Part shown: piece after piece, positions 1 to 64,000 of the stretch
Layout: every line of letters begins with the position of its first letter
How positions within the stretch are numbered: the first letter of the stretch is position 1
Assembly: GCF_018390605.1 (NCBI RefSeq)
Contig: NZ_JAHBGD010000017.1
Location: 346,352 to 410,351 of the forward strand
From: Ancylobacter defluvii
Lineage (GTDB): Bacteria > Pseudomonadota > Alphaproteobacteria > Rhizobiales > Xanthobacteraceae
DNA length: 64,000 nucleotides
Direction: 5' to 3'
Notes under the pieces: generated by a model
What the model was told of the DNA's origin: nothing
Database searches by the model: none
What the model saw: the letters and a program-made list of their open reading frames with translations, nothing else
Program-made: the position numbers and the translations under genes

Positions 1-343
1 CGGCACCGATCAGCGCGCCCGCCTCATTGCGGATCAGCACGCCGCCCGGCACCGGCACCAAGGCGCCATCGGCGACATGGCTCGCGGCGGCGATGAAGAA
101 CGCCTGCTCCTTGGCGCGCTTGAACAGCGCCCGCGAGCCTACCCCGAGCGACAACGCCCCGAAGGCCTTGCCACGGGCGATCTCCGCCCGCTTCAGGCTG
201 GTGCCATCCTCGGAGGCCACGGCCTTCAGTGCACCGCGAGCATCCAGCACGACGATGGACATCGGCTGGAAATTGCCTGCGCGGCAATGGTCGAGCGCCG
301 TGGCGATGATGATCTGGGCGGCGGCGAGGGTCAGTTCGGTCAT
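1..343 (-). CDS. GlcG/HbpS-like (DUF336) protein, partial
   Basis: The frame starts at an ATG at 343 and runs off the left edge, so only about 114 N-terminal residues are visible. It opens with MTELTLAAAQIIIATALDH and continues with a 'MSIVVLDARGAL' strand, a 'RAEIARGKAFGAL' helix and a 'VPVPGGVLIRNEAGALIGA' stretch. This order is characteristic of the DUF336/GlcG family, small cytosolic or exported proteins some of which bind heme or occur with glycolate or diol utilisation genes. No signal peptide is seen. Its C-terminus and downstream neighbours lie outside the window, so its pathway cannot be named. Family assignment is fairly secure; function is not. Confidence 0.75.
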   Translation of the reverse strand, partial: MTELTLAAAQIIIATALDHCRAGNFQPMSIVVLDARGALKAVASEDGTSLKRAEIARGKAFGALSLGVGSRALFKRAKEQAFFIAAASHVADGALVPVPGGVLIRNEAGALIGA

Positions 344-436
344 GGACGCACCTTCATCGGAGGCTTCTGCCGGAAAATCGGACGCCTTCGATAGGCCCGC
401 TCCACGCACGGACGTCAAGCCGGCGGCGGAAACACG

Positions 437-460
437 AAAGCCCGGCGAAGGCCGGGCTTT
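437..460 (-). terminator. Rho-independent terminator after the BA14K gene
   Basis: A perfect 10-base stem (AAAGCCCGGC / GCCGGGCTTT) with a 4-base loop lies 25 bases past the stop codon of the BA14K gene on the minus strand. The stem ends in a short T run. It probably also insulates the DUF336 gene that follows. Confidence 0.75.
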
Positions 461-484
461 CCTTTGGTTCAGCAGGACGGTGCG

Positions 485-967
485 TCAGTAGGGCGAAACA
501 CACTGCTGCCGCGGCCCGTTATAGGGCTGGAAGGTGTTGTCCGACGCCCGATAGGACCGATACTGGCTCGCACACCACTGCACGTGCCCGCCGCCACCAC
601 CGCCATAGCTCGGCTGGGCAGCGATGGCCCCACCGATGAGCGCGCCAGCCGCGAAGGCACCAGCGGGGAACCACCAGCCATTGTACTGCCGATAGCCCGG
701 CCGGTAATAATTATATCCACGATGGCCGTTATAGTAGTAATTACGGCCACTCTGATAATATCCACGCCTCCCGCCGTAGTACGCGCGCGATCCGTTATAT
801 CGCGGGCCAGGCCCACGGTATGCAGGCCGTGGGCGATATTGCACCTGCTCCACTAACGGCGCAGGAGAGTGAACACCTTGCGGGCTCCATGGGGCCGCCG
901 CAGCGGGAAGCGCGCCGGCGGATACGAGAGCGGCAACGGCGGCGGCCGCGAAGGAAACTCTGTTCAT
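485..967 (-). CDS. BA14K family secreted protein
   Basis: This 160-residue protein has a signal peptide (about residues 1-25, ending ALPAAAA) and a long Tyr/Arg/Gly-rich middle with many YY, RGY and NYY repeats. A short hydrophobic Gly/Ala segment ([16 protein letters not shown]) follows. The C-terminus contains '[18 protein letters not shown]' and ends QQCVSPY, which is the hallmark of the BA14K family (Brucella 14-kDa immunoreactive, lectin-like protein). Two cysteines flank that motif and could form a disulfide. BA14K proteins are envelope-associated and typical of Hyphomicrobiales. It has its own terminator and looks monocistronic. The family call is strong; the role in this organism is unknown. 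Confidence 0.85.
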
Positions 968-1150
968 TGCAAGTTTACTCCAACTGTACCATCCATGTGC
1001 TTCACACTAAGCGGAAGCACATGAATACGGCCTGAACGAAATCCATCGGCCCCAAGGCAAACGGCTGACCACCTGTTCAGTTCCCCATTCGCTGTCCGGA
1101 GGGCGCTGGTGACACTGGATTCCGCTCGGGCCGACATCCATACGCGCATG

Positions 1151-1185
1151 AAAAAGGCCGGTGCGCCTCGCGGCGACACCGGCCT
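1151..1185 (-). terminator. Rho-independent terminator after the amino-acid binding protein gene
   Basis: On the minus strand, GGCCGGTG pairs with CACCGGCC around a GC-rich loop and is followed by TTTTT (the AAAAA at 1151-1155 on plus). It lies about 25 bases beyond the stop codon of the substrate-binding protein gene, which suggests that gene is transcribed alone. Confidence 0.8.
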
Positions 1186-1207
1186 CTCAAACGGATGATG
1201 GCAGAGG

Positions 1208-2221
1208 TCAGCGGATCGGCGGCGCGTACTGGATGCCGCCCTGGCTCCACAGCTGGTTGATGCCGCGCGGAATGCCCAGCTTGGAGCCGGTGCCGACATT
1301 GCGCTCGAACACCTCGCCATAATTGCCGACCGCCTTGACGATCCGCACCGACCAATCCTTGGTCAGGCCGAGCTGCTCGCCATAGACGCCGTCGGCACCG
1401 ACGAAGCGCCTCACGTCCGGCTTCTGCGACTTCAGCGCCTGGTCGAGGGTCTTGCTGCCGATGCCGAGTTCCTCGGCATTGAGCAGGGCGTAGAAGCTCC
1501 ACTTCACCACGTTGAGCCACACATCGTCGCCCTGGCGGACCACCGGGCCGAGCGGCTCCTTGGAGATGACGTCCGGGAGCACGATGCTGTCCGCCGGCTT
1601 GGACAGCTTGAGACGCAGCGCATAGAGCTGCGACACGTCGGTCGTCAGCACGTCGCACTTGCCTTCGTCGTAGGCCTTGACCAGTTCGTCGACGCCGGGC
1701 TGCTGGATCAGTTCCAGCTTCATGTTGTTCTGCTGGAAATAGTCCTGCGCATTGAGGGCGCTGGTGGTGCCGGCCTGGGTGCAGACCTTGGAACCGTCCA
1801 GTTCGAGCGCGCTAGTCTTGTTCTTGGCGGCGGGCACCATGAAGCCCTGGCCGTCATAATAGGAGACGGCGGCGAACAGCAGCTTCAGCCCTGCCTCGCG
1901 CGACATCGTCCAGGTGGAATTGCGCACCAGCACGTCGACATCGCCCTTGGAAAGAGCGGGGAAGCGCGCTTCCGCCGACAGCGGCACATACTCGACCTTT
2001 GCCGGGTCGTCGAAGATGGCGGCAGCGATGCCCTTGCACAGATCGACGTCGAAGCCGCTCCAACTGCCGTCGGCGCCCTTCGCCGAAAAGCCGTCGAGCC
2101 CCTGATTGACGCCGCATTTGAGCGTGCCGCGCGCCTTCACGTCGGCGAGCGTGTCGGCCTGCGCGAGACCGGCCGTGAACAGGACGCCCGCAGCCGCCAG
2201 CGCCATTCCCAGATGTTTCAT
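1208..2221 (-). CDS. General L-amino acid ABC transporter substrate-binding protein
   Basis: This is a 337-residue periplasmic binding protein of the SBP_bac_3 family. The ATG at 2221 is preceded by a good ribosome site (AGGGGGAA) and gives a clean signal peptide ending AGLAQA at about residue 22. The mature protein begins DTLADVKARGTLKCGVNQG, followed by 'WSGFDVDLCKGIAAAIF' and 'VDVLVRNSTWTMSREAG'. These are characteristic of the AapJ/BztA branch (length about 340), which feeds broad-specificity amino acid transporters. No permease or ATPase gene lies next to it, so it must serve a transporter encoded elsewhere. The branch assignment rests on motif recall and was not tested by alignment. Confidence 0.85.
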   Translation of the reverse strand: MKHLGMALAAAGVLFTAGLAQADTLADVKARGTLKCGVNQGLDGFSAKGADGSWSGFDVDLCKGIAAAIFDDPAKVEYVPLSAEARFPALSKGDVDVLVRNSTWTMSREAGLKLLFAAVSYYDGQGFMVPAAKNKTSALELDGSKVCTQAGTTSALNAQDYFQQNNMKLELIQQPGVDELVKAYDEGKCDVLTTDVSQLYALRLKLSKPADSIVLPDVISKEPLGPVVRQGDDVWLNVVKWSFYALLNAEELGIGSKTLDQALKSQKPDVRRFVGADGVYGEQLGLTKDWSVRIVKAVGNYGEVFERNVGTGSKLGIPRGINQLWSQGGIQYAPPIR

Positions 2222-2258
2222 GCCTTCCCCCTGCGGCTCCTGCCGCATGTCGCCTTAT

Positions 2259-2882
2259 TCAGAGAGCCGGCGTCTGCCGGATGATGACCTTGGTGCCAAC
2301 CGGCACGCGGCTATAGAGATCCGTGACATCGCTGTTCACCAGCCGGAAGCACCCCGACGACACGGCATAGCCGATGGTCTGCGGCTGGTTCGTGCCGTGG
2401 ATGCGGTAGACGGTCTGGCCGAGATACAGCGCGGCCGCCCCCATCGGGTTGCCGGGGCCGCCGGCCATGAAGCGCGGCAGATAGGGCTGGCGCTGGATCA
2501 TCTCCGGCGGCGGCGTCCAGTCCGGCCACTCGGCCTTGCGGGAGATCTTCTGTAGACCCGACCACTGGAAGCCGTCGCGGCCGACGCCGATGCCGTAGCG
2601 CATCGCCCGGTTGTCACCGAGCACCAGATAGAGGAACCGTTCGTCGGTATGGATGACGATGGTGCCGGCCGGCTCGTTGGTGCGGAAATACACCGGCTGC
2701 CGGCGGAACGTCGGATCGAGTTGCTCCTCTTCCGGCGAAGGCACGCGACCCGGCTCCTCCTGCACGTCCAAAAGCATGCTGTTGAGACCCGCGGGCGGGC
2801 GCGCCTGCGCCTGCACATCGCTGACGGCTCCACCGGACAGGGCGGCGGCAACGGCCACCGCGCCCAGAATGCTCCAACGCAT
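2259..2882 (-). CDS. L,D-transpeptidase (YkuD domain), exported
   Basis: This 207-residue protein makes or remodels 3-3 peptidoglycan cross-links, or attaches proteins to peptidoglycan, in the periplasm. The ATG at 2882 has a strong ribosome site (GAGGAGGGG) and gives a signal peptide ending SDVQAQA. Two upstream in-frame starts (2900, 2918) would add a charged leader and lack such a site. The YkuD domain spans about residues 70-203. The catalytic signature runs from H162 (IHGTNQ) to C178 (SSGCFRLVN). A proline-rich loop (DWTPPPEMIQRQPYLPRFM) resembles ErfK/YbiS-type enzymes. It lies 37 bases upstream of the amino-acid binding protein gene on the same strand, perhaps by chance. Confidence 0.9.
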   Translation of the reverse strand: MRWSILGAVAVAAALSGGAVSDVQAQARPPAGLNSMLLDVQEEPGRVPSPEEEQLDPTFRRQPVYFRTNEPAGTIVIHTDERFLYLVLGDNRAMRYGIGVGRDGFQWSGLQKISRKAEWPDWTPPPEMIQRQPYLPRFMAGGPGNPMGAAALYLGQTVYRIHGTNQPQTIGYAVSSGCFRLVNSDVTDLYSRVPVGTKVIIRQTPAL

Positions 2883-3091
2883 ACTTAATCCCCTCCTCAT
2901 ATCGCCGCATCCTCGCATGGCGGGACGTCGGCACGAGTCACGGTCGCTTCCCCGCTACCGATCGAAGGGATTTATTCACCACAAGTCAATGACGGATGGT
3001 TAATGCCCTGGCACGACAGCGCCGAGAATATCGCCCGTCCAACCCGATCTCGCCGAGGTCCGGCCGTGTCAAAGATCCTGCTGCGTCAAAG

Positions 3092-3135
3092 AAAAAAGGG
3101 AGCGCGTCCCCGCGGGAGAGAGGGCGCGCTCCCTT
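3092..3135 (-). terminator. Terminator after xylA
   Basis: A 12-base stem (AAAGGGAGCGCG with CGCGCTCCCTTT) around a GC-rich loop, followed on the minus strand by TTTTTT, lies 40 bases beyond the xylA stop codon. It closes the regulator-xylB-xylA transcription unit. Confidence 0.85.
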
Positions 3136-3174
3136 TACGCGCCCGGGACATGGCCGGGCGCGGAAGGTTTGGGC

Positions 3175-4500
3175 TCAGCGCAGATAGCTGACCGCCAGCG
3201 CCTCCAGGCGCTCCTGCCTGCCGGAGCGCGGCTGCGGGTCGAGATTCTCCGCCTCCGCCCGCGCGGCAATGCTGTCGAGCGAGGCGCCAGGTGCCAGCAT
3301 GGCCTTGGCCGCCGGCGTCTGCCAACCGGCATAGCGCTCGTCGACCGCCTTCTTGAGCGCGCCGTCCTCCACCATGTCGGCGGCGATCAGCAGCGCCCGC
3401 GCGCAGACATCCATCGCCGCCGAATGGGCGAGGACGAGATCGTCCGAGTCGATCGACTGGCGGCGGATCTTGGCGTCGAAATTGGTGCCGCCGGTGGTGT
3501 AGCCGCCCGCCTTCAGGATCTCGTACATGGCGAGCGCGGTGTCCTCGACATTGGTCGGGAACTGGTCGGTATCCCAGCCGGACTGGGCGTCGCCCTTGTT
3601 CATGTCGATCGAGCCGAACACCCCCAGCGCCGCCGCCATGGCGATCTCGTGCTCGAAGCTGTGGCCGGCCAGCGTGGCGTGGTTGGCCTCGATGTTGAGC
3701 TTCACTTCCTTCTCGAGCCCGGCGCGGCACAGCAGGCCGTACACCGTACCGACATCGAAATCGTACTGGTGCTTGGTCGGCTCCTGCGGCTTCGGCTCGA
3801 TGAGGATCGTCCCCTTGAAGCCGATCTTGTACTTGTGCTCGACAACCAGGTTGAGGAAGCGGCCCATATGGTCGAGCTCGCTCTTCAGGTCGGTGTTGAG
3901 CAGCGTCTCGTAACCCTCGCGACCGCCCCACAGCACGTAGTTCTCGCCGCCGAGCTCATGCGTTACTTCCAGCACGTTCTTCACCTGCGCCGCGGAATAG
4001 GCAAACACGTCCGGGTCCGGATTGGTCGCGGCGCCCGCCATGAAGCGGCGGTTGGAGAACAGGTTCGCCGTGCCCCACAGCAGCTTGACCTTCGAGGTCT
4101 CCATCTTCCTGGCGAAGATGTCGGCGATGGTGCGCACATTGGCGTTGGATTCCTTCAGGCTCTGGCCTTCCGGGGCGATGTCGCGGTCGTGGAAGGCGAA
4201 GTACGGCACGTCGAGAATGCGGAACAGCTCGAAGGCGACATCGGCCTTGGCGCGGGCGAGCGCCAGCTCGTCGGAGCCGTGCATCCACGGGCGCAGGAAG
4301 GTCTCGCCGCCGAAGGGATCGCCGCCCGGCCAGGTGAAGCTGTGCCAGTAGGCGACGGCGAAGCGCAGATGGTCCTCCATGCGCTTGCCGAGCACGACGC
4401 GATCCTTGTCGTACCAGCGGAAGGCGAAGGGGTTGCGGCTTTCCGGCCCTTCATAGGCGAGTGGCGCGGTCGGCTCGAAGAAACCGGCGGGGGCATTCAT
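3175..4500 (-). CDS. xylA: Xylose isomerase
   Basis: This cytosolic enzyme of 441 residues converts D-xylose to D-xylulose and has the family's usual length. The ATG at 4500 overlaps the xylB stop as ATGA, which fixes the start; the open frame further upstream lies antiparallel to codons of xylB and is not coding. Visible signatures are the catalytic pair in FAFHDRD (H104, D107), '[13 protein letters not shown]', '[14 protein letters not shown]', the metal site '[18 protein letters not shown]' and '[18 protein letters not shown]'. It follows xylB and a LacI-type regulator on the same strand and faces the divergent xylFHG transporter, so xylose uptake and catabolism form one locus. A clear terminator follows. 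Confidence 0.97.
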
Positions 4501-5954
4501 GAAGTCACTCCCTTCAAGGCGGGGTACAGCGCGCGGTAGCGGGCATGCTTTTCCGCATAGGCTTGCTGGAGCGCCGGGGTCGGCGCGATGGTCTCGATAC
4601 GGCGAGGCGGCAGGCAGATGGCGGCCGGGCTCTCCCCCGTCGCCGCCATGCGCGCCAGCCGGGCGGCGCCGAACGCCCCGCCCCGCTCGCCGTCCTCGAT
4701 GCGGTTGATCGGCAGGCCGAGCACATTGGCGATCACCGCCGTCCAGTAGCGCGAGCGCGAACCGCCACCGATCACGTCGGCGGTGGCCAGCGTGGTGCCG
4801 GCGGCATTCAGCGCGTCGAGGCAGTCGCGGAACGCGAAGGCGACGCCCTCCAGCACGGCCTGGGTCAGCGCCTCGCGCGTGGTCTCGTGGTCGAGGCCGA
4901 CGAAGGCGCCGCGAATGGCGGTGTCGTTGTGCGGCGTGCGCTCGCCGGAGAGATAGGGCAGGAAGATCGCTCGCGACGGCGCGACTGGCGCGTCTCCGAG
5001 CGGCCTCAAGAGGTCGCCGGGCGAGATGCCCTCGGTCTGCGCCCACCAGCCGAGCGCCGAGGCGGCCGAGAGGATCACACCCATCTGGTGCCAGGTGGCA
5101 GGAATGGCATGGCAGAAGGCGTGCACGCTCGATTGCGGGTTCGGCGCGAAGCGGTCGGTGGTCGCCCACAGCACGCCGGAGGTGCCGAGCGAGACGAAGG
5201 CGTTGCCGGCATGGATGGCACCGAGCCCGACCGCGCCGGCAGCGTTGTCACCTGCCCCGCCGGCTAGCACCGGCGGCGTCGCCATGCCCCAGCGGGCGGC
5301 GAGTTCCGGCGTGATGCGCGCCGCCACCTCGCTGCCCTCGACGAGGCGCGGCATGTGCGAGCGGTCGAGGCCGGTCGCGGCCAGCGCCGCGTCCGACCAG
5401 TCGCGCTTGCCGACGTCGAGCCACAGCGTGCCGGAGGCGTCGGACATTTCCTCCACCATCTCGCCGGTCAGACGGTAGCCGACATAGGCTTTCGGCAGCA
5501 GCACCTTGGCGGTGCGGGCGAAAATATCGGGCTCGTGCTTGCGCAGCCAGAGCAGCTTCGGCGCGGTGAAGCCCGGAAAGGCGAGGTTGCCGGTCACCGT
5601 ATGCAGGCCCAGGAAGGCCGCCTCCAGTTCCACGCACTCGGCAGCCGAACGGCCATCGTTCCACAGGATCGCCGGACGCAGCACCGCACCCGACGCGTCG
5701 AGCAGCACCGCGCCGTGCATCTGGCCGGACAGGCCGATGCCCTTCACCGCCGCCAGTTCCACCGGTCGCGCGGCCTTGAGCTGGTCGAGGCTGGCGAGCG
5801 TCGCCTGCCACCAGTCCTCCGGGTTCTGCTCGCTGTGCCCCGGCTGCGGCCGGGACACCGACAGCGGCACTTCAGCAGTGGCGAGCACCGCCTGGGTCTC
5901 GTCGACGAGCACCGCCTTGATGGCGGACGTGCCTATATCGAGGCCGACAAACAT
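4497..5954 (-). CDS. xylB: Xylulokinase
   Basis: This 485-residue FGGY-family sugar kinase phosphorylates D-xylulose to xylulose 5-phosphate, feeding the pentose phosphate pathway. The N-terminal phosphate-binding motif is [16 protein letters not shown] (residues 4-19). It is followed by '[13 protein letters not shown]', which is typical of XylB and contains the substrate loop, and '[15 protein letters not shown]'. The C-terminal FGGY domain has '[21 protein letters not shown]'. Its stop overlaps the xylA start by four bases, implying translational coupling. The regulator gene ends 46 bases upstream on the same strand. Confidence 0.96.
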
Positions 5955-6000
5955 GCCTCACATCCTTTCATTCACCGTGAATCCACGCGCCCGTGGCGTA

Positions 6001-7038
6001 TCACGGCAGATTGTCCCGCACGAAGATGTCGATGCGGATGCGCTCCTGTTCGTCGAACAGCGGTTCGCCCGAGCAATGGGCCAGCAGCACCCGGGCCGCC
6101 GAACGCGACTGGTGGCCGGCATCCTGGTTGATCACCGCGTCCATCACCCCGCGCAGCAGGAAGCGCCGCGTATCGTCGGTGAGATCGTGGCCGACGAAGA
6201 CCAGCTCGCCGGCCCGGCCGAAGGCGGCCAGGGCGGCGGCGATGCCGCCATTGCCGGCCCCGACATTGTAGAGCCCGACGAGATCCGGCACCTCGCGCAG
6301 CATCTGTTCGACGATCTCCTGCGTCCTATGGTCCTCGTCGAGACTTTCCTGCACCGGCAACACCTTCAGCGACGGGTACTCTCCGGACAGCACCTGGGTG
6401 AAGCCGAATTGCCGCTCGGCATGGTCGCGCAGGGCCGGTGTGCCGACGATCAGCCCGACCGCCCCCTGCCGTCCGCCGGCGAATCTGCCGATCAGCGTGC
6501 CGGCAGTGCGACCGGCGGCAATGTTGTCGACGCCGACATAATGGCGGCGATGCGAGGACGGCACGTCGGAAACGAGCGTCACCACCACCATGCCGGCGGC
6601 GGTTAGGTCGTCGATCGCCGAGCGCACCCGCGGATGATCAAGCGCCACCACGGCGACGCCGTCATAGCGGCCGATCAGCCCTTCCAGCGTCGCCGCCAGC
6701 GCCTCCGGCGCGAACACGTCGACGCGCAGCAGGTCGATGAAGGCATTGTGGGTCGACAGCCATTCGGCGGTATTCGTCACCTGCTCGGCGAGCTGGCGCA
6801 TGAAGACGTTCGGCCCCGAGGGCAGCACGAAGCAGAAGCGGTAGGTCTCGCCGCGCGCCAGCCGCGCCGCCGCGGCATTCGGCCGGTAGCCGAGCCGCGC
6901 GACCACGTCCCGCACCCGGCCCGCGGTCGCCTCGCGCACGCCGGCACGGCCATTGAGCACCCGATCGGCGGTCGCCAGCGACACGCCGGCCTCGCGGGCC
7001 ACGTCCTGAAGGGTGATGCGTGAGGAAACTCTCGACAT
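6001..7038 (-). CDS. LacI-family transcriptional regulator, probable xylose regulator
   Basis: This 345-residue repressor-type protein has an N-terminal LacI helix-turn-helix (about residues 8-55, 'TLQDVAREAGVSLATADRVL' then a hinge 'ARLGYRPNAAAARLARGE'). A periplasmic-binding-protein-like effector domain follows (about 65-340). The effector domain contains 'YVGVDNIAAGRTAGTLIGRF' and 'FVGHDLTDDTRRFL', similar to the LacI members that sense sugars. Position between xylB and the divergent xylF makes control of xylose genes by xylose or a derivative the natural inference. E. coli XylR is an unrelated AraC-type protein, so regulation here differs. The ligand is not proven by sequence. Confidence 0.88.
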   Translation of the reverse strand: MSRVSSRITLQDVAREAGVSLATADRVLNGRAGVREATAGRVRDVVARLGYRPNAAAARLARGETYRFCFVLPSGPNVFMRQLAEQVTNTAEWLSTHNAFIDLLRVDVFAPEALAATLEGLIGRYDGVAVVALDHPRVRSAIDDLTAAGMVVVTLVSDVPSSHRRHYVGVDNIAAGRTAGTLIGRFAGGRQGAVGLIVGTPALRDHAERQFGFTQVLSGEYPSLKVLPVQESLDEDHRTQEIVEQMLREVPDLVGLYNVGAGNGGIAAALAAFGRAGELVFVGHDLTDDTRRFLLRGVMDAVINQDAGHQSRSAARVLLAHCSGEPLFDEQERIRIDIFVRDNLP

Positions 7039-7060
7039 GGCGAGAAGTTGCCCTCAAAAT

Positions 7061-7085
7061 TTGACGTACGCAACTCATGAATGAG
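7061..7085. promoter_or_regulatory. Candidate operator in the xylose divergent promoter region
   Basis: The 280 bases between the regulator start and xylF hold two adjoining symmetric motifs. One is TTG-N7-CAA at 7061-7073, with the core ACGTACG. The other is the inverted repeat CTCAT-GA-ATGAG at 7074-7085. They lie 23-47 bases upstream of the regulator start and could be a LacI-type site controlling both directions. This is inferred from symmetry and position only. Confidence 0.35.
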
Positions 7086-7318
7086 ATGTCCACCAATTAG
7101 ACAAGAGGCGAAACGCCGTGGTGGAATTGTTCTGTTACGGTGCGATGAAGGCTCGACGAAGGCATTGAAGCTGTGCAAAGTCGGCACCCGATTGCAGAGG
7201 AGGGTAAAACCCGTCATTTGGTTTGAGGTTCGAACATCAAGATGAAGAGGCCGCCGACGGCCCACCCCTCAACGCAAGCCCTGCATCCGATCACCACGCA
7301 TCCTTTTGGGAGGAACGC

Positions 7319-8359
7319 ATGAAGTCCAAGCTTACCGTCACCGTGGCGGCCTTCGCGATGCTCGTCGCGACCGGCGCCGCCCGTGCCGCCGATACCGTGG
7401 TCGGCGTCTCCTGGTCCAACTTCCAGGAAGAGCGCTGGAAGACCGACGAGGCGGCGATCAAGAAGGCGCTCGCCGCCGCCGGCGCCAAGTACATCTCCGC
7501 CGACGCCCAGTCCTCGGCCTCCAAGCAGCTCTCCGACGTCGAGGCGCTGATCGCCCAGGGCGCCAATGTGCTGATCATCCTGGCGCAGGATTCCGACGCC
7601 ATCACCCCCGCCCTCGCCAAGGCGCAGAACGAGGGTATTCCGGTGGTCGGCTATGACCGGCTGATCGAGAACCCCTATGCCTACTACATCACCTTCGACA
7701 ACAAGGAGGTGGGTCGCCTGCAGGCCGCCGAGGTGCAGAAGCTGAAGCCGAAGGGCAACTACCTCTTCGTCAAGGGCTCGGCTTCCGATCCGAATGCCGA
7801 CTTCCTGTTCTCCGGCCAGATGGAAGTGCTGAAGCCGGCCATCGACAAGGGCGACATCAAGAATGTCGGCGAGGCCTATACCGACAGCTGGCTGCCGGCC
7901 AACGCCCAGCGCAACACCGAGCAGTTCCTGACCGCCAACAACAACAAGGTCGACGCCGTCGTCGCCTCCAATGACGGTACCGCCGGCGGCGCCGTCGCCG
8001 CGCTCGCCGCCCAGGGCCTCGCTGGCTCGGTGCCGGTCTCCGGCCAGGATGCCGACTTCGCGGCGCTCAACCGCATCGCGCTCGGCACCCAGACCGTATC
8101 GGTGTGGAAGGACTCGCGCGAGCTCGGCAAGCGCGCCGCGGAGATCGCCCTCGACCTCGCCAAGGGCACCAAGCCCACGGACGTGAAGGGCACCACCACC
8201 TTCACCGGCGGCCCGAAGAAGGTGCCGATGAACTCGACCTTCCTGAAGCCGGTGCCGATCACCAAGGACAATCTCGACGTTATCATCGAGGCCGGCTGGG
8301 TGCCGAAGGCGACCGTGTGCCAGGGCGTGAAGGCCGGCACGGTGAAGGCCTGCAACTGA
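7319..8359 (+). CDS. xylF: D-xylose ABC transporter, substrate-binding protein
   Basis: This 346-residue periplasmic binding protein belongs to the ribose/xylose class (Peripla_BP_4). The ATG at 7319 is preceded by GGGAGGAA and yields a signal peptide of about 23 residues ending ARAA. The mature protein carries '[20 protein letters not shown]', '[19 protein letters not shown]', '[22 protein letters not shown]' and '[20 protein letters not shown]', all close to XylF. Its C-terminus has a Cys pair ([16 protein letters not shown]) that may form a disulfide. It is first in the xylF-xylH-xylG unit, and a stable hairpin separates it from xylH. Confidence 0.95.
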
Positions 8360-8374
8360 CCATTGTCCAGCAAT

Positions 8375-8398
8375 GCGGCGGGGCGCGAACCCCGCCGC
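8375..8398 (+). other. Intercistronic stem-loop between xylF and xylH
   Basis: A perfect 9-base stem (GCGGCGGGG / CCCCGCCGC) with a 6-base loop CGCGAA sits 15 bases after the xylF stop and 34 bases before the xylH start. It lacks a T run, so it is not a standard terminator. Hairpins in this position after binding-protein genes often protect the upstream message and allow excess binding protein over permease. That role here is inference. Confidence 0.65.
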
Positions 8399-8432
8399 CC
8401 GCCCTTCAACGGGTCGGCTGAGGAGTACGCCC

Positions 8433-9758
<1,326 letters not shown>

Positions 9759-9772
9759 GAGGAGGCGACATC

Positions 9773-10573
9773 ATGGCAACCCAAGGTTCTACCCCCCTCG
9801 CCGGCTCTCCCCCTCTCGTCGACATGCGCGACATCTCGATTTCCTTCGGCGGCATCCGCGCCGTCGACGGGGTCGATGTGGACCTCTATCCCGGCGAGGT
9901 GGTCGGCCTGCTAGGCCATAACGGCGCCGGCAAGTCGACGCTGATCAAGATCCTCGCCGGCGCCTATCGTCCGGATTCCGGCGAGATCCGCATCAACGGC
10001 GAGAAGGCCGATATCGCCAATCCGCGCGACGCCAAGCGCTATGGCATCGAGACGATCTATCAAACCCTGGCGCTCGCCGACAATGTCGACGCCGCCGCCA
10101 ATCTGTTCCTCGGCCGCGAGATCATGACGCCGTGGGGCACGCTCGACGACGTCGCCATGGAAGCGGCGGCGCGCGAGGTGATGGGCCGGCTCAACCCGAA
10201 CTTCCGCAAGTTCAAGGAGCCGGTACGCGGCCTCTCCGGCGGCCAGCGCCAGTCGGTGGCCATCGCCCGCGCCATCCACTTCAACGCCAAGATCCTGATC
10301 ATGGACGAGCCGACCGCCGCGCTCGGCCCGCAGGAGACGGCGCAGGTGGCGGAGCTGATCAAGCAGCTCAAGGCCGAGGGCATCGGCATCTTCCTGATCA
10401 GCCACGATATCCACGACGTCTTCGATCTCGCCGACCGCGTCAGCGTGATGAAGAATGGCAAGCTGGTCGGCACCGCCAAGACCTCGGACGTCACCAAGGA
10501 CGAGGTGCTGGGCATGATCATCATGGGCAAGAGCCCGCCCGGCGCCATTGCCGGCCCCGGCGCGGTGCACTAG
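9773..10573 (+). CDS. xylG: Sugar ABC transporter ATP-binding protein, single-domain XylG type
   Basis: This 266-residue ATPase powers xylose import with XylF and XylH. The ATG at 9773 follows GAGGAGG. The Walker A motif is GHNGAGKST, the signature LSGGQRQ, Walker [12 protein letters not shown], and the switch His lies in [10 protein letters not shown]. coli XylG is about 510 residues with two tandem ATPase domains. This protein has one complete domain and then stops, and no second domain follows in the next 190 bases. It should therefore act as a homodimer, as do the single-domain ATPases of some alphaproteobacterial sugar transporters. The intact reading frame argues against truncation. Confidence 0.9.
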
Positions 10574-10763
10574 CCCGGCGAACGACGACGCGGGAGTGGC
10601 GGGTAAACCGCCCTCAAAGCGTCGAAATTCGGAAGATTTTTCCGGCGGACAAGCAATATCGTCGGGCAGGAAAAGCTCCTGCCCCGATAGCGGCATCCGG
10701 TCGCTTGGTCACCCGTCCTCGGGTGTGCTAGGTCCGTGGCATTGGGCGCTCATAGGGCGATCC

Positions 10764-11171
10764 ATGGGGCGAGGCAGCGCGACGGACGGCATGGGCAACC
10801 GCGCACGACAGACGGGCCTGCTGGCGGCGGCGATCCTCGCCGCCTATCTGCTCGTCCTGCAGACCGTGCTGGGCGGTCTCGCCATGGGCACCCATGCCGG
10901 CATGGGCGTGGCGCTCGGTCCGGCCGGCGAGGTCATCTGCCTCAATACCACGACGCCGGACGGCCAGCAGGACACCGCCGGCCATCTGCCCGATTGCTGC
11001 ACCTCCAGCTGCCGCCTCGGCGCGCTGGCGTCACTGCCGCCACCGGAACTGGCGCCCCTACCTTCGCCGCTTGCCCTGCCGGCTCTCGCGCTCGCCGGCC
11101 CGCGCGTGGACAGCCCCGCCTCCGGCACCGAGCATCTTCCGCACAACGCCCGCGCCCCTCCCGTGGCCTGA
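10764..11171 (+). CDS. Small Cys-containing membrane-associated protein, DUF2946-like
   Basis: This is a 135-residue protein from the ATG at 10764; an ATG at 10791 is an alternative start and the ribosome sites do not decide. An N-terminal hydrophobic segment (TGLLAAAILAAYLLVLQTVLGGLA) acts as signal or anchor. A Cys cluster, HLPDCCTSSCRLGA, sits mid-protein, with another Cys in VICLNTT, followed by a Pro/Leu/Ala-rich tail. Such proteins are often called DUF2946 and lie beside copper genes. Here PCuAC and PepSY genes follow on the same strand 73 and 781 bases downstream. A role in periplasmic copper handling is inferred from context only. Confidence 0.6.
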   Translation: MGRGSATDGMGNRARQTGLLAAAILAAYLLVLQTVLGGLAMGTHAGMGVALGPAGEVICLNTTTPDGQQDTAGHLPDCCTSSCRLGALASLPPPELAPLPSPLALPALALAGPRVDSPASGTEHLPHNARAPPVA

Positions 11172-11244
11172 CGCAGATCCAGCCTTTCCGCATCTGTCGT
11201 CATTCGGACGGCCGCCTTCCGGCGCCGTTCCACGGGAATTGAAC

Positions 11245-11802
11245 ATGTCCGCCTTTTTCAACAGCTTCCGCGACACCACCCAGCGCCTCGCTTTCGCCCT
11301 GCTCGCCCTGGCGCTGCTGCTTTTCGCCTTCGATACCGCGCATGCGCATGGCTTCAAGCTCGGCGCGCTGGAGATCGGCCATCCCTGGGCGCGGATGACC
11401 CCGCCCGGCGCCAAGGTCGGCGGCGCCTATTTCTCCATCGAGAACACCGGCACCACGCCGGACCGGCTGGTCTCGGTCGCCGTCGCCGCCGATATCGCCG
11501 GCCGCGCCGAGATCCACGAGATGAGCGTCACCGACGGCGTGATGAAGATGCAGATGCTGCCCGACGGCATCGCGATCCCTGCCGGCGGCACGGTGGCACT
11601 GGCGCCGGGCGGCTATCACCTGATGCTGCAGGACCTCAAGCAGCCGCTGAAGGAAGGTGCCAGCTTCAAGGGCACCCTCACCTTCGAGAAGGCCGGCACC
11701 GTCGCGGTCGAGTTCAAGGTCGAGGGCATGGCCGGGCCGAAGGGCGCCGCCGGCATGCAGGCCGCCGACCCGCATGCCGGCCACGGCACGCCGTCGAACT
11801 GA
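11245..11802 (+). CDS. Periplasmic copper chaperone PCu(A)C family
   Basis: This 185-residue exported protein has a signal peptide of about 34 residues ending TAHA. The PCuAC domain (about 40-160) starts with 'IGHPWARMTPPGAKVGGAYF', a typical opening. It carries the copper ligands of the H(M)x10Mx21HxM pattern: HEMSVTDGVMKM, then YHLMLQ. Family members receive Cu(I) in the periplasm and pass it to the CuA centre of cytochrome oxidase. The tail (GMQAADPHAGHG) adds His and Met residues that could also bind copper. The flanking Cys-rich and PepSY genes support a copper role. Confidence 0.88.
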   Translation: MSAFFNSFRDTTQRLAFALLALALLLFAFDTAHAHGFKLGALEIGHPWARMTPPGAKVGGAYFSIENTGTTPDRLVSVAVAADIAGRAEIHEMSVTDGVMKMQMLPDGIAIPAGGTVALAPGGYHLMLQDLKQPLKEGASFKGTLTFEKAGTVAVEFKVEGMAGPKGAAGMQAADPHAGHGTPSN

Positions 11803-11952
11803 ACCCTTCACCCCTCGCCGCGGACCCGCCCCGGCGGGATCGGCATGACAGGCCCCCGACCGGCCGCCGGACCTCCGGTGCGGCTGTGCGTCGGCATGCG
11901 CCGGCCGATTCCCTGATGCGAGACGTCCCGGCCTCCCCACGGATGTCGTCCG

Positions 11953-13308
11953 ATGAACGCTGCCGCCTTGTCCGAAGCGCCCGAGCGCGCCCTCAATCTC
12001 TACCGTGCCGTCTGGCGCTGGCATTTCTATGCCGGCCTGCTGGTGCTGCCCTTCCTCATCCTGCTCGCCGTCACCGGCGGTGCCTTTCTGTTCCACAATG
12101 AGATCGATGCGCTCTGGCATCGCGACCTCAAGCAGGTCGAGCAGCGCGCCACCGCTCCGCTCCCCCCGAGCCGGCTGATCGACGCCGCGCTGGCCGCTCG
12201 CCCCGGCGCGGCGCTCAAGATCGTCACCCCCACCACCCCGGACAGCTCCGCCGAAATCGTGGTGAAGACCGCCGACGGCGCCCGCCGCTCGGTCTATGTC
12301 GATCCCTATGACGGGCGGGTGCTCGGCGAGCTCGCCGATCGCGGCACGTTGATGTGGACCATCCGCCGCCTGCACAGCCTCGTCGAATTCGGACCCATCG
12401 CCAATGGCGTGATCGAGATCGTCGGCGGCTGGTCGATCCTGCTGGTCGGCACCGGCTTCTATCTGTGGTGGCCGCGCAAGCAGAGCGGCGGTGTCGTTTC
12501 CGTGCGCGGCACCCCGAAACGGCGGGTGTTCTGGCGCGATCTGCACGCCGTCACCGGCGCCTTCGCCGGCCTCGCCATCGCCGTCATGGCACTGTCCGGC
12601 ATGCCCTGGTCGATCCTGTGGGGCGCCAAGGTCAATGAATGGGCCAACAGCGCCAATTACGGCTACCCGCCCGGCGTCTACGACAATGTGCCGATGTCGG
12701 ACGAACACCTGGCCCACGCCACCGGGCCGACGCCATGGTCGCTGGAACAGGCGAAGATGCCGATGTCCGCGGAGCCGGCCGGCACCTCGATCGGCGTCGA
12801 CCGCGCCACCGCCATCATCGAGGGCCTGGGCGTATCGCCAGGCTATGCGCTCAGCCTGCCGGGCTCTCCCACCGGGGTCTACTCCGCCACCGTCTATCCC
12901 GACGACTTGTCGAAGCAGCGCGTCGTGCATCTCGACCAGTACACCGGCGCGCCGCTGATCGACATGAGCTATGCCGATTACGGTCCCGCCGCCAAGGCGA
13001 TGGAATGGGGCATCAACGTGCATATGGGCCAGGAATATGGCCTCGCCAACCAGTTGGTCTTGCTCGCTGTGTGTCTCGCCATCGTGCTGATGTCGGTCGC
13101 GGCGGGGGTGATGTGGTGGAAGCGGCGCCCGGCCGGCTCGCTCGGCATCCCGCCGGCGCCGGCCGATCCACGGGCGATGCGCGGCCTTCTCGCCATCATG
13201 GCCGTGGTCGGCGTGCTGTTCCCGCTGGTCGGCGCCTCGCTGCTGGCGATGCTGGCGCTCGACTTCGCCTTCGCGCGCCGGCCGCGCCCCGCCCGCGCGA
13301 CGGCCTGA
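11953..13308 (+). CDS. PepSY-associated transmembrane protein
   Basis: This 451-residue inner-membrane protein belongs to the PepSY_TM family. The first membrane segment follows 'LYRAVWRWHFYAGLLVLPFL', a typical family opening. About four or five membrane spans are visible: near residues 25-47, 155-175, 200-220, 360-385 and 410-435. Two PepSY-like periplasmic domains lie between them ('RSVYVDPYDGRVLGEL' and 'RVVHLDQYTGAPLIDM'). Conserved His residues occur in 'RLHSLVEFG' and 'DLHAVTGAFAGL'. Such proteins often accompany iron-siderophore or copper genes and some are thought to transfer electrons to reduce metals. Here the PCuAC neighbour points to copper. The detailed role is unknown. Confidence 0.85.
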   Translation: MNAAALSEAPERALNLYRAVWRWHFYAGLLVLPFLILLAVTGGAFLFHNEIDALWHRDLKQVEQRATAPLPPSRLIDAALAARPGAALKIVTPTTPDSSAEIVVKTADGARRSVYVDPYDGRVLGELADRGTLMWTIRRLHSLVEFGPIANGVIEIVGGWSILLVGTGFYLWWPRKQSGGVVSVRGTPKRRVFWRDLHAVTGAFAGLAIAVMALSGMPWSILWGAKVNEWANSANYGYPPGVYDNVPMSDEHLAHATGPTPWSLEQAKMPMSAEPAGTSIGVDRATAIIEGLGVSPGYALSLPGSPTGVYSATVYPDDLSKQRVVHLDQYTGAPLIDMSYADYGPAAKAMEWGINVHMGQEYGLANQLVLLAVCLAIVLMSVAAGVMWWKRRPAGSLGIPPAPADPRAMRGLLAIMAVVGVLFPLVGASLLAMLALDFAFARRPRPARATA

Positions 13309-13390
13309 CGCGCCGGACGGGATGCTTTCGGCCCGGCGCCCCTTCGCCTAGGATCGCGAGACAGGGGCGCCGGCACCATCACGGGCACGC

Positions 13391-13873
13391 ATGAGCAACC
13401 AACGCGACCACGATCCAGAAGATGCCGAGACCGCGCGGCCGCGCGACGGGCTGTTCATCCGTGTCTATTTCGGCGATGGCCGCCATCTCGGCCCCGGCAT
13501 GATCGAGCTTCTGGAGACCATCCGTACCGAGCACTCCATTCTCTCGGCGGCCAAGAAGATGGGCATGAGCTATCGCCGCGCCTGGCTGCTGGTCGAGGCA
13601 CTCGATACCTCCTACGGCCAGCGCGTGGTGATCACCCATCCCGGCAGGCGCGGCCATGGTACCGACCTCACCGCCTTCGGCGAGCGGCTGATCGCGCTCT
13701 ACCGCGCCATCGAAGCGAAAAGCGCCGCCGCCGCCAGTACCGAGATCGCCGAGCTGCGCGCCGCCCTGACACCGGACCCGGCACCGGAGCGCGGGGAAAA
13801 GCCCGCCTCAACCGCTTCCGGCAAGGCAAAACGGCCGGCGAAGGCTAAAACGTCGGCCCCGGCGGGGTCGTGA
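13391..13873 (+). CDS. Short ModE-like molybdenum regulator (HTH domain only)
   Basis: This 160-residue protein matches the N-terminal winged-helix domain of ModE (about residues 20-125: 'FIRVYFGDGRHLGPGMIELL', 'TIRTEHSILSAAKKMGMSYR', 'AWLLVEALDTSYGQRVVITH'). The tail is low complexity, rich in Ala, Lys and Pro. E. coli ModE has about 262 residues with two molybdate-binding MOP domains; these are absent. It converges with modC, the two reading frames overlapping by 29 bases. A near-perfect ModE box stands before modA. It probably represses modABC, but how it senses molybdate is not evident. Confidence 0.85.
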   Translation: MSNQRDHDPEDAETARPRDGLFIRVYFGDGRHLGPGMIELLETIRTEHSILSAAKKMGMSYRRAWLLVEALDTSYGQRVVITHPGRRGHGTDLTAFGERLIALYRAIEAKSAAAASTEIAELRAALTPDPAPERGEKPASTASGKAKRPAKAKTSAPAGS

Positions 13874-14957
13874 AGTCCGGACTGCGGCTGTCCACCGCCA
13901 CCGATTTGATCATCGCCCACACCGCGAGCCCCGGCGTCAGGCCCAGCCGCTCGACGCTCTCGCGGGTGACGCTGGCGGCGAGCCGGCTCGCCCCGGCGAC
14001 CAGCGCCACATCGGCATAGGGACCTTCGCCCGGCGTGATCGCCTCGACCACCGCCGGCAGCAGGTTGCTCACCGAAACATCGACCGGCTTGGCCAGCGCG
14101 ATGGCGACATCGCGCGCCCGCACCCGTGCCCGCACGGCTCCACCGAGCCGCATCTCGACGCGCGGCACCCTGAGCTCGCCGCCGGGGAAAGCCAGCGTCG
14201 ACAAGGCATAGTCCTCGTCATGCCGCGCCACCGTGCAGTCGAGCACCGTGCCGAGGTCGAAGCGCCCAATCACCGGCAATATGTCCGCCCGCGACATCAC
14301 CTCCGCCACCTCCCCCTCGGCGATCTGGCGGCCGTCCTTCAGCGCCACCACCCGGTCGGAGAGCCGCAGCACCTCCTCGATGGAATGGCTGACATAGAGG
14401 ATCGGCAGCCGCATCTCGTCGCGAAGACGTTCCAGATAGGGCAGGATCTCCGCCTTGCGCGCCGCATCAAGCGCCGCGAGCGGCTCGTCCATCAACAGCA
14501 GCCGCGGCTGCGCCAGCAGCGCCCGACCGATGGCGACGCGCTGCTTCTCGCCGCCCGACAACGTATGCGGCCGCCGCCGCAGCAGATGGCCGAGGCCGAG
14601 CAGATCCACCACCGCCTCGAAGCCGATACCGGCATCCATCCCCCGCGCGCGCCGCTGGCCGTAGCGCAGATTGCGCTCCACCGACATGTGCGGGAACAGC
14701 CGCGCATCCTGGAACACATAGCCGGCGCGACGGCGTTCGATCGGCACATCGATGCCGCCAGCCGAATCGAAATAGGTCGCGCCGTCGACGACGATGCGGC
14801 CCCGGTCCGGTCGCACCACCCCGGCTACCGCCTGGATGATGGTGGTCTTGCCGGCGCCGGAGCGGCCGAACAGCGCCGTTACCCCCGCCCCCGGCGCGGT
14901 GAAATGCGCCGAGAGCGAAAAACCCGGGCGCGCCAGCTGGATATCGACCTCGATCAT
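13845..14957 (-). CDS. modC: Molybdate ABC transporter ATP-binding protein
   Basis: This 370-residue ATPase drives ModB. The Walker A motif is FGRSGAGKTT, the signature LSGGEKQRVAIGRAL, Walker B LLLMDEPLAAL, and the switch His lies in YVSHSIEEV. The domain from about 290 to the end is a TOBE/MOP module ('VSNLLPAVVEAITPGEGPYA' onward) that binds molybdate in family members. Length is near the usual 350-360. The start overlaps the modB stop by four bases. The C-terminus overlaps the ModE-like gene on the other strand. Confidence 0.95.
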   Translation of the reverse strand: MIEVDIQLARPGFSLSAHFTAPGAGVTALFGRSGAGKTTIIQAVAGVVRPDRGRIVVDGATYFDSAGGIDVPIERRRAGYVFQDARLFPHMSVERNLRYGQRRARGMDAGIGFEAVVDLLGLGHLLRRRPHTLSGGEKQRVAIGRALLAQPRLLLMDEPLAALDAARKAEILPYLERLRDEMRLPILYVSHSIEEVLRLSDRVVALKDGRQIAEGEVAEVMSRADILPVIGRFDLGTVLDCTVARHDEDYALSTLAFPGGELRVPRVEMRLGGAVRARVRARDVAIALAKPVDVSVSNLLPAVVEAITPGEGPYADVALVAGASRLAASVTRESVERLGLTPGLAVWAMIKSVAVDSRSPDFTTPPGPTF

Positions 14958-15643
14958 GCGCGGCCGATCAATGTGCGGATCCGCCGGTCCGCGAGACCGG
15001 CAAGCAGCAAGGAAGCCAGCGCCAGCACGATCGACACCACCGTGAGCCGCAGCGCCATGGCATCACCGTCCGGCATGTGGGTGGCGCTGTAGATGGCAAG
15101 CGGAATGGTGCGCGTCTGTCCCTCGACATTGGAGACGAAGGTGATGGTGGCGCCGAACTCGCCCAGCGCCGAGGCGACGGCGAGCAGCGCGCCGGAGAGG
15201 ATGCCGGGCAGCATCAGCGGCAAAGTGATGGTGAGGAACACGTCGAGCCGGTTCGCCCCCAGCGTGCGGGCGGCAGTCTCCAGCCCGCGATCCACCGCCT
15301 CCAGCGCCAGGCGGATGGCGTTGACGGTGAGCGGGAAGCTGATCACCGCCGCCGCCACGATGGCGCCGGCGGTGGTGAAGATCAGCCGGATGTTGAACCA
15401 TTCGGCGAGATACTGGCCGAGATAGCCGCGCGCCCCGAGGGTGATGAGCAGCAGATAGCCCACCACCACCTTGGGCAGTACCAGCGGCAGATAGACGATG
15501 CCATCGAACAGGCTTTTGCCGGGAAAATCGAGCCGCGCCAGCACGAAGGCGGTGGCCAGCGCGAAGGGCAGGCTCCAGAAGGTCGCCCAGAACGCGACCT
15601 TCAGGCTCAGATACACCGCCGTCCATTCCTCAGGCGTCAGCAT
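14954..15643 (-). CDS. modB: Molybdate ABC transporter permease
   Basis: This 229-residue inner-membrane permease has about five hydrophobic segments. The opening 'LTPEEWTAVYLSLKVAFWAT' is typical of ModB. The ATPase-contact loop is 'AARTLGANRLDVFLTITLPL', and 'LGEFGATITFVSNVEGQTRT' is a highly conserved ModB stretch. The gene starts 39 bases after the modA stop and overlaps modC by four bases, so modABC reads as one operon on the minus strand. Confidence 0.96.
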   Translation of the reverse strand: MLTPEEWTAVYLSLKVAFWATFWSLPFALATAFVLARLDFPGKSLFDGIVYLPLVLPKVVVGYLLLITLGARGYLGQYLAEWFNIRLIFTTAGAIVAAAVISFPLTVNAIRLALEAVDRGLETAARTLGANRLDVFLTITLPLMLPGILSGALLAVASALGEFGATITFVSNVEGQTRTIPLAIYSATHMPDGDAMALRLTVVSIVLALASLLLAGLADRRIRTLIGRA

Positions 15644-15682
15644 GGGCTCCCCCGGATCGGCAGCCCGTAGCCGCCGCTTCCG

Positions 15683-16483
15683 TCAATGCACCACGAAGCC
15701 GTATTTGGCGTAAACCGCCTTGGCTTCCGGGCCGACCAGGAAATCGAACACCGCCTGGGTCTCCGGCGTGTCCTGCTCCTTGACGATCTCGTAGGGATAT
15801 TCGACCGGCGGGTGGCTGTCGGCCGGGAAGGTGGCGACGATCTTCACATTCTTGGCGATGGCGGCATCGGTGGAATAGACGATGCCGGCCGCCGCCTCGC
15901 CGCGCTCCACCAGCGCAAGCGCCGCGCGCACGCTCTCGGCGCCGACCACCCGCCCCTTCACCTTGTCCCACTGGCCGAGATTGGTCAGCGCGGTCTTGGC
16001 GTAGACGCCGATCGGCACGCTGTCGGTAAGGCCGGTGGCGAGCCTGCCGTCGGCGCCGAGGAAGGCCAGCCAGTCGAAGCTCTTGTCGATCTTGACGTCC
16101 TTGGCGGTGTCGGCCGGCATGATCAACACGAGGCTGTTGCCAATCGGCGTCACTCGCGTCGCCTTCAAGGTCAGGTCCTTGCCCTCGGTATAGTCCATCC
16201 ACTTGTTGTCGGCGGAAATGAAGATGCCGGCAGGCGCTCCGGCCTCCAGTTGCTTGGCGAGCGCCGAGGAGGCGGCGAAGGAGAACACCACATCCTTGCC
16301 GGTCTTTTCCTTGTAGAGCTTGCCGATGTCCTGCAGCGCATTGGTCATGCTGGCGGCGGCGAACACCGTCGTCTGCGCCCGCGCCTCCGAGACCGGGGCG
16401 GCAAGGTTGAGAAGCAGCACCGCGGCCGCGGCGGCTGCCAGCTTTACGGCCGGCCGGAACAGGTGGGCGGAGGCATGGAACAT
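15683..16483 (-). CDS. modA: Molybdate-binding periplasmic protein
   Basis: This 266-residue binding protein has a signal peptide of about 36 residues ending SEARA. The mature protein begins QTTVFAAASMTNALQDIGK, with the Ser of AAAS and the Ser of FAASSALAKQL as the usual molybdate ligands. Later motifs are 'GAPAGIFISADNKWMDY', 'GNSLVLIMP', 'SVPIGVYAKTALTNLG' and 'ERGEAAAGIVYSTDA'. It is the first gene of modABC. A ModE operator lies 19-35 bases before its start codon, so it is likely repressed when molybdate is plentiful. Confidence 0.96.
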   Translation of the reverse strand: MFHASAHLFRPAVKLAAAAAAVLLLNLAAPVSEARAQTTVFAAASMTNALQDIGKLYKEKTGKDVVFSFAASSALAKQLEAGAPAGIFISADNKWMDYTEGKDLTLKATRVTPIGNSLVLIMPADTAKDVKIDKSFDWLAFLGADGRLATGLTDSVPIGVYAKTALTNLGQWDKVKGRVVGAESVRAALALVERGEAAAGIVYSTDAAIAKNVKIVATFPADSHPPVEYPYEIVKEQDTPETQAVFDFLVGPEAKAVYAKYGFVVH

Positions 16484-16501
16484 GAGGCGTCTCCCGGGAT
16501 C

Positions 16502-16518
16502 ATATATTCGTTCATATA
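16502..16518 (-). promoter_or_regulatory. ModE box upstream of modA
   Basis: On the minus strand the sequence reads TATAT-GAACGAA-TATAT, the two half-sites separated by seven bases. E. coli ModE recognises TATAT-N7-TAYAT, so the match is exact. The symmetry extends outward to GATCAT...ATGATC (16498-16525). It lies directly before modA, near where the promoter or start of transcription should be, fitting repression of modABC. Confidence 0.88.
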
Positions 16519-16523
16519 CATGA

Positions 16524-16846
16524 TCGGACGAACGACGCCAGTACCGAAGCGGTGAAGCGGTGAAGACATGCCACTGCGCCCGCCTCCTGCGGTGCGGGCG
16601 CGCCAGCGGCGCGATGCAAGAGGTGCCGAGACCGGATGTTGCCAGCTGAGTAACAGTTAGGAGCGGTGCGGCCGCCGGAAGGCGGTCACGTCACGGATCC
16701 CGCTACCGCCCTGACCTCCCTCGTCCTTGTCCGCCGGCCGGCCGCAACGACGCCGACGCGCGATACCTCTCCCGCTGCGACACGGAAGAGACCCTGCCGG
16801 TCCGATCACGTGCAGGCCGCGTCCACCGCAAATACCGCAGATAGTG
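16524..16846. other. Non-coding stretch between modA and a small hypothetical gene
   Basis: About 320 bases. Apart from the ModE box at its left edge and the expected modA promoter, nothing further is recognised. Short open frames here have no family features or ribosome sites. Confidence 0.5.
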
Positions 16847-17086
16847 TCAGTCGATCATCCCGGTGCGGCGGGCCACCTCGGCGGCGACCCGCTCGGCCTC
16901 GGCGACGAGGTTCCACGCCGCCACCTGGTCGCTTTTGCCGAACAGAATGGACGGCCCCTGCGAGACGATGCGCCGGCCGCAGCCGTCATCCACCAGCGAG
17001 AACTCGTAAATATGGTGCGCCACCCGGTGCATTACCCGCACCGTGGAAGGCGAGAGGGTGACGATGTCGAACTCGGCCTGCAGCAT
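16847..17086 (-). CDS. Small hypothetical protein (79 residues)
   Basis: The ATG at 17086 has an excellent ribosome site (GGAGGAGAA) and starts MLQAEFDIVTLSPSTVRVMH; an upstream in-frame start at 17158 has none. The protein is soluble and mixed alpha/beta in character, with 'IYEFSLVDDGCGRRIVSQGP' and a C-terminal helix 'AWNLVAEAERVAAEVARR'. There is no signal peptide and I recognise no family. It lies between modABC and a divergent small secreted protein gene, with no operon partner, so context gives no function. Confidence 0.6.
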   Translation of the reverse strand: MLQAEFDIVTLSPSTVRVMHRVAHHIYEFSLVDDGCGRRIVSQGPSILFGKSDQVAAWNLVAEAERVAAEVARRTGMID

Positions 17087-17277
17087 CACGTTCTCCTCCC
17101 CATACGTCCCGCCGCCGGAGAAATGGCGGGAACCCGGCCGCTTGTGCGGCTCGCCCAATCATTCCCCGGCGGCGGACAGGCCCCCACCGGGTCGTTGAAC
17201 TGGAACTTTCGTCTATCACGAACGTTGCGACAATGAAAAAATTCATCACGTAACGTAACATGACACCGGAGAGTGGC

Positions 17278-17478
17278 ATGAACCGTACGACAACTCTCAT
17301 CGCCGCCGCCGTTCTTCTGGTCGTGGCTCTCTATGCGGCGGTGCATTTTTCTGGCCGCACCACGCCGCAGCCGACCGAATCGCCGACGCCGCCTGCTTCC
17401 GACAGCGCGCCGGCTCCGGTCGCTCCGGCTCCCGCCACACCCACGCCGCCGGCGCCCGCCAACCCGCCAGCGCCGTGA
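17278..17478 (+). CDS. Small Pro/Ala-rich membrane-anchored protein
   Basis: This 66-residue protein starts at an ATG preceded by GGAGAG. Residues 6-25 form one hydrophobic segment (LIAAAVLLVVALYAAVHF), probably an uncleaved anchor or signal sequence. The rest is almost wholly Pro, Ala, Thr and Ser with PAP and PTPP repeats, suggesting an extended periplasmic tail. No family is recognised. It ends 10 bases from the convergent glgX-malQ stop. The ribosome site and membrane segment support a real gene, but it could be missed or called spurious by some annotators. Confidence 0.55.
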   Translation: MNRTTTLIAAAVLLVVALYAAVHFSGRTTPQPTESPTPPASDSAPAPVAPAPATPTPPAPANPPAP

Positions 17479-17488
17479 TCGAGTGCGG

Positions 17489-20400
17489 CTAACGCACGGC
17501 GCGCATGGCTTCCAGCGCCAGGCGCGCCATCGGCGTGTCCAGCACCGTTTCCACCGGCTGCGACAGGCGCCGCCGCCAGTTCGGTCGCTCGCGGTCGGTG
17601 CCCGGCAGGTTTACCGCCACCGTCTCGCCAGCGAGGTCGTCGAGTTGGGCGAGCGCGATCAGCGACGGCGTGCGGGCCACATAGGCATGCACGGCGGCGA
17701 GGAAGCGGGGGTCGAGCGAGGCCCCTTCCGCCGGCAGTTCGGCGATCAGGCCCTCGCGCAACAATGCGGCGCCGAGCCGCGCCTTCTCCAGCGCCCGCTC
17801 TGCAAGAGCAGCCTCGAAGGCGATGTCGTCGTCGAGCCCCAGCGCCAGCCGCTCGTCGAGGTCGACGCCCTCCCACCAGCCGGCAAGCGTCGGCAGATCG
17901 TGCGTGGAGACGCAGGCCGCCGCCAGCGTCGGATAGTGGTCCGGCGGCGCGAAGCCTTCGCCCTGCCGCTCGAACCACAGCACCTTGTAGGACAGCATGC
18001 GCTCGCGATCGAGCTCTCCGCGCATGCCTTCCGGCACCGTGCCGAGGTCCTCGCCCACCACCAGGCAGCGGGCGCGCCGGCTCTCCAGCGCCACCTGGCC
18101 GGCGAGATCGGCGAAGGGATAGGCGAGATAGGCGCCCTCCACCGCCCGCGCGCCCTCCGGCAGCAGGAACAGCCGGCGTAGCCCCATCACATGGTCGACC
18201 CTGAGCGCGCCGGCATGGCGCATATTGGCGGCAAGCAGCCGGCCATAGGCGCGATAGCCGTCGCGGGCCATGGCGAGGGGGTCGAGCGGCGGCAGGTTCC
18301 AGTTCTGCCCCTCGGGGCCGAGCGGATCCGGCGGCGCGCCGATCGTCACCCCCGCCATCAGCGCCTCCGCCTCCCCCCACGCCTCGGCGCCGTCCGGCGC
18401 GGTGCCCACCGCGAGGTCGCGATAGAAGCCGAGCGGCAAGCCGGCGGCCTGCGCCCGCTGCGCCGCCGCGCCGAACTGGCGGTCGGCGATCCATTGCTGC
18501 CACAGCTCGAACCGCATCTCGCGCCGATGCGCGGCGGCAAACTCGGCTACTGCCGGTCCACGCGCGATGGCGAGCTCCTCCGGCCAGTCGCGCCAGTTCA
18601 GGCCGGCGAAGCGCCGCGACAGCAATTGAAACGCTGCGAAACCCTGCAAGGCCTCGCCGCCCTCGGCGACGAAGCGGTCGAAATCCGCATCCGCGGCCTC
18701 GCCGGTCGCCGCGAACGCCGCTTCCAGCACCAGGCGTTTGGCTGCCCACACCCCGGCATAATCGACGTCGCCTAGGGCCGCGAGCGCGATGAACTCGCCC
18801 TGCCCGGCCGCCAGCGCATCATTGACCATCGCCGGCCCGGCCAGCGCGGTGACATCGATATAGATCGGGTCGAGAAAACGCCGATCGGAAGGGTGGTAGG
18901 GGCTCGCCCGCCGGCGATCCTGCGGAAACAGCGCGTGCAACGGGTTGAGCCCGAGAATCCGCGCCCCTCGCGCCGCCGCCGCCTCGCCGAGGTCGGCCAG
19001 CGCCGTGAAGTCGCCGATGCCGCAATCATGGCCGCCGCGGCGCAGGGTGTAGAGATGGCCGGCAAGGCCGAAGACGCGTTCACCGGCTTCCAGCGCTGGC
19101 GGCAGATAGCCCGAGCGCGGCGCCACGGTCAGCTGGCATTCGCTCGGGCCGAGCCGCAGCACATGCCGCCCCGGCGGCAGTTCCGGCAGGCCAACGCGCC
19201 GCTCGGCGGCAAGCCGCCCGTCCGGCCGCGCCACCTCGCGTGTCACGCCCTCCTCGGGGCGGATGCGCAACGGCTGCTCGCTGCCGTCCTCCAGTACGAT
19301 GGCGAGGTCGAGGCTGCGCCCGCTCAACGCCGCCGTGCCGCCCAGCACCAGCTCGGCGCCGCCCGGGCGCACCACCAGCGCCAGCGGCAGATCGCGGCCG
19401 AAACGCTCCTCCGACAGCGTCGCGAGGCTGTCGCGCACCTCGCCGCCGCTCCCCGCCGGCAGCTTGAGCGCCGCCAGCAGCGCCCGCTTGGTGTCGTCGC
19501 TCACCGGGTGGTGGTTGCCGTCGACATCCCACCACTCATGAGCGATGCCGGCGGCGGCCGCGAGGCTCTCCAGCAGCGCCGGATCGGCCGGTCGCCGCGC
19601 CCGCTGCGGCATTGCCTCCTCGACGAGAATAAGCACCGCCCGGCCGGCAAGCGTCAGCGATCCGTCATCCGGCGCCAGCTCCGGCTTGGCCTCCGGCCGC
19701 GACGTATCGGCGGCAAGCCGCCAGGCGAAGCCATCCCGCGCCTCCGGCAGCACCAGCGGCACCGCCGCATCCGCGGCGTTCATCGCCACGATCACCCGGT
19801 CGGCCGGCCGGTCTTCGGCAGCAGGCGCATAGAACCCGGCCACCAGCGTCCGCGTCGCGGGATCCTCCCAGCCGACGGCGGTTCCGTCCGCCGCCCGCCA
19901 CGCGACATCGGGGATGCCGCTGGCATCGAGCGGCCGCCCGGTCAGCGGCGCCTCGCCGGTCAGCGCCGGATGCGCGCGGCGCAGCGCCACCAGTTTGGAG
20001 GTGAAGCGCGCCAGCCCGCCATCCACCTTGCTCCAGTCGAGCCAGGTCAGGACATTGTCCTGCGCATAGGCATTGTTGTTGCCGAGCTGCGAGCGCCCGC
20101 ATTCGTCGCCCATGGTGAGCATCGGCGTGCCGCGCGCCGCCAGCAGCGTCGCCAGCAGCGCCCGGCAGTCCCCGCGCCGCCGTGCCGTCACCTCGGGATC
20201 GTCGCTCGGTCCCTCGACGCCATGGTTCCAGCTGTGATGGGCGTCGGTGCCGTCGCGATTGTCCTCGCCATTCGCCTCATTGTGCTTTCCCGCATAGGAA
20301 ACGAGGTCGATCAGCGTGAAACCGTCATGGGCGGTGACGAAATTTATCGCCCGCGACAGTGGCCGCCTACGCACCGCGAACACATCGGCCGAGCCGGCGA

Positions 20401-21679
20401 GCCGGGTCGCCAGCTCGCCGACTTGGCCGCCTTCGCCGCGCCAGAAGCGCCGCGCCGTGTCGCGGAAATGGTCGTTCCACTCGGCCCAATCGGCGGGAAA
20501 ATTACCGACCTGATAGCCGCCCGGCCCGATATCCCACGGCTCGGCGATCAAGGCGAGATCGCGCAGCACCGGGTCCTGCGCCATGGCGGCGAAGAACGGC
20601 GCCTCGGGGTCGAAGCCGTCCACCCGCCGGCCGAGCGTGGCGCCGAGATCGAAGCGGAAGCCGTCGAGGCCGGCCGCCGCCCAGCGCCGCATCATGTCCA
20701 TGGCGAGCCGCAGCACCGGCGGGCGCTCGAGCGCGAGCGTATTGCCGGTGCCGGCATCGTTGAGCAGCCTGCCGGGATCCTCGGCCGCGTGGCGGTAATA
20801 GGTCGCGTTGTCGAGCCCGCGCAGGCTCACCGTCGGCCCGAGCACGTCGCTCTCGCCGGTGTGGTTGAACACCACGTCGAGCACGACGCCGATACCGGCC
20901 GCGTGCAGCGCCGCGATTGCCCGGCGTATCTCGGCAAAGCCGCCGGGGGCGAGGCGCGGGTCCGGCGCGCCGAACACCACCGGATTGTAGCCCCAGTAAT
21001 TGGTGAGCCCCAGCGGCGGCAGATGCCGCTCGTCGATCCATGCCATCGCCGGCATCAGCTCGACCGTGGTGATGCCGAGCTTCACCAGATGCTCCATGGC
21101 CGAGGGGGTGGCGAGCCCGGCAAAGCTGCCGCGCAGGTCAAGCGGAATGTCGGGATGCAGCCGGGTGAAGCCGCGCACATGGAGCTCGTAGAGCACCTGC
21201 CACGCCCAGTCGAAACGGGGCCGGCGCACCGGCTCGCTCTCGTCTTCGTCCGGCGGCACTATCGCCTTCGGCACATGGGCGGCACTGTCGGTCTCGTCCT
21301 CGCGCGCGCCGCGCGCACGGGCATCGAACAGCGCATCATGCAGCACGAACGGTCGATCCAGCGCCGCCGCATAGGGGTCGACCAGCAGCTTTGCCGGATT
21401 GAATCGGTGTCCATTGGCCGGATCCCACGGCCCAAACGCCCGCAGCCCATAGCGCATGCCCGGAGAGATCCCGGCAATGTGGCCGTGGAACACGTCGCCG
21501 GTGCGTTCCGGCAGGGCGATGCGCGCCATCTCGACGTCGGCGGCGTCGAACAGGCAGAACTCGATGCGGGTGGCGTGGGCGGAGAACACCGCCACATTGA
21601 CACCCGCCCCTGTCCCCCTTCCGGCGGGCGTAACGCCCAGCGGCTCCGCCCGCCCGCCCGTCAGCCGCCAGTCGGTCAC
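17489..21679 (-). CDS. Fused glycogen debranching enzyme (GlgX) and 4-alpha-glucanotransferase (MalQ)
   Basis: A single uninterrupted frame of 1396 residues. The GTG at 21679 overlaps the glgA stop as GTGA and is the likely start. Residues 1 to about 689 are a GlgX-type isoamylase (CBM48 then GH13) with [11 protein letters not shown] (nucleophile about 340), LIAEPWDIG (acid about 378) and [10 protein letters not shown] (about 451). Residues from about 690 are a MalQ (GH77) with [10 protein letters not shown] (about 1161), [11 protein letters not shown] (about 1208) and [13 protein letters not shown] (about 1259). Both active sites look intact. GlgX removes branches left by phosphorylase, and MalQ recycles the short maltodextrins released. 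A Met at the junction (19612) might allow separate MalQ translation. Confidence 0.93.
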
Positions 21680-23133
21680 GCCGCCCGCTCCCGCGCGAGA
21701 GAGCGGAACAGCTCGGCATAGGCACGCGCGGCGCGATCCCAGGAAACGTCGGTCGCCATGGCGTTGCGCTGCAGCTTCCGCCACAGCGTCTTGTCCTGCC
21801 ACAGCGCATGGGTGCGACCGAGCGCCGCCTGCAGCGCCGGCACCGTCACCGGCGAGAACTGTACGCCGGTGCCGACCCCGCTCGCCCGCGCCATCTCGTT
21901 GACGTCGATCACCGTGTCGGCGAGCCCGCCGACACGCGCCACCACCGGCAGCGCGCCATAGCGCAGCGCCGCCAGCTGGGTGAGGCCGCAGGGCTCGAAG
22001 CGCGACGGCACCAGCAGCGCGTCGGCTCCCGCCTGGATCAGGTGCGCCAGCGTCTCGTCATAGCCGAACTGCACGCCGACGCGGCCGGGATTGGCCCACG
22101 CCGAGCCGGCATAGCGCTCGGTCAGCTGCGGATCGCCGCTGCCCAGCACCACCAGTTGCGCACCGAGATCGATCAGCGTGCCCAGCCCGTCCATCAACAG
22201 GTCGAGCCCCTTCTGCCACGACAGCCGGCTCACCACGCCGAACAGCAGCGTATCCGGCGACTCGACCAGGCCGAACCGCGCCTGCAGCGCCGCCTTGTTG
22301 GCCGCGCGCGCCGGCAGTCTCTTGGCATCGAACGGCGCCGCAATCAGGCCGTCCGTCGCCGGATTCCACGCGGTCGCGTCGAGCCCGTTGAGGATGCCGG
22401 AGAGCACGCCGCGCCGCTGGTTCAGCAGCCCTTCGAGGCCCATCCCCGCCTCCGGCTGCAGGATCTCGGCGGCATAGCCCGGCGAGACGGTGGTGATGCG
22501 ATCGGCAAGTTGCAGGCCGGCCTTCAGATAGCCGACCGTGCCGTAATATTCGATGCCGCCGATGGAGAACGCATGCGCCGGCATCCCCAGCAGCGGCGCC
22601 ACCTGGGCCGGAAACTGGCCCTGGAAAGCGATGTTGTGGATCGACATCACCGTGCCGGGCCGCCGCCCGCCGGCATAGTGCAGATAGGCCGGCGCGAGGC
22701 CCGCCTGCCAGTCATGCGCATGCACCACATCGGGCACGAAGCCCGGCACCAGCCCGAGCCCGATCCCCGAGGCCACCGCCCCCAGCGCCGCGAAGCGCTG
22801 GGCGTTGTCGGCATAGTCGCGCCCGTCGGTGCCGACATAGGGCCCGCCCGGCCGGTCGTAGAGATGCGGCGCGTCGATGACGAACAGGTCGAGGCCGGCG
22901 GCGGTGGCGGCGTAGAGCCGCGCCGGCGCGCCGAACAGATGGTCGAAGTAAAACGCCTCCTCGACCCCGCCGAGCGCCGCCATCACCGCCGGATAGCCCG
23001 GCACCAGCGTGCGCACCTGGATCCCCTGGCCCGCCAGCGCCGCCGGCAGCGCGCCGGCCACGTCGGCGAGCCCGCCGGTCTTAACCAGCGGATAGACCTC
23101 GGAGACGACCGAGAGAAGCTTCAGTTCCGACAC
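21676..23133 (-). CDS. glgA: Glycogen synthase (ADP-glucose)
   Basis: This 485-residue GT5 enzyme adds glucose from ADP-glucose to the growing alpha-1,4 glucan. The N-terminal [13 protein letters not shown] (K18-T19-G20-G21-L22) is the ADP-glucose signature. The catalytic domain has '[18 protein letters not shown]', and the C-terminal nucleotide domain has '[20 protein letters not shown]' and '[11 protein letters not shown]'. Length matches E. coli GlgA (477). Its stop overlaps the next gene's GTG start. It follows glgC by 85 bases on the same strand. Confidence 0.97.
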
Positions 23134-23218
23134 GATACCCGCCTTGCCCCTTTTCGTGGTCCCGCATGCGCGGCCGCTGTTCCCTGGCGCGGCCGATCCT
23201 GCCGCCCGCGCACGACGC

Positions 23219-24487
23219 TCACATGTCGAGCCGGTCGATCATCGACTGGGTGATGAGGCAGATGCCCTTCTCGGTGCGGCGGAAGCGCAGGGCGTCGAGT
23301 TCCGGATCCTCGCCGACCACCAGCCCCTCCGGAATCCGCACATGCGCGTCGATCACCACGTTGCGCAGCTGGGCGGAACGGCCGATCTCGACATAGGGCA
23401 GCACCACGGCGTTCTCGAGCGTGCCGTAGGAGTTCACCCGCACCCCGGTGAACAGCAGCGCCCGCCGCAGCGACGAGCCGGAGACGATGCAGCCGCCGGA
23501 CACCAGCGAGGAGATCGCCTGCCCGCGCCGGCCCTCGTCGTCATGCACGAACTTCGCCGGTGGGGTGATCTCGCTATAGGTCCAGATCGGCCAGTCGCGG
23601 TCATAGAGGTCGAGTTCCGGCACGATGCCGGTGAGGTCGATATTGGCCTCCCAATAGGCGTCGACCGTGCCGACATCGCGCCAATACGGCGCCGTCTCCA
23701 TGTCGGAGCGCACGCAGGAGCGCGAGAAATGGTGCGCGCAGGCTTTGCCGTGCTTGACCAGATACGGGATGATGTCCTTGCCGAAATCATGCGTCGACAG
23801 CGGGTCGGCGGCATCGCGCTTCAGCTGCTCGATCAGGAACTTGGTTTCGAAGATATAGATGCCCATCGAGGCCAGCGCCTTGTCCGGGTGGCCGGGCATG
23901 GCGGGCGGCTTCTTCGGCTTTTCGAGGAAGGAAATGATGCGGTCCTCGGAATCGACATGCATCACCCCGAAGGCGCTGGCTTCCTCGCGCGGCACTTCGA
24001 GGCAGCCCACCGTCACGTCGGCGCCCTTGTCGACATGCTCCTGCAGCATCACCTCGTAATCCTGCTTGTAGACGTGGTCGCCGGCCAGGATGATGATGTG
24101 GCGGGTATCGTAGGCCTCGACGATGTCGAGGTTCTGATACACCGCGTCTGCCGTCCCGAGATACCACATGGTCTCCGAGACGCGCTGGCTCGCCGGCAGC
24201 ACGTCGAAGCTCTCATTGCGCTCGTGACGGAAGAAGTTCCAGCCGCGCTGCATGTGGCGGATCAGGCTGTGCGCCTGGTACTGGGTGGCGACGCCGATGC
24301 GGCGTATGCCGGAATTCAGCGCATTTGACAGCGCGAAATCGATGATGCGCGACTTGCCGCCGAAATAGACCGCCGGCTTGGCGCGTCGATCGGTCAGCTC
24401 CATCAGCCGGCTGCCACGGCCGCCGGCGAGCACATAGGCCATCGCGGTTCGGGCGAGAGGTGCGTTCGGGACCGGTGGCCTGGCCAT
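23219..24487 (-). CDS. glgC: Glucose-1-phosphate adenylyltransferase
   Basis: This 422-residue enzyme makes ADP-glucose from glucose-1-phosphate and ATP, the committed step of glycogen synthesis. Visible motifs are '[20 protein letters not shown]' and '[18 protein letters not shown]' near the N-terminus, '[16 protein letters not shown]', '[16 protein letters not shown]' and '[18 protein letters not shown]'. A left-handed beta-helix domain follows, with '[16 protein letters not shown]'. Length and motifs match the Agrobacterium-type enzyme. It starts 6 bases after the glgB stop. Confidence 0.97.
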
Positions 24488-24493
24488 GTCGGG

Positions 24494-26749
24494 TTACTCC
24501 TTGACCGTCGCGATGAACTTTGGCGTTTCCTCGGCCGTTGCGGGCTCTGCCCGCTCCGGCTCCCACTTCAGGTAGAGCGTCGCCAGCGGCGGCAGTACCA
24601 GTTCCGCGCTCGCCGGCATGCCGTGGGCCGGCACCTCGACGGCGGTGACGCCGCCGAGATTGCCCACCCCCGAGCCGCCATAATTTGCACTGTCGGTATT
24701 GACGACTTCCCTCCACCGCCCGGCCTTCGGCAGGCCGAGCCGGTAGAAAGGCCGCGGCACCGGGGTGAAATTGGCGATCATCGCCACCGGCGCGTCGTCC
24801 TCGCCGGCGGTGCGCAGCCAGGCGAACACCGACTGTGCGCGATCGTCCACCACCAGCCAGCGGAAGCCGCTGGGGTCGCCATCGCCGGTGTGCAGCGCCG
24901 GCAGGTCGCGATAGGCCTGGTTGAGGTCGCGCACCACCAGTTGCACGCCACGATGATGCGGGCCCATGCCGGTGAGGTGCCAGTCGAGCGAGCGCTCCTC
25001 GCTCCACTCGCCCCGCTGGGCGAATTCCTGGCCCATGAACAGCAGCTTCTTGCCGGGATAGGCCCACATGAAGGCGTAGTAGGCGCGCACCGTGGCGAAG
25101 CGCTGCCAGTCGTCGCCGGGCATGCGCGACAGCACCGTTCCCTTGCCGTGCACCACCTCGTCATGGGAGAGCGGCAGCACGAAATTCTCCGAGAAGGCGT
25201 ACATCAGCCCGAAGGTGATCTTGTCGTGGTGCCAGGGCCGATAGGCCGGATCTAGCGCCAGATAGTCCAGCGTGTCGTGCATCCAGCCCATGTTCCACTT
25301 GAAGCCGAAGCCGAGGCCGCCGGCATGCACCGGCGCCGACACCCCGGCCCAGGAGGTGGATTCCTCGGCGATGGTCACCGTGCCGGGATGCTCGGCATAG
25401 AGGGTGACATTGGCCCGCTGCAGGAAGCCGACGGCATCCTTGTTGTCGTTGGAGCCGTCGGGATTGGGCGACCACTCGCCTTCCTTGCGCGAATAGTTGA
25501 GGTAGAGCATCGAGGCCACCGCATCGACGCGCAGCCCGTCTATGTGGAAGCGCTCGAGCCAGAACAGCGCGTTGGCGGTGAGGAAATTCGTCACCTCGCG
25601 GCGGCCGAAATCGTAGATCGCGGTGTTCCAGTCCGGGTGGAAGCCGCGCTGCGGGTCGGCATGCTCGTAGAGCGGCCCGCCGTCGAAATGCGCGAGGCCG
25701 TGAATGTCGGTGGGGAAATGCGCCGGCACCCAGTCGAGGATCACCGAAATGCCGGCCCGGTGCGCGCGGTCGACCAGCCGCGCAAAGCCGGCCGGGTCGC
25801 CGAAGCGGCTGGTCGGGGCGTAGAGCCCGATCGGCTGGTAGCCCCAGGAGGCGTCGAGCGGATGCTCGGAGATCGGCAGCAGCTCGATATGGGTGAAGCC
25901 CATCCATTCGACATAGGGGATCAGCTGCTCGGCGAGCTCGTCATAGCTCAGGAAGCGGTTGTCCTCGCCGCGCCGCCAGGAACCGAGATGCACCTCGTAG
26001 ATCGACATCGGCTTGTGCCGCGCCGCGCCGTACTGGCGGGCGGCGAGATGCGCGGCATCGGTCCATTCGAAATCGTCGATGCGCGCCACCACCGAGCCGG
26101 TGGCGGGGCGGAATTCGCCGCGGAAGCCGAACGGATCGGCCTTCAGCGGCAGCAGCCGGCCGTCGGCGGCGATGATCTCGTATTTGTAGATCGTCCCCTC
26201 GCCGAGACCGGGAGCGAAGATCTCCCACAGCCCGCTGTCGATGCGCTTGCGCATCTGGTGGCGGCGCCCGTCCCAGGCGTTGAAATCGCCGACCACCGAG
26301 ACGCGCTGCGCGTTCGGCGCCCACACCGCGAAGGCGACGCCCTCCACCCCCTGGTGCAGGCTCAGATGCGCGCCGAGCCGTTCATAGAGCTGGGTATGGG
26401 TGCCCTCGACCATGAGATGGTCGTCGAGCGGGCCGAGCACCGGCTCGAAGGCATAGGGATCGTCGAGCCACCATTCGCCGCCGGCATTGCTGGCCTTGAG
26501 CGTGTAGCGCGCCCAGGCCGGGCGGCCGGCGACCAGCCCCTCGAAGAAGCCGGCGTCGTGCCGGCGCTTGAGGGAGGCCACCTGCGCCCCGTCGATGTCG
26601 AAGGCGTCGAGGGTCAGGGCGCCCGGCACGAAGGCGCGGATGACGAGCCCGTCCTTGGTCTCGTGCGGTCCCAACAGCCCGAACGGGTCGTGGTGCCGGC
26701 CGCCGACGAGCTGGTCGACGTCCCGGTCCGTGGCCTGCCAGGCATGCAT
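24494..26749 (-). CDS. glgB: 1,4-alpha-glucan branching enzyme
   Basis: This protein of about 751 residues transfers glucan segments to form alpha-1,6 branches. The ATG at 26749 ([17 protein letters not shown]) is preferred because the family usually begins just before the [11 protein letters not shown] motif. An upstream GTG at 26836 would add 29 low-complexity residues. There is an N-terminal branching-enzyme domain, a CBM48 ('[20 protein letters not shown]') and a GH13 domain. The GH13 domain carries [25 protein letters not shown] and [11 protein letters not shown], which supply the three catalytic acids. It lies between glgP and glgC on the minus strand. Confidence 0.95.
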
Positions 26750-26908
26750 GCTCGAAGACCTTTCCTGCTCGGAATCTGCTGCATCAAGACCCGATTGCGG
26801 AGAAGGTTCCTTTACCGCCGGCAATAAGTCCACCACATAGCGTCACGGAGATGGGGGAGAGGCGCCGCCCGAGGCATGAAGCCGCAGGCAGCCGCCCCGC
26901 CGACGGCG

Positions 26909-29410
<2,502 letters not shown>

Positions 29411-29524
29411 CTGCGACTAGCGCTCCCCTCGGCGATCCGCCGCCTGCAATCCCGCCGGTCCCGATATCCGGCGGATGCTGACTCGGGTCCATGCAACCTT
29501 TTGGCCAATTGGGCCGGCAATTCC

Positions 29525-29902
29525 TCAGGCGGGCGACCGCGTTCTCTCGAAGGCCGCAAGGCCCAGCGCCGCCCAACCGATCATCAGCATAGTCCCGCCC
29601 GTCGGGGCGGCCATAGGAAAAAGAACGGTATCCAGCAGCACCCGCGCGGCGATGGCACCGCTGAACAGCAGCGTGCCGAGCGCGATGAGGCCGGCGCCGA
29701 TATCGGCGAACGACCAGCGCCGCCCGCCCGCCGCCGCCAGCGCCGCGCAGCCCGCCAGCGCCGCCGCGCCGATCATCAGGAAGCTGGCGGCGGTGGCGAG
29801 GCTGGCATCCGGCACCGCATGCGCCGCCGCCGCCGCGAGGCCGACGCCCGCCACGCCGTAGACGCCGGCAAGAAGCACGATCAGGCGGCGATAGGGCGTC
29901 AT
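29525..29902 (-). CDS. DUF423 family small membrane protein
   Basis: This 125-residue protein has four hydrophobic segments (about 6-27, 38-58, 66-90, 98-118). The family pattern is visible as 'ALGTLLFSGAIAARVLLDT', followed by 'APTGGTMLMIGWAALGLAAF'. DUF423 (YgdD) proteins are inner-membrane proteins of unknown function. The start lies 3 bases after the cobB stop, so it is probably co-transcribed as the last gene of the left cobalamin arm, without a known link to that pathway. Confidence 0.85.
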   Translation of the reverse strand: MTPYRRLIVLLAGVYGVAGVGLAAAAAHAVPDASLATAASFLMIGAAALAGCAALAAAGGRRWSFADIGAGLIALGTLLFSGAIAARVLLDTVLFPMAAPTGGTMLMIGWAALGLAAFERTRSPA

Positions 29903-29905
29903 GTC

Positions 29906-31240
29906 TCACTCCTGCGCAATCACGTGGAAGAAGGCCCCGGAGACGAGGCCGCGCCGGCTCCCCGCCAGCCCCAACGGCTTACCCTGTCCATCCGCCAATG
30001 TGACGAGCGGCGCATCGTCGCCGGGCTTGATGACGCTGGCATAATGGAATTCGTGGCCGCGCAGAATTGTCCCCAGCGGGCCGAGCGGTCCCGCCGCCAG
30101 CGTCGTCGCCCGGCGGTAGCCGAGATTGAGCCGGCGCCGGGCGAAACTGGTCGCGTGGCCGAGCAGGCCGAGCATCGCATGGGTGCCGCCATCGGCATCC
30201 TCCAGCGCCTCGCCGAGCACCATGTAGCCGCCGCACTCGCCATGCACCGACCGCGCGCGGGCGAAACGCCGCACGCCATCGAAGAAATTCGTCGCCGCCG
30301 CCAGCCTCCCGGCATGCAGCTCGGGATAGCCGCCCGGCAGCCAGCACACATCGCACTCCTCGGCCGGTCCCTCGTCGGCGAGCGGCGAGAACGGCACGAT
30401 CTCCGCGCCTGCCGCCCGCCAGCCGGCCATCAGATGCGCATAGGCGAAGCCGAAGGCGACGTCCTGCGCAAGCGCGATCCGCTGCCCCGGCGGCCGTACC
30501 GCCGCCCGCGGCGGCGGCGCGAGGTCGAGCGGCACCGCCAGCCCCGCCAGCGCGTCGAGGTCGATATGCGCCTCGGCCATGGCGGCAAGCCGGTCGAGAT
30601 GCCCGGCCAGCTCGGGATGCTCGGAAGCCTGCACCAGCCCGAGATGGCGCTCCGGCAGGCCGAGCGCGGCATCGCGCGGCACCGCGCCGATCACCGGCAG
30701 GCCGAGGCCGGCCATCGCCTCCTCCACCTGCGCGCGGTGGCGCGGGCTCGCCACCTTGTTGAGCAGCGTCGCGGCGATGCGCACCTGCGGATCATGCGCG
30801 GCGAAGCCCCGCGCCACCGCCGCCGCCGATTGCGACTGGCCGGACACGTCCATCACCAGCACCACGGGGATGCCGAACCGCGCCGCGAGATCCGCCGCCG
30901 CGCCGGAGCGGCCGGGCTCACTGGTGATGCCGTCGAACAACCCCATCGAGGCTTCGATGATGATCAGCTCCGCCTCTCGCCCGGCCTGCGCGAGCAGGCC
31001 GGCGACCAGTTCCGGCGCCATGGCGAAGCTGTCGAGGTTCAGCCCCGGCCGGCCGCTGGCCACCGCATGGAAGGCGGGATCGATATAATCGGGGCCCGAT
31101 TTCACCGCCCGCACTTTCACGCCCCGGCGTGCCAGCGCCGCGACGACGCCGAGCGTCACCGTGGTCTTGCCGGAGCCCGAGCGCGGCGCGGCGAGGATGA
31201 GCGCGCGGGGACTGGCGATGGCGCTTTCAGGGGAGGTCAT
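29906..31240 (-). CDS. cobB: Cobyrinate a,c-diamide synthase
   Basis: This 444-residue enzyme amidates the a and c side chains using glutamine and ATP; in the aerobic route the substrate is hydrogenobyrinate. The N-terminal dethiobiotin-synthase-like domain has the P-loop APRSGSGKTTVTLGVV and 'AVKSGPDYIDPAFHA'. The C-terminal glutaminase domain has the nucleophile in HGECGGYMVLGE, and 'GHEFHYASV' supplies the His. It is separated from cobM by about 360 bases containing a palindromic repeat element, so it may have its own promoter. Confidence 0.95.
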   Translation of the reverse strand: MTSPESAIASPRALILAAPRSGSGKTTVTLGVVAALARRGVKVRAVKSGPDYIDPAFHAVASGRPGLNLDSFAMAPELVAGLLAQAGREAELIIIEASMGLFDGITSEPGRSGAAADLAARFGIPVVLVMDVSGQSQSAAAVARGFAAHDPQVRIAATLLNKVASPRHRAQVEEAMAGLGLPVIGAVPRDAALGLPERHLGLVQASEHPELAGHLDRLAAMAEAHIDLDALAGLAVPLDLAPPPRAAVRPPGQRIALAQDVAFGFAYAHLMAGWRAAGAEIVPFSPLADEGPAEECDVCWLPGGYPELHAGRLAAATNFFDGVRRFARARSVHGECGGYMVLGEALEDADGGTHAMLGLLGHATSFARRRLNLGYRRATTLAAGPLGPLGTILRGHEFHYASVIKPGDDAPLVTLADGQGKPLGLAGSRRGLVSGAFFHVIAQE

Positions 31241-31601
31241 CCCGCCGCTCCCTGCGATGAGGTCGATCTTCGATTCTCCCTCTCCCCATGGCGTGTATTG
31301 GAAAGATGTTTCCGATCGGCATGATCAGAGGGCATCTCCTTTTTCTCCCTCTCCCCGTGGGGGAGAGGGGTGGGGTGAGGGGTCTTCCTGCCTTCCCCAT
31401 GTCGTCCCCCCTCACCGACCCGCTGCGCGGGCCCCCTCTCCCCGACGGGGAGAGGGGAGGTAAAGCGTGCGGTGGAGACGTTTCTCTTCAATGGCACGCC
31501 GGATGACCGGGCTCTTTCCGATCGCTCACAAAGCACCGTCATCCTGAGGGGAGAGCCTTGAAGGACGCTTCCCCGGGCACACCCACCCCGCCCACGCCCC
31601 C
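31241..31601. other. Non-coding gap between cobM and cobB, mostly repeat element
   Basis: No gene is seen in these 360 bases. The centre (about 31345-31460) is a palindromic repeat unit. The remaining flanks hold a partial copy near 31270 (CCCTCTCCCCATGG) and no recognisable promoter. Confidence 0.6.
31345..31460. repeat. Palindromic dispersed repeat, copy A
   Basis: Two GC-rich hairpins, CTCCCTCTCCCC-GTGG-GGGAGAGGG at the left and CCCTCTCCCC-GAC-GGGGAGAGGG at the right, are joined by about 70 bases that include GGTGGGGTGAGGGG and CCCCTCACCGACCC, which also pair. The copy at 47466-47592 has the same layout and most of the same bases. It could fold into a long structured RNA. Confidence 0.8.
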
Positions 31602-32360
31602 TCATTCCCGCCCCCGGAAACGGCGCTGGTAATGCGCGTCGTAGAGCGCGCTCTCGCGGAAATCCTCGGCGCCGAGCGCCCGCCCCACCAGAATGAGCGC
31701 CGCCCGTTCCGCTGGCGCCTCGCCATGGCGGGCGACGATGTCGGCCAGCGTGCCGCGGATCACCCGCTCGCCCGGCCGGCTGGCCTCCACCACCACCGCC
31801 ACCGGGCAGTCGGCCCCATGCGTCGGCGTGAGCCGCGCCACCACCTCGCCCAGCGCGTGGATGGCGAGATGCAGCACCAGCGTCGCCCCCGTCGCGGCGA
31901 AGGCCTCCAGCGTCTCGCGCTCCGGCATCGCCGAGGCGCGGCCCGACACCCGCGTCAGCACCACGCTCTGCGCCAGGCCGGGCACGGTGAGTTCGCGCGC
32001 CAGCACCGCGCTCGCCGCCGCGAAGGCCGGCACGCCGGGGGTGAGCGTATAGGCGATGCCGAGCCGGTCGAGCCGGCGCAGCTGCTCGGCCACCGCCGAA
32101 TAGATCGAGAGGTCGCCGGAATGCAGCCGCGCCACGTCCTCGCCCGCCGCCGCCGCCCGCACATATTCCGCCTCGATCTCGTCGAGCGACAGCGGCGCGG
32201 TATCGACGATCCGCGCCCCCGGCGGGCACCAGCCGAGCATCTCCTGCGGCACCAGCGAGCCGGCATAGAGGCACACCGGGCAGCGGCCGATCAGGTCGCG
32301 CCCGCGCAGGGTGATGAGGTCGGCGGCTCCCGGCCCCGCCCCGATGAAATGCACCGTCAC
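31602..32360 (-). CDS. cobM: Precorrin-4 C11-methyltransferase
   Basis: This 252-residue SAM-dependent tetrapyrrole methylase methylates C-11 of precorrin-4 to give precorrin-5. The opening [20 protein letters not shown] is the class signature, and '[13 protein letters not shown]' is CobM-specific. Further motifs are '[19 protein letters not shown]' and '[17 protein letters not shown]'. Its start overlaps the cobE stop by four bases. Length is normal for the family. Confidence 0.95.
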
Positions 32361-32770
32361 GTCGTCTCGCCCATTCCTTGGCCCGCCGTGTCGCCGCGTT
32401 CGCGCGCCAGCGCGCAGGTCACCGGCCCCAGCACGAAGCGCGGGCCGATCAGTGTCGAGCCCCGCCCGGCCGCCGCCAGCGCCGCCGCCTCCGCCACCGA
32501 GGGCACGCCCATCAGCGCCACCACCCGCTCCGAACGGGTGACGGCGCGCGCGCCCGCCGCTTCCATCTGCGTCTGCGGCACCATGACCAGCAGCAGGCCG
32601 AGATCGAGCGCGCCCTTGATGATGCCGGCTTCCGAGCCCTTCATTGCCGGCGTCGCCATCAGCGACACCTCGCCGAGCTTCACGCCGTGGCGCGCCAGCG
32701 CCCCGCGCACGGCGGCGCAGACCTCCTGCGCGCTCGCTCCCCGCCGGCTGCCGACCCCTGCGACGATCAT
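32357..32770 (-). CDS. cobE: CobE / CbiG C-terminal domain protein
   Basis: This 137-residue protein begins [17 protein letters not shown], the typical opening of the CobE/CbiG_C family, and contains '[18 protein letters not shown]' and '[16 protein letters not shown]'. CobE is needed for efficient aerobic cobalamin synthesis and binds pathway intermediates, although no catalytic reaction is firmly assigned. The ATG overlaps the cobL stop and the stop overlaps the cobM start (both ATGA), indicating tight coupling. Confidence 0.9.
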
Positions 32771-34062
32771 GGCATCCTCTCGATCGGCTTCACCCAGCTC
32801 CACTGGGTAACCGGCATCGCCGGCCGCCAGCCGGTCATGCCGGCGACAGGGGACGCCTGCGCCACCGACAGCCGCGCCAGTTCGCCGCCCAGCGCCGCGT
32901 GCCGCGCCAGCAGCACCGCCTCGGTCTCCAGCGTCACCGCGTTGACGACGATGCGCCCGCCCGGCTTCAGCGCCGCCAGCGCCGCCGCCAGCACGCCCTC
33001 TTCGCTCGCCCCGCCGCCGACGAAGATGGCGTCCGGCGCCGGCAAGCCTTCCAGCGCCTCTGGCGCCCGCCCCTCGACAACGCGCAGCCCCGGCGTGCCC
33101 AGCGCCAGCGCATTGCGCGTCACCCGCGAAGCCCGCTCGCCGCGTTCCTCGATGGCGATGGCGGCGAGCGAGGGATCTGCCAGCATCCATTCGATGCCGA
33201 TCGAGCCCGCCCCGGCGCCGATGTCCCACAACAGCTCGCCCCGGCGCGGCGCCAGCGCCGCCAGCGTCACCGCGCGAATGCTGCGCTTGGTCAGCTGGCC
33301 GTCATTCTCATACCAGTCGTCCGGCAAGCCGGGCGTGAGCGGGACCGCCCGCGCCCCCGCGCCGGCGATCACCTCGATGCCGACGAGGTTGAGCGGGTGC
33401 ACGTCGTCGAGCGCGAAGCCTTCCGCCGGCATCGTGCGCACCCGCTCGCGCGCCCCGCCCAGCGCCTCCAGCACGGTGAGCGTCGAGCCGCCGAACCCCG
33501 CGGCCGCCAGCAGCGCCGCCACCGCCGCCGGTCCGTCGGCGTCGGAGGTGAGCACCAGCAGCCGCCGCCGGTGATGCAGATGCCGCCTTATCCCCGCCAC
33601 CGCCCGCCCGTGGGCGGAGAGCAGCGTCGTGTCGTTGAGCGCCCAGCCGAGCCGGGCCGCCGCCAGGCTGAAGGCGGACGCCGCCGGCACCACCTCCATC
33701 TCGGTGGCCGGCACATGCCGCGCCAGCACCGTGCCGACGCCGTAGAGGAACGGATCGCCCGAGGCCAGCACGCAGACATCGGCGCCGGCCAGCGCCAGCA
33801 CCTCCCGCACCCCGTCCTCGAACGGGCTCGGCCAGGCCCGCGCCTCGGCGGGAAACGCCCGCGCCACGCCGGTGATCGCCTCGCCGGCGAGCGTCAGATG
33901 CCGCGCGCCGCCGAACACCACCTCGGCCTGTTCGATCAGGGCTCGGGCACGCGGCGACAGCCCATCGAGGCCGTCCTCGCCGATGCCGACGATGGACAAC
34001 CAGCGCCGCGCCGGCGCATTGTCCCGCGCCATGTCACGCACCACGGCTTCGGCTCCCGGCAT
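32767..34062 (-). CDS. cobL: Precorrin-6Y C5,15-methyltransferase (decarboxylating)
   Basis: This enzyme of about 431 residues has two domains. The N-terminal CbiE-like methylase begins '[20 protein letters not shown]'; the C-terminal CbiT-like domain starts near '[20 protein letters not shown]' and has the SAM motif [14 protein letters not shown]. It methylates C-5 and C-15 and removes the C-12 acetate carboxyl to give precorrin-8x. The start is uncertain: ATG at 34062 has GGGGAG upstream, while an ATG at 34032 shares the CATG with the divergent cobK start and has a poorer site. An open frame continues to 34200 but overlaps cobK. Confidence 0.92.
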
Positions 34063-34870
34063 CATCGCTCCCCATCCTGCGTCCCCTCCGCTGCGCGTCC
34101 TGCTGCTCGGTGGCACCAGCGAGGCCCGGGCGCTCGCGGAGGCCCTTGCGGACCGCTCCGACCTCGCCCCCAGCGTGTCGCTTGCCGGGCGCACGCGCAA
34201 CCCGCTCGGCTATCCGATACCGACCCGCATCGGCGGCTTCGGCGGCGCCGCCGGTCTCGCGGCGCATCTGCGGGCGGAGGGCATCGATCTGCTGGTCGAT
34301 GCTACCCATCCCTTCGCCGCTGTTATGTCGGCCAATGCCGCCGAGGCGGCGCGGCGCGCCGGCGTGCCGCTGCTGGCGCTGGCCCGCCCGGCCTGGACGC
34401 CGCAGCCCGGCGACCGCTGGCATGCGGTGGAAAACCTTGCCGCCGCCCTCGCCGCCCTCGGCGCCGCGCCGCGCCGGGTCTTCGTGGCGCTCGGCCGCAA
34501 CGAGCTGCGCGCGCTGGAGGCCGCCCCGCAGCATCACTACCTGATCCGCAGCGTCGATCCGGTCGAGCCGCCGCTCGCCCTGCCGCACGCCCGCTACATT
34601 CTCGACCGCGGTCCGTTCGCCCTCGCATCCGAGGTCGATCTTTTCAAATCGCACGGCATCGAGGTGATTCTCGCCAAGAACAGTGGGGGAACGGCCAGCG
34701 CCGCCAAGCTCGCCGCCGCCCGCGCGCTCGGCCTGCAGGTGGTCCTCATCGCCCGGCCGCCGCGCCCGGAGGTACCGACGGCCGCCAGCGTCGAGGAAGC
34801 GCTCGCCTGGATCGACGCCCGGCTTCATGCCCGCTCCACCCCGCCCGCATCGGCGCGCCGAGGCGTGTAG
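34031..34870 (+). CDS. cobK: Precorrin-6A reductase
   Basis: This NADPH-dependent enzyme of 279 residues reduces precorrin-6A to precorrin-6B (6Y). After a short leader, the core begins PLRVLLLGGTSEARALAEAL, the CobK signature. It continues with 'VDATHPFAAVMSANAAEAAR', 'YILDRGPFALASEVDLF', 'HGIEVILAKNSGGTASAAK' and 'LVLIARPPRPEVPT'-like residues. It is the only gene of this arm on the plus strand. It is wedged between cobL (divergent, overlapping starts) and cobJ (convergent, 46-base overlap). No ribosome site is evident before the only nearby ATG, so the exact start is tentative. Confidence 0.9.
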   Translation: MSRTTASAPGIIAPHPASPPLRVLLLGGTSEARALAEALADRSDLAPSVSLAGRTRNPLGYPIPTRIGGFGGAAGLAAHLRAEGIDLLVDATHPFAAVMSANAAEAARRAGVPLLALARPAWTPQPGDRWHAVENLAAALAALGAAPRRVFVALGRNELRALEAAPQHHYLIRSVDPVEPPLALPHARYILDRGPFALASEVDLFKSHGIEVILAKNSGGTASAAKLAAARALGLQVVLIARPPRPEVPTAASVEEALAWIDARLHARSTPPASARRGV

Positions 34871-35598
34871 ACGAGGTCCGGCAACCCCTCCCGCGCGACG
34901 ATCCGCGTCGCCGGCGTGCCGATGATGATGCAGGTCGCCATGTCGGCCATCGCGCCACGGGCCTGCGCGAGCGGCACGGTGGCGATCCGTTCGTCCGCCC
35001 GCCCCGCCGCGTGGCCGAAGATCACCGGCACGCTTGCCGGCAGTTCCTCGCGCAGGATCTCGAACGCCCGGTCGAGCTGCCACGGCCGCGCCTTCGAGAC
35101 CGGGTTGTAGAACGCCATGGCGAAGCCGGCCTGCGCCGCCAGCCGCAACCGCCGCTCCACCAGCTCCCACGGCTTCAGATTGTCGGAGAGCGAGATGGCG
35201 CAGAAATCGTGGCCCAGCGGCGCCCCCGCCCGCGCCGCCACCATCAGCATCGCGGTGATGCCCGGCACCACGCTCACCTCGAGCGCCCGCCATTCGGCAG
35301 GCCCGGCCTCGATGGCCTCGATCACCGCCGCCGCCATGGCGAACACGCCAGGATCGCCGCCCGACACCATCGCCACCCTTGCCCCGGTGGCTGCATGGGC
35401 AAGGGCGGCGCCGGCCCGCGCCAGCTCCTCGCGATTGTCGGAGGCGTGGCGCGCCTGCCCATGCCGCACCGGCACCCGGTCGAGATAGGGCCCATAGCCA
35501 TAGACCGCCTCGGCGGCCGCCAGCTCCCCCGCCGCTTCCGGCGTGAGCCAGCGCGCCTCGCCGGGACCGAGGCCGATCACCGCGATCCGCCCGCTCAT
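34825..35598 (-). CDS. cobJ: Precorrin-3B C17-methyltransferase
   Basis: This 257-residue tetrapyrrole methylase contracts the ring while methylating C-17, giving precorrin-4. The opening GRIAVIGLGPGEARWLTPEA and 'AVYGYGPYLDRVPVRHGQ' are typical. Also visible are 'ARVAMVSGGDPGVFAMAAAV', 'SVVPGITAMLMVAARAGAPL' and 'DFCAISLSDNLKPWELVERR', which are strongly conserved in CobJ/CbiH. The ATG overlaps the cobI stop. The C-terminus overlaps cobK on the opposite strand. Confidence 0.95.
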   Translation of the reverse strand: MSGRIAVIGLGPGEARWLTPEAAGELAAAEAVYGYGPYLDRVPVRHGQARHASDNREELARAGAALAHAATGARVAMVSGGDPGVFAMAAAVIEAIEAGPAEWRALEVSVVPGITAMLMVAARAGAPLGHDFCAISLSDNLKPWELVERRLRLAAQAGFAMAFYNPVSKARPWQLDRAFEILREELPASVPVIFGHAAGRADERIATVPLAQARGAMADMATCIIIGTPATRIVAREGLPDLVYTPRRADAGGVERA

Positions 35599-36359
35599 CC
35601 CTCCGCCTCTGCGCCCGACCTTGCCCGCATATTCCAGCCCGGCACCAGCACGATGGCGAAGTAGGGCGCCGCTTCCTCGCCGCGCCCGGCAAGTGGCACG
35701 CAGCCGCCGCCTTGCATGGTGCCGCGCTCGACATAGAGCGCCCGCTCCAGCCGCCCGGCCGTCGCCAGCGCCCGGCGGATCTTGGGCAGGTTGCGCCCCA
35801 CCTTCATGATCACCGCGGCGTCGGCTTCCGCCAGCCGGCGGGCGAGTTCGGCCTCGTCCAGCGTGCCGGGCAGCACGCTCAGCACGTCGTCGCCCTGAGC
35901 GATCGGCGCCCCCGCCTGCGACCAGCAGCCGGACATGCCGGTGACGCCGGGAATGACCTCGGTGGCATAATGCGCCGCCAGCCGCACATGCAGGTGCATG
36001 TAGGAGCCGTAGAACAGCGGATCGCCCTCGGAGAGCACCGCCACCCGCCGCCCGGCATCGAGATGCTCCGCCACAAGCCGGGCGCTGGCATCGTAGAAAT
36101 CGGTAATCTGCGACCGGTAGCCGTCATCATGGCGGTGCAGTTCGGTGGTCACCGGATAGTCGAGCGGCAGTTCCACCGCCCCGGCGCGGAAATGCGGATG
36201 CGCGATGGCGCGCGCATGGCTGCCATTGCCGCGCTTGGCGAAATAGGCGACGACATCGGCCTCGCCGAGCGCCCGCGCCGCCTTCAGCGTCAGCAGCTCC
36301 GGGTCGCCGGGTCCCACCCCGACGCCGATCAGCCGCCCGGCGGACGAAGTGCCGCTCAT
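35595..36359 (-). CDS. cobI: Precorrin-2 C20-methyltransferase
   Basis: This 254-residue SAM-dependent enzyme converts precorrin-2 to precorrin-3A. The signature opening is GRLIGVGVGPGDPELLTLKA. It continues with 'ADVVAYFAKRGNGSHARAIA' and 'VAVLSEGDPLFYGSYMHLHV', the latter being diagnostic for CobI/CbiL, then 'EVIPGVTGMSGCWSQAGAPI'. The ATG at 36359 overlaps the cobH stop. Its C-terminus overlaps cobJ by four bases. Confidence 0.96.
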   Translation of the reverse strand: MSGTSSAGRLIGVGVGPGDPELLTLKAARALGEADVVAYFAKRGNGSHARAIAHPHFRAGAVELPLDYPVTTELHRHDDGYRSQITDFYDASARLVAEHLDAGRRVAVLSEGDPLFYGSYMHLHVRLAAHYATEVIPGVTGMSGCWSQAGAPIAQGDDVLSVLPGTLDEAELARRLAEADAAVIMKVGRNLPKIRRALATAGRLERALYVERGTMQGGGCVPLAGRGEEAAPYFAIVLVPGWNMRARSGAEAEG

Positions 36360-36994
36360 ATCCCCGCCCTCGCCAGCGCGTTCACCGCCGCCGCCGCCAT
36401 GGCGCTGCCGCCCAGCCGCCCGCGCACCACCAGCCACGGCACGCCGTGATCACCCAAAGCCAGCGCCTCCTTGGATTCCGCCGCCCCGACGAAGCCGACG
36501 GGAATGCCGAGGATCGCCGCCGGCTTCGGCGCACCGGCATCCAGCATTTCCAGCAGTTGGAACAGCGCCGTGGGCGCATTGCCGATGGCGACCACCGCGC
36601 CTTCCATCCGGTCGCGCCACAGCTCCAGCGCCGCCGCCGAGCGGGTGGTGCCGAGCCTCGAAGCCAGCGCCGGCACCTCCGGGTCGCGCAGCGTGCAGAT
36701 CACCGCGTTATTCGCCGGCAAACGCGCCCGCGTCACCCCATGCGCCACCATCTGCGCGTCGCACAGGATCGGCGCGCCGTCGGCCAGCGCCCGCCGCGCC
36801 GCCCGCACGAGATCGGGGGCGAAGTCGATGGCGAGCGCCGCCTCCACCAGCCCGCAGGCATGGATCATCCGCACCGCGACGTCCGCCTCCTCGGGCGTGA
36901 AGCGGCCGAGCTCGGCCTCCTCGCGGATGATGGCGAACGAACGCGCATAGATGGCGTCGCCGTCGCGCATATAGTCGTGGGCAGCTTCAGCCAC
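36356..36994 (-). CDS. cobH: Precorrin-8X methylmutase
   Basis: This 212-residue enzyme moves the C-11 methyl group to C-12, forming hydrogenobyrinate. The GTG at 36994 gives the usual length and opens VAEAAHDYMRDGDAIYARSF. Motifs are 'DVAVRMIHACGLVEAALAI', in which the His after MI is the catalytic residue of the family, 'APILCDAQMVAHGVTR', 'AVVAIGNAPTALFQLLEMLD' and 'GIPVGFVGAAESKEAL'. It overlaps the end of cobG by eight bases and the cobI start by four. Confidence 0.95.
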   Translation of the reverse strand: MAEAAHDYMRDGDAIYARSFAIIREEAELGRFTPEEADVAVRMIHACGLVEAALAIDFAPDLVRAARRALADGAPILCDAQMVAHGVTRARLPANNAVICTLRDPEVPALASRLGTTRSAAALELWRDRMEGAVVAIGNAPTALFQLLEMLDAGAPKPAAILGIPVGFVGAAESKEALALGDHGVPWLVVRGRLGGSAMAAAAVNALARAGI

Positions 36995-38210
36995 GTGAAC
37001 TCTCCAGAAACCCGCGCACGGCACTCGCCAGCTCGTCGAAGCGGACGATCCGCGCCGGCATGTCGCGCGCGGTGCCTTCGATCACGATCCCTGCCCCTTC
37101 GTCCAGCCCCACGATGGTGAGACCGGCCCGGCCGGGATGCGCGCAGCCCTTCACGCAGCCCGAAACATGCACCGAGCGGCCTTTCGCCAGCCCGGCGAGG
37201 TCGCGCGCCAGCTCCCGCGCCAATCCCCGCGTGGCGAATCGCGCCGCGCCGCAGGCCGGGGCGCCGGGGCAGGCCTCCACCCGCCGCAACGGATCGCCGG
37301 CATCGACGATCAGCCCCGCCGCCGTCGCCCAATCCGCCAATCCGTCAGCCCCGCCATCGTCGAGTGCGCCGATCAGCAAAGCCCGTCCGCCCGCCGGCTC
37401 GATGAAGGTCGCCCCCCGTTGCGCCGCCGTATCGGCCAGCGCCTCGAGCGTCTCAGCCTCGATCTGGCCGAAGGGCAGGCCGACGCCAAGCGCCCACCCG
37501 CTGGCAAGCATATGCCGCCCTACCGGCTCGCCCGGCACGGCCTCGCGCGGATCCGCCGGCTGCAATCCCGCCCCCAGCGCACCTTCCCCCTCGGCGGCAA
37601 CGAGGTCGCGCATCCTCGCACGGGGTCCGAAGGCGGCCAGCCTTTCCAGCAGCGCCAGCACCGCCGGCACCGGCGCCGGGGTTCGGCCGAGCGTCATCCC
37701 CGCCGCCTCGATGCGGAATTCCGCTCCGGCCGGCGATACCGCGATGTCGAGATCGCGTCCCGCCAGCCCCAGCCCGCCGCCGCCATCGATGCCGATGCTG
37801 ACCTTCGGCGCCAGCCGCGCCGCCAGCCCTGCGGCGGCAGCGGCCTCCGCCAGCGCCGCCGCCAGCAGGCGCGGGTCGAAAACCTCGGCGGGATCGCGTC
37901 CCGCCAGCGCGCTCGTCTCGATCCCCAGCCCCTCGCGTACCGCAATCCGCAGCGCCCCGACACCCTCGGCAAGGCGCCCCGCTCCCGCCGGATCGAGCCC
38001 GCGCACCTGCAATTTTCCCCGCGCCGTCACCTCGAGGATGCCGTTGCCGCAATCCCGCGCCAGCGCCGCCAGCCCGGCGGCTTGCGCCGGCGTCAGCGCC
38101 TCGGCCGGCGCGAGGCGCGCCAGCAGCCCGTCGCCGGTCGCCATCGGCGCCGGCAGCGTCGGGCAGGCGCCTCGGGGCAGAGCCTCGGGAGAGGTTGCTG
38201 CGACGCTCAT
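36987..38210 (-). CDS. cobG: Precorrin-3B synthase
   Basis: This 407-residue protein is related to sulfite and nitrite reductases and binds a 4Fe-4S cluster; it uses oxygen to hydroxylate precorrin-3A. That makes the pathway the aerobic type. Cluster cysteines appear in 'RVEACPGAPACGAARFATRG' and 'HVSGCVKGCAHPGRAG'. The N-terminal half-domain has 'NGILEVTARGKLQVRGL', as in nitrite/sulfite reductase half-domains. The ATG at 38210 overlaps the cobN stop. A longer upstream frame lies inside cobN and is not used. Confidence 0.92.
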   Translation of the reverse strand: MSVAATSPEALPRGACPTLPAPMATGDGLLARLAPAEALTPAQAAGLAALARDCGNGILEVTARGKLQVRGLDPAGAGRLAEGVGALRIAVREGLGIETSALAGRDPAEVFDPRLLAAALAEAAAAAGLAARLAPKVSIGIDGGGGLGLAGRDLDIAVSPAGAEFRIEAAGMTLGRTPAPVPAVLALLERLAAFGPRARMRDLVAAEGEGALGAGLQPADPREAVPGEPVGRHMLASGWALGVGLPFGQIEAETLEALADTAAQRGATFIEPAGGRALLIGALDDGGADGLADWATAAGLIVDAGDPLRRVEACPGAPACGAARFATRGLARELARDLAGLAKGRSVHVSGCVKGCAHPGRAGLTIVGLDEGAGIVIEGTARDMPARIVRFDELASAVRGFLESSRG

Positions 38211-41200
38211 TCCGCCGCCTCCCCGCCACGTCCCTGCCCGCGCAGCGTGTCCAGCGCCGCCGCCACGTCGTTGCGCTTGGGATGCCAAAGCCCGCGGGCC
38301 CGCGCGCCCTCCAGCCGCTCCGCCACGACGCGCGCGCCCTCCGGCGACTGATGGCCAAGGAACTCGCGCACCCTCTCATCCGCCACATAGGCGGCATGGA
38401 TCAGGTCGATCAGGTGCGAGGGCACCGCCTGCGTCACCTCGGCGAAGCCGATCAGCCGGTCGACGGTCTCGACGATCTCCGCCGCGCCGCGCGGACCGTG
38501 GCGCAGCAGGCCGTCCACATAGCCGGGCGCCACCCGCCGCCGCACGATCCGCGCCAGCGCCTGTTCGAGCGGCCGCGCCCTCGGGCGTGCCGGGTCGCTG
38601 GTGTCGAGCACCACGAGGTCGGGCGCCCGCCCGAGTGAGGCCGCCGCCGCCGCGAAGCCGCCGAGAAAGGCAAGGTCGGCATCGCCCTCCAGCACATCGC
38701 GCCCCGGATCGTCCTGCCCGTGCACCAGAAGGTCGGCCGCCGCCACCCGCGCCGCGAAAGCCGTGCCGGCCGGCCGCGCCGCGCCCTCGGCGCCGCCATA
38801 GGCATGCGAGGCGCTGGCGAGATAGGCCGCGCCCACCGTCTGCGCTTCCCGTTCGCCCGCAAGCGTGTCGAGCCCGGCGCCATAGGCCCCCGGCGCGGTG
38901 CCGAAGATGCGCGGCGCGCCCTCGCCCGCCGCCGCCAGCGGGTTCTCCTCCGCCGGCTCGTCGCGCCGCGCCACCGCCTTCAGCGCGGCGTCGAGCAGCG
39001 CGATCTGCGCCGGAAACAGGTCGCGGAACAGGCCGGAGATGCGGAACGTCACGTCCACGCGCGGCCGCCCCATCGCGGCCGGCGGCAGCACCTCGATGCC
39101 GGTCACCCGCCCGGTCGCCGGGTCCCACACCGGCCGCGCCCCGATCAGCGCCAGCCCCTGTGCGATCTCCTCGCCGCCGGTGCGCAGCGTCGCGCTGCCC
39201 CACAGATCGAGCACCAGCGCCCGCGGCCAGTCGCCATGCGCCTGCATGTAGCCGCGCACGATTTCCTCGGCGGCCAGCCGGCCGAGGTCCATGGCGGTCG
39301 GCGTCGGCAGGTCGCGCGGGTCGGCGGTGGAAAGGTTGCGCCCGGTCGGCATCACGTCGGAGCGCCCGCGCGCCGGCGCCCCCGCCGGCCCGGCCTTCAC
39401 CCGCCGCCCGGCGAGCGCCGCCAGCAGCCCGTCGCGCTCGGCGTCGCCACAGGCGCCGCGCCCATAGACATGGAAGCCGTCCTTGAGCCGCAGTTCCTTG
39501 AGGTCGCACAGCCAGGCATCGATGCGCCGCAGCGCCTCGCCGTCGTCGGCGCCGTCGAGCCGTGCCAGATCCAGACGTGCTTCCTGGGCGAGCCCGGTGC
39601 GCCCGGCCTCCTCGACGATCAGCCGCGCCAGCCGCTCGCGGCGCCGGCGGTCCAGCCCTTCCGCCTGCGCATATTCGTCGAGCAGGCGTTCGAGCTCGCG
39701 GGCATCGCCGTCAAGCTCCGCCTCCTTCATCGGCGGCGGCAGATGGCCGAGCGTCACCGCCGCGATGCGCCGCTTGGCCTGCGCCGCCTCGCCGGGATTG
39801 GAGACGATGAACGGATAGACCACCGGCAGCGCCCCGACCACGAGGCTCGGGAAGCAGGAAGCCGTCAGCGCCACCTGCTTGCCCGGCAGCCATTCCAGCG
39901 TGCCATGCGCGCCCATATGCACCAGCGCATCGACCTCGCGCTGCAACCATAAGCCGAACGCAAGCAGCGCGTGGCGCGGCGGCAGGGCCGGGTCGTGATA
40001 CTGCGCCCGCCGCTCTGCCGTCGTGCCGCGATCCGGCGCCAGCGCGACGACGACATTGCCGCAGCGGATCGCCCGGAAGCGGAAGGCGCCATCGACGCAG
40101 GCCGGATCATCCTCCGCCGCCCCCCACGCCGCCTCGACGGCGGCGATGGCGTCGGCGGGAAGGGAAGCCGTCAGGCGGCGATAGTCCTCCAGGCCCAGCA
40201 AGGCCTCATCCGCCGATGTGCGTGTACTGAAGCCCTCTCCCCGAGGGGGAGAGGGTGGGGTGAGGGGGGAAGGCGATCGCGAGGCCGTCAGGCCCCTCTC
40301 TGCATCCCGTCTCTCGACGGCGCCGGGTGCAGCCGCCGGCACCTCACCGAGCCCCTCGGCTCGAGCGGTATCGCCCAACGCCGTCACCAGCGCCCGCTCG
40401 TCCTCCGGCACCTCCGCGATGCGATAGCCCGCCGCCTGCATGTCGGCGAGCGCGACCCGCACGCTTGCCGGCACGTCGAGCCCAACCGCCCAGCCGGTGC
40501 GCCCGGCGGCGCCGGCATAGTCGGGCAGGATCATCGCTATCAGCCGCTCGGCCGGCGGCGTGAGGCGCAGCCGCACCAGTGCCGCCACCCGGTCCGCCAC
40601 TGCCGCCACCAGTTCCGGCTCGGGCCGGTTGACGAGGTGCGTGGCTCCCGCCTCCTCGGTCACATCCTTGAACGACACCGCCCCGGCCAGCACCCGCCCG
40701 TCGAACTCCGGCAGCACCACATGCATGGCGAGGTCGGCGGCCGCCAATCCGCGCGCGCCCTCCCTCCATGCCGCCCGCCTCGTGGTCGCCACCACCGCCT
40801 GCAGCACCGGCGCATCGGTGAGGTCGATGGGGCCGTCCTCGCCCGGCTCGGCGGCGGCGAAGGCGGTCAGCGTCACGATCGCCGCCGGCCGCAAACCCGG
40901 CAGAGTGCGGCGCAGGAAGTCCGCCGAGTGCGGCTCCTTCAGGCTGGCGACGAACAGCGGCAGCGGCCGCATCCCCCGCTCGGCCAGCGCCACGCACAGC
41001 GCATCGACCGGCGCCGTGTCGCCGGCCATGAGCAGCGAGCGGTAGAAAATGACGGGAACGACCGGCGCCGCCCCGCCCGCCGGAGCGTCCCCAGCAGACA
41101 GTGGGGCTCCCGCCTCGGGCGACGGATCTCCCCCGCGAGGAGAGGGAACAAGCCGCTCTGTGGCAAAAGCCCCCTCTCCACCGGGGAGAGGATTGGGTGA

Positions 41201-41797
41201 GGGAGAGCACGGTCGCGAGTCCATCCCTCCGGCCGCCGCGCCACACTCATAAAACCCCGCCAGCGGCAGCGGCACGGGCGCCGGCACCTCGACCACGCGG
41301 CCGACATGCCGCGCCAGCGCCGCCAAAAGCGCCCGCATATTGTCCGGCCCGCCGGCACGGAAATAGGCGAGCAGCGCCGCCAGTTCGTCCGCCGCCAGCG
41401 TCGAGGCCTCGGCCAGGCGCGGGTCGTCGCGGTCCTCGCCCGGCAGCACGGCGAGCACGAAGCCCCGCGCCCGCGCCGCCGCCTGCAACCGCTCGACGCC
41501 GTAGCGCCACCAGTCGAGCCCGCCGAGCAGCCGCACCACCACCATCTTCGCCTGCGGCGCCAGCCGGTCGACCCACAGATCGACCGACATCGGGTGCTTG
41601 AGATCGCGCAGATTGGTCAGCGCCAGGCTCGGCCGGCCCAAAGCGCCGGCGCCCTCTCCCCCGCCATGGGCCCGTGCCAGCGCCGCGAGGTCGCTGTCGG
41701 CGAAGGAGGCCACCACCAGCTCCGCCGGCGCCTGAGCAAGGTCGACCGGTTCGGCGAGATCGTCGAGCGAGGTCGATGTGGTGGCGAGTATGTGCAT
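38207..41797 (-). CDS. cobN: Cobaltochelatase subunit CobN
   Basis: This 1196-residue large subunit works with CobS and CobT (not in this window) to insert cobalt into hydrogenobyrinate a,c-diamide. It opens MHILATTSTSLDDLAEPVDL. CobN/magnesium-chelatase-H motifs include 'VDALVHMGAHGTLEWLPGKQ', 'DLWGSATLRTGGEEIAQGLA', 'VTFRISGLFRDLFPAQIALL' and 'YVDGLLRHGPRGAAEIVETV'. Two low-complexity insertions (about residues 195-240 and 500-525) match the dispersed palindromic repeats read in frame. The coding frame remains open. The gene starts 21 bases after the cobW stop. Confidence 0.95.
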   Translation of the reverse strand: MHILATTSTSLDDLAEPVDLAQAPAELVVASFADSDLAALARAHGGGEGAGALGRPSLALTNLRDLKHPMSVDLWVDRLAPQAKMVVVRLLGGLDWWRYGVERLQAAARARGFVLAVLPGEDRDDPRLAEASTLAADELAALLAYFRAGGPDNMRALLAALARHVGRVVEVPAPVPLPLAGFYECGAAAGGMDSRPCSPSPNPLPGGEGAFATERLVPSPRGGDPSPEAGAPLSAGDAPAGGAAPVVPVIFYRSLLMAGDTAPVDALCVALAERGMRPLPLFVASLKEPHSADFLRRTLPGLRPAAIVTLTAFAAAEPGEDGPIDLTDAPVLQAVVATTRRAAWREGARGLAAADLAMHVVLPEFDGRVLAGAVSFKDVTEEAGATHLVNRPEPELVAAVADRVAALVRLRLTPPAERLIAMILPDYAGAAGRTGWAVGLDVPASVRVALADMQAAGYRIAEVPEDERALVTALGDTARAEGLGEVPAAAPGAVERRDAERGLTASRSPSPLTPPSPPRGEGFSTRTSADEALLGLEDYRRLTASLPADAIAAVEAAWGAAEDDPACVDGAFRFRAIRCGNVVVALAPDRGTTAERRAQYHDPALPPRHALLAFGLWLQREVDALVHMGAHGTLEWLPGKQVALTASCFPSLVVGALPVVYPFIVSNPGEAAQAKRRIAAVTLGHLPPPMKEAELDGDARELERLLDEYAQAEGLDRRRRERLARLIVEEAGRTGLAQEARLDLARLDGADDGEALRRIDAWLCDLKELRLKDGFHVYGRGACGDAERDGLLAALAGRRVKAGPAGAPARGRSDVMPTGRNLSTADPRDLPTPTAMDLGRLAAEEIVRGYMQAHGDWPRALVLDLWGSATLRTGGEEIAQGLALIGARPVWDPATGRVTGIEVLPPAAMGRPRVDVTFRISGLFRDLFPAQIALLDAALKAVARRDEPAEENPLAAAGEGAPRIFGTAPGAYGAGLDTLAGEREAQTVGAAYLASASHAYGGAEGAARPAGTAFAARVAAADLLVHGQDDPGRDVLEGDADLAFLGGFAAAAASLGRAPDLVVLDTSDPARPRARPLEQALARIVRRRVAPGYVDGLLRHGPRGAAEIVETVDRLIGFAEVTQAVPSHLIDLIHAAYVADERVREFLGHQSPEGARVVAERLEGARARGLWHPKRNDVAAALDTLRGQGRGGEAAE
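40225..40305. repeat. Palindromic repeat inside cobN, copy B
   Basis: The hairpin CCCTCTCCCC-GAG-GGGGAGAGGG, followed by TGGGGTGAGGGG, matches the intergenic copies. In the cobN frame it reads PSPLTPPSPPRGEG, which is unlike CobN sequence on either side. It adds about 25 residues. Confidence 0.8.
41105..41220. repeat. Palindromic repeat inside cobN, copy C
   Basis: The hairpin CCCTCTCCACCGGGGAGAGG, then TTGGGTGAGGGAGAG, with a second partial unit at about 41128-41150. The cobN frame reads SPSPNPLPGGEGAF and VPSPRGGDPSPEAG here, about 45 residues of low complexity between normal CobN segments. Confidence 0.75.
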
Positions 41798-41818
41798 GCC
41801 GCCGCGGGCCGATCTGTC

Positions 41819-42877
41819 TCAGGCCACCGCCGGCTCGCCGGCAAGGATGCTCTCCACCTTCGCCCGGTCGAGCCCCTTCAGCCCGATGGCGACCAGCCGC
41901 CCGGCCCGCTCCCCGGCGCCCCAGGGACGGTCGAAATGGTGCTCGACGCGCGGCCCCACCGCCTGCACCAGGAGGCGCATCGGCTTGCCGGCCACGGCGA
42001 GGAAACCCTTCACCCGCAGCACCTCGGCTTCGCCGGCGGCCTTCGCCACCCGGGCGGCGAATTCCGCCGGGTCGGCGATCTCCGGCACCTCGACGACGAA
42101 GCTGTCGAAATCGTCGTGGTCGTGCTCGGCCTCGTCGTCGTGATGGGTGCGGCGGTTCTCGATATCGTCCTCGGTACCGACCCCGAGGCCGAGCAGCACC
42201 GCCGGGTCGAGCCGGCCGCCGGTGACGTTCACCACCCGGACGCCCTTCGGCAGCTCGGCATCCAGCGCCGCCCGCGCCCGCACGGCGCCGTCGGCATCGA
42301 TCAGGTCGGCCTTGGTCAGCACCACCAGATCGGCGCAGGCGATCTGGTCGTCGAACACTTCCTCGATCGGGTCGTCATGGTCGAGCGAGGCATCGGCGGC
42401 GCGCTGCTCGGCGAGCGCGTCATGGTCGTGGGCGACGCGGCCGGCGGCCAGCGCCTCGCCGTCCACCACCGCTACCACGCCGTCCACGGTGACCCGGCTG
42501 CGGATCGCCGGCCAGTGGAAGGCCTGCACCAGCGGCTTGGGCAGCGCGAGGCCGGAGGTCTCGATCAGGATGTGGTCGACCCGCGGCGAGCGCGAGAGAA
42601 TCGCATCGAGCGCCGGCACGAAATCATCGGCCACGGTGCAGCAGATGCAGCCATTGGCCAGTTCGACGACATTCTCTTCCGGGCAGGTCTCGATGCCGCA
42701 GCCCTTGAGGATGTCGCCATCGATGCCGACATCGCCGAACTCGTTGACGATCACCGCGAGGCGCTTGCCCTTGGCGTTCTCCAGCACGTGGCGGATCAGC
42801 GTCGTCTTCCCGGCGCCGAGGAAGCCGGTGACGATGGTGCAGGGCACCCGGGCGAGCGAGGCAGTTTCAGCGGTCAT
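41819..42877 (-). CDS. cobW: CobW GTPase / cobalt metallochaperone
   Basis: This 352-residue G3E GTPase is thought to deliver cobalt to the chelatase. Walker A is TGFLGAGKTTLI, the switch region 'VIVNEFGDVGIDGDILKG', and the family metal motif is NGCICCTV (CxCC). The Walker B and base motifs are 'HILIETSGLALPKP' and 'VVLTKADLID'. A His/Asp-rich loop (RRTHHDDEAEHDHDDFDSF) could bind metal, and the C-terminal CobW_C domain follows. The ATG at 42877 is chosen; the frame extending to 43402 is the translated riboswitch and not coding. A cobalamin riboswitch precedes it. Confidence 0.96.
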   Translation of the reverse strand: MTAETASLARVPCTIVTGFLGAGKTTLIRHVLENAKGKRLAVIVNEFGDVGIDGDILKGCGIETCPEENVVELANGCICCTVADDFVPALDAILSRSPRVDHILIETSGLALPKPLVQAFHWPAIRSRVTVDGVVAVVDGEALAAGRVAHDHDALAEQRAADASLDHDDPIEEVFDDQIACADLVVLTKADLIDADGAVRARAALDAELPKGVRVVNVTGGRLDPAVLLGLGVGTEDDIENRRTHHDDEAEHDHDDFDSFVVEVPEIADPAEFAARVAKAAGEAEVLRVKGFLAVAGKPMRLLVQAVGPRVEHHFDRPWGAGERAGRLVAIGLKGLDRAKVESILAGEPAVA

Positions 42878-43011
42878 GACGGCGTCTCCGGCGGCGTTGC
42901 AAGGTTTCGGGGCACGCCGGCCGCGGGAATCTCCCCGCGCAAGCCGCCGGAATCGGACATCCGGCGACCTCACCCGCCTGCCGGGCACCCCGCCGGCATG
43001 CACGACCGAAC

Positions 43012-43193
43012 CGATGGCAGGTCTCCTGGCTCGCGGGTCGTGGCCCTTGCCGCCTTCCCGGATCGCTCCAGTGGCCTTTGGCTCGGGCTCGCCGCTTACA
43101 GTTGCGGGGGCAGCCGCGGAATTGCCGTCCCGTTGCCGGGCCGGCGCACCGCATTCCCTCTTCGTCCCTCCCGGTGAGGGAGGAAACCGTCGG
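43012..43193 (-). promoter_or_regulatory. Cobalamin riboswitch controlling cobW and the left cob arm
   Basis: On the minus strand the element shows the conserved blocks in order: GGGAATGCGGTG near the 5' side, CCGCGGCTGCCCCCGCAACT then GTAAGCGG (the B12 box region), GGCCACTGG, CGGGAAGGCGG, and CGACCCGCGAGCCAGGAGAC at the 3' side. It ends about 135 bases before the cobW start codon. Cobalamin binding should reduce expression of cobW, cobN and the genes behind them. Confidence 0.95.
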
Positions 43194-43277
43194 TCGCGGC
43201 CACTAAAGGAGCGCAAGGGGGGAATGTCAACGCGCGGGGCATTGCGGAGACCTCGACTGCCGGTATAGTTGGTCGCA
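43194..43277. promoter_or_regulatory. Divergent promoter region between the two riboswitches
   Basis: Only about 84 bases separate the two riboswitch aptamers, so both promoters, pointing in opposite directions, must lie here or overlap the aptamer edges. No textbook -35/-10 pair stands out. TATAGTTGG at 43264-43272 is the most AT-rich spot and may be part of the plus-strand promoter. Confidence 0.6.
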
Positions 43278-43466
43278 GTCGGCGGTTCCCGTGATGGGCA
43301 CGGGACGCAAGACGGGAACGCGGTGGGACCGGGCCCTCGGGCAAGGTCGATTCCGCGGCTGCCCCCGCAACTGTAAGCGGCGAGCCTACCTCTACTGGCC
43401 ACTGGCGTTCGCGCCGGGAAGGCGGAGGGACAGGCGACGACCCGCGAGCCAGGAGACCGGCCGTCG
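43278..43466 (+). promoter_or_regulatory. Cobalamin riboswitch controlling cbtBA and the right cob arm
   Basis: The plus strand shows GGTTCCC, GGGAACGCGGTGGGA, CCGCGGCTGCCCCCGCAACT then GTAAGCGG, TGGCCACTGG, CGGGAAGGCGGA and CGACCCGCGAGCCAGGAGAC in the canonical order and spacing. It ends 43 bases before the cbtB start codon. Cobalamin should switch off cobalt uptake (cbtBA) and the genes that follow. Confidence 0.96.
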
Positions 43467-43509
43467 ACATCACGCCTGGCCCTCGGGTGGAGGGCAAAAG
43501 GAGACGACC

Positions 43510-43737
43510 ATGAATCGCCTGAACGTTGCGCCGCAATCCGCTGCCCAGCCCGCCGCTGCCCAGTCCGCCGCTGCCCAGTCCGCCGCCGTCGAGACCCCGG
43601 CGTCCCGCGCGCTCGCCATCACCTTCGCCGCGCTGCTCGGCGTGTTCGTGGTCGGCGGCGTCGGCTTCTCCCATATCGCCGCTGCGCATAATGCGGCCCA
43701 CGACGTGCGCCACGCCGTCTCCTTCCCCTGCCACTGA
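43510..43737 (+). CDS. cbtB: CbtB cobalt transporter subunit
   Basis: This 75-residue protein starts at an ATG after AAAGGAGA. It has an N-terminal Ala/Gln-rich tail containing three near-identical AAQSA repeats, one membrane segment (about residues 33-55) and a C-terminal His-rich end, AAAHNAAHDVRHAVSFPCH. That His motif is characteristic of CbtB, which partners CbtA in cobalamin-regulated cobalt uptake. It sits directly behind a cobalamin riboswitch and 11 bases before cbtA. Confidence 0.92.
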   Translation: MNRLNVAPQSAAQPAAAQSAAAQSAAVETPASRALAITFAALLGVFVVGGVGFSHIAAAHNAAHDVRHAVSFPCH

Positions 43738-43748
43738 CGGGGGCTTCC

Positions 43749-44483
43749 ATGTCTCTGTTCAGGACAATCCTGCTCGTCGCCCTGGTGGCGGGCATCGCCA
43801 CCGGCGTGGCTTCCGCCGCCGTGCACCTGTTCACCACCGTGCCGCTGATCCTCAAGGCCGAGACCTTCGAGGGCAGCGAGGCGGCGCCGGCCGCCGATTC
43901 CGCCACCCACGCCACCGAGGCGCACAGCCACGATGCGGCGACGCCCGCGCACGACCATGGCGACGGCGAGGAATGGGGCCCGGCCGACGGCTTCGAGCGC
44001 AACGCCTATACCGTGCTCGCCACCGTCCTCACCGCCTTCGGCTTCGGCCTGCTGCTGGTCGCCGCCACCGAGCTGAAGGGCGGCCTCGCCTCCTGGCGCG
44101 AGGGCATCCTGTGGGGCCTCGCCGGCTTCGCGGTGTTCACCCTCGCCCCCGGCCTCGGCCTGCCGCCGGAGCTGCCGGCCATGCCGGCCGCCGACCTGAT
44201 GGCCCGGCAGCTATGGTGGATCGGCACCGCCGCGGCCACCGCCATCGGCCTCGCCCTGCTGGTCTATGGCCGCTCGCCGCTGCTGGCGGCGCTCGGCGTG
44301 CTCATCATATTGGCGCCGCATGCCATTGGCGCGCCGCAGCCGGCGAGCCATGACAGCCCGATCCCGGAAAGCCTGCACCACAGCTTCGTCGTCGCCTCGG
44401 TAGCGGTGAGCTTCCTGTTCTGGGTGCTGCTCGGCGGGCTCTCCGGCTGGCTGCGTCCGCGCCTCGGCGCACGGGCGGCCTGA
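43749..44483 (+). CDS. cbtA: CbtA cobalt transporter subunit
   Basis: This 244-residue membrane protein has about five or six hydrophobic segments. The opening 'LFRTILLVALVAGIATGVAS' is typical. A His/Asp/Glu-rich loop (about residues 50-75: HATEAHSHDAATPAHDHGDG) may collect metal. Later motifs include 'LASWREGILWGLAGFAVF' and 'LAPGLGLPPELPAMPAADL', which mark the CbtA family. Together with CbtB it is predicted to import cobalt for the pathway encoded around it. It lies 6 bases before cobP. Confidence 0.93.
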   Translation: MSLFRTILLVALVAGIATGVASAAVHLFTTVPLILKAETFEGSEAAPAADSATHATEAHSHDAATPAHDHGDGEEWGPADGFERNAYTVLATVLTAFGFGLLLVAATELKGGLASWREGILWGLAGFAVFTLAPGLGLPPELPAMPAADLMARQLWWIGTAAATAIGLALLVYGRSPLLAALGVLIILAPHAIGAPQPASHDSPIPESLHHSFVVASVAVSFLFWVLLGGLSGWLRPRLGARAA

Positions 44484-44489
44484 ACCGCC

Positions 44490-45005
44490 ATGCCCTTCAC
44501 CCTCGTCCTCGGCGGCGCGCGCTCCGGCAAGAGCAGCCACGCCGAGACGCTGGTGCAGCGCGCTCCGGCGCCGTGGTTCTATGTCGCCACGGCGCAGGCC
44601 CATGGTGCTGAGCATGACGCCGAGATGGAAGAGCGCATCGCCCAGCACCGCGCCCGCCGCGGCGGGGACTGGGTCACCATCGAGGCGCCGCACGATCTCG
44701 CCGGCGCGCTCGGCGCCCTGCCGTCCGGCGCGCCGGTGCTGATCGACTGCCTGACGCTCTGGCTCTCCAACCGCATGCTGGCCGACGCTGATCCCGACCT
44801 CGATTCGGCGATCCTCGAGGCCGAGCTGCTCGCCCATGACGGGCCGGTGGTGGCGGTGTCGAACGAGGTCGGCCTCGGCATCGTGCCGGACAACGCCCTC
44901 GCCCGCCGCTTCCGCGACGCCCAGGGCCGGCTCAACCAGCGCCTTGCCGCGCTGGCCGACGAGGTCGCCCTGGTGGTCGCCGGCATCCCGGTAAAGGTAA
45001 AATGA
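44490..45005 (+). CDS. cobP: Adenosylcobinamide kinase / adenosylcobinamide-phosphate guanylyltransferase
   Basis: This 171-residue bifunctional enzyme (CobP in Pseudomonas, CobU in Salmonella) phosphorylates adenosylcobinamide and then adds GMP. The P-loop is LVLGGARSGKSSHAE. The guanylylated His lies in 'EERIAQHRARRGGDW', and 'VLIDCLTLWLSNRML' and 'VSNEVGLGIVPDNALARRFR' are conserved. Its stop overlaps the cobO start by four bases. Confidence 0.96.
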   Translation: MPFTLVLGGARSGKSSHAETLVQRAPAPWFYVATAQAHGAEHDAEMEERIAQHRARRGGDWVTIEAPHDLAGALGALPSGAPVLIDCLTLWLSNRMLADADPDLDSAILEAELLAHDGPVVAVSNEVGLGIVPDNALARRFRDAQGRLNQRLAALADEVALVVAGIPVKVK

Positions 45006-45619
45006 TGACCGACCTCTCTCCCGAGGAGGCCGCGCGCCACCGCGAGAAGATGGCGAAGCGCAAGGCGGTGCAGGACGCCGAGGTGGCGGAAAAGACCCTG
45101 GAGAAGGGCCTGCTCATCATCCACACCGGCGCCGGCAAGGGCAAGTCCACCGCCGCCTTCGGCCTCGCTCTGCGTATCCTCGGCCACGGTGGGCGCGTCG
45201 GCGTGGTGCAGTTCATCAAGGGCGCCTGGCACTCGGCCGAACGCGACGCGCTGACTAGCTTCGGCGACCGCGTGGAGTGGCATTCCATGGGCGAGGGCTT
45301 CACCTGGGAGACGCAGGACAAGGCCCGCGACATCGCCGCCTGCGCCCGCGCCTGGGAGAAGGCGCGCGAGTTGCTCGCCGACCCGTCCATCGGCCTGGTC
45401 ATCCTCGACGAGCTCAACATCGCTCTGCGCTATGATTACCTGCCGCTCGAGGCGGTGGTCGCGGCTCTCCGGCAAAGGCGCCCCGACCTGCACGTCGTCG
45501 TCACCGGCCGCAACGCCAAGCCGGAGCTGATCGAGGCCGCCGACCTCGTCACCGAGATGACGCTGGTGAAGCACCACTTCAAGACCGGCGTGAAGGCGCA
45601 GAAGGGCATCGAATTCTGA
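45002..45619 (+). CDS. cobO: Cob(I)yrinic acid a,c-diamide adenosyltransferase
   Basis: This 205-residue enzyme attaches the 5'-deoxyadenosyl group from ATP to the corrinoid cobalt. The P-loop HTGAGKGKSTAAFGLALR is diagnostic for the CobA/CobO family. Other motifs are 'VGVVQFIKGAWHSAERDAL', 'VILDELNIALRYDYLPLE' and 'HVVVTGRNAKPELIEAADLV'. It reads through in the cobP-cobO pair by an ATGA overlap. Confidence 0.97.
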   Translation: MMTDLSPEEAARHREKMAKRKAVQDAEVAEKTLEKGLLIIHTGAGKGKSTAAFGLALRILGHGGRVGVVQFIKGAWHSAERDALTSFGDRVEWHSMGEGFTWETQDKARDIAACARAWEKARELLADPSIGLVILDELNIALRYDYLPLEAVVAALRQRRPDLHVVVTGRNAKPELIEAADLVTEMTLVKHHFKTGVKAQKGIEF

Positions 45620-45706
45620 TGCCCTCTCGAAATCCCGCAACGTCATCCCTATCTGCAAGGGGACGCCGGATGTCGCGGCGTGGTCATCAGATGGAGTTGC
45701 GCGTCC

Positions 45707-45931
45707 ATGCGCTCGACGCCCGTTGCCTATCTCTTCTGGCTGTTCGGCCTCATCGGGGTCTGCGGCATCCACCGCTTCTATGCCGGCCGCTACTGGACTG
45801 GCGCGCTGTGGCTGCTCACTGTCGGCCTGCTCGGCATCGGCCAGATCGTCGATCTGTTCCTGATCCCCGGCATGGTGCGCGAGGCCAATCTCGAGCGCCG
45901 CGTGGATTATCTGGAAGGTCGCCGCGCCTGA
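45707..45931 (+). CDS. TM2 domain protein
   Basis: This 74-residue protein has two membrane segments joined by a short loop and contains the TM2 pattern '[20 protein letters not shown]', then '[15 protein letters not shown]'. The ATG at 45707 has GGAG upstream; a longer start (45680) would add nine unlikely residues. TM2 proteins are small membrane proteins of unknown molecular role. It lies between cobO and cobQ on the same strand (23 bases before cobQ), so it is probably co-transcribed with cobalamin genes. Confidence 0.85.
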
Positions 45932-45953
45932 TGGTGGCTGGCGGTGGGCGGTC

Positions 45954-47432
45954 ATGACCGCCCCCGCCCTGATGTTCCAGGGCACCGGCTCGGACGTCGG
46001 CAAGTCGCTGATCGTCGCCGGACTGGCGCGCGCCTTCGCCCGCCAGGGGCTGAGGGTGCGCCCCTTCAAGCCGCAGAACATGTCGAACAACGCCGCCGTC
46101 ACCCAGGACGGCGGCGAGATCGGCCGCGCGCAGGCGCTGCAGGCCCGCGCCGCCTTCATCGCGCCCAGCGTGCATATGAACCCGGTGCTGCTGAAGCCGC
46201 AGAGCGAGACCGGCGCCCAGATCGTCGTGCAGGGTCAGGCATGGCGCAACGCCCGCGCCAGCGACTACCAGAAGCTCAAGCCCGAGCTGATGGCGCCGGT
46301 GCTGGAGAGCTTCGCCCATCTGCGCGAAGAGGCCGACCTCGTGCTGGTGGAAGGCGCCGGCTCCGCCTCGGAGATCAATCTGCGCGCCAATGACATCGCC
46401 AATATGGGGTTTTCCCGCGCGGCGAACGTCCCCGTCATCCTCATCGGCGACATCGACCGCGGCGGCGTCATCGCCAGCCTGGTCGGCACGCAGGCGGTGA
46501 TCGAGCCGGGCGACGCGGCGATGATCCGCGGCTTCCTGGTCAACCGCTTCCGCGGCGATCCGGCCCTGTTCGCCCGCGGCATGGAGGAGATCGCCCGCCG
46601 CACCGCATGGGAAGCCCTCGGTCTCATCCCGTTCTTCAAGGAGGCGCGCCGCCTGCCCGCCGAGGACGCGCTCGCCCTCGACGCCGCCCCGGCACCGAAG
46701 CCCGGCGCGCGCTTACGCATCGCCGTGCCGCTGCTGCCGCGCATCTCCAATTTCGACGACCTCGACCCGCTGGAGGCCGAGCCCGCCATCGAGCTGATCC
46801 GCCTGCGCCCCGGCCAGCCGCTGCCCGGCGACATCGATCTCGTCATCCTGCCCGGCTCGAAATCCACCATCGCCGATCTCGCCGAGCTGCGCGCCGTTGG
46901 CTGGGACGTCGATCTCGCCGCGCATGTGCGGCGCGGCGGCCGGGTGCTCGGCCTGTGCGGCGGCTACCAGATGCTCGGCCGCTCCATCGACGATCCCGCC
47001 GGCATTGAGGGACCGGCCGGCCGCGTGCCCGGCCTCGGCCTGCTGGCGGTGGACACCGTGCTCACCAGCGAGAAACGACTGGTGCCGATCACCGGCCGGA
47101 GCGTCGACGGCATCCCCTTCAAGGGTTACGAGATGCATATGGGCGTCACCGAAGGCCCCGACCGCGCCCGCCCCTTCGCCCGGATCGACGGGGCAGATGG
47201 CTCGTCACATCCGGAAGGTGCCATCTCGGCCGATGGCCGCGTCGTCGGCACCTATGCGCACGGCCTGTTCGCCGACGACGCCCAGCGCTCGCAATGGCTC
47301 ACCCGCCTCGGCGCCGCCCCGAGCGGGCTCGATTACGAGGCCGGGGTCGAGGCGACGCTCGACGCCCTCGCCGACCACCTCGCCGCGCATGTGAATCTGG
47401 AGCGCCTGCTGGAGATCGCGCGCGGCCTGTGA
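45954..47432 (+). CDS. cobQ: Cobyric acid synthase
   Basis: This 492-residue enzyme amidates the b, d, e and g side chains of adenosylcobyrinic acid a,c-diamide with glutamine and ATP. The N-terminal domain has '[20 protein letters not shown]' and '[20 protein letters not shown]', both CobQ signatures. The C-terminal glutaminase domain has the Cys in [11 protein letters not shown] and the His in '[11 protein letters not shown]'. It is the last gene of the right arm and faces cobD across a repeat element. Confidence 0.97.
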
Positions 47433-47465
47433 CGTGCCATCCAGCCGAAGACCGCTCTGAAGTCG

Positions 47466-47592
47466 GGAGACCCCTCTCCCCGTCGGGGAGAGGGGTGGGG
47501 CGAGGGGTCTCCGACGATTCCCGATGTCGTCCCCCCTCACCGACCCGCTTCGCGGGCCACCTCTCCCCAACGGGGAGAGGGAAAGAGTCCCC
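47466..47592. repeat. Palindromic dispersed repeat, copy D
   Basis: It has the same layout as the copy at 31345-31460: CCCCTCTCCCC-GTC-GGGGAGAGGGG, then GTGGGGCGAGGGGTC, then TCGTCCCCCCTCACCGACCC and a second hairpin CCTCTCCCC-AAC-GGGGAGAGG. It fills the space between the convergent cobQ and cobD stops, where it could end transcription in both directions. Confidence 0.85.
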
Positions 47593-48570
47593 TCACACCG
47601 CCCAGAACGCCGCCGCTCCCACGCCCACCAGCGCGATCAGCAGCGCATCGGCGATCCGGTAGAGCCGCAGCGCCCGCCTTATATCCACCGCCGCACAGTC
47701 CCGCCGGCCGCCGGTGCCCATGAAGCCGTCCGTCACCAACTGGCCGTGATAGACGCGCGGCCCGGCGAGCGCGAGGCCGAGCGCCCCGGCCAGCGCCGCC
47801 TCCGGCCAGCCGGCATTCGGCGATTTGTGGAAGCGCGCGTCGCGCCGCACCGCCGCCCAGGCTCCCCGCGCCGAGGCGCCCGGCATCAGCAGCGCCGCGA
47901 CGATCAGCAGCCCGCCGGCCAGCCGCGAGGCCGGCAGGTTGATCAGGTCGTCGAAGCGCGCCGCCGCCCGGCCGAAATCGATGAAGCGCTCGGTGCGATG
48001 GCCGATCATGCTGTCGGCGGTGTTCGCCGCCTTGTACATGCAGATGCCCGGCAGCCCGCCGATCGCCATCCACAGCGCCGGCGCCACGATGCCGTCGGAG
48101 AAGTTCTCCGCCAGGCTCTCGATCGCCGCCCGCGACACCCCGGCCTCGTCGAGCGCCTCCGGATCGCGCCCGACGATCAGCGACACCGCCGCCCGCCCCT
48201 CGGCGAGGCCGGCGTCGAGCCCGTCGGCCACCTCAGCCACATGGTCGTGCAGGCTGCGCTGCGCCAGCAGGGTCGAGCCGAGCAGGGCGACGATGACGAA
48301 GCCCAAGGGCAGCAGCAGCAATGCCTTCTGCGCCGCCAGCCCGGCGCCGATAGAGATCAGCAGCACCACCACCAGCGAGACGAGGCCGGCGAAGCGGCGA
48401 TCGCCCGGCGGGTCGCCATCGAGGTTCAGGCTGCGGTCGAGAAAGCCGATCAGCCATCCCGCCCACATCACCGGATGGCCGAGGCGCGGCAGCAAGAAGG
48501 CGGGATAGCCGAAAGCGGCCTCGAACAGCAGCGCGACAAGGGTTAAACCGAGGGTGAGCTCCGGCGCCAT
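47593..48570 (-). CDS. cobD: Adenosylcobinamide-phosphate synthase (CobD/CbiB)
   Basis: This 325-residue inner-membrane enzyme joins the aminopropanol linker to adenosylcobyric acid. The ATG at 48570 begins [20 protein letters not shown], with the family's '[20 protein letters not shown]' just after. Other motifs are '[20 protein letters not shown]', '[20 protein letters not shown]' and '[15 protein letters not shown]'. About four to five membrane segments are seen. It is convergent with cobQ and divergent from recQ (106 bases apart). Confidence 0.95.
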
Positions 48571-48676
48571 CCGCACTGATTCTCTCAAAACCGGCAGGAG
48601 GCCGCACCATGTCCATCGCCGCACCGGCCGTCCAGAGTTTGTCTGCCGTCCCCTGCCTCGCCGGCGTCAGTCACGC

Positions 48677-50533
48677 ATGAACAGCGCCGCCAGCCGCCTC
48701 GCCGACAATCCTTACGCCTCGTCCGACGTGCTGCCGCGCGAGGTGGAAGCGCGCAAGACCGCCATCCTCAAGGAGGTGTTCGGCTTCGACCGCTTCCGCC
48801 CCGGCCAGCAGGAGGTGGTGGACGCGGTGCTCGCCGGCGTGCCGACGCTGGCGGTGATGCCGACCGGCGCCGGCAAGTCGCTGTGCTACCAGCTTCCCGC
48901 GCTCACCCTCGGCGGCCTGTCCATCGTCATCTCGCCGTTGATCGCGCTGATGGACGATCAGGTGAACGCACTGAAACTGCAGGGCGTCGCCGCCGAGGCG
49001 CTGCATTCCGGCAAGCCGCGCGAGGACAATGTCGCGATCTGGCGGCGCGTCGCGGCCGGCGAGGTGCGCCTGCTCTATCTCGCCCCCGAGCGGCTGATGA
49101 CCGAGCGCATGCTGTCAGCCTTGTCCCGCCTGCCGCTCGGCCTCGTCGCGGTGGACGAGGCGCACTGCATCTCGCAATGGGGCCACAGCTTCCGCAACGA
49201 ATATCTCCAGCTCGGCCGGCTGCGCGAGATCTTCCCGAACGTTCCGCTGGTCGCCCTCACCGCCACCGCCGACAAGGCGACGCAGGGCGACATCGTCGAG
49301 CGGCTGTTCGGCGGCCCGGCACGGGTGTTCGTGTCCGGTTTCGACCGGCCGAACATCTTCATCGGCATGGAGGAGAAGAAGGACCCCGCCCGGCAGATCG
49401 AGAGCTATGTGACGGCGCGCCCGCGCGTGCCGGGCATCGTCTACCGCATCTCGCGCAAGAAGGTAGAGGAGACCGCCGAGCGCCTCGTCGCCGCCGGTGT
49501 CCGCGCCTTGCCTTATCATGCCGGCCTGTCGCCGGAGCAGCGCGCCGCGCATCAGGAAGCCTTCCTCGCCGAGGACGGTATCGTGATGGTGGCAACCGTC
49601 GCCTTCGGCATGGGCATCGACAAGTCGAATGTCCGCTACGTCCTGCACGCCGACGCGCCCGGCAGCCTTGAGGCCTATTACCAGGAGATCGGCCGCGCCG
49701 GCCGCGACGGACAGCCCTCCGAGGCGCATCTGCTCTATTCCGGCGGCGACATCGCCACCCGCCGCCGCTTCATCGACGAGGAGCAGTCCACCCCCGAGCG
49801 CAAGCTGGTGGAGGCCCGCCGGCTCGATGCCATGGTCGGCTTCTGCGAGGCGGTCACCTGCCGCCGCGCGGTGCTGCTCGGCTATTTCGGCGAGCGCGCC
49901 AAGGCCTGCGGCCATTGCGACGTCTGCCGCGATCCGCCCAAGGTGGTCGATGCCTCGAAGCAGGCCGAGCTGGTGCTGCGCATCGCCCGTGCCACCGGCG
50001 AGCGCTATGGCGCCGCCTATCTGGCGAGCGTCGTCACCGGCCAGCGTTCCGATCAGGTCTGTGGCCGCGGCCATGATCGTCTCGCCGATTTCGGCGCCGG
50101 AGCCGACCGGCCGGCCACCGAATGGCGCGCGCTGCTGCGCCAGCTGGTTGCCACCGGCGCGCTGCATGCCGATGTCGAACGCTTCGGCGCGCTCAATTTG
50201 ACGGACCACGGCAAGGCGATCCTCGCCGGCACCCGCGCCTTCACCCTGCGCGCGCCCTCGAAGGTCAAGCGCGACCGCTCCAGCCGCGCCGAGGCGCCGG
50301 AACTGGCCCCGGCCGAGGCCTCGCTGCTCGCCAAGCTCAAGGCGCTGCGCCGCGAACTGGCGGCCGAGCGCAACGTGCCGGCCTATGTGGTGTTCGCCGA
50401 CCGCACGCTGGAGGAGATGGCGGTAGAGCACCCGCGCACCCGTTCCGAGCTCGCCGGCGTCAAGGGCGTCGGCGCCGCCAAGCTGGAGGCGTTCGGGCCG
50501 GCGTTTCTTAAGATTCTCAAAGAATTCTCTTAG
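48677..50533 (+). CDS. recQ: ATP-dependent DNA helicase RecQ
   Basis: This 618-residue 3'-5' helicase acts in recombination and fork repair. Helicase motifs are [13 protein letters not shown] (Q motif region), [14 protein letters not shown] (Walker A), [18 protein letters not shown] (DEAH and aromatic loop) and [13 protein letters not shown] zinc site is formed by Cys residues in [10 protein letters not shown] and ACGHCDVC. A winged-helix and then one HRDC domain follow ('[20 protein letters not shown]'). The ATG at 48677 is preferred over the longer frame that overlaps cobD. It appears unrelated to its cobalamin neighbours. Confidence 0.96.
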
Positions 50534-50660
50534 AAATCTCTAAGAATTCGCCCGCGACATTTTCGCCGCGCAAAAGAGTTCACGAACGTCGATTCCGCTC
50601 CTAGACTGCCGGCAACGGACGGGAAAAGTCCGCAAGGTCAACAGCTCCGGGATGGAAGTG

Positions 50661-51206
50661 ATGAAATTCGAACTGCTCACGGTGGCGATGGCCGCCGCCT
50701 CTCTCGCCGTCGCCGCCTCCGGGGCGCAGGCGCATGGCCCGACCCGGCAGAAGGTCAGCGAGACCATCGAGATCAACGCCCCGCCGGCAAAAGTCTGGGC
50801 GGTGGTCAGCAATTTCCAGGACGGCGGCTGGATCCCGGTGGTCGACAAGACCGAAGGCACCGGAGGCAACGCGGCCGGCGCCAAGCGCACCCTCACGCTG
50901 AAGAACGGCGCGACGGTGGACGAGGAGGTCGCCAAGCTCGACGCCGACAAGATGACCCTGATGTACCGGATCGAAAAGGTCGACGTGAAGGTGCTGCCGG
51001 TCACCAACTATTCCTCCTGGCTGGTGGTGACGCCCACCGATGGCGGGGCCAAGTCGCAGGTGGAATGGCGCGGCGCCTTCTATCGCGGCTACCCCAATAA
51101 CGACCCGCCGCCGGAGCTGAACGACGAGGCCGCCATCGCCGCGGTGAGCGGGCTCTACAAGGCCGGGCTGGAAGGCCTGAAGAAGAAGATCGAGAGCGGC
51201 AGCTGA
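50661..51206 (+). CDS. Periplasmic SRPBCC protein, MxaD-like
   Basis: This 181-residue protein has a signal peptide MKFELLTVAMAAASLAVAAS ending near GAQA; an ATG at 50652 is an alternative start. The mature part begins HGPTRQKVSETIEINAPPAK, followed by VWAVVSNFQDGGWIP. This is the opening of SRPBCC/START-like lipid or cofactor pocket proteins and closely recalls MxaD of methylotrophs, which aids methanol dehydrogenase and its cytochrome partner. No methanol dehydrogenase is in the window. The next gene on this strand is a secreted beta-propeller. The MxaD link is from memory of sequence pattern and should be treated as tentative. Confidence 0.7.
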   Translation: MKFELLTVAMAAASLAVAASGAQAHGPTRQKVSETIEINAPPAKVWAVVSNFQDGGWIPVVDKTEGTGGNAAGAKRTLTLKNGATVDEEVAKLDADKMTLMYRIEKVDVKVLPVTNYSSWLVVTPTDGGAKSQVEWRGAFYRGYPNNDPPPELNDEAAIAAVSGLYKAGLEGLKKKIESGS

Positions 51207-51756
51207 GGCGAGCGGCGCGTTATACGCCCGCTCATCCGGCGGCCGCCTGATCATGACTCCCCTCTCACGATCGGGTGCCGCTCTCTCCGTCGAAAGGGAG
51301 AGACAGGACCGACGCTGAAGAGGCAATGCGCACTTGCCGATGCGAGATCCCTCTCGGGAGCTCTCCCGCCCGATTGGTAGCCCCTCTCTCCGTCGGGCAT
51401 CCCCTCTCCCCGTCGGGGAGAGGGATGGGGAGAGGGGTCTTCTTCAGCTCCGCAATCGCGTCGCCCCACACCGACCCGCCGAGCCTGTCCTTGGGCTCGC
51501 CAGAGGCGAGACCCGAAGGCGGGCCACCTCTTCATCGCAACCGGACGTATCCGGTTTCGACTTTGCCGGAAGCGAACTGGGCAACAGCCGAGCGCGCTGG
51601 GGAGAGGAACAGAAAGTCCCGGCCCGGCGATGCCCGACCCGGCATAGGAGCGGGTCGGACCATCGGTCTGAAGCTGCAACGATGCGGCGCTGCCAGTCGG
51701 GTGCTCGTTCTCGATTCCATCGCTTCTTCACGCCCCTGACCAATGCGGAGCCCGAC
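51207..51756. repeat. Non-coding region with degenerate palindromic repeats, copy E
   Basis: About 550 bases separate the SRPBCC gene and the beta-propeller gene. Repeat units related to the other copies occupy about 51257-51300 (CCCCTCTCACGATCGGGTGC...) and 51385-51445 (CCCCTCTCCCCGTCGGGGAGAGG followed by GATGGGGAGAGGGGTC). A connecting segment CCCCACACCGACCCGCCGAG continues to about 51535. Open frames across it are repeat translations and are not called as genes. The remaining part to 51756 should hold the promoter of the propeller gene; none is obvious. Confidence 0.7.
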
Positions 51757-52743
51757 ATGCGGTATCAAGCCGGTGCAACCAAGCGCCTTCGGTTGATGAC
51801 CACGCTGGGGGCCTCAGCTTTGGTCCTCGCGCTTCTCGCCCCCCTCCCCGCCGGCGCCGACGAGGCCTTCGTCACCTCGCAGCCGGCGGAGACGCTCTCC
51901 ATCGTCGACCTCCCCACCGGCAAGGTGGTCGCCACCCTGAAGATTCCCGGCAAGCCGGCCGGCATCGCGGTGACGCCAGATGGGCGGCGCGCCTTCGTCA
52001 CCTCGCCGGACGGCAAGGCGCTCACCATCGTCGACGCCGCCACCCGCACCGTCGAGCGCCGCGTCGAGGTCGGCGGCGGCCCGCTCGGCGTCGCCGTGCA
52101 TCCCGCCGGCAGCCCGGCCTATGTCGCGGACTGGTATCAGCACCGCATCGTCGCGGTGGACGCCGCCAGCGGCACCGTCGCCGGCGAGGTGCAGGTCGGC
52201 CAGTCCCCCTCCGGCCTCGCCGTCACCCCGGACGGCGCGCTGCTGCTCTCGGCCGACCGCGATTCCGACGCCGTCAGCTTCGTCGATACCTCGACCCTCG
52301 CCCGCATTGGCTCGGTTCAGGTCGGCACCCGGCCCTTCGGCGTCACCATCGATGCCGCCGGCACCCGCGCCTACACCGCCAATGTCGGCTCCGACGACGT
52401 CAGCATCATCGACATCGCCACCCGCAAGCGGATCGGCACGGTGAAGGTCGGCCAGCGCCCCTACGCGGTGGCCCTCGCCCGCGACCGCGCCTTCGTCACC
52501 GATCAGTACGCCTCGACGGTCAGCGTGTTCGACACCGGCACGCTCCAGCCCGTCGCCACCATTCCGGTCGGCGACTACCCGGAAGGCATCGCCGCCAGCC
52601 GCGACGGCGCCTTCGTCTATGTGGCGAATTGGGAGGCCAACACGCTGAGCGTCATCGACACCGGCACGCTCAAGGTCGTGGCCGATATCGAGGTGGCGGA
52701 CGGTCCGCGCGCCTTCGGCGCCTTCCTCCGCCGCACGGACTAG
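51757..52743 (+). CDS. Secreted YVTN-type beta-propeller protein
   Basis: This 328-residue protein starts at the ATG preceded by GCGGAG and has a signal peptide of about 35 residues ending PAGA. The mature part consists of about seven repeats of roughly 42 residues in the pattern 'V..TI.VG..P.GVAV.PDG..AYV'. Examples are 'KPAGIAVTPDGRRAFVTSPD' and 'YPEGIAASRDGAFVYVANWE'. Each repeat forms one blade of a propeller, so a complete seven-blade ring is likely. Such proteins often accompany PQQ-dependent alcohol oxidation genes or act as binding scaffolds. The function here is not known. Confidence 0.85.
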   Translation: MRYQAGATKRLRLMTTLGASALVLALLAPLPAGADEAFVTSQPAETLSIVDLPTGKVVATLKIPGKPAGIAVTPDGRRAFVTSPDGKALTIVDAATRTVERRVEVGGGPLGVAVHPAGSPAYVADWYQHRIVAVDAASGTVAGEVQVGQSPSGLAVTPDGALLLSADRDSDAVSFVDTSTLARIGSVQVGTRPFGVTIDAAGTRAYTANVGSDDVSIIDIATRKRIGTVKVGQRPYAVALARDRAFVTDQYASTVSVFDTGTLQPVATIPVGDYPEGIAASRDGAFVYVANWEANTLSVIDTGTLKVVADIEVADGPRAFGAFLRRTD

Positions 52744-52892
52744 CCGCGGCGGCACGCCCACGGGCACGTCGCCGCACAGGCAGGCACCGGCCCACCCGTT
52801 GCCGGCACAGCGATCGATCCAGGCATGCGCTGGCCGGCCTAGGCAAGCGCCGCATGGCCGCTATGATGCCGCGCCCCGACAATGAAAGGCGC

Positions 52893-53537
52893 ATGGCTAT
52901 GGACGAGCAGTTCTGGCACGGCAAGTGGCAACGCGGCGAGACCGCCTTTCACGAAGCCGAAGGCAACCCCTTGCTGCGGCGCTATCTTCCCGCTCTCGGC
53001 CTCGCCACCGGGGCACGGCTGCTGCTGCCGCTTTGCGGCAAGACCGGCGATATCGGCTGGCTGCTCGAACAAGGTTACGCCGTCACCGGCGCCGAGCTTA
53101 GCCGGCTAGCGATAGAGCAGCTGTTCGCTGATCTCGGCCTGACGCCGGACATCACCTCGGTGGGACCGCTGGAGCGCTTCGAGGCCGGAGCGCTGACCGT
53201 CTTCGTCGGCAATTTCTTCGATCTCGATCACCACGCGCTGGGCGAGGTCGCCGCGGTCTATGACCGCGCGGCGCTGGTCGCCCTGCCCGAGGCGATGCGC
53301 GAACGCTATGCGGCGCATCTCGTCCACCTCACCCGCGCCGCGCCGCAATTGCTGATCGCCTTCGAGTATGACCAGTCGCTGCTGGTCGGCCCGCCCTTCG
53401 CGGTGCCGGAAGCGGAGGTACGGCGTCACTATGGCGCCGCCTATCACCTCACCCAGGCCGGCCGCCACGAACTCAAGGACGGGCTGAAGGGCCTGAAGCC
53501 GGTGCATGAGACCGTCTGGCTGATGCACCGGCGCTGA
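52893..53537 (+). CDS. Thiopurine S-methyltransferase (TPMT) family protein
   Basis: This 214-residue SAM-dependent methyltransferase opens MAMDEQFWHGKWQRGETAFHE, the characteristic N-terminus of bacterial TPMT. The SAM motif is RLLLPLCGKTGDIGWLLEQG, then 'VTGAELSRLAIEQLFADLGL' and 'AVYDRAALVALPEAMRERYA', all conserved. The ATG at 52893 has AAAGG four bases upstream. In bacteria such enzymes methylate selenium or tellurium compounds and some sulfur metabolites. The natural substrate here cannot be told. Confidence 0.92.
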   Translation: MAMDEQFWHGKWQRGETAFHEAEGNPLLRRYLPALGLATGARLLLPLCGKTGDIGWLLEQGYAVTGAELSRLAIEQLFADLGLTPDITSVGPLERFEAGALTVFVGNFFDLDHHALGEVAAVYDRAALVALPEAMRERYAAHLVHLTRAAPQLLIAFEYDQSLLVGPPFAVPEAEVRRHYGAAYHLTQAGRHELKDGLKGLKPVHETVWLMHRR

Positions 53538-53576
53538 GCGGATGCAGCGGCGCTGAGCGATGGTTCGATCGCGACA

Positions 53577-53620
53577 CCCTTCTCCCCGTCGGGGGAGAGG
53601 GTTAGGGCTAAGGGAGCTCA
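53577..53620. repeat. Short palindromic repeat, copy F
   Basis: A single hairpin of the dispersed family, CCTTCTCCCCGTCGGGGGAG, then AGGGTTAGGGCTAAGGGAG, lies between the TPMT gene and the convergent cysA-type gene. It may serve as a two-way terminator. Confidence 0.7.
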
Positions 53621-53720
53621 AGTCTCCGCGATGTTGCCGCCCCCTCCGGCACGCCGCGCCGCCTGCCACTCGCCAAGGGGCAGGAGGTTGACCAACAAGC
53701 CAAGCGCCGGGGGCGTGGTT

Positions 53721-54833
53721 TCAGATCGCGTAGTCGCCGGTCTGGTGCGCCGAGGGGGCGCGGCAATCGGTGCCCGGCGCTCCTTCCGCGAACAGCCGCG
53801 CCCGCTCCAGCCGCACCGCCACCTTCTCGCCGATCGGCACCCGCACGCTCGGGGCGATGTCGGCCTCGAACAGCGCGTTGCCGACCTCGAGCTCCAGCCG
53901 GCGGATGGCGCCGTGGCGCCGGAAGCCGCGCACCACCCCCGGCAGGCCCGGCGTGCCGGCGAGCCCGATGGCGACGTCGTGCGGGCGCACATAGATCAGC
54001 GCCGGCCCGTCCGGGACCGGCGACACCGGCGCCGCGATCGGCGTCGGGCCGGCAAAGGCGGTGCCGTCCTTCACCTCGACCTCGATGCGGCTGGATTCTC
54101 CCATGAAGCCGAACACCGCCGCCGAGGACGGCCGGTCATAGACGTCGTCCGGCGTGCCCACCTGCTCGATCTTGCCCTTGCCCATCACCACCACCCGGTC
54201 GGCGAGTTCCAGCGCCTCCTCCTGGTCGTGGGTGACGAACAGCGTGGTATGGCCGGTGCGGTCGTGCAACTCGCGCAGCCATTTGCGCAATTCCTTGCGC
54301 ACCAGCGCGTCGAGCGCGCCGAACGGCTCGTCGAGCAGCAGCACCTTGGGTTCGATGGCGAGGGCGCGGGCCAGCGCCACGCGCTGCCGCTGGCCGCCGG
54401 AAAGCTGCGCCGGAAAGCGGCCGCCGAACGCCTCCAGCTGCACCAGCGCCAGCAGATCGGCGACCCGCTTGCGAATGTCCGCCTCCGACGGCCGCTCGCC
54501 GCGCGGCCGCGAGCGCAGGCCGAAGGCGATGTTGTCGGCCACCGTCATGTGGCGAAACAGCGCGTAGTTCTGGAACACGAAGCCGATGCCGCGCCGGCGC
54601 ACCGGCACCGACAGCGCATCCTCGCCATTGAACAGCACGCGACCGTGGCTCGGCTGCTCCAGCCCGGCGACGATACGCAGCAGCGTGGTCTTGCCCGATC
54701 CGGAGGGGCCGAGCAGCGCCACCAGCTCGCTCGGCTTCACGTCGAGCGAGATGTCCGACAGCGCCGGCGTGCCGCTGCCGAAATCCTTGCCCACATGCTC
54801 GATGCTCACCGCGACGGTCATCAATTCACTCAT
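53721..54833 (-). CDS. cysA: Sulfate/thiosulfate ABC transporter ATP-binding protein (CysA type)
   Basis: This ATPase of about 370 residues opens with an N-terminus like CysA ([20 protein letters not shown]). Walker A is [20 protein letters not shown], the signature [15 protein letters not shown], Walker [20 protein letters not shown] and '[16 protein letters not shown]'. '[20 protein letters not shown]' is typical of CysA. A C-terminal TOBE-like region follows ('[16 protein letters not shown]'). The start is the ATG at 54833 or 54821. No cysP, cysT or cysW gene is beside it, so it stands alone. Confidence 0.85.
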
Positions 54834-55098
54834 TGTAAACGTGATTAGTAGATTAATCCGCAACCTACCTGAAAAATTGGCGATGTGAAGCCTTCCGGGG
54901 CACTTCGCCGGCCGTCCGGACGCGCCGGCCCCTCCTGCCGCACATGCGTTCCGGTTCCGCTCGCCTGGTGGGGCCGTCGGCAAGCCGGCGTTTCGCCCTC
55001 CGATCGGTGCGGAAAGCCGTTCAACTCGCGCCGAATATGCTCTAAGGCAAGCAGCCTGACCGGCGCTCAGCCGGCCCTTCCAGCCGCCGGCCGCCCTG

Positions 55099-55734
55099 AT
55101 GACTGATCGCCTCTCCCCTGCCCCCGCCACTGCCCCCGCTCTCGCGCTGGACGGCCTGACCCCGGTTCCGGCCGGCAAGATCGCCGCCATCGTCACTTTT
55201 CTGGAGATGCGCGCACGCCCGGCGCCGCTGCCGGAGCCGTCAGGCCACGGGCTTGAGGTTCGGCGCGTCGAGCGGCCCGATCCCGGCTGGTACCGCGCGC
55301 TGTTCCGCCGCATCGGCGAGGACTGGCTGTGGTTCTCGCGGCTGCGCCTCTCGGATGCCGAGCTGTCGGCGATCCTCCATGATCCGGCGGTGGAGATCCA
55401 TGTACTGATGCGCGGGCCGGACGAGATCGGCCTGCTGGAACTCGATTGGCGGGTACCCGGCGAGCCGGAGCTCGGCTTTTTCGGCCTGGTGGCCGGCGAG
55501 ACCGGCGCCGGCGCCGGCCGCATCCTGATGAACCGGGCGATCGAGCAGGTGTTCGCCCGGCCGCTGACCCGCTTCTTCGTGCACACCTGCACGCTCGACC
55601 ATGCGGCGGCGGTGGGCTTCTACATGAAGGCCGGCTTCACCGCCGTGGGGCGGGCGGTGGAGATCGCCGACGATCCGCGGCTCGACGGCACCATCCGTCG
55701 CGACGCCGCCCCTCACATTCCGGTGATCGACTAG
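55099..55734 (+). CDS. GNAT family N-acetyltransferase
   Basis: This 211-residue protein has a GNAT fold in its second half. The acyl-CoA loop is visible in '[20 protein letters not shown]', and the C-terminal motif is '[20 protein letters not shown]' followed by [12 protein letters not shown]. The middle has '[20 protein letters not shown]', often seen in acetyltransferases of this order. The substrate is unknown. It is preceded by a 265-base gap to the divergent cysA gene and stands alone. Confidence 0.88.
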
Positions 55735-55800
55735 CGCGCGAGGCAGCTCCGGCGTCCCTGGAGCCGGCTTCCCTGCAGCCGGCGTCTCCGGCGCCGACGC

Positions 55801-56205
55801 TCAGGCCAGCGATGCGGCGGTGGAGCGGGCGCGCCGGCCGCCGGCCGGGCGCGGCACCTCGACGGCGTCCAGCCCGCGCTCGCGCTCGCCGAGCGCCTCG
55901 ACCTTCTTCAGTTCGTCCAGCGCCGCGTCGAGCTGGTCGCGCGCCTCGTCGAGCTGGCCTTTCAGCTCCTCGGCCGAGCGGCGCAGATTGTCGCGCCGGG
56001 TGGCCGCCGCGCGGGCATAGGTGGGATAGGCAAAATGGCTGGTATCGGTGATGCCCGCGCGCTGCTCCTCGGCGAGGATCTCGCGGTCGAGGTCGCGCGC
56101 CATGCGGTCGAAATCGGCGATCATGCCGTCGATCTGCGCGAAATGGCGGCGCTTCTCCTCGGCTTGGAACCGCCTCAGGCGAATGACGGTGTCGATCGAC
56201 TTCAT
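55801..56205 (-). CDS. fliJ: Flagellar export protein FliJ
   Basis: This 134-residue, mostly helical protein opens MKSIDTVIRLRRFQAEEKRR and shows long heptad-like runs rich in Arg, Glu, Leu and Ala ('RRSAEELKGQLDEARDQLDA'), fitting FliJ, the coiled-coil partner of the FliI ATPase in flagellar export. Its end is variable and basic. It is divergent from ctrA, a regulator of flagellar genes in alphaproteobacteria, which supports the call. No fliI is present in the window next to it. Confidence 0.75.
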   Translation of the reverse strand: MKSIDTVIRLRRFQAEEKRRHFAQIDGMIADFDRMARDLDREILAEEQRAGITDTSHFAYPTYARAAATRRDNLRRSAEELKGQLDEARDQLDAALDELKKVEALGERERGLDAVEVPRPAGGRRARSTAASLA

Positions 56206-56741
56206 GCCGGCGTTACTCCCGCTTGTCGGGCCGGAGCGACCCGCCGGCGCCCATCGGCACCGACGCTAGACCGCCCGGGTCGAGCCGCCCTTACCCGGCG
56301 GCACAGGCATCTTGGCGCCCAGAGGTTGCCGCTTCCTTACATTTTTGGGGGGAAAGACATCCCGGAGCGGTATTCGGACGGCTTTCCAGGGGTTTGGAAA
56401 CGATTTGTTTACCGGCTCCATTAATGATCGTTCACGTCCGGTGTGATCCGGCGCCTTGGCGTGAAAGCCGAGTCGCCAGATTCACTTAAGCGCATATCTT
56501 AAGATTCGGCTTGAAACAGTCGGTCACAAAAATTCTGGTTCATCGCCAGCCTCTTGCGGGAAGACTCGAAGAAAATTCGTGGCAACCGCTTGTGCTGGGG
56601 AATCCGGTTTTGTTACCCATTGGATCGTAGTTGACGAATCGGTGTGCCGAGCCGGGCGCGGGGTTGGGGTGACGCTCGGAACGGGAGTTGTCCGATTGTG
56701 CGCTGAAACCCCGGGGACCGTGGCGAGGGAAGGGGATTGGC
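56206..56741. promoter_or_regulatory. Long regulatory region between fliJ and ctrA with six GANTC sites
   Basis: This 536-base region has no gene. GANTC, the target of the CcrM cell-cycle methylase, occurs at 56470, 56479, 56503, 56563, 56600 and 56636. An exact inverted repeat CTTAAG-N7-CTTAAG lies at 56485-56503, between the second and third sites. In Caulobacter the ctrA promoters respond to CcrM methylation and to CtrA itself; the cluster here suggests similar control. The start of transcription is not identified. Confidence 0.7.
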
Positions 56742-57443
56742 ATGCGCGTCTTGCTCATCGAGGACGACCGCGCGACCGCGCAGAGCATCGAATTGATGCT
56801 CAAGTCCGAGAGCTTCAACGTCTACACGACGGATCTCGGCGAAGAGGGTGTCGACCTCGGCAAGCTCTACGACTACGACATCATCCTGCTCGATCTGAAC
56901 CTGCCGGACATGTCCGGCTATGACGTTCTGAAAGGGCTTCGCGTCGCCAAGGTGAAGACGCCGATCCTGATCCTCTCCGGCCTCGCCGGCATCGAGGACA
57001 AGGTGAAGGGTCTCGGCTTCGGCGCCGACGACTATCTCACCAAGCCGTTCCACAAGGACGAGCTGGTGGCGCGCATCCACGCCATCGTGCGCCGGTCGAA
57101 GGGCCACGCCCAGTCGGTGATCACCACCGGCGAGCTGGTGGTCAATCTCGACACCAAGACCGTCGAGGTCGGCGGCGCCCGCGTGCACCTCACCGGCAAG
57201 GAGTACCAGATGCTGGAGCTCCTCTCGCTGCGCAAGGGCACGACGCTGACCAAGGAGATGTTCCTCAACCATCTCTATGGCGGCATGGACGAGCCCGAGC
57301 TGAAGATCATCGACGTGTTCATCTGCAAGCTGCGCAAGAAGCTCGCCAACGCCTCGCAAGGCCACAACTTCATCGAGACGGTGTGGGGCCGCGGCTATGT
57401 GCTGCGCGAGGCCGGCGAGCACGAGCAGCGCATCCCGGCCTGA
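56742..57443 (+). CDS. ctrA: Cell cycle response regulator CtrA
   Basis: This 233-residue OmpR-type regulator controls cell cycle, flagellar and envelope genes. The receiver domain (about 1-117) has the acidic pair E7-D8-D9, phosphoacceptor D51 in [15 protein letters not shown], and the Lys in [11 protein letters not shown]. The DNA-binding winged helix (about 125-230) has '[20 protein letters not shown]' and '[16 protein letters not shown]'-like sequence ending '[13 protein letters not shown]'. These are near-invariant in CtrA. The ATG at 56742 has GGGAAGGGGA. A terminator follows. ChpT, its phosphodonor, is encoded 3.5 kb downstream. Confidence 0.97.
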
Positions 57444-57471
57444 ACCGCCCGGCATCGCTGCAGGATATCGG

Positions 57472-57497
57472 CCCCGCCGCGAGGCGGGGTTTTGCTT
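57472..57497 (+). terminator. Terminator after ctrA
   Basis: A CCCCGCC-GCGA-GGCGGGG stem followed by TTTTGCTTTT lies 28 bases after the ctrA stop. It also separates ctrA from the convergent methyltransferase gene. Confidence 0.9.
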
Positions 57498-57498
57498 T

Positions 57499-58359
57499 TC
57501 AGCCCTCCCCTCGCAGGAACGTCGCCGCCCGGTGCCCCGGCCCGTCATCGTGCCGGACCGCGCTCGCCATGATGGCCCGCAGCCGCCCCTCGATCGTCCC
57601 CGGCCCGAAGCGCGCCTTCAGCATCGGCACCACCGCCTCGGTCACCTCGTCGAGCCGGCCGGGCGCGCGTTCCTCGATCTCGCCCCTGAGCGGCGTACCC
57701 TGGCAGAAGCCGATGGCGAGTTCGCGGGCGGAGGCCATCCGGCCGGTGTGGTTCACCACCGCCGCCGCGAAATCGGCGAGGCCGGCCGCCTCCACATCGG
57801 CGTAGAGCTTGTCGAGGCTGGAATAGCCATAGGGCGTGCGGGCCATGAACCGCGGCGGATCGCTCGGGAAAACCGCCGCCAGCGCCTCGGTCGTCGCCTG
57901 CGCGAAATCATTCACGGCGAGCCGGTCCCAGACATTGAACATCAGCGTCCCGCCCGGCACCAGCACGCGGCGCACTTCGCGCAGGCCCTGCGCCTTGTCG
58001 GGAAGGAACATCACCCCGAACTGGCAGATCACCGCATCGAAGACCCCGTCCTCGAAGGGCAGCGCCATCGCGTCGGCCTGTTGCCAGCGGATGCGCGGGT
58101 CGGGGCCATGCCGCGCCGCCGTCTCCAGCATGGCGGGGTTGAGATCGGTGGCGACGATGCGCGCCTGCGCCGGCAGCCGCTCGGCCAGCGCGCGGGTCAC
58201 GGCGCCGGTGCCCGCCGCGATCTCCAGCACCCGATAGGGCTCCAGCGCCGCCACCCGTAGCGCCAGGTCGGCGGCGAAGGGCGCGAACAGCGCCGGCACC
58301 AGCAGTCGGTCATAGATGTCGGGAACGGCGCCGGCGAATACGCTGTCACTGCCCGGCAT
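57499..58359 (-). CDS. Class I SAM-dependent methyltransferase
   Basis: This 286-residue protein has a Methyltransf_11/25-type domain. SAM motif I is VLEIAAGTGAVTRALAERL, motif II 'IVATDLNPAMLETAARHG', and 'FDAVICQFGVMFLPDKAQG' followed by LREVRRVLVPGGTL completes the fold. The N-terminus 'YDRLLVPALFAPFAADLA' and the helical C-terminus resemble small-molecule methyltransferases. The substrate cannot be told. It is convergent with ctrA and shows no operon partner. Confidence 0.85.
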   Translation of the reverse strand: MPGSDSVFAGAVPDIYDRLLVPALFAPFAADLALRVAALEPYRVLEIAAGTGAVTRALAERLPAQARIVATDLNPAMLETAARHGPDPRIRWQQADAMALPFEDGVFDAVICQFGVMFLPDKAQGLREVRRVLVPGGTLMFNVWDRLAVNDFAQATTEALAAVFPSDPPRFMARTPYGYSSLDKLYADVEAAGLADFAAAVVNHTGRMASARELAIGFCQGTPLRGEIEERAPGRLDEVTEAVVPMLKARFGPGTIEGRLRAIMASAVRHDDGPGHRAATFLRGEG

Positions 58360-58471
58360 GGCGGCCTCCGTGGGCCCGCCCCCTCGCGTGCTCGCGCAGC
58401 GGCATCATAGCACGCCCGCCCTCGCCCGTCCGGGCCGCCCCCGCGTGCCGCGCCTTGCCGCCGAAAACGTG

Positions 58472-58495
58472 AAGGGCCGGGCAGACCCGGCCCTT
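58472..58495 (-). terminator. Terminator after the DUF305 gene
   Basis: A 10-base stem (AAGGGCCGGG with CCCGGCCCTT) and a 4-base loop lies about 95 bases past the DUF305 stop codon on the minus strand. It is followed there by ACGTTTTC. Confidence 0.65.
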
Positions 58496-58525
58496 CCTGT
58501 GCGGCGTGTATCTGCCGAAGCGGCG

Positions 58526-58571
58526 AGGCCGCGGTCGCCGCGGTTTGGCGGCTAGGCCGCGGTCGCCGCGG
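58526..58571 (+). repeat. Direct repeat of 18 bases
   Basis: AGGCCGCGGTCGCCGCGG occurs twice, at about 58526-58543 and 58554-58571, just after the DUF305 stop. Each unit can fold on itself. No function is evident. Confidence 0.6.
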
Positions 58572-58589
58572 CGTGGTCGCCCCGCCTCC

Positions 58590-58967
58590 TCACTTCGCCT
58601 TCTTGGCCAGCCAGGCCTTGAGGAAGGCGATTTCGCTTTCCTGCGCCTTGATGATCTCCTCGGCCAGCCGGCGCAGCTCCGGGTCCTTGCCGTACTGCAG
58701 TTCGATGCGGGCCATGTCGATGGCGCCCTGGTGATGCGGGATCATGCCGCGGGCGAAGTCGATATCGGCATCACCGGTCATCGGTTGGCTCATGCCCTGG
58801 TGCATGTGGGCGTTGGCCGCTTCGAAGGCCTTGGAGGCGGCGCTGTCGCCGCCGCCCATATGCCCGCCGTGGTCCATGCCGGGCATGGTGGCGGACTGGG
58901 CGAAGGCCGGCGCGGCGAGGAAAAGCAGACCAGCGGCGACAAGGCCGCCCTTGAGCGTCGTGTTCAT
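58590..58967 (-). CDS. DUF305 (CopM-like) exported metal-binding protein
   Basis: This 125-residue protein has a signal peptide of about 23 residues ending APAFA. A Met/His-rich stretch follows ([14 protein letters not shown]). The DUF305 domain has the diagnostic [20 protein letters not shown] and '[18 protein letters not shown]'. Family members such as CopM bind copper or silver through His and Met residues in the periplasm. The ATG at 58967 is preceded by AGGAACTGA. The gene 76 bases upstream on the same strand is a Cys/His-containing exported protein, so the two probably act in metal handling. Confidence 0.88.
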
Positions 58968-59043
58968 GAGATCAGTTCCTGAAATGGGATCGAAACGCGC
59001 CCCGGCACTTGGCTGGCCGGCGCGAGGAAAAGTCGATCGGCGT

Positions 59044-59493
59044 TCAGGCGCCTCGCGGCGGCGGGTCGGGCCGGGCGAGGCTGGTCCCGGCCAGCGGCTT
59101 CGCCGGCGGCGCGGCGAGCACGGTTGCCGTGGCAAGCGGCAAAGCGAAATGGGAAACGGTCAGCGGCGGCACCATCAGGCAGGTCAGCACGCAGCACAGA
59201 TGCGAGAGCGGCGCCCCGCTCCCATGCGGCGCCCCGCCCCGAATGGCGGCACCGTGTACTCCGGTGTCGTATGCCCTGGAGTCGTGTCCCTGCATCGACG
59301 CCGCCACCGCTTCAGCGGCGACGCCTTCATGGCAAGGCATGGTGGCACTCGCCATATCGGCGCTCGTCGTCGTGCCATCCGTTGCGACGGCGCTCGCCAT
59401 CATACGGCCGGCCATTGCCTGCGCCGCCGTCACCGGGCCGGTCAGGGTAAAGGCCAGCGCGATCAGCGCGGCAATCAATCTCGCAAGGGCCAT
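59044..59493 (-). CDS. Exported Cys/His/Met-containing protein, DUF2946-like
   Basis: This 149-residue protein from the ATG at 59493 has an N-terminal signal or anchor ([24 protein letters not shown]). The middle is rich in Met, His and Ala ([19 protein letters not shown]). A hydrophobic C-terminal half carries [15 protein letters not shown]. The Cys arrangement and tail recall the DUF2946-type protein at 10764-11171, although overall similarity looks low. Lying upstream of a DUF305 gene on the same strand, it may bind copper; this is inference from neighbours and composition. Confidence 0.6.
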
Positions 59494-59710
59494 CCGGCGC
59501 ACTGCCAATGGGAGGTTCCACTTTCCGCTTCGACGAGGAGCCAGATTAGAGCATGCGCCGCGCAAGCCGAATGACTTCTGCGTCAGTTCGCCCTGTCGCC
59601 TCCGGGATAGGCTCCGGTCGATCGGAAAATGCCGCCGGATCGTCGGGCGGCAAATTACGGGCGGCAGGCTACGGATGGCAGGCTACGGATGGCAGGCGCG
59701 ACGCGGCGGC

Positions 59711-60820
59711 TCACGAGGCCGAGCGCGGCCCCCAGCCGAGACCGGCGGCGACGAGCCGCGCGGTATCGCCCGGCGGCAGATGGCCGTCAAAGCCTTCCAG
59801 CCGACCCGGCCGGCCGGTCAGGGCGAGGCACAGCGCCGTCGAGGGCGCCGCACCCGTCGGCACGCCATAGGCGTCGACGTCATAGATCACCACGTCGAAG
59901 CGGCCGGCAGCGAGTTCCAGCGCCCGCTCATGGTCGGCAAGCGACACGTGATGGCCGAGCGCCCGCACCAGCGCCTGCGCCAGCGTCCGCGCCGGGCCGT
60001 CCCGCATCACCAGCAGCACCCGCGCCACGCCGCGCTCCGCCGGCGCCCGGCCCGGCTCCAGCAGCGGATAGCTGTGCCCGTCGGCGACCAGCCGACGCGT
60101 GGGGCCGGCACTTTCCACCCGGCCCTCCGGCGCCAGGCCGAGAATGGCCTCCACCGGCACCGGCGTGCCGTCGCGCCCGAGGCGCAGCAGATAGGAGCGG
60201 CCGGCGATCTCGCCGGGGCAGCGTATCGCCTTGAGGCTGGCGACGCTCACCGCCTCCGGACCATGGCCGGCACGGCGCACCACCAGATGCGCCTCCGGCG
60301 CCGGCGGGGCGGCCTTGCGGCCGAACACGCCGATGGTCATGTCGAGCATCGCCGCCTGCCGGCCGTCGGAGAGGCGCGCGACGCCGCCGATCAGGTCGGC
60401 GCAGGGGGCGAAACGGCTGCGCCAGTCGTCCGGCATCAGCTGGATTTCGGCACGGGAGTCCACGGGCTCGTCGTCGATCAGCGCCGTCGCCCGCACCTTG
60501 CCCTCGCTGCCGAACAGCACCAGCGCGCCGCGTTCGGGCGACTTCGCCTCGGCAAGGCCGAGCCGGGTGGAAAGCCGGATCAGCGGCAGGCCGGAGGTGC
60601 CGAGCGTGCCCTTTCCCGCCATGCGGGCGAGCTGCTCGAAGCGCTCGCGCCCCAGCGGCATCACGTTGACGATGCGCGAGGATGGCAGGGCGAAGCGCAT
60701 GCCGCCAAGGCGAAACACCAGCACGCCGACCGTTGCGTCCCCGCGCGCCGGCAACGGGCCGGGGGCACCGGCGGCACGGGCGGGGGAAGCTAGCGGGGCG
60801 AGGGATTCGATCAGCGACAT
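59711..60820 (-). CDS. CheW-like domain protein with C-terminal degenerate receiver domain
   Basis: This 369-residue protein carries a CheW-like SH3 fold at about residues 30-165 ('VGVLVFRLGGMRFALPSSRI', 'GTLGTSGLPLIRLSTRLGL', 'VRATALIDDEPVDSRAEI'). A second beta-rich segment follows. From about 270 the sequence resembles a receiver domain ('ARVLLVMRDGPARTLAQALV', then 'FDVVIYDVDAYG'). The phosphoacceptor-like Asp is kept, but the usual acidic pair and Lys-Pro are not, so phosphorylation is doubtful. It lies 128 bases downstream of chpT on the same strand. ATG at 60820 is preferred to GTG at 60841. The function is unknown. Confidence 0.75.
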   Translation of the reverse strand: MSLIESLAPLASPARAAGAPGPLPARGDATVGVLVFRLGGMRFALPSSRIVNVMPLGRERFEQLARMAGKGTLGTSGLPLIRLSTRLGLAEAKSPERGALVLFGSEGKVRATALIDDEPVDSRAEIQLMPDDWRSRFAPCADLIGGVARLSDGRQAAMLDMTIGVFGRKAAPPAPEAHLVVRRAGHGPEAVSVASLKAIRCPGEIAGRSYLLRLGRDGTPVPVEAILGLAPEGRVESAGPTRRLVADGHSYPLLEPGRAPAERGVARVLLVMRDGPARTLAQALVRALGHHVSLADHERALELAAGRFDVVIYDVDAYGVPTGAAPSTALCLALTGRPGRLEGFDGHLPPGDTARLVAAGLGWGPRSAS

Positions 60821-60948
60821 CTCGGAACCGGCTACTCTCACGGAAAGGGAGCAATTCCCTTTCGGGGTACCGTCGAGTGTCGCTGGTCAATGTTAACGGG
60901 TTCTGAAGATCGCTGACCGAGGGTCAGACGAAAGGAGGAAGCGGCCCC

Positions 60949-61590
60949 TCAGGGTGCTGCCGCCTCGATCAGCACCGCCTCGCCGTCCATGGAGAAAGTG
61001 ATGGCGACCCCGACCTCGCGGGCGAGCAAGCCGGTATAATGCGGCTGGATGGCGTGGGCATCGATCTGCCCGTCCTCCACCACCTGGCCGGCGAGCAGCG
61101 TCGGCAGATGCGCAGGAATGCGCGCATGGCTGCCCTCGGTACGCAGCCGGAAGCCATCGCCCTCGCCGCTTCCCGCGACATGGATGCGCCCGCCGCGCGG
61201 AATCGTCGCGCCGGCCACCAGCAGCAGGTTGAGCAGCAGTTTCACCCGGTTCTTCGGCAGCAGCGCGCGGGGCACCTGCCAATCGAGGCTGGTGCGGTCG
61301 TCCTGGATGAAGCCGCGCGCGACGTTCTCGGCGTCGCCGGTGTCGATCTGCGCGCCCGCCGAGCCGGCGGCGCCGAACGCCAGCCGGCAGAACTGCAGCC
61401 GGGCCGAGGCCTGCCGGGCGCTCTTGGCGATCAGCTCCAGCGCGAACTGCTTCATCGCGGGATCGTCCTCGTCCTCCAGCACCTCCAGCCCGTTGACGAT
61501 GGCGCCGACCGGGCTGATCACGTCGTGGCAGACGCGCGAGCACAGCAGGGCGGCGAGGTCGAGCTTGTCGAGGTCGATGGCGGTCGTCAT
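60949..61590 (-). CDS. chpT: Histidine phosphotransferase ChpT
   Basis: This 213-residue phosphotransfer protein relays phosphate from the hybrid kinase CckA to CtrA and CpdR. The phosphorylated His22 lies in LLCSRVCHDVISPVGAIVNG, the ChpT hallmark. A dimerising helical hairpin covers about 8-75, and a degenerate GHKL-like ATPase fold follows ('RALLPKNRVKLLLNLLLVAG', 'GGRIHVAGSGEGDGFRLRTE'). The ATG is at 61590. It is divergent from eipA, with a 299-base shared upstream region. Its target CtrA is encoded in the same window. Confidence 0.93.
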   Translation of the reverse strand: MTTAIDLDKLDLAALLCSRVCHDVISPVGAIVNGLEVLEDEDDPAMKQFALELIAKSARQASARLQFCRLAFGAAGSAGAQIDTGDAENVARGFIQDDRTSLDWQVPRALLPKNRVKLLLNLLLVAGATIPRGGRIHVAGSGEGDGFRLRTEGSHARIPAHLPTLLAGQVVEDGQIDAHAIQPHYTGLLAREVGVAITFSMDGEAVLIEAAAP

Positions 61591-61889
61591 CGCGGCTCCG
61601 TCACGGCAAGGCGAAAAGACAAAACATCCCGCGAATCGCCGGGCACCCGGCGCGGGCGGACAGGAGGCGGTGATACACCGCACCCGCCGCCGCGCCAACC
61701 GGCAGGCGCAGCCCGTCGCGGCGCCACTGAAGCGGCGCGGCGCGCCCGCTGCCTTCCTAACGCCCATCTGCGTGTTAATGATACGTTGGGATTCGGCGGT
61801 CCACCGTCTCCCGCGAGCCGCACGATCCACACGCACGCCAATTCCTACGCATGTCAGAACGTCAGCCCGTTCCCAATGTGAGACCGCTC
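61591..61889. promoter_or_regulatory. Divergent promoter region of chpT and eipA
   Basis: This region of about 300 bases contains one GANTC site (GATTC at 61790) and a lone TTAA (61775-61778) within CGTGTTAATGATACG. A full CtrA box (TTAA-N7-TTAA) is not present. No other motif is recognised. Confidence 0.45.
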
Positions 61890-62480
61890 ATGCCGACCTT
61901 GCGCGCCCTTCTCGCCTGCCTGTCGCTCCTGGTGTTTCCCGCCCTCGCCGTCCCGGCGGCGGCGCAGTATCAGCAGCAGCCGCAACAGTCCGGCAACAGT
62001 ACCTATTCCGCCGACGAGCTGGTCTCCCGCGGCCACGGCTTCTTCGGCGAGGTCTCGCGCGGCCTCGCCCTGTCCATCGAGAAGGCGGTCGGCCAGTGGG
62101 GCCAGCCCAATGGCTATATTCTCGGCCAGGAGGGCGGCGGCGCCTTCGTCGGCGGCCTGCGCTACGGCGAGGGCACGCTCTATACCCGCAATGCCGGCGA
62201 CCTGAAGGTGTTCTGGCAAGGCCCGTCGCTGGGCTGGGATTTCGGCGGCGACGGCGCCCGCACCATGATCCTGGTGTACAACCTCAATTCCATCAACGAC
62301 ATCTTCCGCCGCTTCGGCGGCATTTCCGGCTCGGCCTATTTCGTCGCCGGCTTCGGCATGACCGCGCTCGCCAGCGACAACATGGTGGTGGTGCCGATCC
62401 GCTCCGGCGTCGGCGTGCGCCTCGGCGCCAATATCGGCTATCTGAAGTTCACCCCCAACGCGACCTGGAACCCGTTCTGA
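61890..62480 (+). CDS. eipA: EipA family (DUF1134) periplasmic envelope protein
   Basis: This 196-residue exported protein has a signal peptide (MPTLRALLACLSLLVFPALA to PAAAQ). It is followed by a short Gln-rich linker and the DUF1134 domain: 'SRGHGFFGEVSRGLALSIEK', 'KVFWQGPSLGWDFGGDGART', 'YVYNLNSINDIFRRFGGISG'-like residues, and 'VVVPIRSGVGVRLGANIGYL'. In Brucella, EipA supports envelope integrity and is a direct CtrA target. Here it stands beside chpT. An upstream ATG (61851) would extend the leader by 13 residues. Confidence 0.92.
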   Translation: MPTLRALLACLSLLVFPALAVPAAAQYQQQPQQSGNSTYSADELVSRGHGFFGEVSRGLALSIEKAVGQWGQPNGYILGQEGGGAFVGGLRYGEGTLYTRNAGDLKVFWQGPSLGWDFGGDGARTMILVYNLNSINDIFRRFGGISGSAYFVAGFGMTALASDNMVVVPIRSGVGVRLGANIGYLKFTPNATWNPF

Positions 62481-62792
62481 GCCGGCCGGGCGATATCGCA
62501 AGAATTGACCGGGCGCCGGCATGCCGGGTGGTTCCGCGCTGCGGTCAACCCTCCTAGACTGGCGGAACCGGACGCCGCGACGGCGCTTCGGCAGTGGCCA
62601 TACGGGCCGGCGGCGGCGCGCCCGGATCGGAGGAAGTCGCCGGCTCGACGGAAAGTGCTCTGGATTCAAGGGGCTGGAGCCCGGCCGGAGCCCGGCCCCT
62701 TGCAACGTTGTTTCAACATTTGCCCGACATGCTCTAGTGTGGGCGCATGGGTATGCGCCTTCGGGGGCACGCGTAATGGATGAGGTCGCCGC
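62481..62792. other. Non-coding gap downstream of eipA
   Basis: About 310 bases. An inverted repeat CAAGGGGC...GCCCCTTG (62667-62702) might be a weak terminator for eipA; it has no T run. The promoter of the next gene should lie near 62700-62790, but no clear motif is seen. Confidence 0.45.
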
Positions 62793-64000
62793 ATGATCGA
62801 AGCGGTCATGTATGCCGCCATCGGCTTCCTGACGGCGACCCTGCTCGCCCTGCTGATCCTGCCGGCCATCTGGCGGCGGGCGGTGCGGCTGACGCGCCGG
62901 CGGGTGGAGAACGCCATTCCCGTCACCCTCGCCGAGATCCAGGCCGACAAGGACCACCTGCGTGCCGCCCACGCCGTCGAGTTGCGCCGCCTCGAACGCG
63001 AGGTCGATGCGCTCTATGCCCGCACCAGCGAGCAATGGGAGCGCCGCGTCGCCCAGGATGGCGAGCTTCTCGCCCGCTCCGCCGCGCTTGCCGACGTCAC
63101 CGCCCGCTTCGAGGAGCTTCAGGCCCGGCAAAGCGAGCTCGCCGCCCATGATGCCGGCCTCGCCGCCGATCTCGCCGAGCGCACCGCCCAGCTCGACGAG
63201 ACCCGTGCCACGCTGGAGACCACCCAGACCGCGCTGCTGGCCACCCGCCGGACGCTGGACGACACCGTGGCCCGCGCCAATGGCCTCGAGGTCGAGAACG
63301 CGGCGCTGACGACCTTGCGCGAGACGCTGAAGACGCGGGTCGACGATCTCGACCGCCACCTCGCCACCACCTCCACCCATCTCGCCGAGGACCGCGTGCG
63401 GCTACGCGACAGCGAGGAAGCCCTCGCCGCCGAGCGCGTCCGCACCGCCGAACTCACCACCCGCCTCGCGGCGCTGCAGATCGAGTTCGAGACGACCTCC
63501 GCGCATGCCGAGGTGCTCGCCACCGATCTCGCGGCGCTGGGCATCGAGGCCGGGCAACTCACGGAGCGCACCCGCACCGCCGAGGCCCGCCGCGACGAGG
63601 CGCTGCGTCAGGCCGACAGCGCCGTCGCCGCCGCCCTCACCGCGCAGGGCACGGCCGAGACCTCGGCCACTCAGGCGAACGACCTCGCCCGCATGCTGCG
63701 GGCGGAGATCGACATGCTGGAAGGCGCGCTCGCCAAGGCGCGGGCGGAGCGTGGTGACGTGCAGGCCCGCCTCGACGCCCTGCGGCCGGAAGCGGGTGGC
63801 GCCGGGACGCCGGATGCGGCGGCGCTGCGGGCCCGCATCGGCGAGATCGGCGTCGAGGTCGCCGCCATGGTGGCGACGCTGGAAGGCCCGGGCTCGCCGA
63901 TCGAAGCCATTCTCGCGGCCAATCCGCCCGCCGGCGGCGCGCCGCTGCTCGCCGACCGCATCCGCGCGCTGCAGGAGCAGGCCCGGCAACAGATGCGGCA
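62793..64000 (+). CDS. Membrane-anchored coiled-coil protein, partial
   Basis: The frame opens MIEAVMYAAIGFLTATLLAL and remains open to the window's right end, giving over 400 residues. There is one N-terminal membrane segment (about residues 5-26). After a basic stretch (RRAVRLTRRRVENAIPVTLA), the rest is highly helical, rich in Ala, Glu, Arg and Leu with heptad character (such as 'LRRLEREVDALYARTSEQWE' and 'LAALQIEFETTSAHAEVLAT'), so a long coiled coil facing the cytoplasm is likely. I recall similar unnamed proteins in related genera; no function is known to me. The C-terminus is missing. Confidence 0.75.
   Translation, partial: MIEAVMYAAIGFLTATLLALLILPAIWRRAVRLTRRRVENAIPVTLAEIQADKDHLRAAHAVELRRLEREVDALYARTSEQWERRVAQDGELLARSAALADVTARFEELQARQSELAAHDAGLAADLAERTAQLDETRATLETTQTALLATRRTLDDTVARANGLEVENAALTTLRETLKTRVDDLDRHLATTSTHLAEDRVRLRDSEEALAAERVRTAELTTRLAALQIEFETTSAHAEVLATDLAALGIEAGQLTERTRTAEARRDEALRQADSAVAAALTAQGTAETSATQANDLARMLRAEIDMLEGALAKARAERGDVQARLDALRPEAGGAGTPDAAALRARIGEIGVEVAAMVATLEGPGSPIEAILAANPPAGGAPLLADRIRALQEQARQQMR

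Follow-up and report, generated by a model that had tools for sequence, protein, structure and literature searches.

In-frame palindromic repeats of several families in the same two loops of CobN across Ancylobacter

The locus raises the question of how a conserved enzyme comes to contain, within its reading frame, copies of a hairpin repeat that also lies between genes. The window, that is the whole stretch of 64,000 nucleotides analysed, carries cobN on the minus strand, and the sequence-only reading held that two dispersed palindromic repeats are translated inside it. The presence of in-frame hairpin repeat copies in CobN is confirmed: all three peptides named in that reading lie in the frame 38207-41797, and they resolve into two insertions, one element of the family designated type A per loop. 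SPSPNPLPGGEG and VPSPRGGDPSPE are the two halves of a single type A doublet, a decayed two-hairpin element in loop 1, and PSPLTPPSPPRGEG belongs, in loop 2, to an intact hairpin whose partner has decayed. The features of the gene are as follows.

38207..41797, minus strand: cobN, coding for cobaltochelatase subunit CobN, the host of the inserts (open frame of 1196 aa, NCBIfam matches)
41075..41239, minus strand: loop 1, residues 187-241, defined by predicted disorder (pLDDT under 50) and the alignment of relatives; one decayed type A two-hairpin element
41171..41206, minus strand: first type A hairpin of loop 1, peptide SPSPNPLPGGEG, residues 198-209, in the cobN frame
41114..41149, minus strand: second, decayed type A hairpin of loop 1, peptide VPSPRGGDPSPE, residues 217-228, in the cobN frame
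40211..40369, minus strand: loop 2, residues 477-529, defined by predicted disorder (pLDDT under 50 at 477-516 and 518-529); type A element
40232..40273, minus strand: intact type A hairpin of loop 2, peptide PSPLTPPSPPRGEG, residues 509-522, core at 40233-40255

The gene was also said to stay open and to retain its CobN identity, and this holds: the product exceeds two NCBIfam equivalog cut-offs, PRK12321.1 with 1491.6 bits (cut-off 1235) and TIGR02257 with 1161 bits (cut-off 822.05), and it falls below those of four more CobN models (PRK05989.2-1 to -4) and of each of three ChlH/BchH models. The dN/dS ratio of the CobN core is 0.17-0.24 in five pairs, with values of 0.22-0.24 for the CobN of the window against three relatives; a pseudogene or broken CobN in the window is ruled out by the open frame, the two cut-offs exceeded and the latter values. 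The aligned loop codons evolve faster than the core, with a dN/dS of 0.37-0.93 on an uncertain loop alignment. Mapping onto the predicted model, one of the checks proposed earlier, places both inserts in predicted disordered regions flanked by confident structure. With the low pLDDT, the cut-offs exceeded and a core dN/dS of about 0.2, the suggestion that the insertions are tolerated in loops, as in Rickettsia, is supported, and the pattern fits loop insertions in a working enzyme, its activity being predicted.

The loop 2 copy has a perfect 10-bp stem, and the segment 40222-40268 folds with a z-score of -3.7 relative to shuffles, while the decayed loop 1 copy reaches only -1.2, with 27 of 200 shuffles folding no less well; for a cobN control segment, 40140-40232, the z-score is 0.1. 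The pattern CCCTCTCCCCNNGGGGGAGAGGG with at most three mismatches has 12 matches in the window, on both strands, at six places (31347, 31434, 40233, 47472, 47559 and 51402), where 0.01 matches are expected from shuffles. Of the intergenic relatives reported at 31345, 47466 and 51257, the first two are clear doublets (31347/31434 and 47472/47559); at the third the sequence is degraded, and the clear hairpin lies at 51402. These copies are listed below.

31347..31456, no strand assigned: type A doublet, hairpins 87 bp apart, apparently intergenic (pattern match, fold z-score -5.5)
47472..47581, no strand assigned: type A doublet, hairpins 87 bp apart, just outside the cbiB frame 47593-48624, with 89% identity to the copy at 31347
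51402..51440, no strand assigned: type A hairpin with a tail (pattern match), overlapped by a 469-aa frame

Neither the 345-aa frame over the doublet at 31347 nor the 1405-aa frame ending at 31324 matches an NCBIfam family. In the whole 5.28-Mb genome of this Ancylobacter, a soil bacterium, CCCTCTCCCCNNNGGGGAGAGGG with at most two mismatches occurs at 151 places, the reversed-pattern control at 0, and the CobN inserts reach 97% identity over 36 nt with other places in the genome. The inserts have the features of an in-frame protein-coding palindromic repeat, namely a dispersed palindrome within a conserved protein and missing from some orthologues. CobN is not the only gene concerned. A survey of 77 of the 151 hairpins yielded 57 open frames with at least 60 residues on either side. 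Among ten of these frames, chosen mostly by codon-position GC and scanned for families, the repeat lies within the family match in two (DNA ligase and UvrC) and upstream of the matched part in six, and two match no family; with ten of the 57 frames scanned, the two genes with the repeat inside the match are a lower bound.

The alignment with relatives that had been proposed covered the 29 CobN genes that are readable in the genus, genome G004 being left out, where the apparent break in CobN is a run of N within a type B repeat of loop 2, i.e. an assembly gap. At least one loop is filled in 22 of the 29 genes and neither is filled in the other seven; since such insert-free relatives exist, the segments are not common to all orthologues. 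Repeats of five sequence families, A to E, occur in these two loops. Loop 1 contains A in 16 genes, C in five (two of them alongside A), B in two and no repeat in eight, and loop 2 contains A in six, B in six, D in three, E in three and none in 11; the assignments of A in loop 1 of G005 (E-value 7e-4) and in loop 2 of G022 (5e-4) are weak. All 99 family match pieces fall within the two loops, and the alignment columns occupied in fewer than half of the genes comprise 1053 residues, 144 of which lie outside the loops and bear no family matches. On the CobN core tree a minimum of 12 state changes is needed for loop 1 and 14 for loop 2, and the families differ even between tree neighbours, with E, E and D in G015, G023 and G026, respectively. 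Outside the genus 28 CobN loci were read, 27 of which cover the loops; loop 1 is filled in three of these and loop 2 in none. In Mesorhizobium loop 1 holds a repeat of its own, which, counted on both strands and with the copy in CobN, has 21-37 matches in four genomes carrying it in CobN and one weak match in a fifth genome whose CobN does not have the loop 1 element. This refilling of the same loops by other repeat families in relatives goes beyond the sequence-only reading.

Families A, B, C and E are dispersed in the genus outside CobN. Among the 30 genus genomes family A was found in 29 (0-191 copies), E in 29 (in some through one or two weak matches), B in 25 and C in 22; for D the check covered the retrieved loci. 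Among the matches listed, the copies in CobN share 77-88% (E) and 82-94% (B) identity with dispersed copies over about 80-115 bp. Genomes whose CobN carries a family have more copies of it for A (p 4e-4) and B (p 2e-4) in one-sided rank tests uncorrected for kinship, and not significantly for C (p 0.13); with phylogenetic pairs the link is non-significant for A, B and C, with means of 3.2, 2.0 and 1.4 informative pairs, the pairs of C running in the opposite direction.

Mobile palindromes in frame are, in the literature cited here, described mainly in Rickettsia and as scattered intragenic REPs. The Rickettsia palindromic elements (RPE) are described as repeats of about 100-150 bp that are found between genes as well as in frame within conserved proteins (PMC2229807, PMC10969869), and the Ancylobacter repeats share both features at the level of description. 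In contrast to the RPE so described, five families genus-wide, and another family in a second genus, occupy one and the same pair of loops in a single enzyme, and type A is translated in three frames across the CobN copies, as judged by eye; a single preferred reading frame was accordingly dropped as an idea. For Alphaproteobacteria, the main text of Di Nocera et al. 2013 (PMC3733652) lists uvrABC and DNA ligase genes among those with intragenic CGTC-tagged REPs, and recB of two Xanthomonas species with a REP at about the same site; a word search of this main text finds neither CobN nor Ancylobacter. As defined there, such a REP has a CGTC head, an 8-9 bp stem starting with AT, a 4-5 nt loop and a CCA tail. 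Types E and C resemble it in the CGTC or CCTC head, the AT-starting 9-bp stem, the 5-nt loop, the CCA tail and the dimeric arrangement: E reads CGTC-ATGGCCGGG-CTTGG-CCCGGCCAT-CCA with 9/9 pairs, and 9/9 stem pairs at its other end, and C fits at its right end only, as a CCTC variant with 8/9 pairs in the CobN form and 9/9 in the G006 form. By eye, types B and D have CGTC or CCTC heads followed by AT, and loops that look much longer than 5 nt. Type A, the type of the window, falls outside the definition, with a 10-bp stem that does not start with AT, a 3-nt loop and no CCA tail. Among the publications listed, none was judged by title and abstract to tie CobN or Ancylobacter to palindromic repeats.

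REPINs consist of two inverted hairpins, are about 100 bp long, reach high copy numbers and are mobilised by RAYT transposases. The Ancylobacter repeats are likewise inverted hairpin pairs of about 100 bp in many copies. Unlike REPINs with a RAYT, they occur in a genome with no Y1 transposase match (PF01797), a family detected in five of 14 control genomes.

We consider neutral, recurrent invasion, nesting and loss of repeats in permissive CobN linkers the best explanation, with a probability of roughly 0.8. The inserts would be copies of non-autonomous mobile palindromic repeats of about 100 bp with two hairpins as inverted ends, which would have spread through Ancylobacter genomes, the genic copies being mostly purged; both their movement and the direction it took are inferred. 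Two CobN linkers between folded blocks may accommodate extra residues, and in-frame, stop-free copies would therefore survive there. The linkers would act as sinks: further copies, of the same family or of another, would arrive there, in some cases within or next to a repeat already present, and earlier copies would degenerate or be lost by deletion, possibly with scars, the surviving genes staying open in frame. In the cell the peptides would be translated as flexible linkers rich in Pro, Gly, Ser and Glu, and their effect on the enzyme is probably neutral. Counting against this reading are the non-significant copy-number link for C and, with phylogenetic pairs, for all three families, the possible descent of type A in loop 2 of several species from one insertion, the 144 residues of length variation outside the loops, and two negative results, namely no convincing target-site duplication by eye and no Y1 transposase match in the genome. 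The idea that the repeats are tolerated for being unusually poor in stops found no support, as 3-4 of six frames are open per element versus a mean of 4.05 for random 100-mers of the window. Palindromes in frame were already known from RPE and intragenic REPs; what is new is that different families have captured one loop again and again. Across many species the two loops are found filled, refilled or empty, which makes the genus, with type strains in culture and an enzyme that can be assayed, a replicated natural experiment and a natural test of how selfish DNA is tolerated by proteins. It bears on the question whether protein linkers are built from selfish repeats and could tell hot spots of insertion from those of survival. 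In addition, the loops are ready markers of the repeat families that have been active in each lineage.

A possible alternative, to which we give clearly less credence, is that target preference rather than permissive filtering is at work, the repeats entering resident repeats or a favoured DNA site, so that the loops would attract insertions and not only let them survive. In loop 1 of G018 and G020 a complete C element comes immediately after the type A left hairpin, in loop 1 of G010 B stands next to the left end of a type A element, and B adjoins a C/E-like element in loop 2 of G025 (all partly by eye); REPs are, moreover, described as insertion targets of certain ISs (PMC1525189). Against this, no resident A is visible with D or E in loop 2 or with the Mesorhizobium element in loop 1, and the UvrC linker and DNA ligase carry the repeat too, so the CobN loops are not unique DNA sites. 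A stronger form seems rather doubtful to us: the linkers would be self-renewing landing pads where, after a first tolerated palindrome, later families would favour the resident repeat or its flanks as insertion sites, with one putative machinery recognising shared C[C/G]TCA...TGA[C/G]G-like ends, and a housekeeping gene would thereby become a long-term store of selfish DNA elements in competition.

Mainly vertical inheritance, with one old palindromic insertion per loop diverged into seeming families, is improbable. The loop 2 type A copies of G000, G001, G013, G018, G022 and G029 are alike in arrangement and frame by eye and may go back to one old insertion, and some sharing by descent is therefore possible. 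The families nevertheless differ in sequence, the E and B copies in CobN match dispersed copies at the identities given above, the close neighbours G015, G023 and G026 differ in family, and the best-matching type A strand is opposite between loop 1 copies, the element itself being near-palindromic. It is just as hard to credit that the hairpins are retained because they serve the cobN mRNA or its protein, e.g. by pausing translation where domains meet or by tuning chelatase assembly: the predicted position between folded blocks and the perfect stem in loop 2 of the window would suit it, and it is at odds with the decayed loop 1 hairpin, the seven species with both loops unfilled and the faster, if uncertainly aligned, loop codons. 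Ancestral CobN sequence or chance resemblance, for which nothing was found to speak, is refuted by the insert-free relatives, the identity of up to 97% over 36 nt with other genomic places and the expectation of 0.01 pattern matches for the window.

At the Rfam gathering threshold the only matches between 30000 and 54000 are two cobalamin riboswitches.

The product of the cobN frame of the window exceeds the curated cut-offs of two NCBIfam CobN equivalog models; with four other CobN models and three ChlH/BchH models it stays under the cut-off. The frame harbors repeats of type A, one of five sequence families of palindromic repeats (A to E) in CobN loops, and further type A copies lie elsewhere in the window, apparently between genes:

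41797 down to 38207, minus strand: cobN, open frame of 1196 codons
CobN residues 198-209, 217-228 and 509-522: three repeat-derived peptides
31347/31434: type A doublet, 87 bp between hairpin starts, folding at z -5.5
47472/47559: type A doublet, 87 bp between hairpin starts

The sequence-only reading took these peptides to be translated hairpin DNA, which is borne out by the dispersal of pattern matches in the window and the genome. When up to 3 mismatches are allowed, CCCTCTCCCCNNGGGGGAGAGGG is matched 12 times in the window, at 6 places, where 0.01 matches would be expected, and CCCTCTCCCCNNNGGGGAGAGGG with up to 2 mismatches occurs at 151 places in the 5,280,544-base genome, the reversed pattern at none. 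At least 41 other places match the hairpin of loop 2 (residues 477-529) at 88-97% over about 26-52 nt, scoring having covered 40 of 614 candidates. Loop 2 of cobN has a single perfect hairpin (z -3.7), whose partner upstream is decayed; loop 1 (residues 187-241) has one doublet, which is decayed (z -1.2). The three peptides thus represent two insertions.

The AlphaFold2 model, built from an alignment of 63 CobN proteins (that of the window and 62 of the 72 listed), has a mean pLDDT of 82.7 and a pTM of 0.84. Below a pLDDT of 50 lie two long stretches, residues 187-241 and 477-516/518-529, together with the short segments 1-3, 362-364, 805-808, 817-825 and 1190-1196. Mean pLDDT in ten-residue blocks is 90 (171-180), 65 (181-190) and 86 (241-250) beside loop 1, and 96 (461-470), 68 (471-480) and 93 (531-540) beside loop 2. 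The closest solved structure by fold is Mycobacterium tuberculosis CobN (7c6o), while CobN 9uk9 matches both flanks of each loop in sequence alignment and leaves the loops out, jumping from query residue 193 to 241 (chain 188 to 196) and from 474 to 534 (chain 435 to 453).

CobN is present in all 30 Ancylobacter genomes including the own one, and 29 were counted, G004 being dropped for an assembly gap inside loop 2. In its CobN (L122, G004 C9:101987-107800) a type B repeat of that loop is interrupted by a stretch of N, so repeats in coding loops can yield assembly gaps mimicking broken genes. The loops were taken with their DNA and compared to families A-E (E <= 1e-3), short C/E cross-matches (14-31 nt) being given to the better-matching family; the weakest two assignments are A in loop 1 of G005 and in loop 2 of G022. 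Loop 1 contains A in 16 genomes, C in five (two of them with A too), B in two and none in eight; loop 2 contains A in six, B in six, D in three, E in three and none in 11. Neither loop is filled in 7/29 genomes, which speaks against the segments being ancestral CobN sequence. Every one of the 99 blastn pieces that the families give in the 29 genes (an element yields several) falls within the two loops, which also hold 909 of the 1053 residues in columns filled in less than half of the genes, leaving 144 elsewhere. On a CobN tree built without the loop columns, family states change at least 14 times in loop 2 and at least 12 times in loop 1, with gains, losses and replacements pooled; three close species carry E (G015, G023) and D (G026) in loop 2.

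Copies of the families are also scattered through the genomes. Family A occurs in 29/30 (0-191 copies; the reversed control gives 0 in 29 and 1 in G018), E in 29/30, in some through one or two weak matches only and with a query that also picks up similar C ends, B in 25/30, where unscored first-look candidates number as many as 483 (in G021), and C in 22/30, the own genome having none. Family D has 22 matches in fetched loci, 19 of them away from the loops of CobN; the displayed ones are mostly one element half, and some loci are orthologous places. Copies are more numerous where CobN holds the family for A (16 vs 13 genomes, p 4e-4) and for B (6 vs 23, p 2e-4, from first-look candidate counts, since the number of scored matches has an upper limit); for C, p is 0.13. 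With phylogenetic pairing, copy number is not significantly related to CobN content for A, B or C (on average 3.2, 2.0 and 1.4 informative pairs), C running in the contrary direction.

Several arrangements, all read by eye, suggest undated turnover inside the loops. Loop 1 of G018 and G020 has an A left hairpin followed directly by a complete C, in that of G010 15 nt of a type A left end remain directly beyond the B element, and in loop 2 of G025 B adjoins a C/E-like element. Loop 1 of G027, GCTTCCCCC|GAGGGGCCTTCTGCC, resembles an A element that has lost its middle and had its outer ends joined. All five families have a similar C[C/G]TCA...TGA[C/G]G-like end motif with differing stems (by eye). 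In some relatives D, E or B elements also lie just outside cobN (L028 5076-5170, L031 1380-1474, L036 5001-5107).

Most likely, mobile palindromes would insert widely across the genome, copies that break proteins would be removed by selection, and frame-keeping copies would persist in disordered linkers. The dN/dS is 0.17-0.24 for core CobN (five pairs) and 0.37-0.93 for aligned loop codons, where the alignment is unsure. The repeats are not especially poor in stops and most frames are open in this GC-rich genome, which makes any special coding design unnecessary.

UvrC seems to act as another sink for such repeats. In the 30 Ancylobacter genomes the aligned stretch with its linker ranges in length from 58 to 190 residues, and at the protein level, by eye, the type A-like peptide GEGWGEG is found in five of them and GEGWDEG in one more. 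The uvrC locus of the own genome (L091, C9:186200-189400) has a type A doublet and further repeat-like sequence inside the RNase H domain match. In an ATP-dependent DNA ligase of the own genome (TIGR04120; L002, C17:777138-780220), the family match includes a type A doublet, near residues 164-197 of the frame.

An order-level draw of 150 genomes gave CobN in 132 of them, and the 30 best matches were examined, two from Ancylobacter and 28 from outside the genus, 27 of which cover the loops (L181 being a fragment without them). Loop 1 is filled in three of these 27 (L178, L180, L162) and loop 2 in none. The Mesorhizobium genes L067 and L070 carry a similar insert in loop 1. Matches to the 172-nt element of L070 number 37, 21, 28 and 22 in G178, G179, G098 and G164, which have it in CobN, counting both strands and the copy in CobN itself; G133, with a CobN lacking it, shows a single weak match.

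In-frame Rickettsia palindromic elements have already been described in the accounts of PMC2229807 and PMC10969869, and the text of Di Nocera et al. (PMC3733652) includes intragenic CGTC/GTAG REPs from several species, repair genes among them, with a REP at about the same site in recB of two Xanthomonas species. Types E and C fall within the definition of the CGTC-tagged REPs whereas type A falls outside it; B and D were compared with it by eye only. Among the papers listed by literature searches, judged by title and abstract, no report linking CobN or Ancylobacter with such repeats was found, and neither name occurs in the main text of PMC3733652. What appears to be new relative to the known cases is that two loops of one host protein hold six or more repeat families in two genera.

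The neighborhood of the gene also contains two divergent cobalamin riboswitches (Rfam RF00174):

42999-43206, minus strand: cobalamin riboswitch
43266-43479, plus strand: cobalamin riboswitch

One of them faces cobW-cobN and the other a small gene with a frame of 244 aa after it, the two resembling a cobalt transporter pair (CbtB/CbtA).
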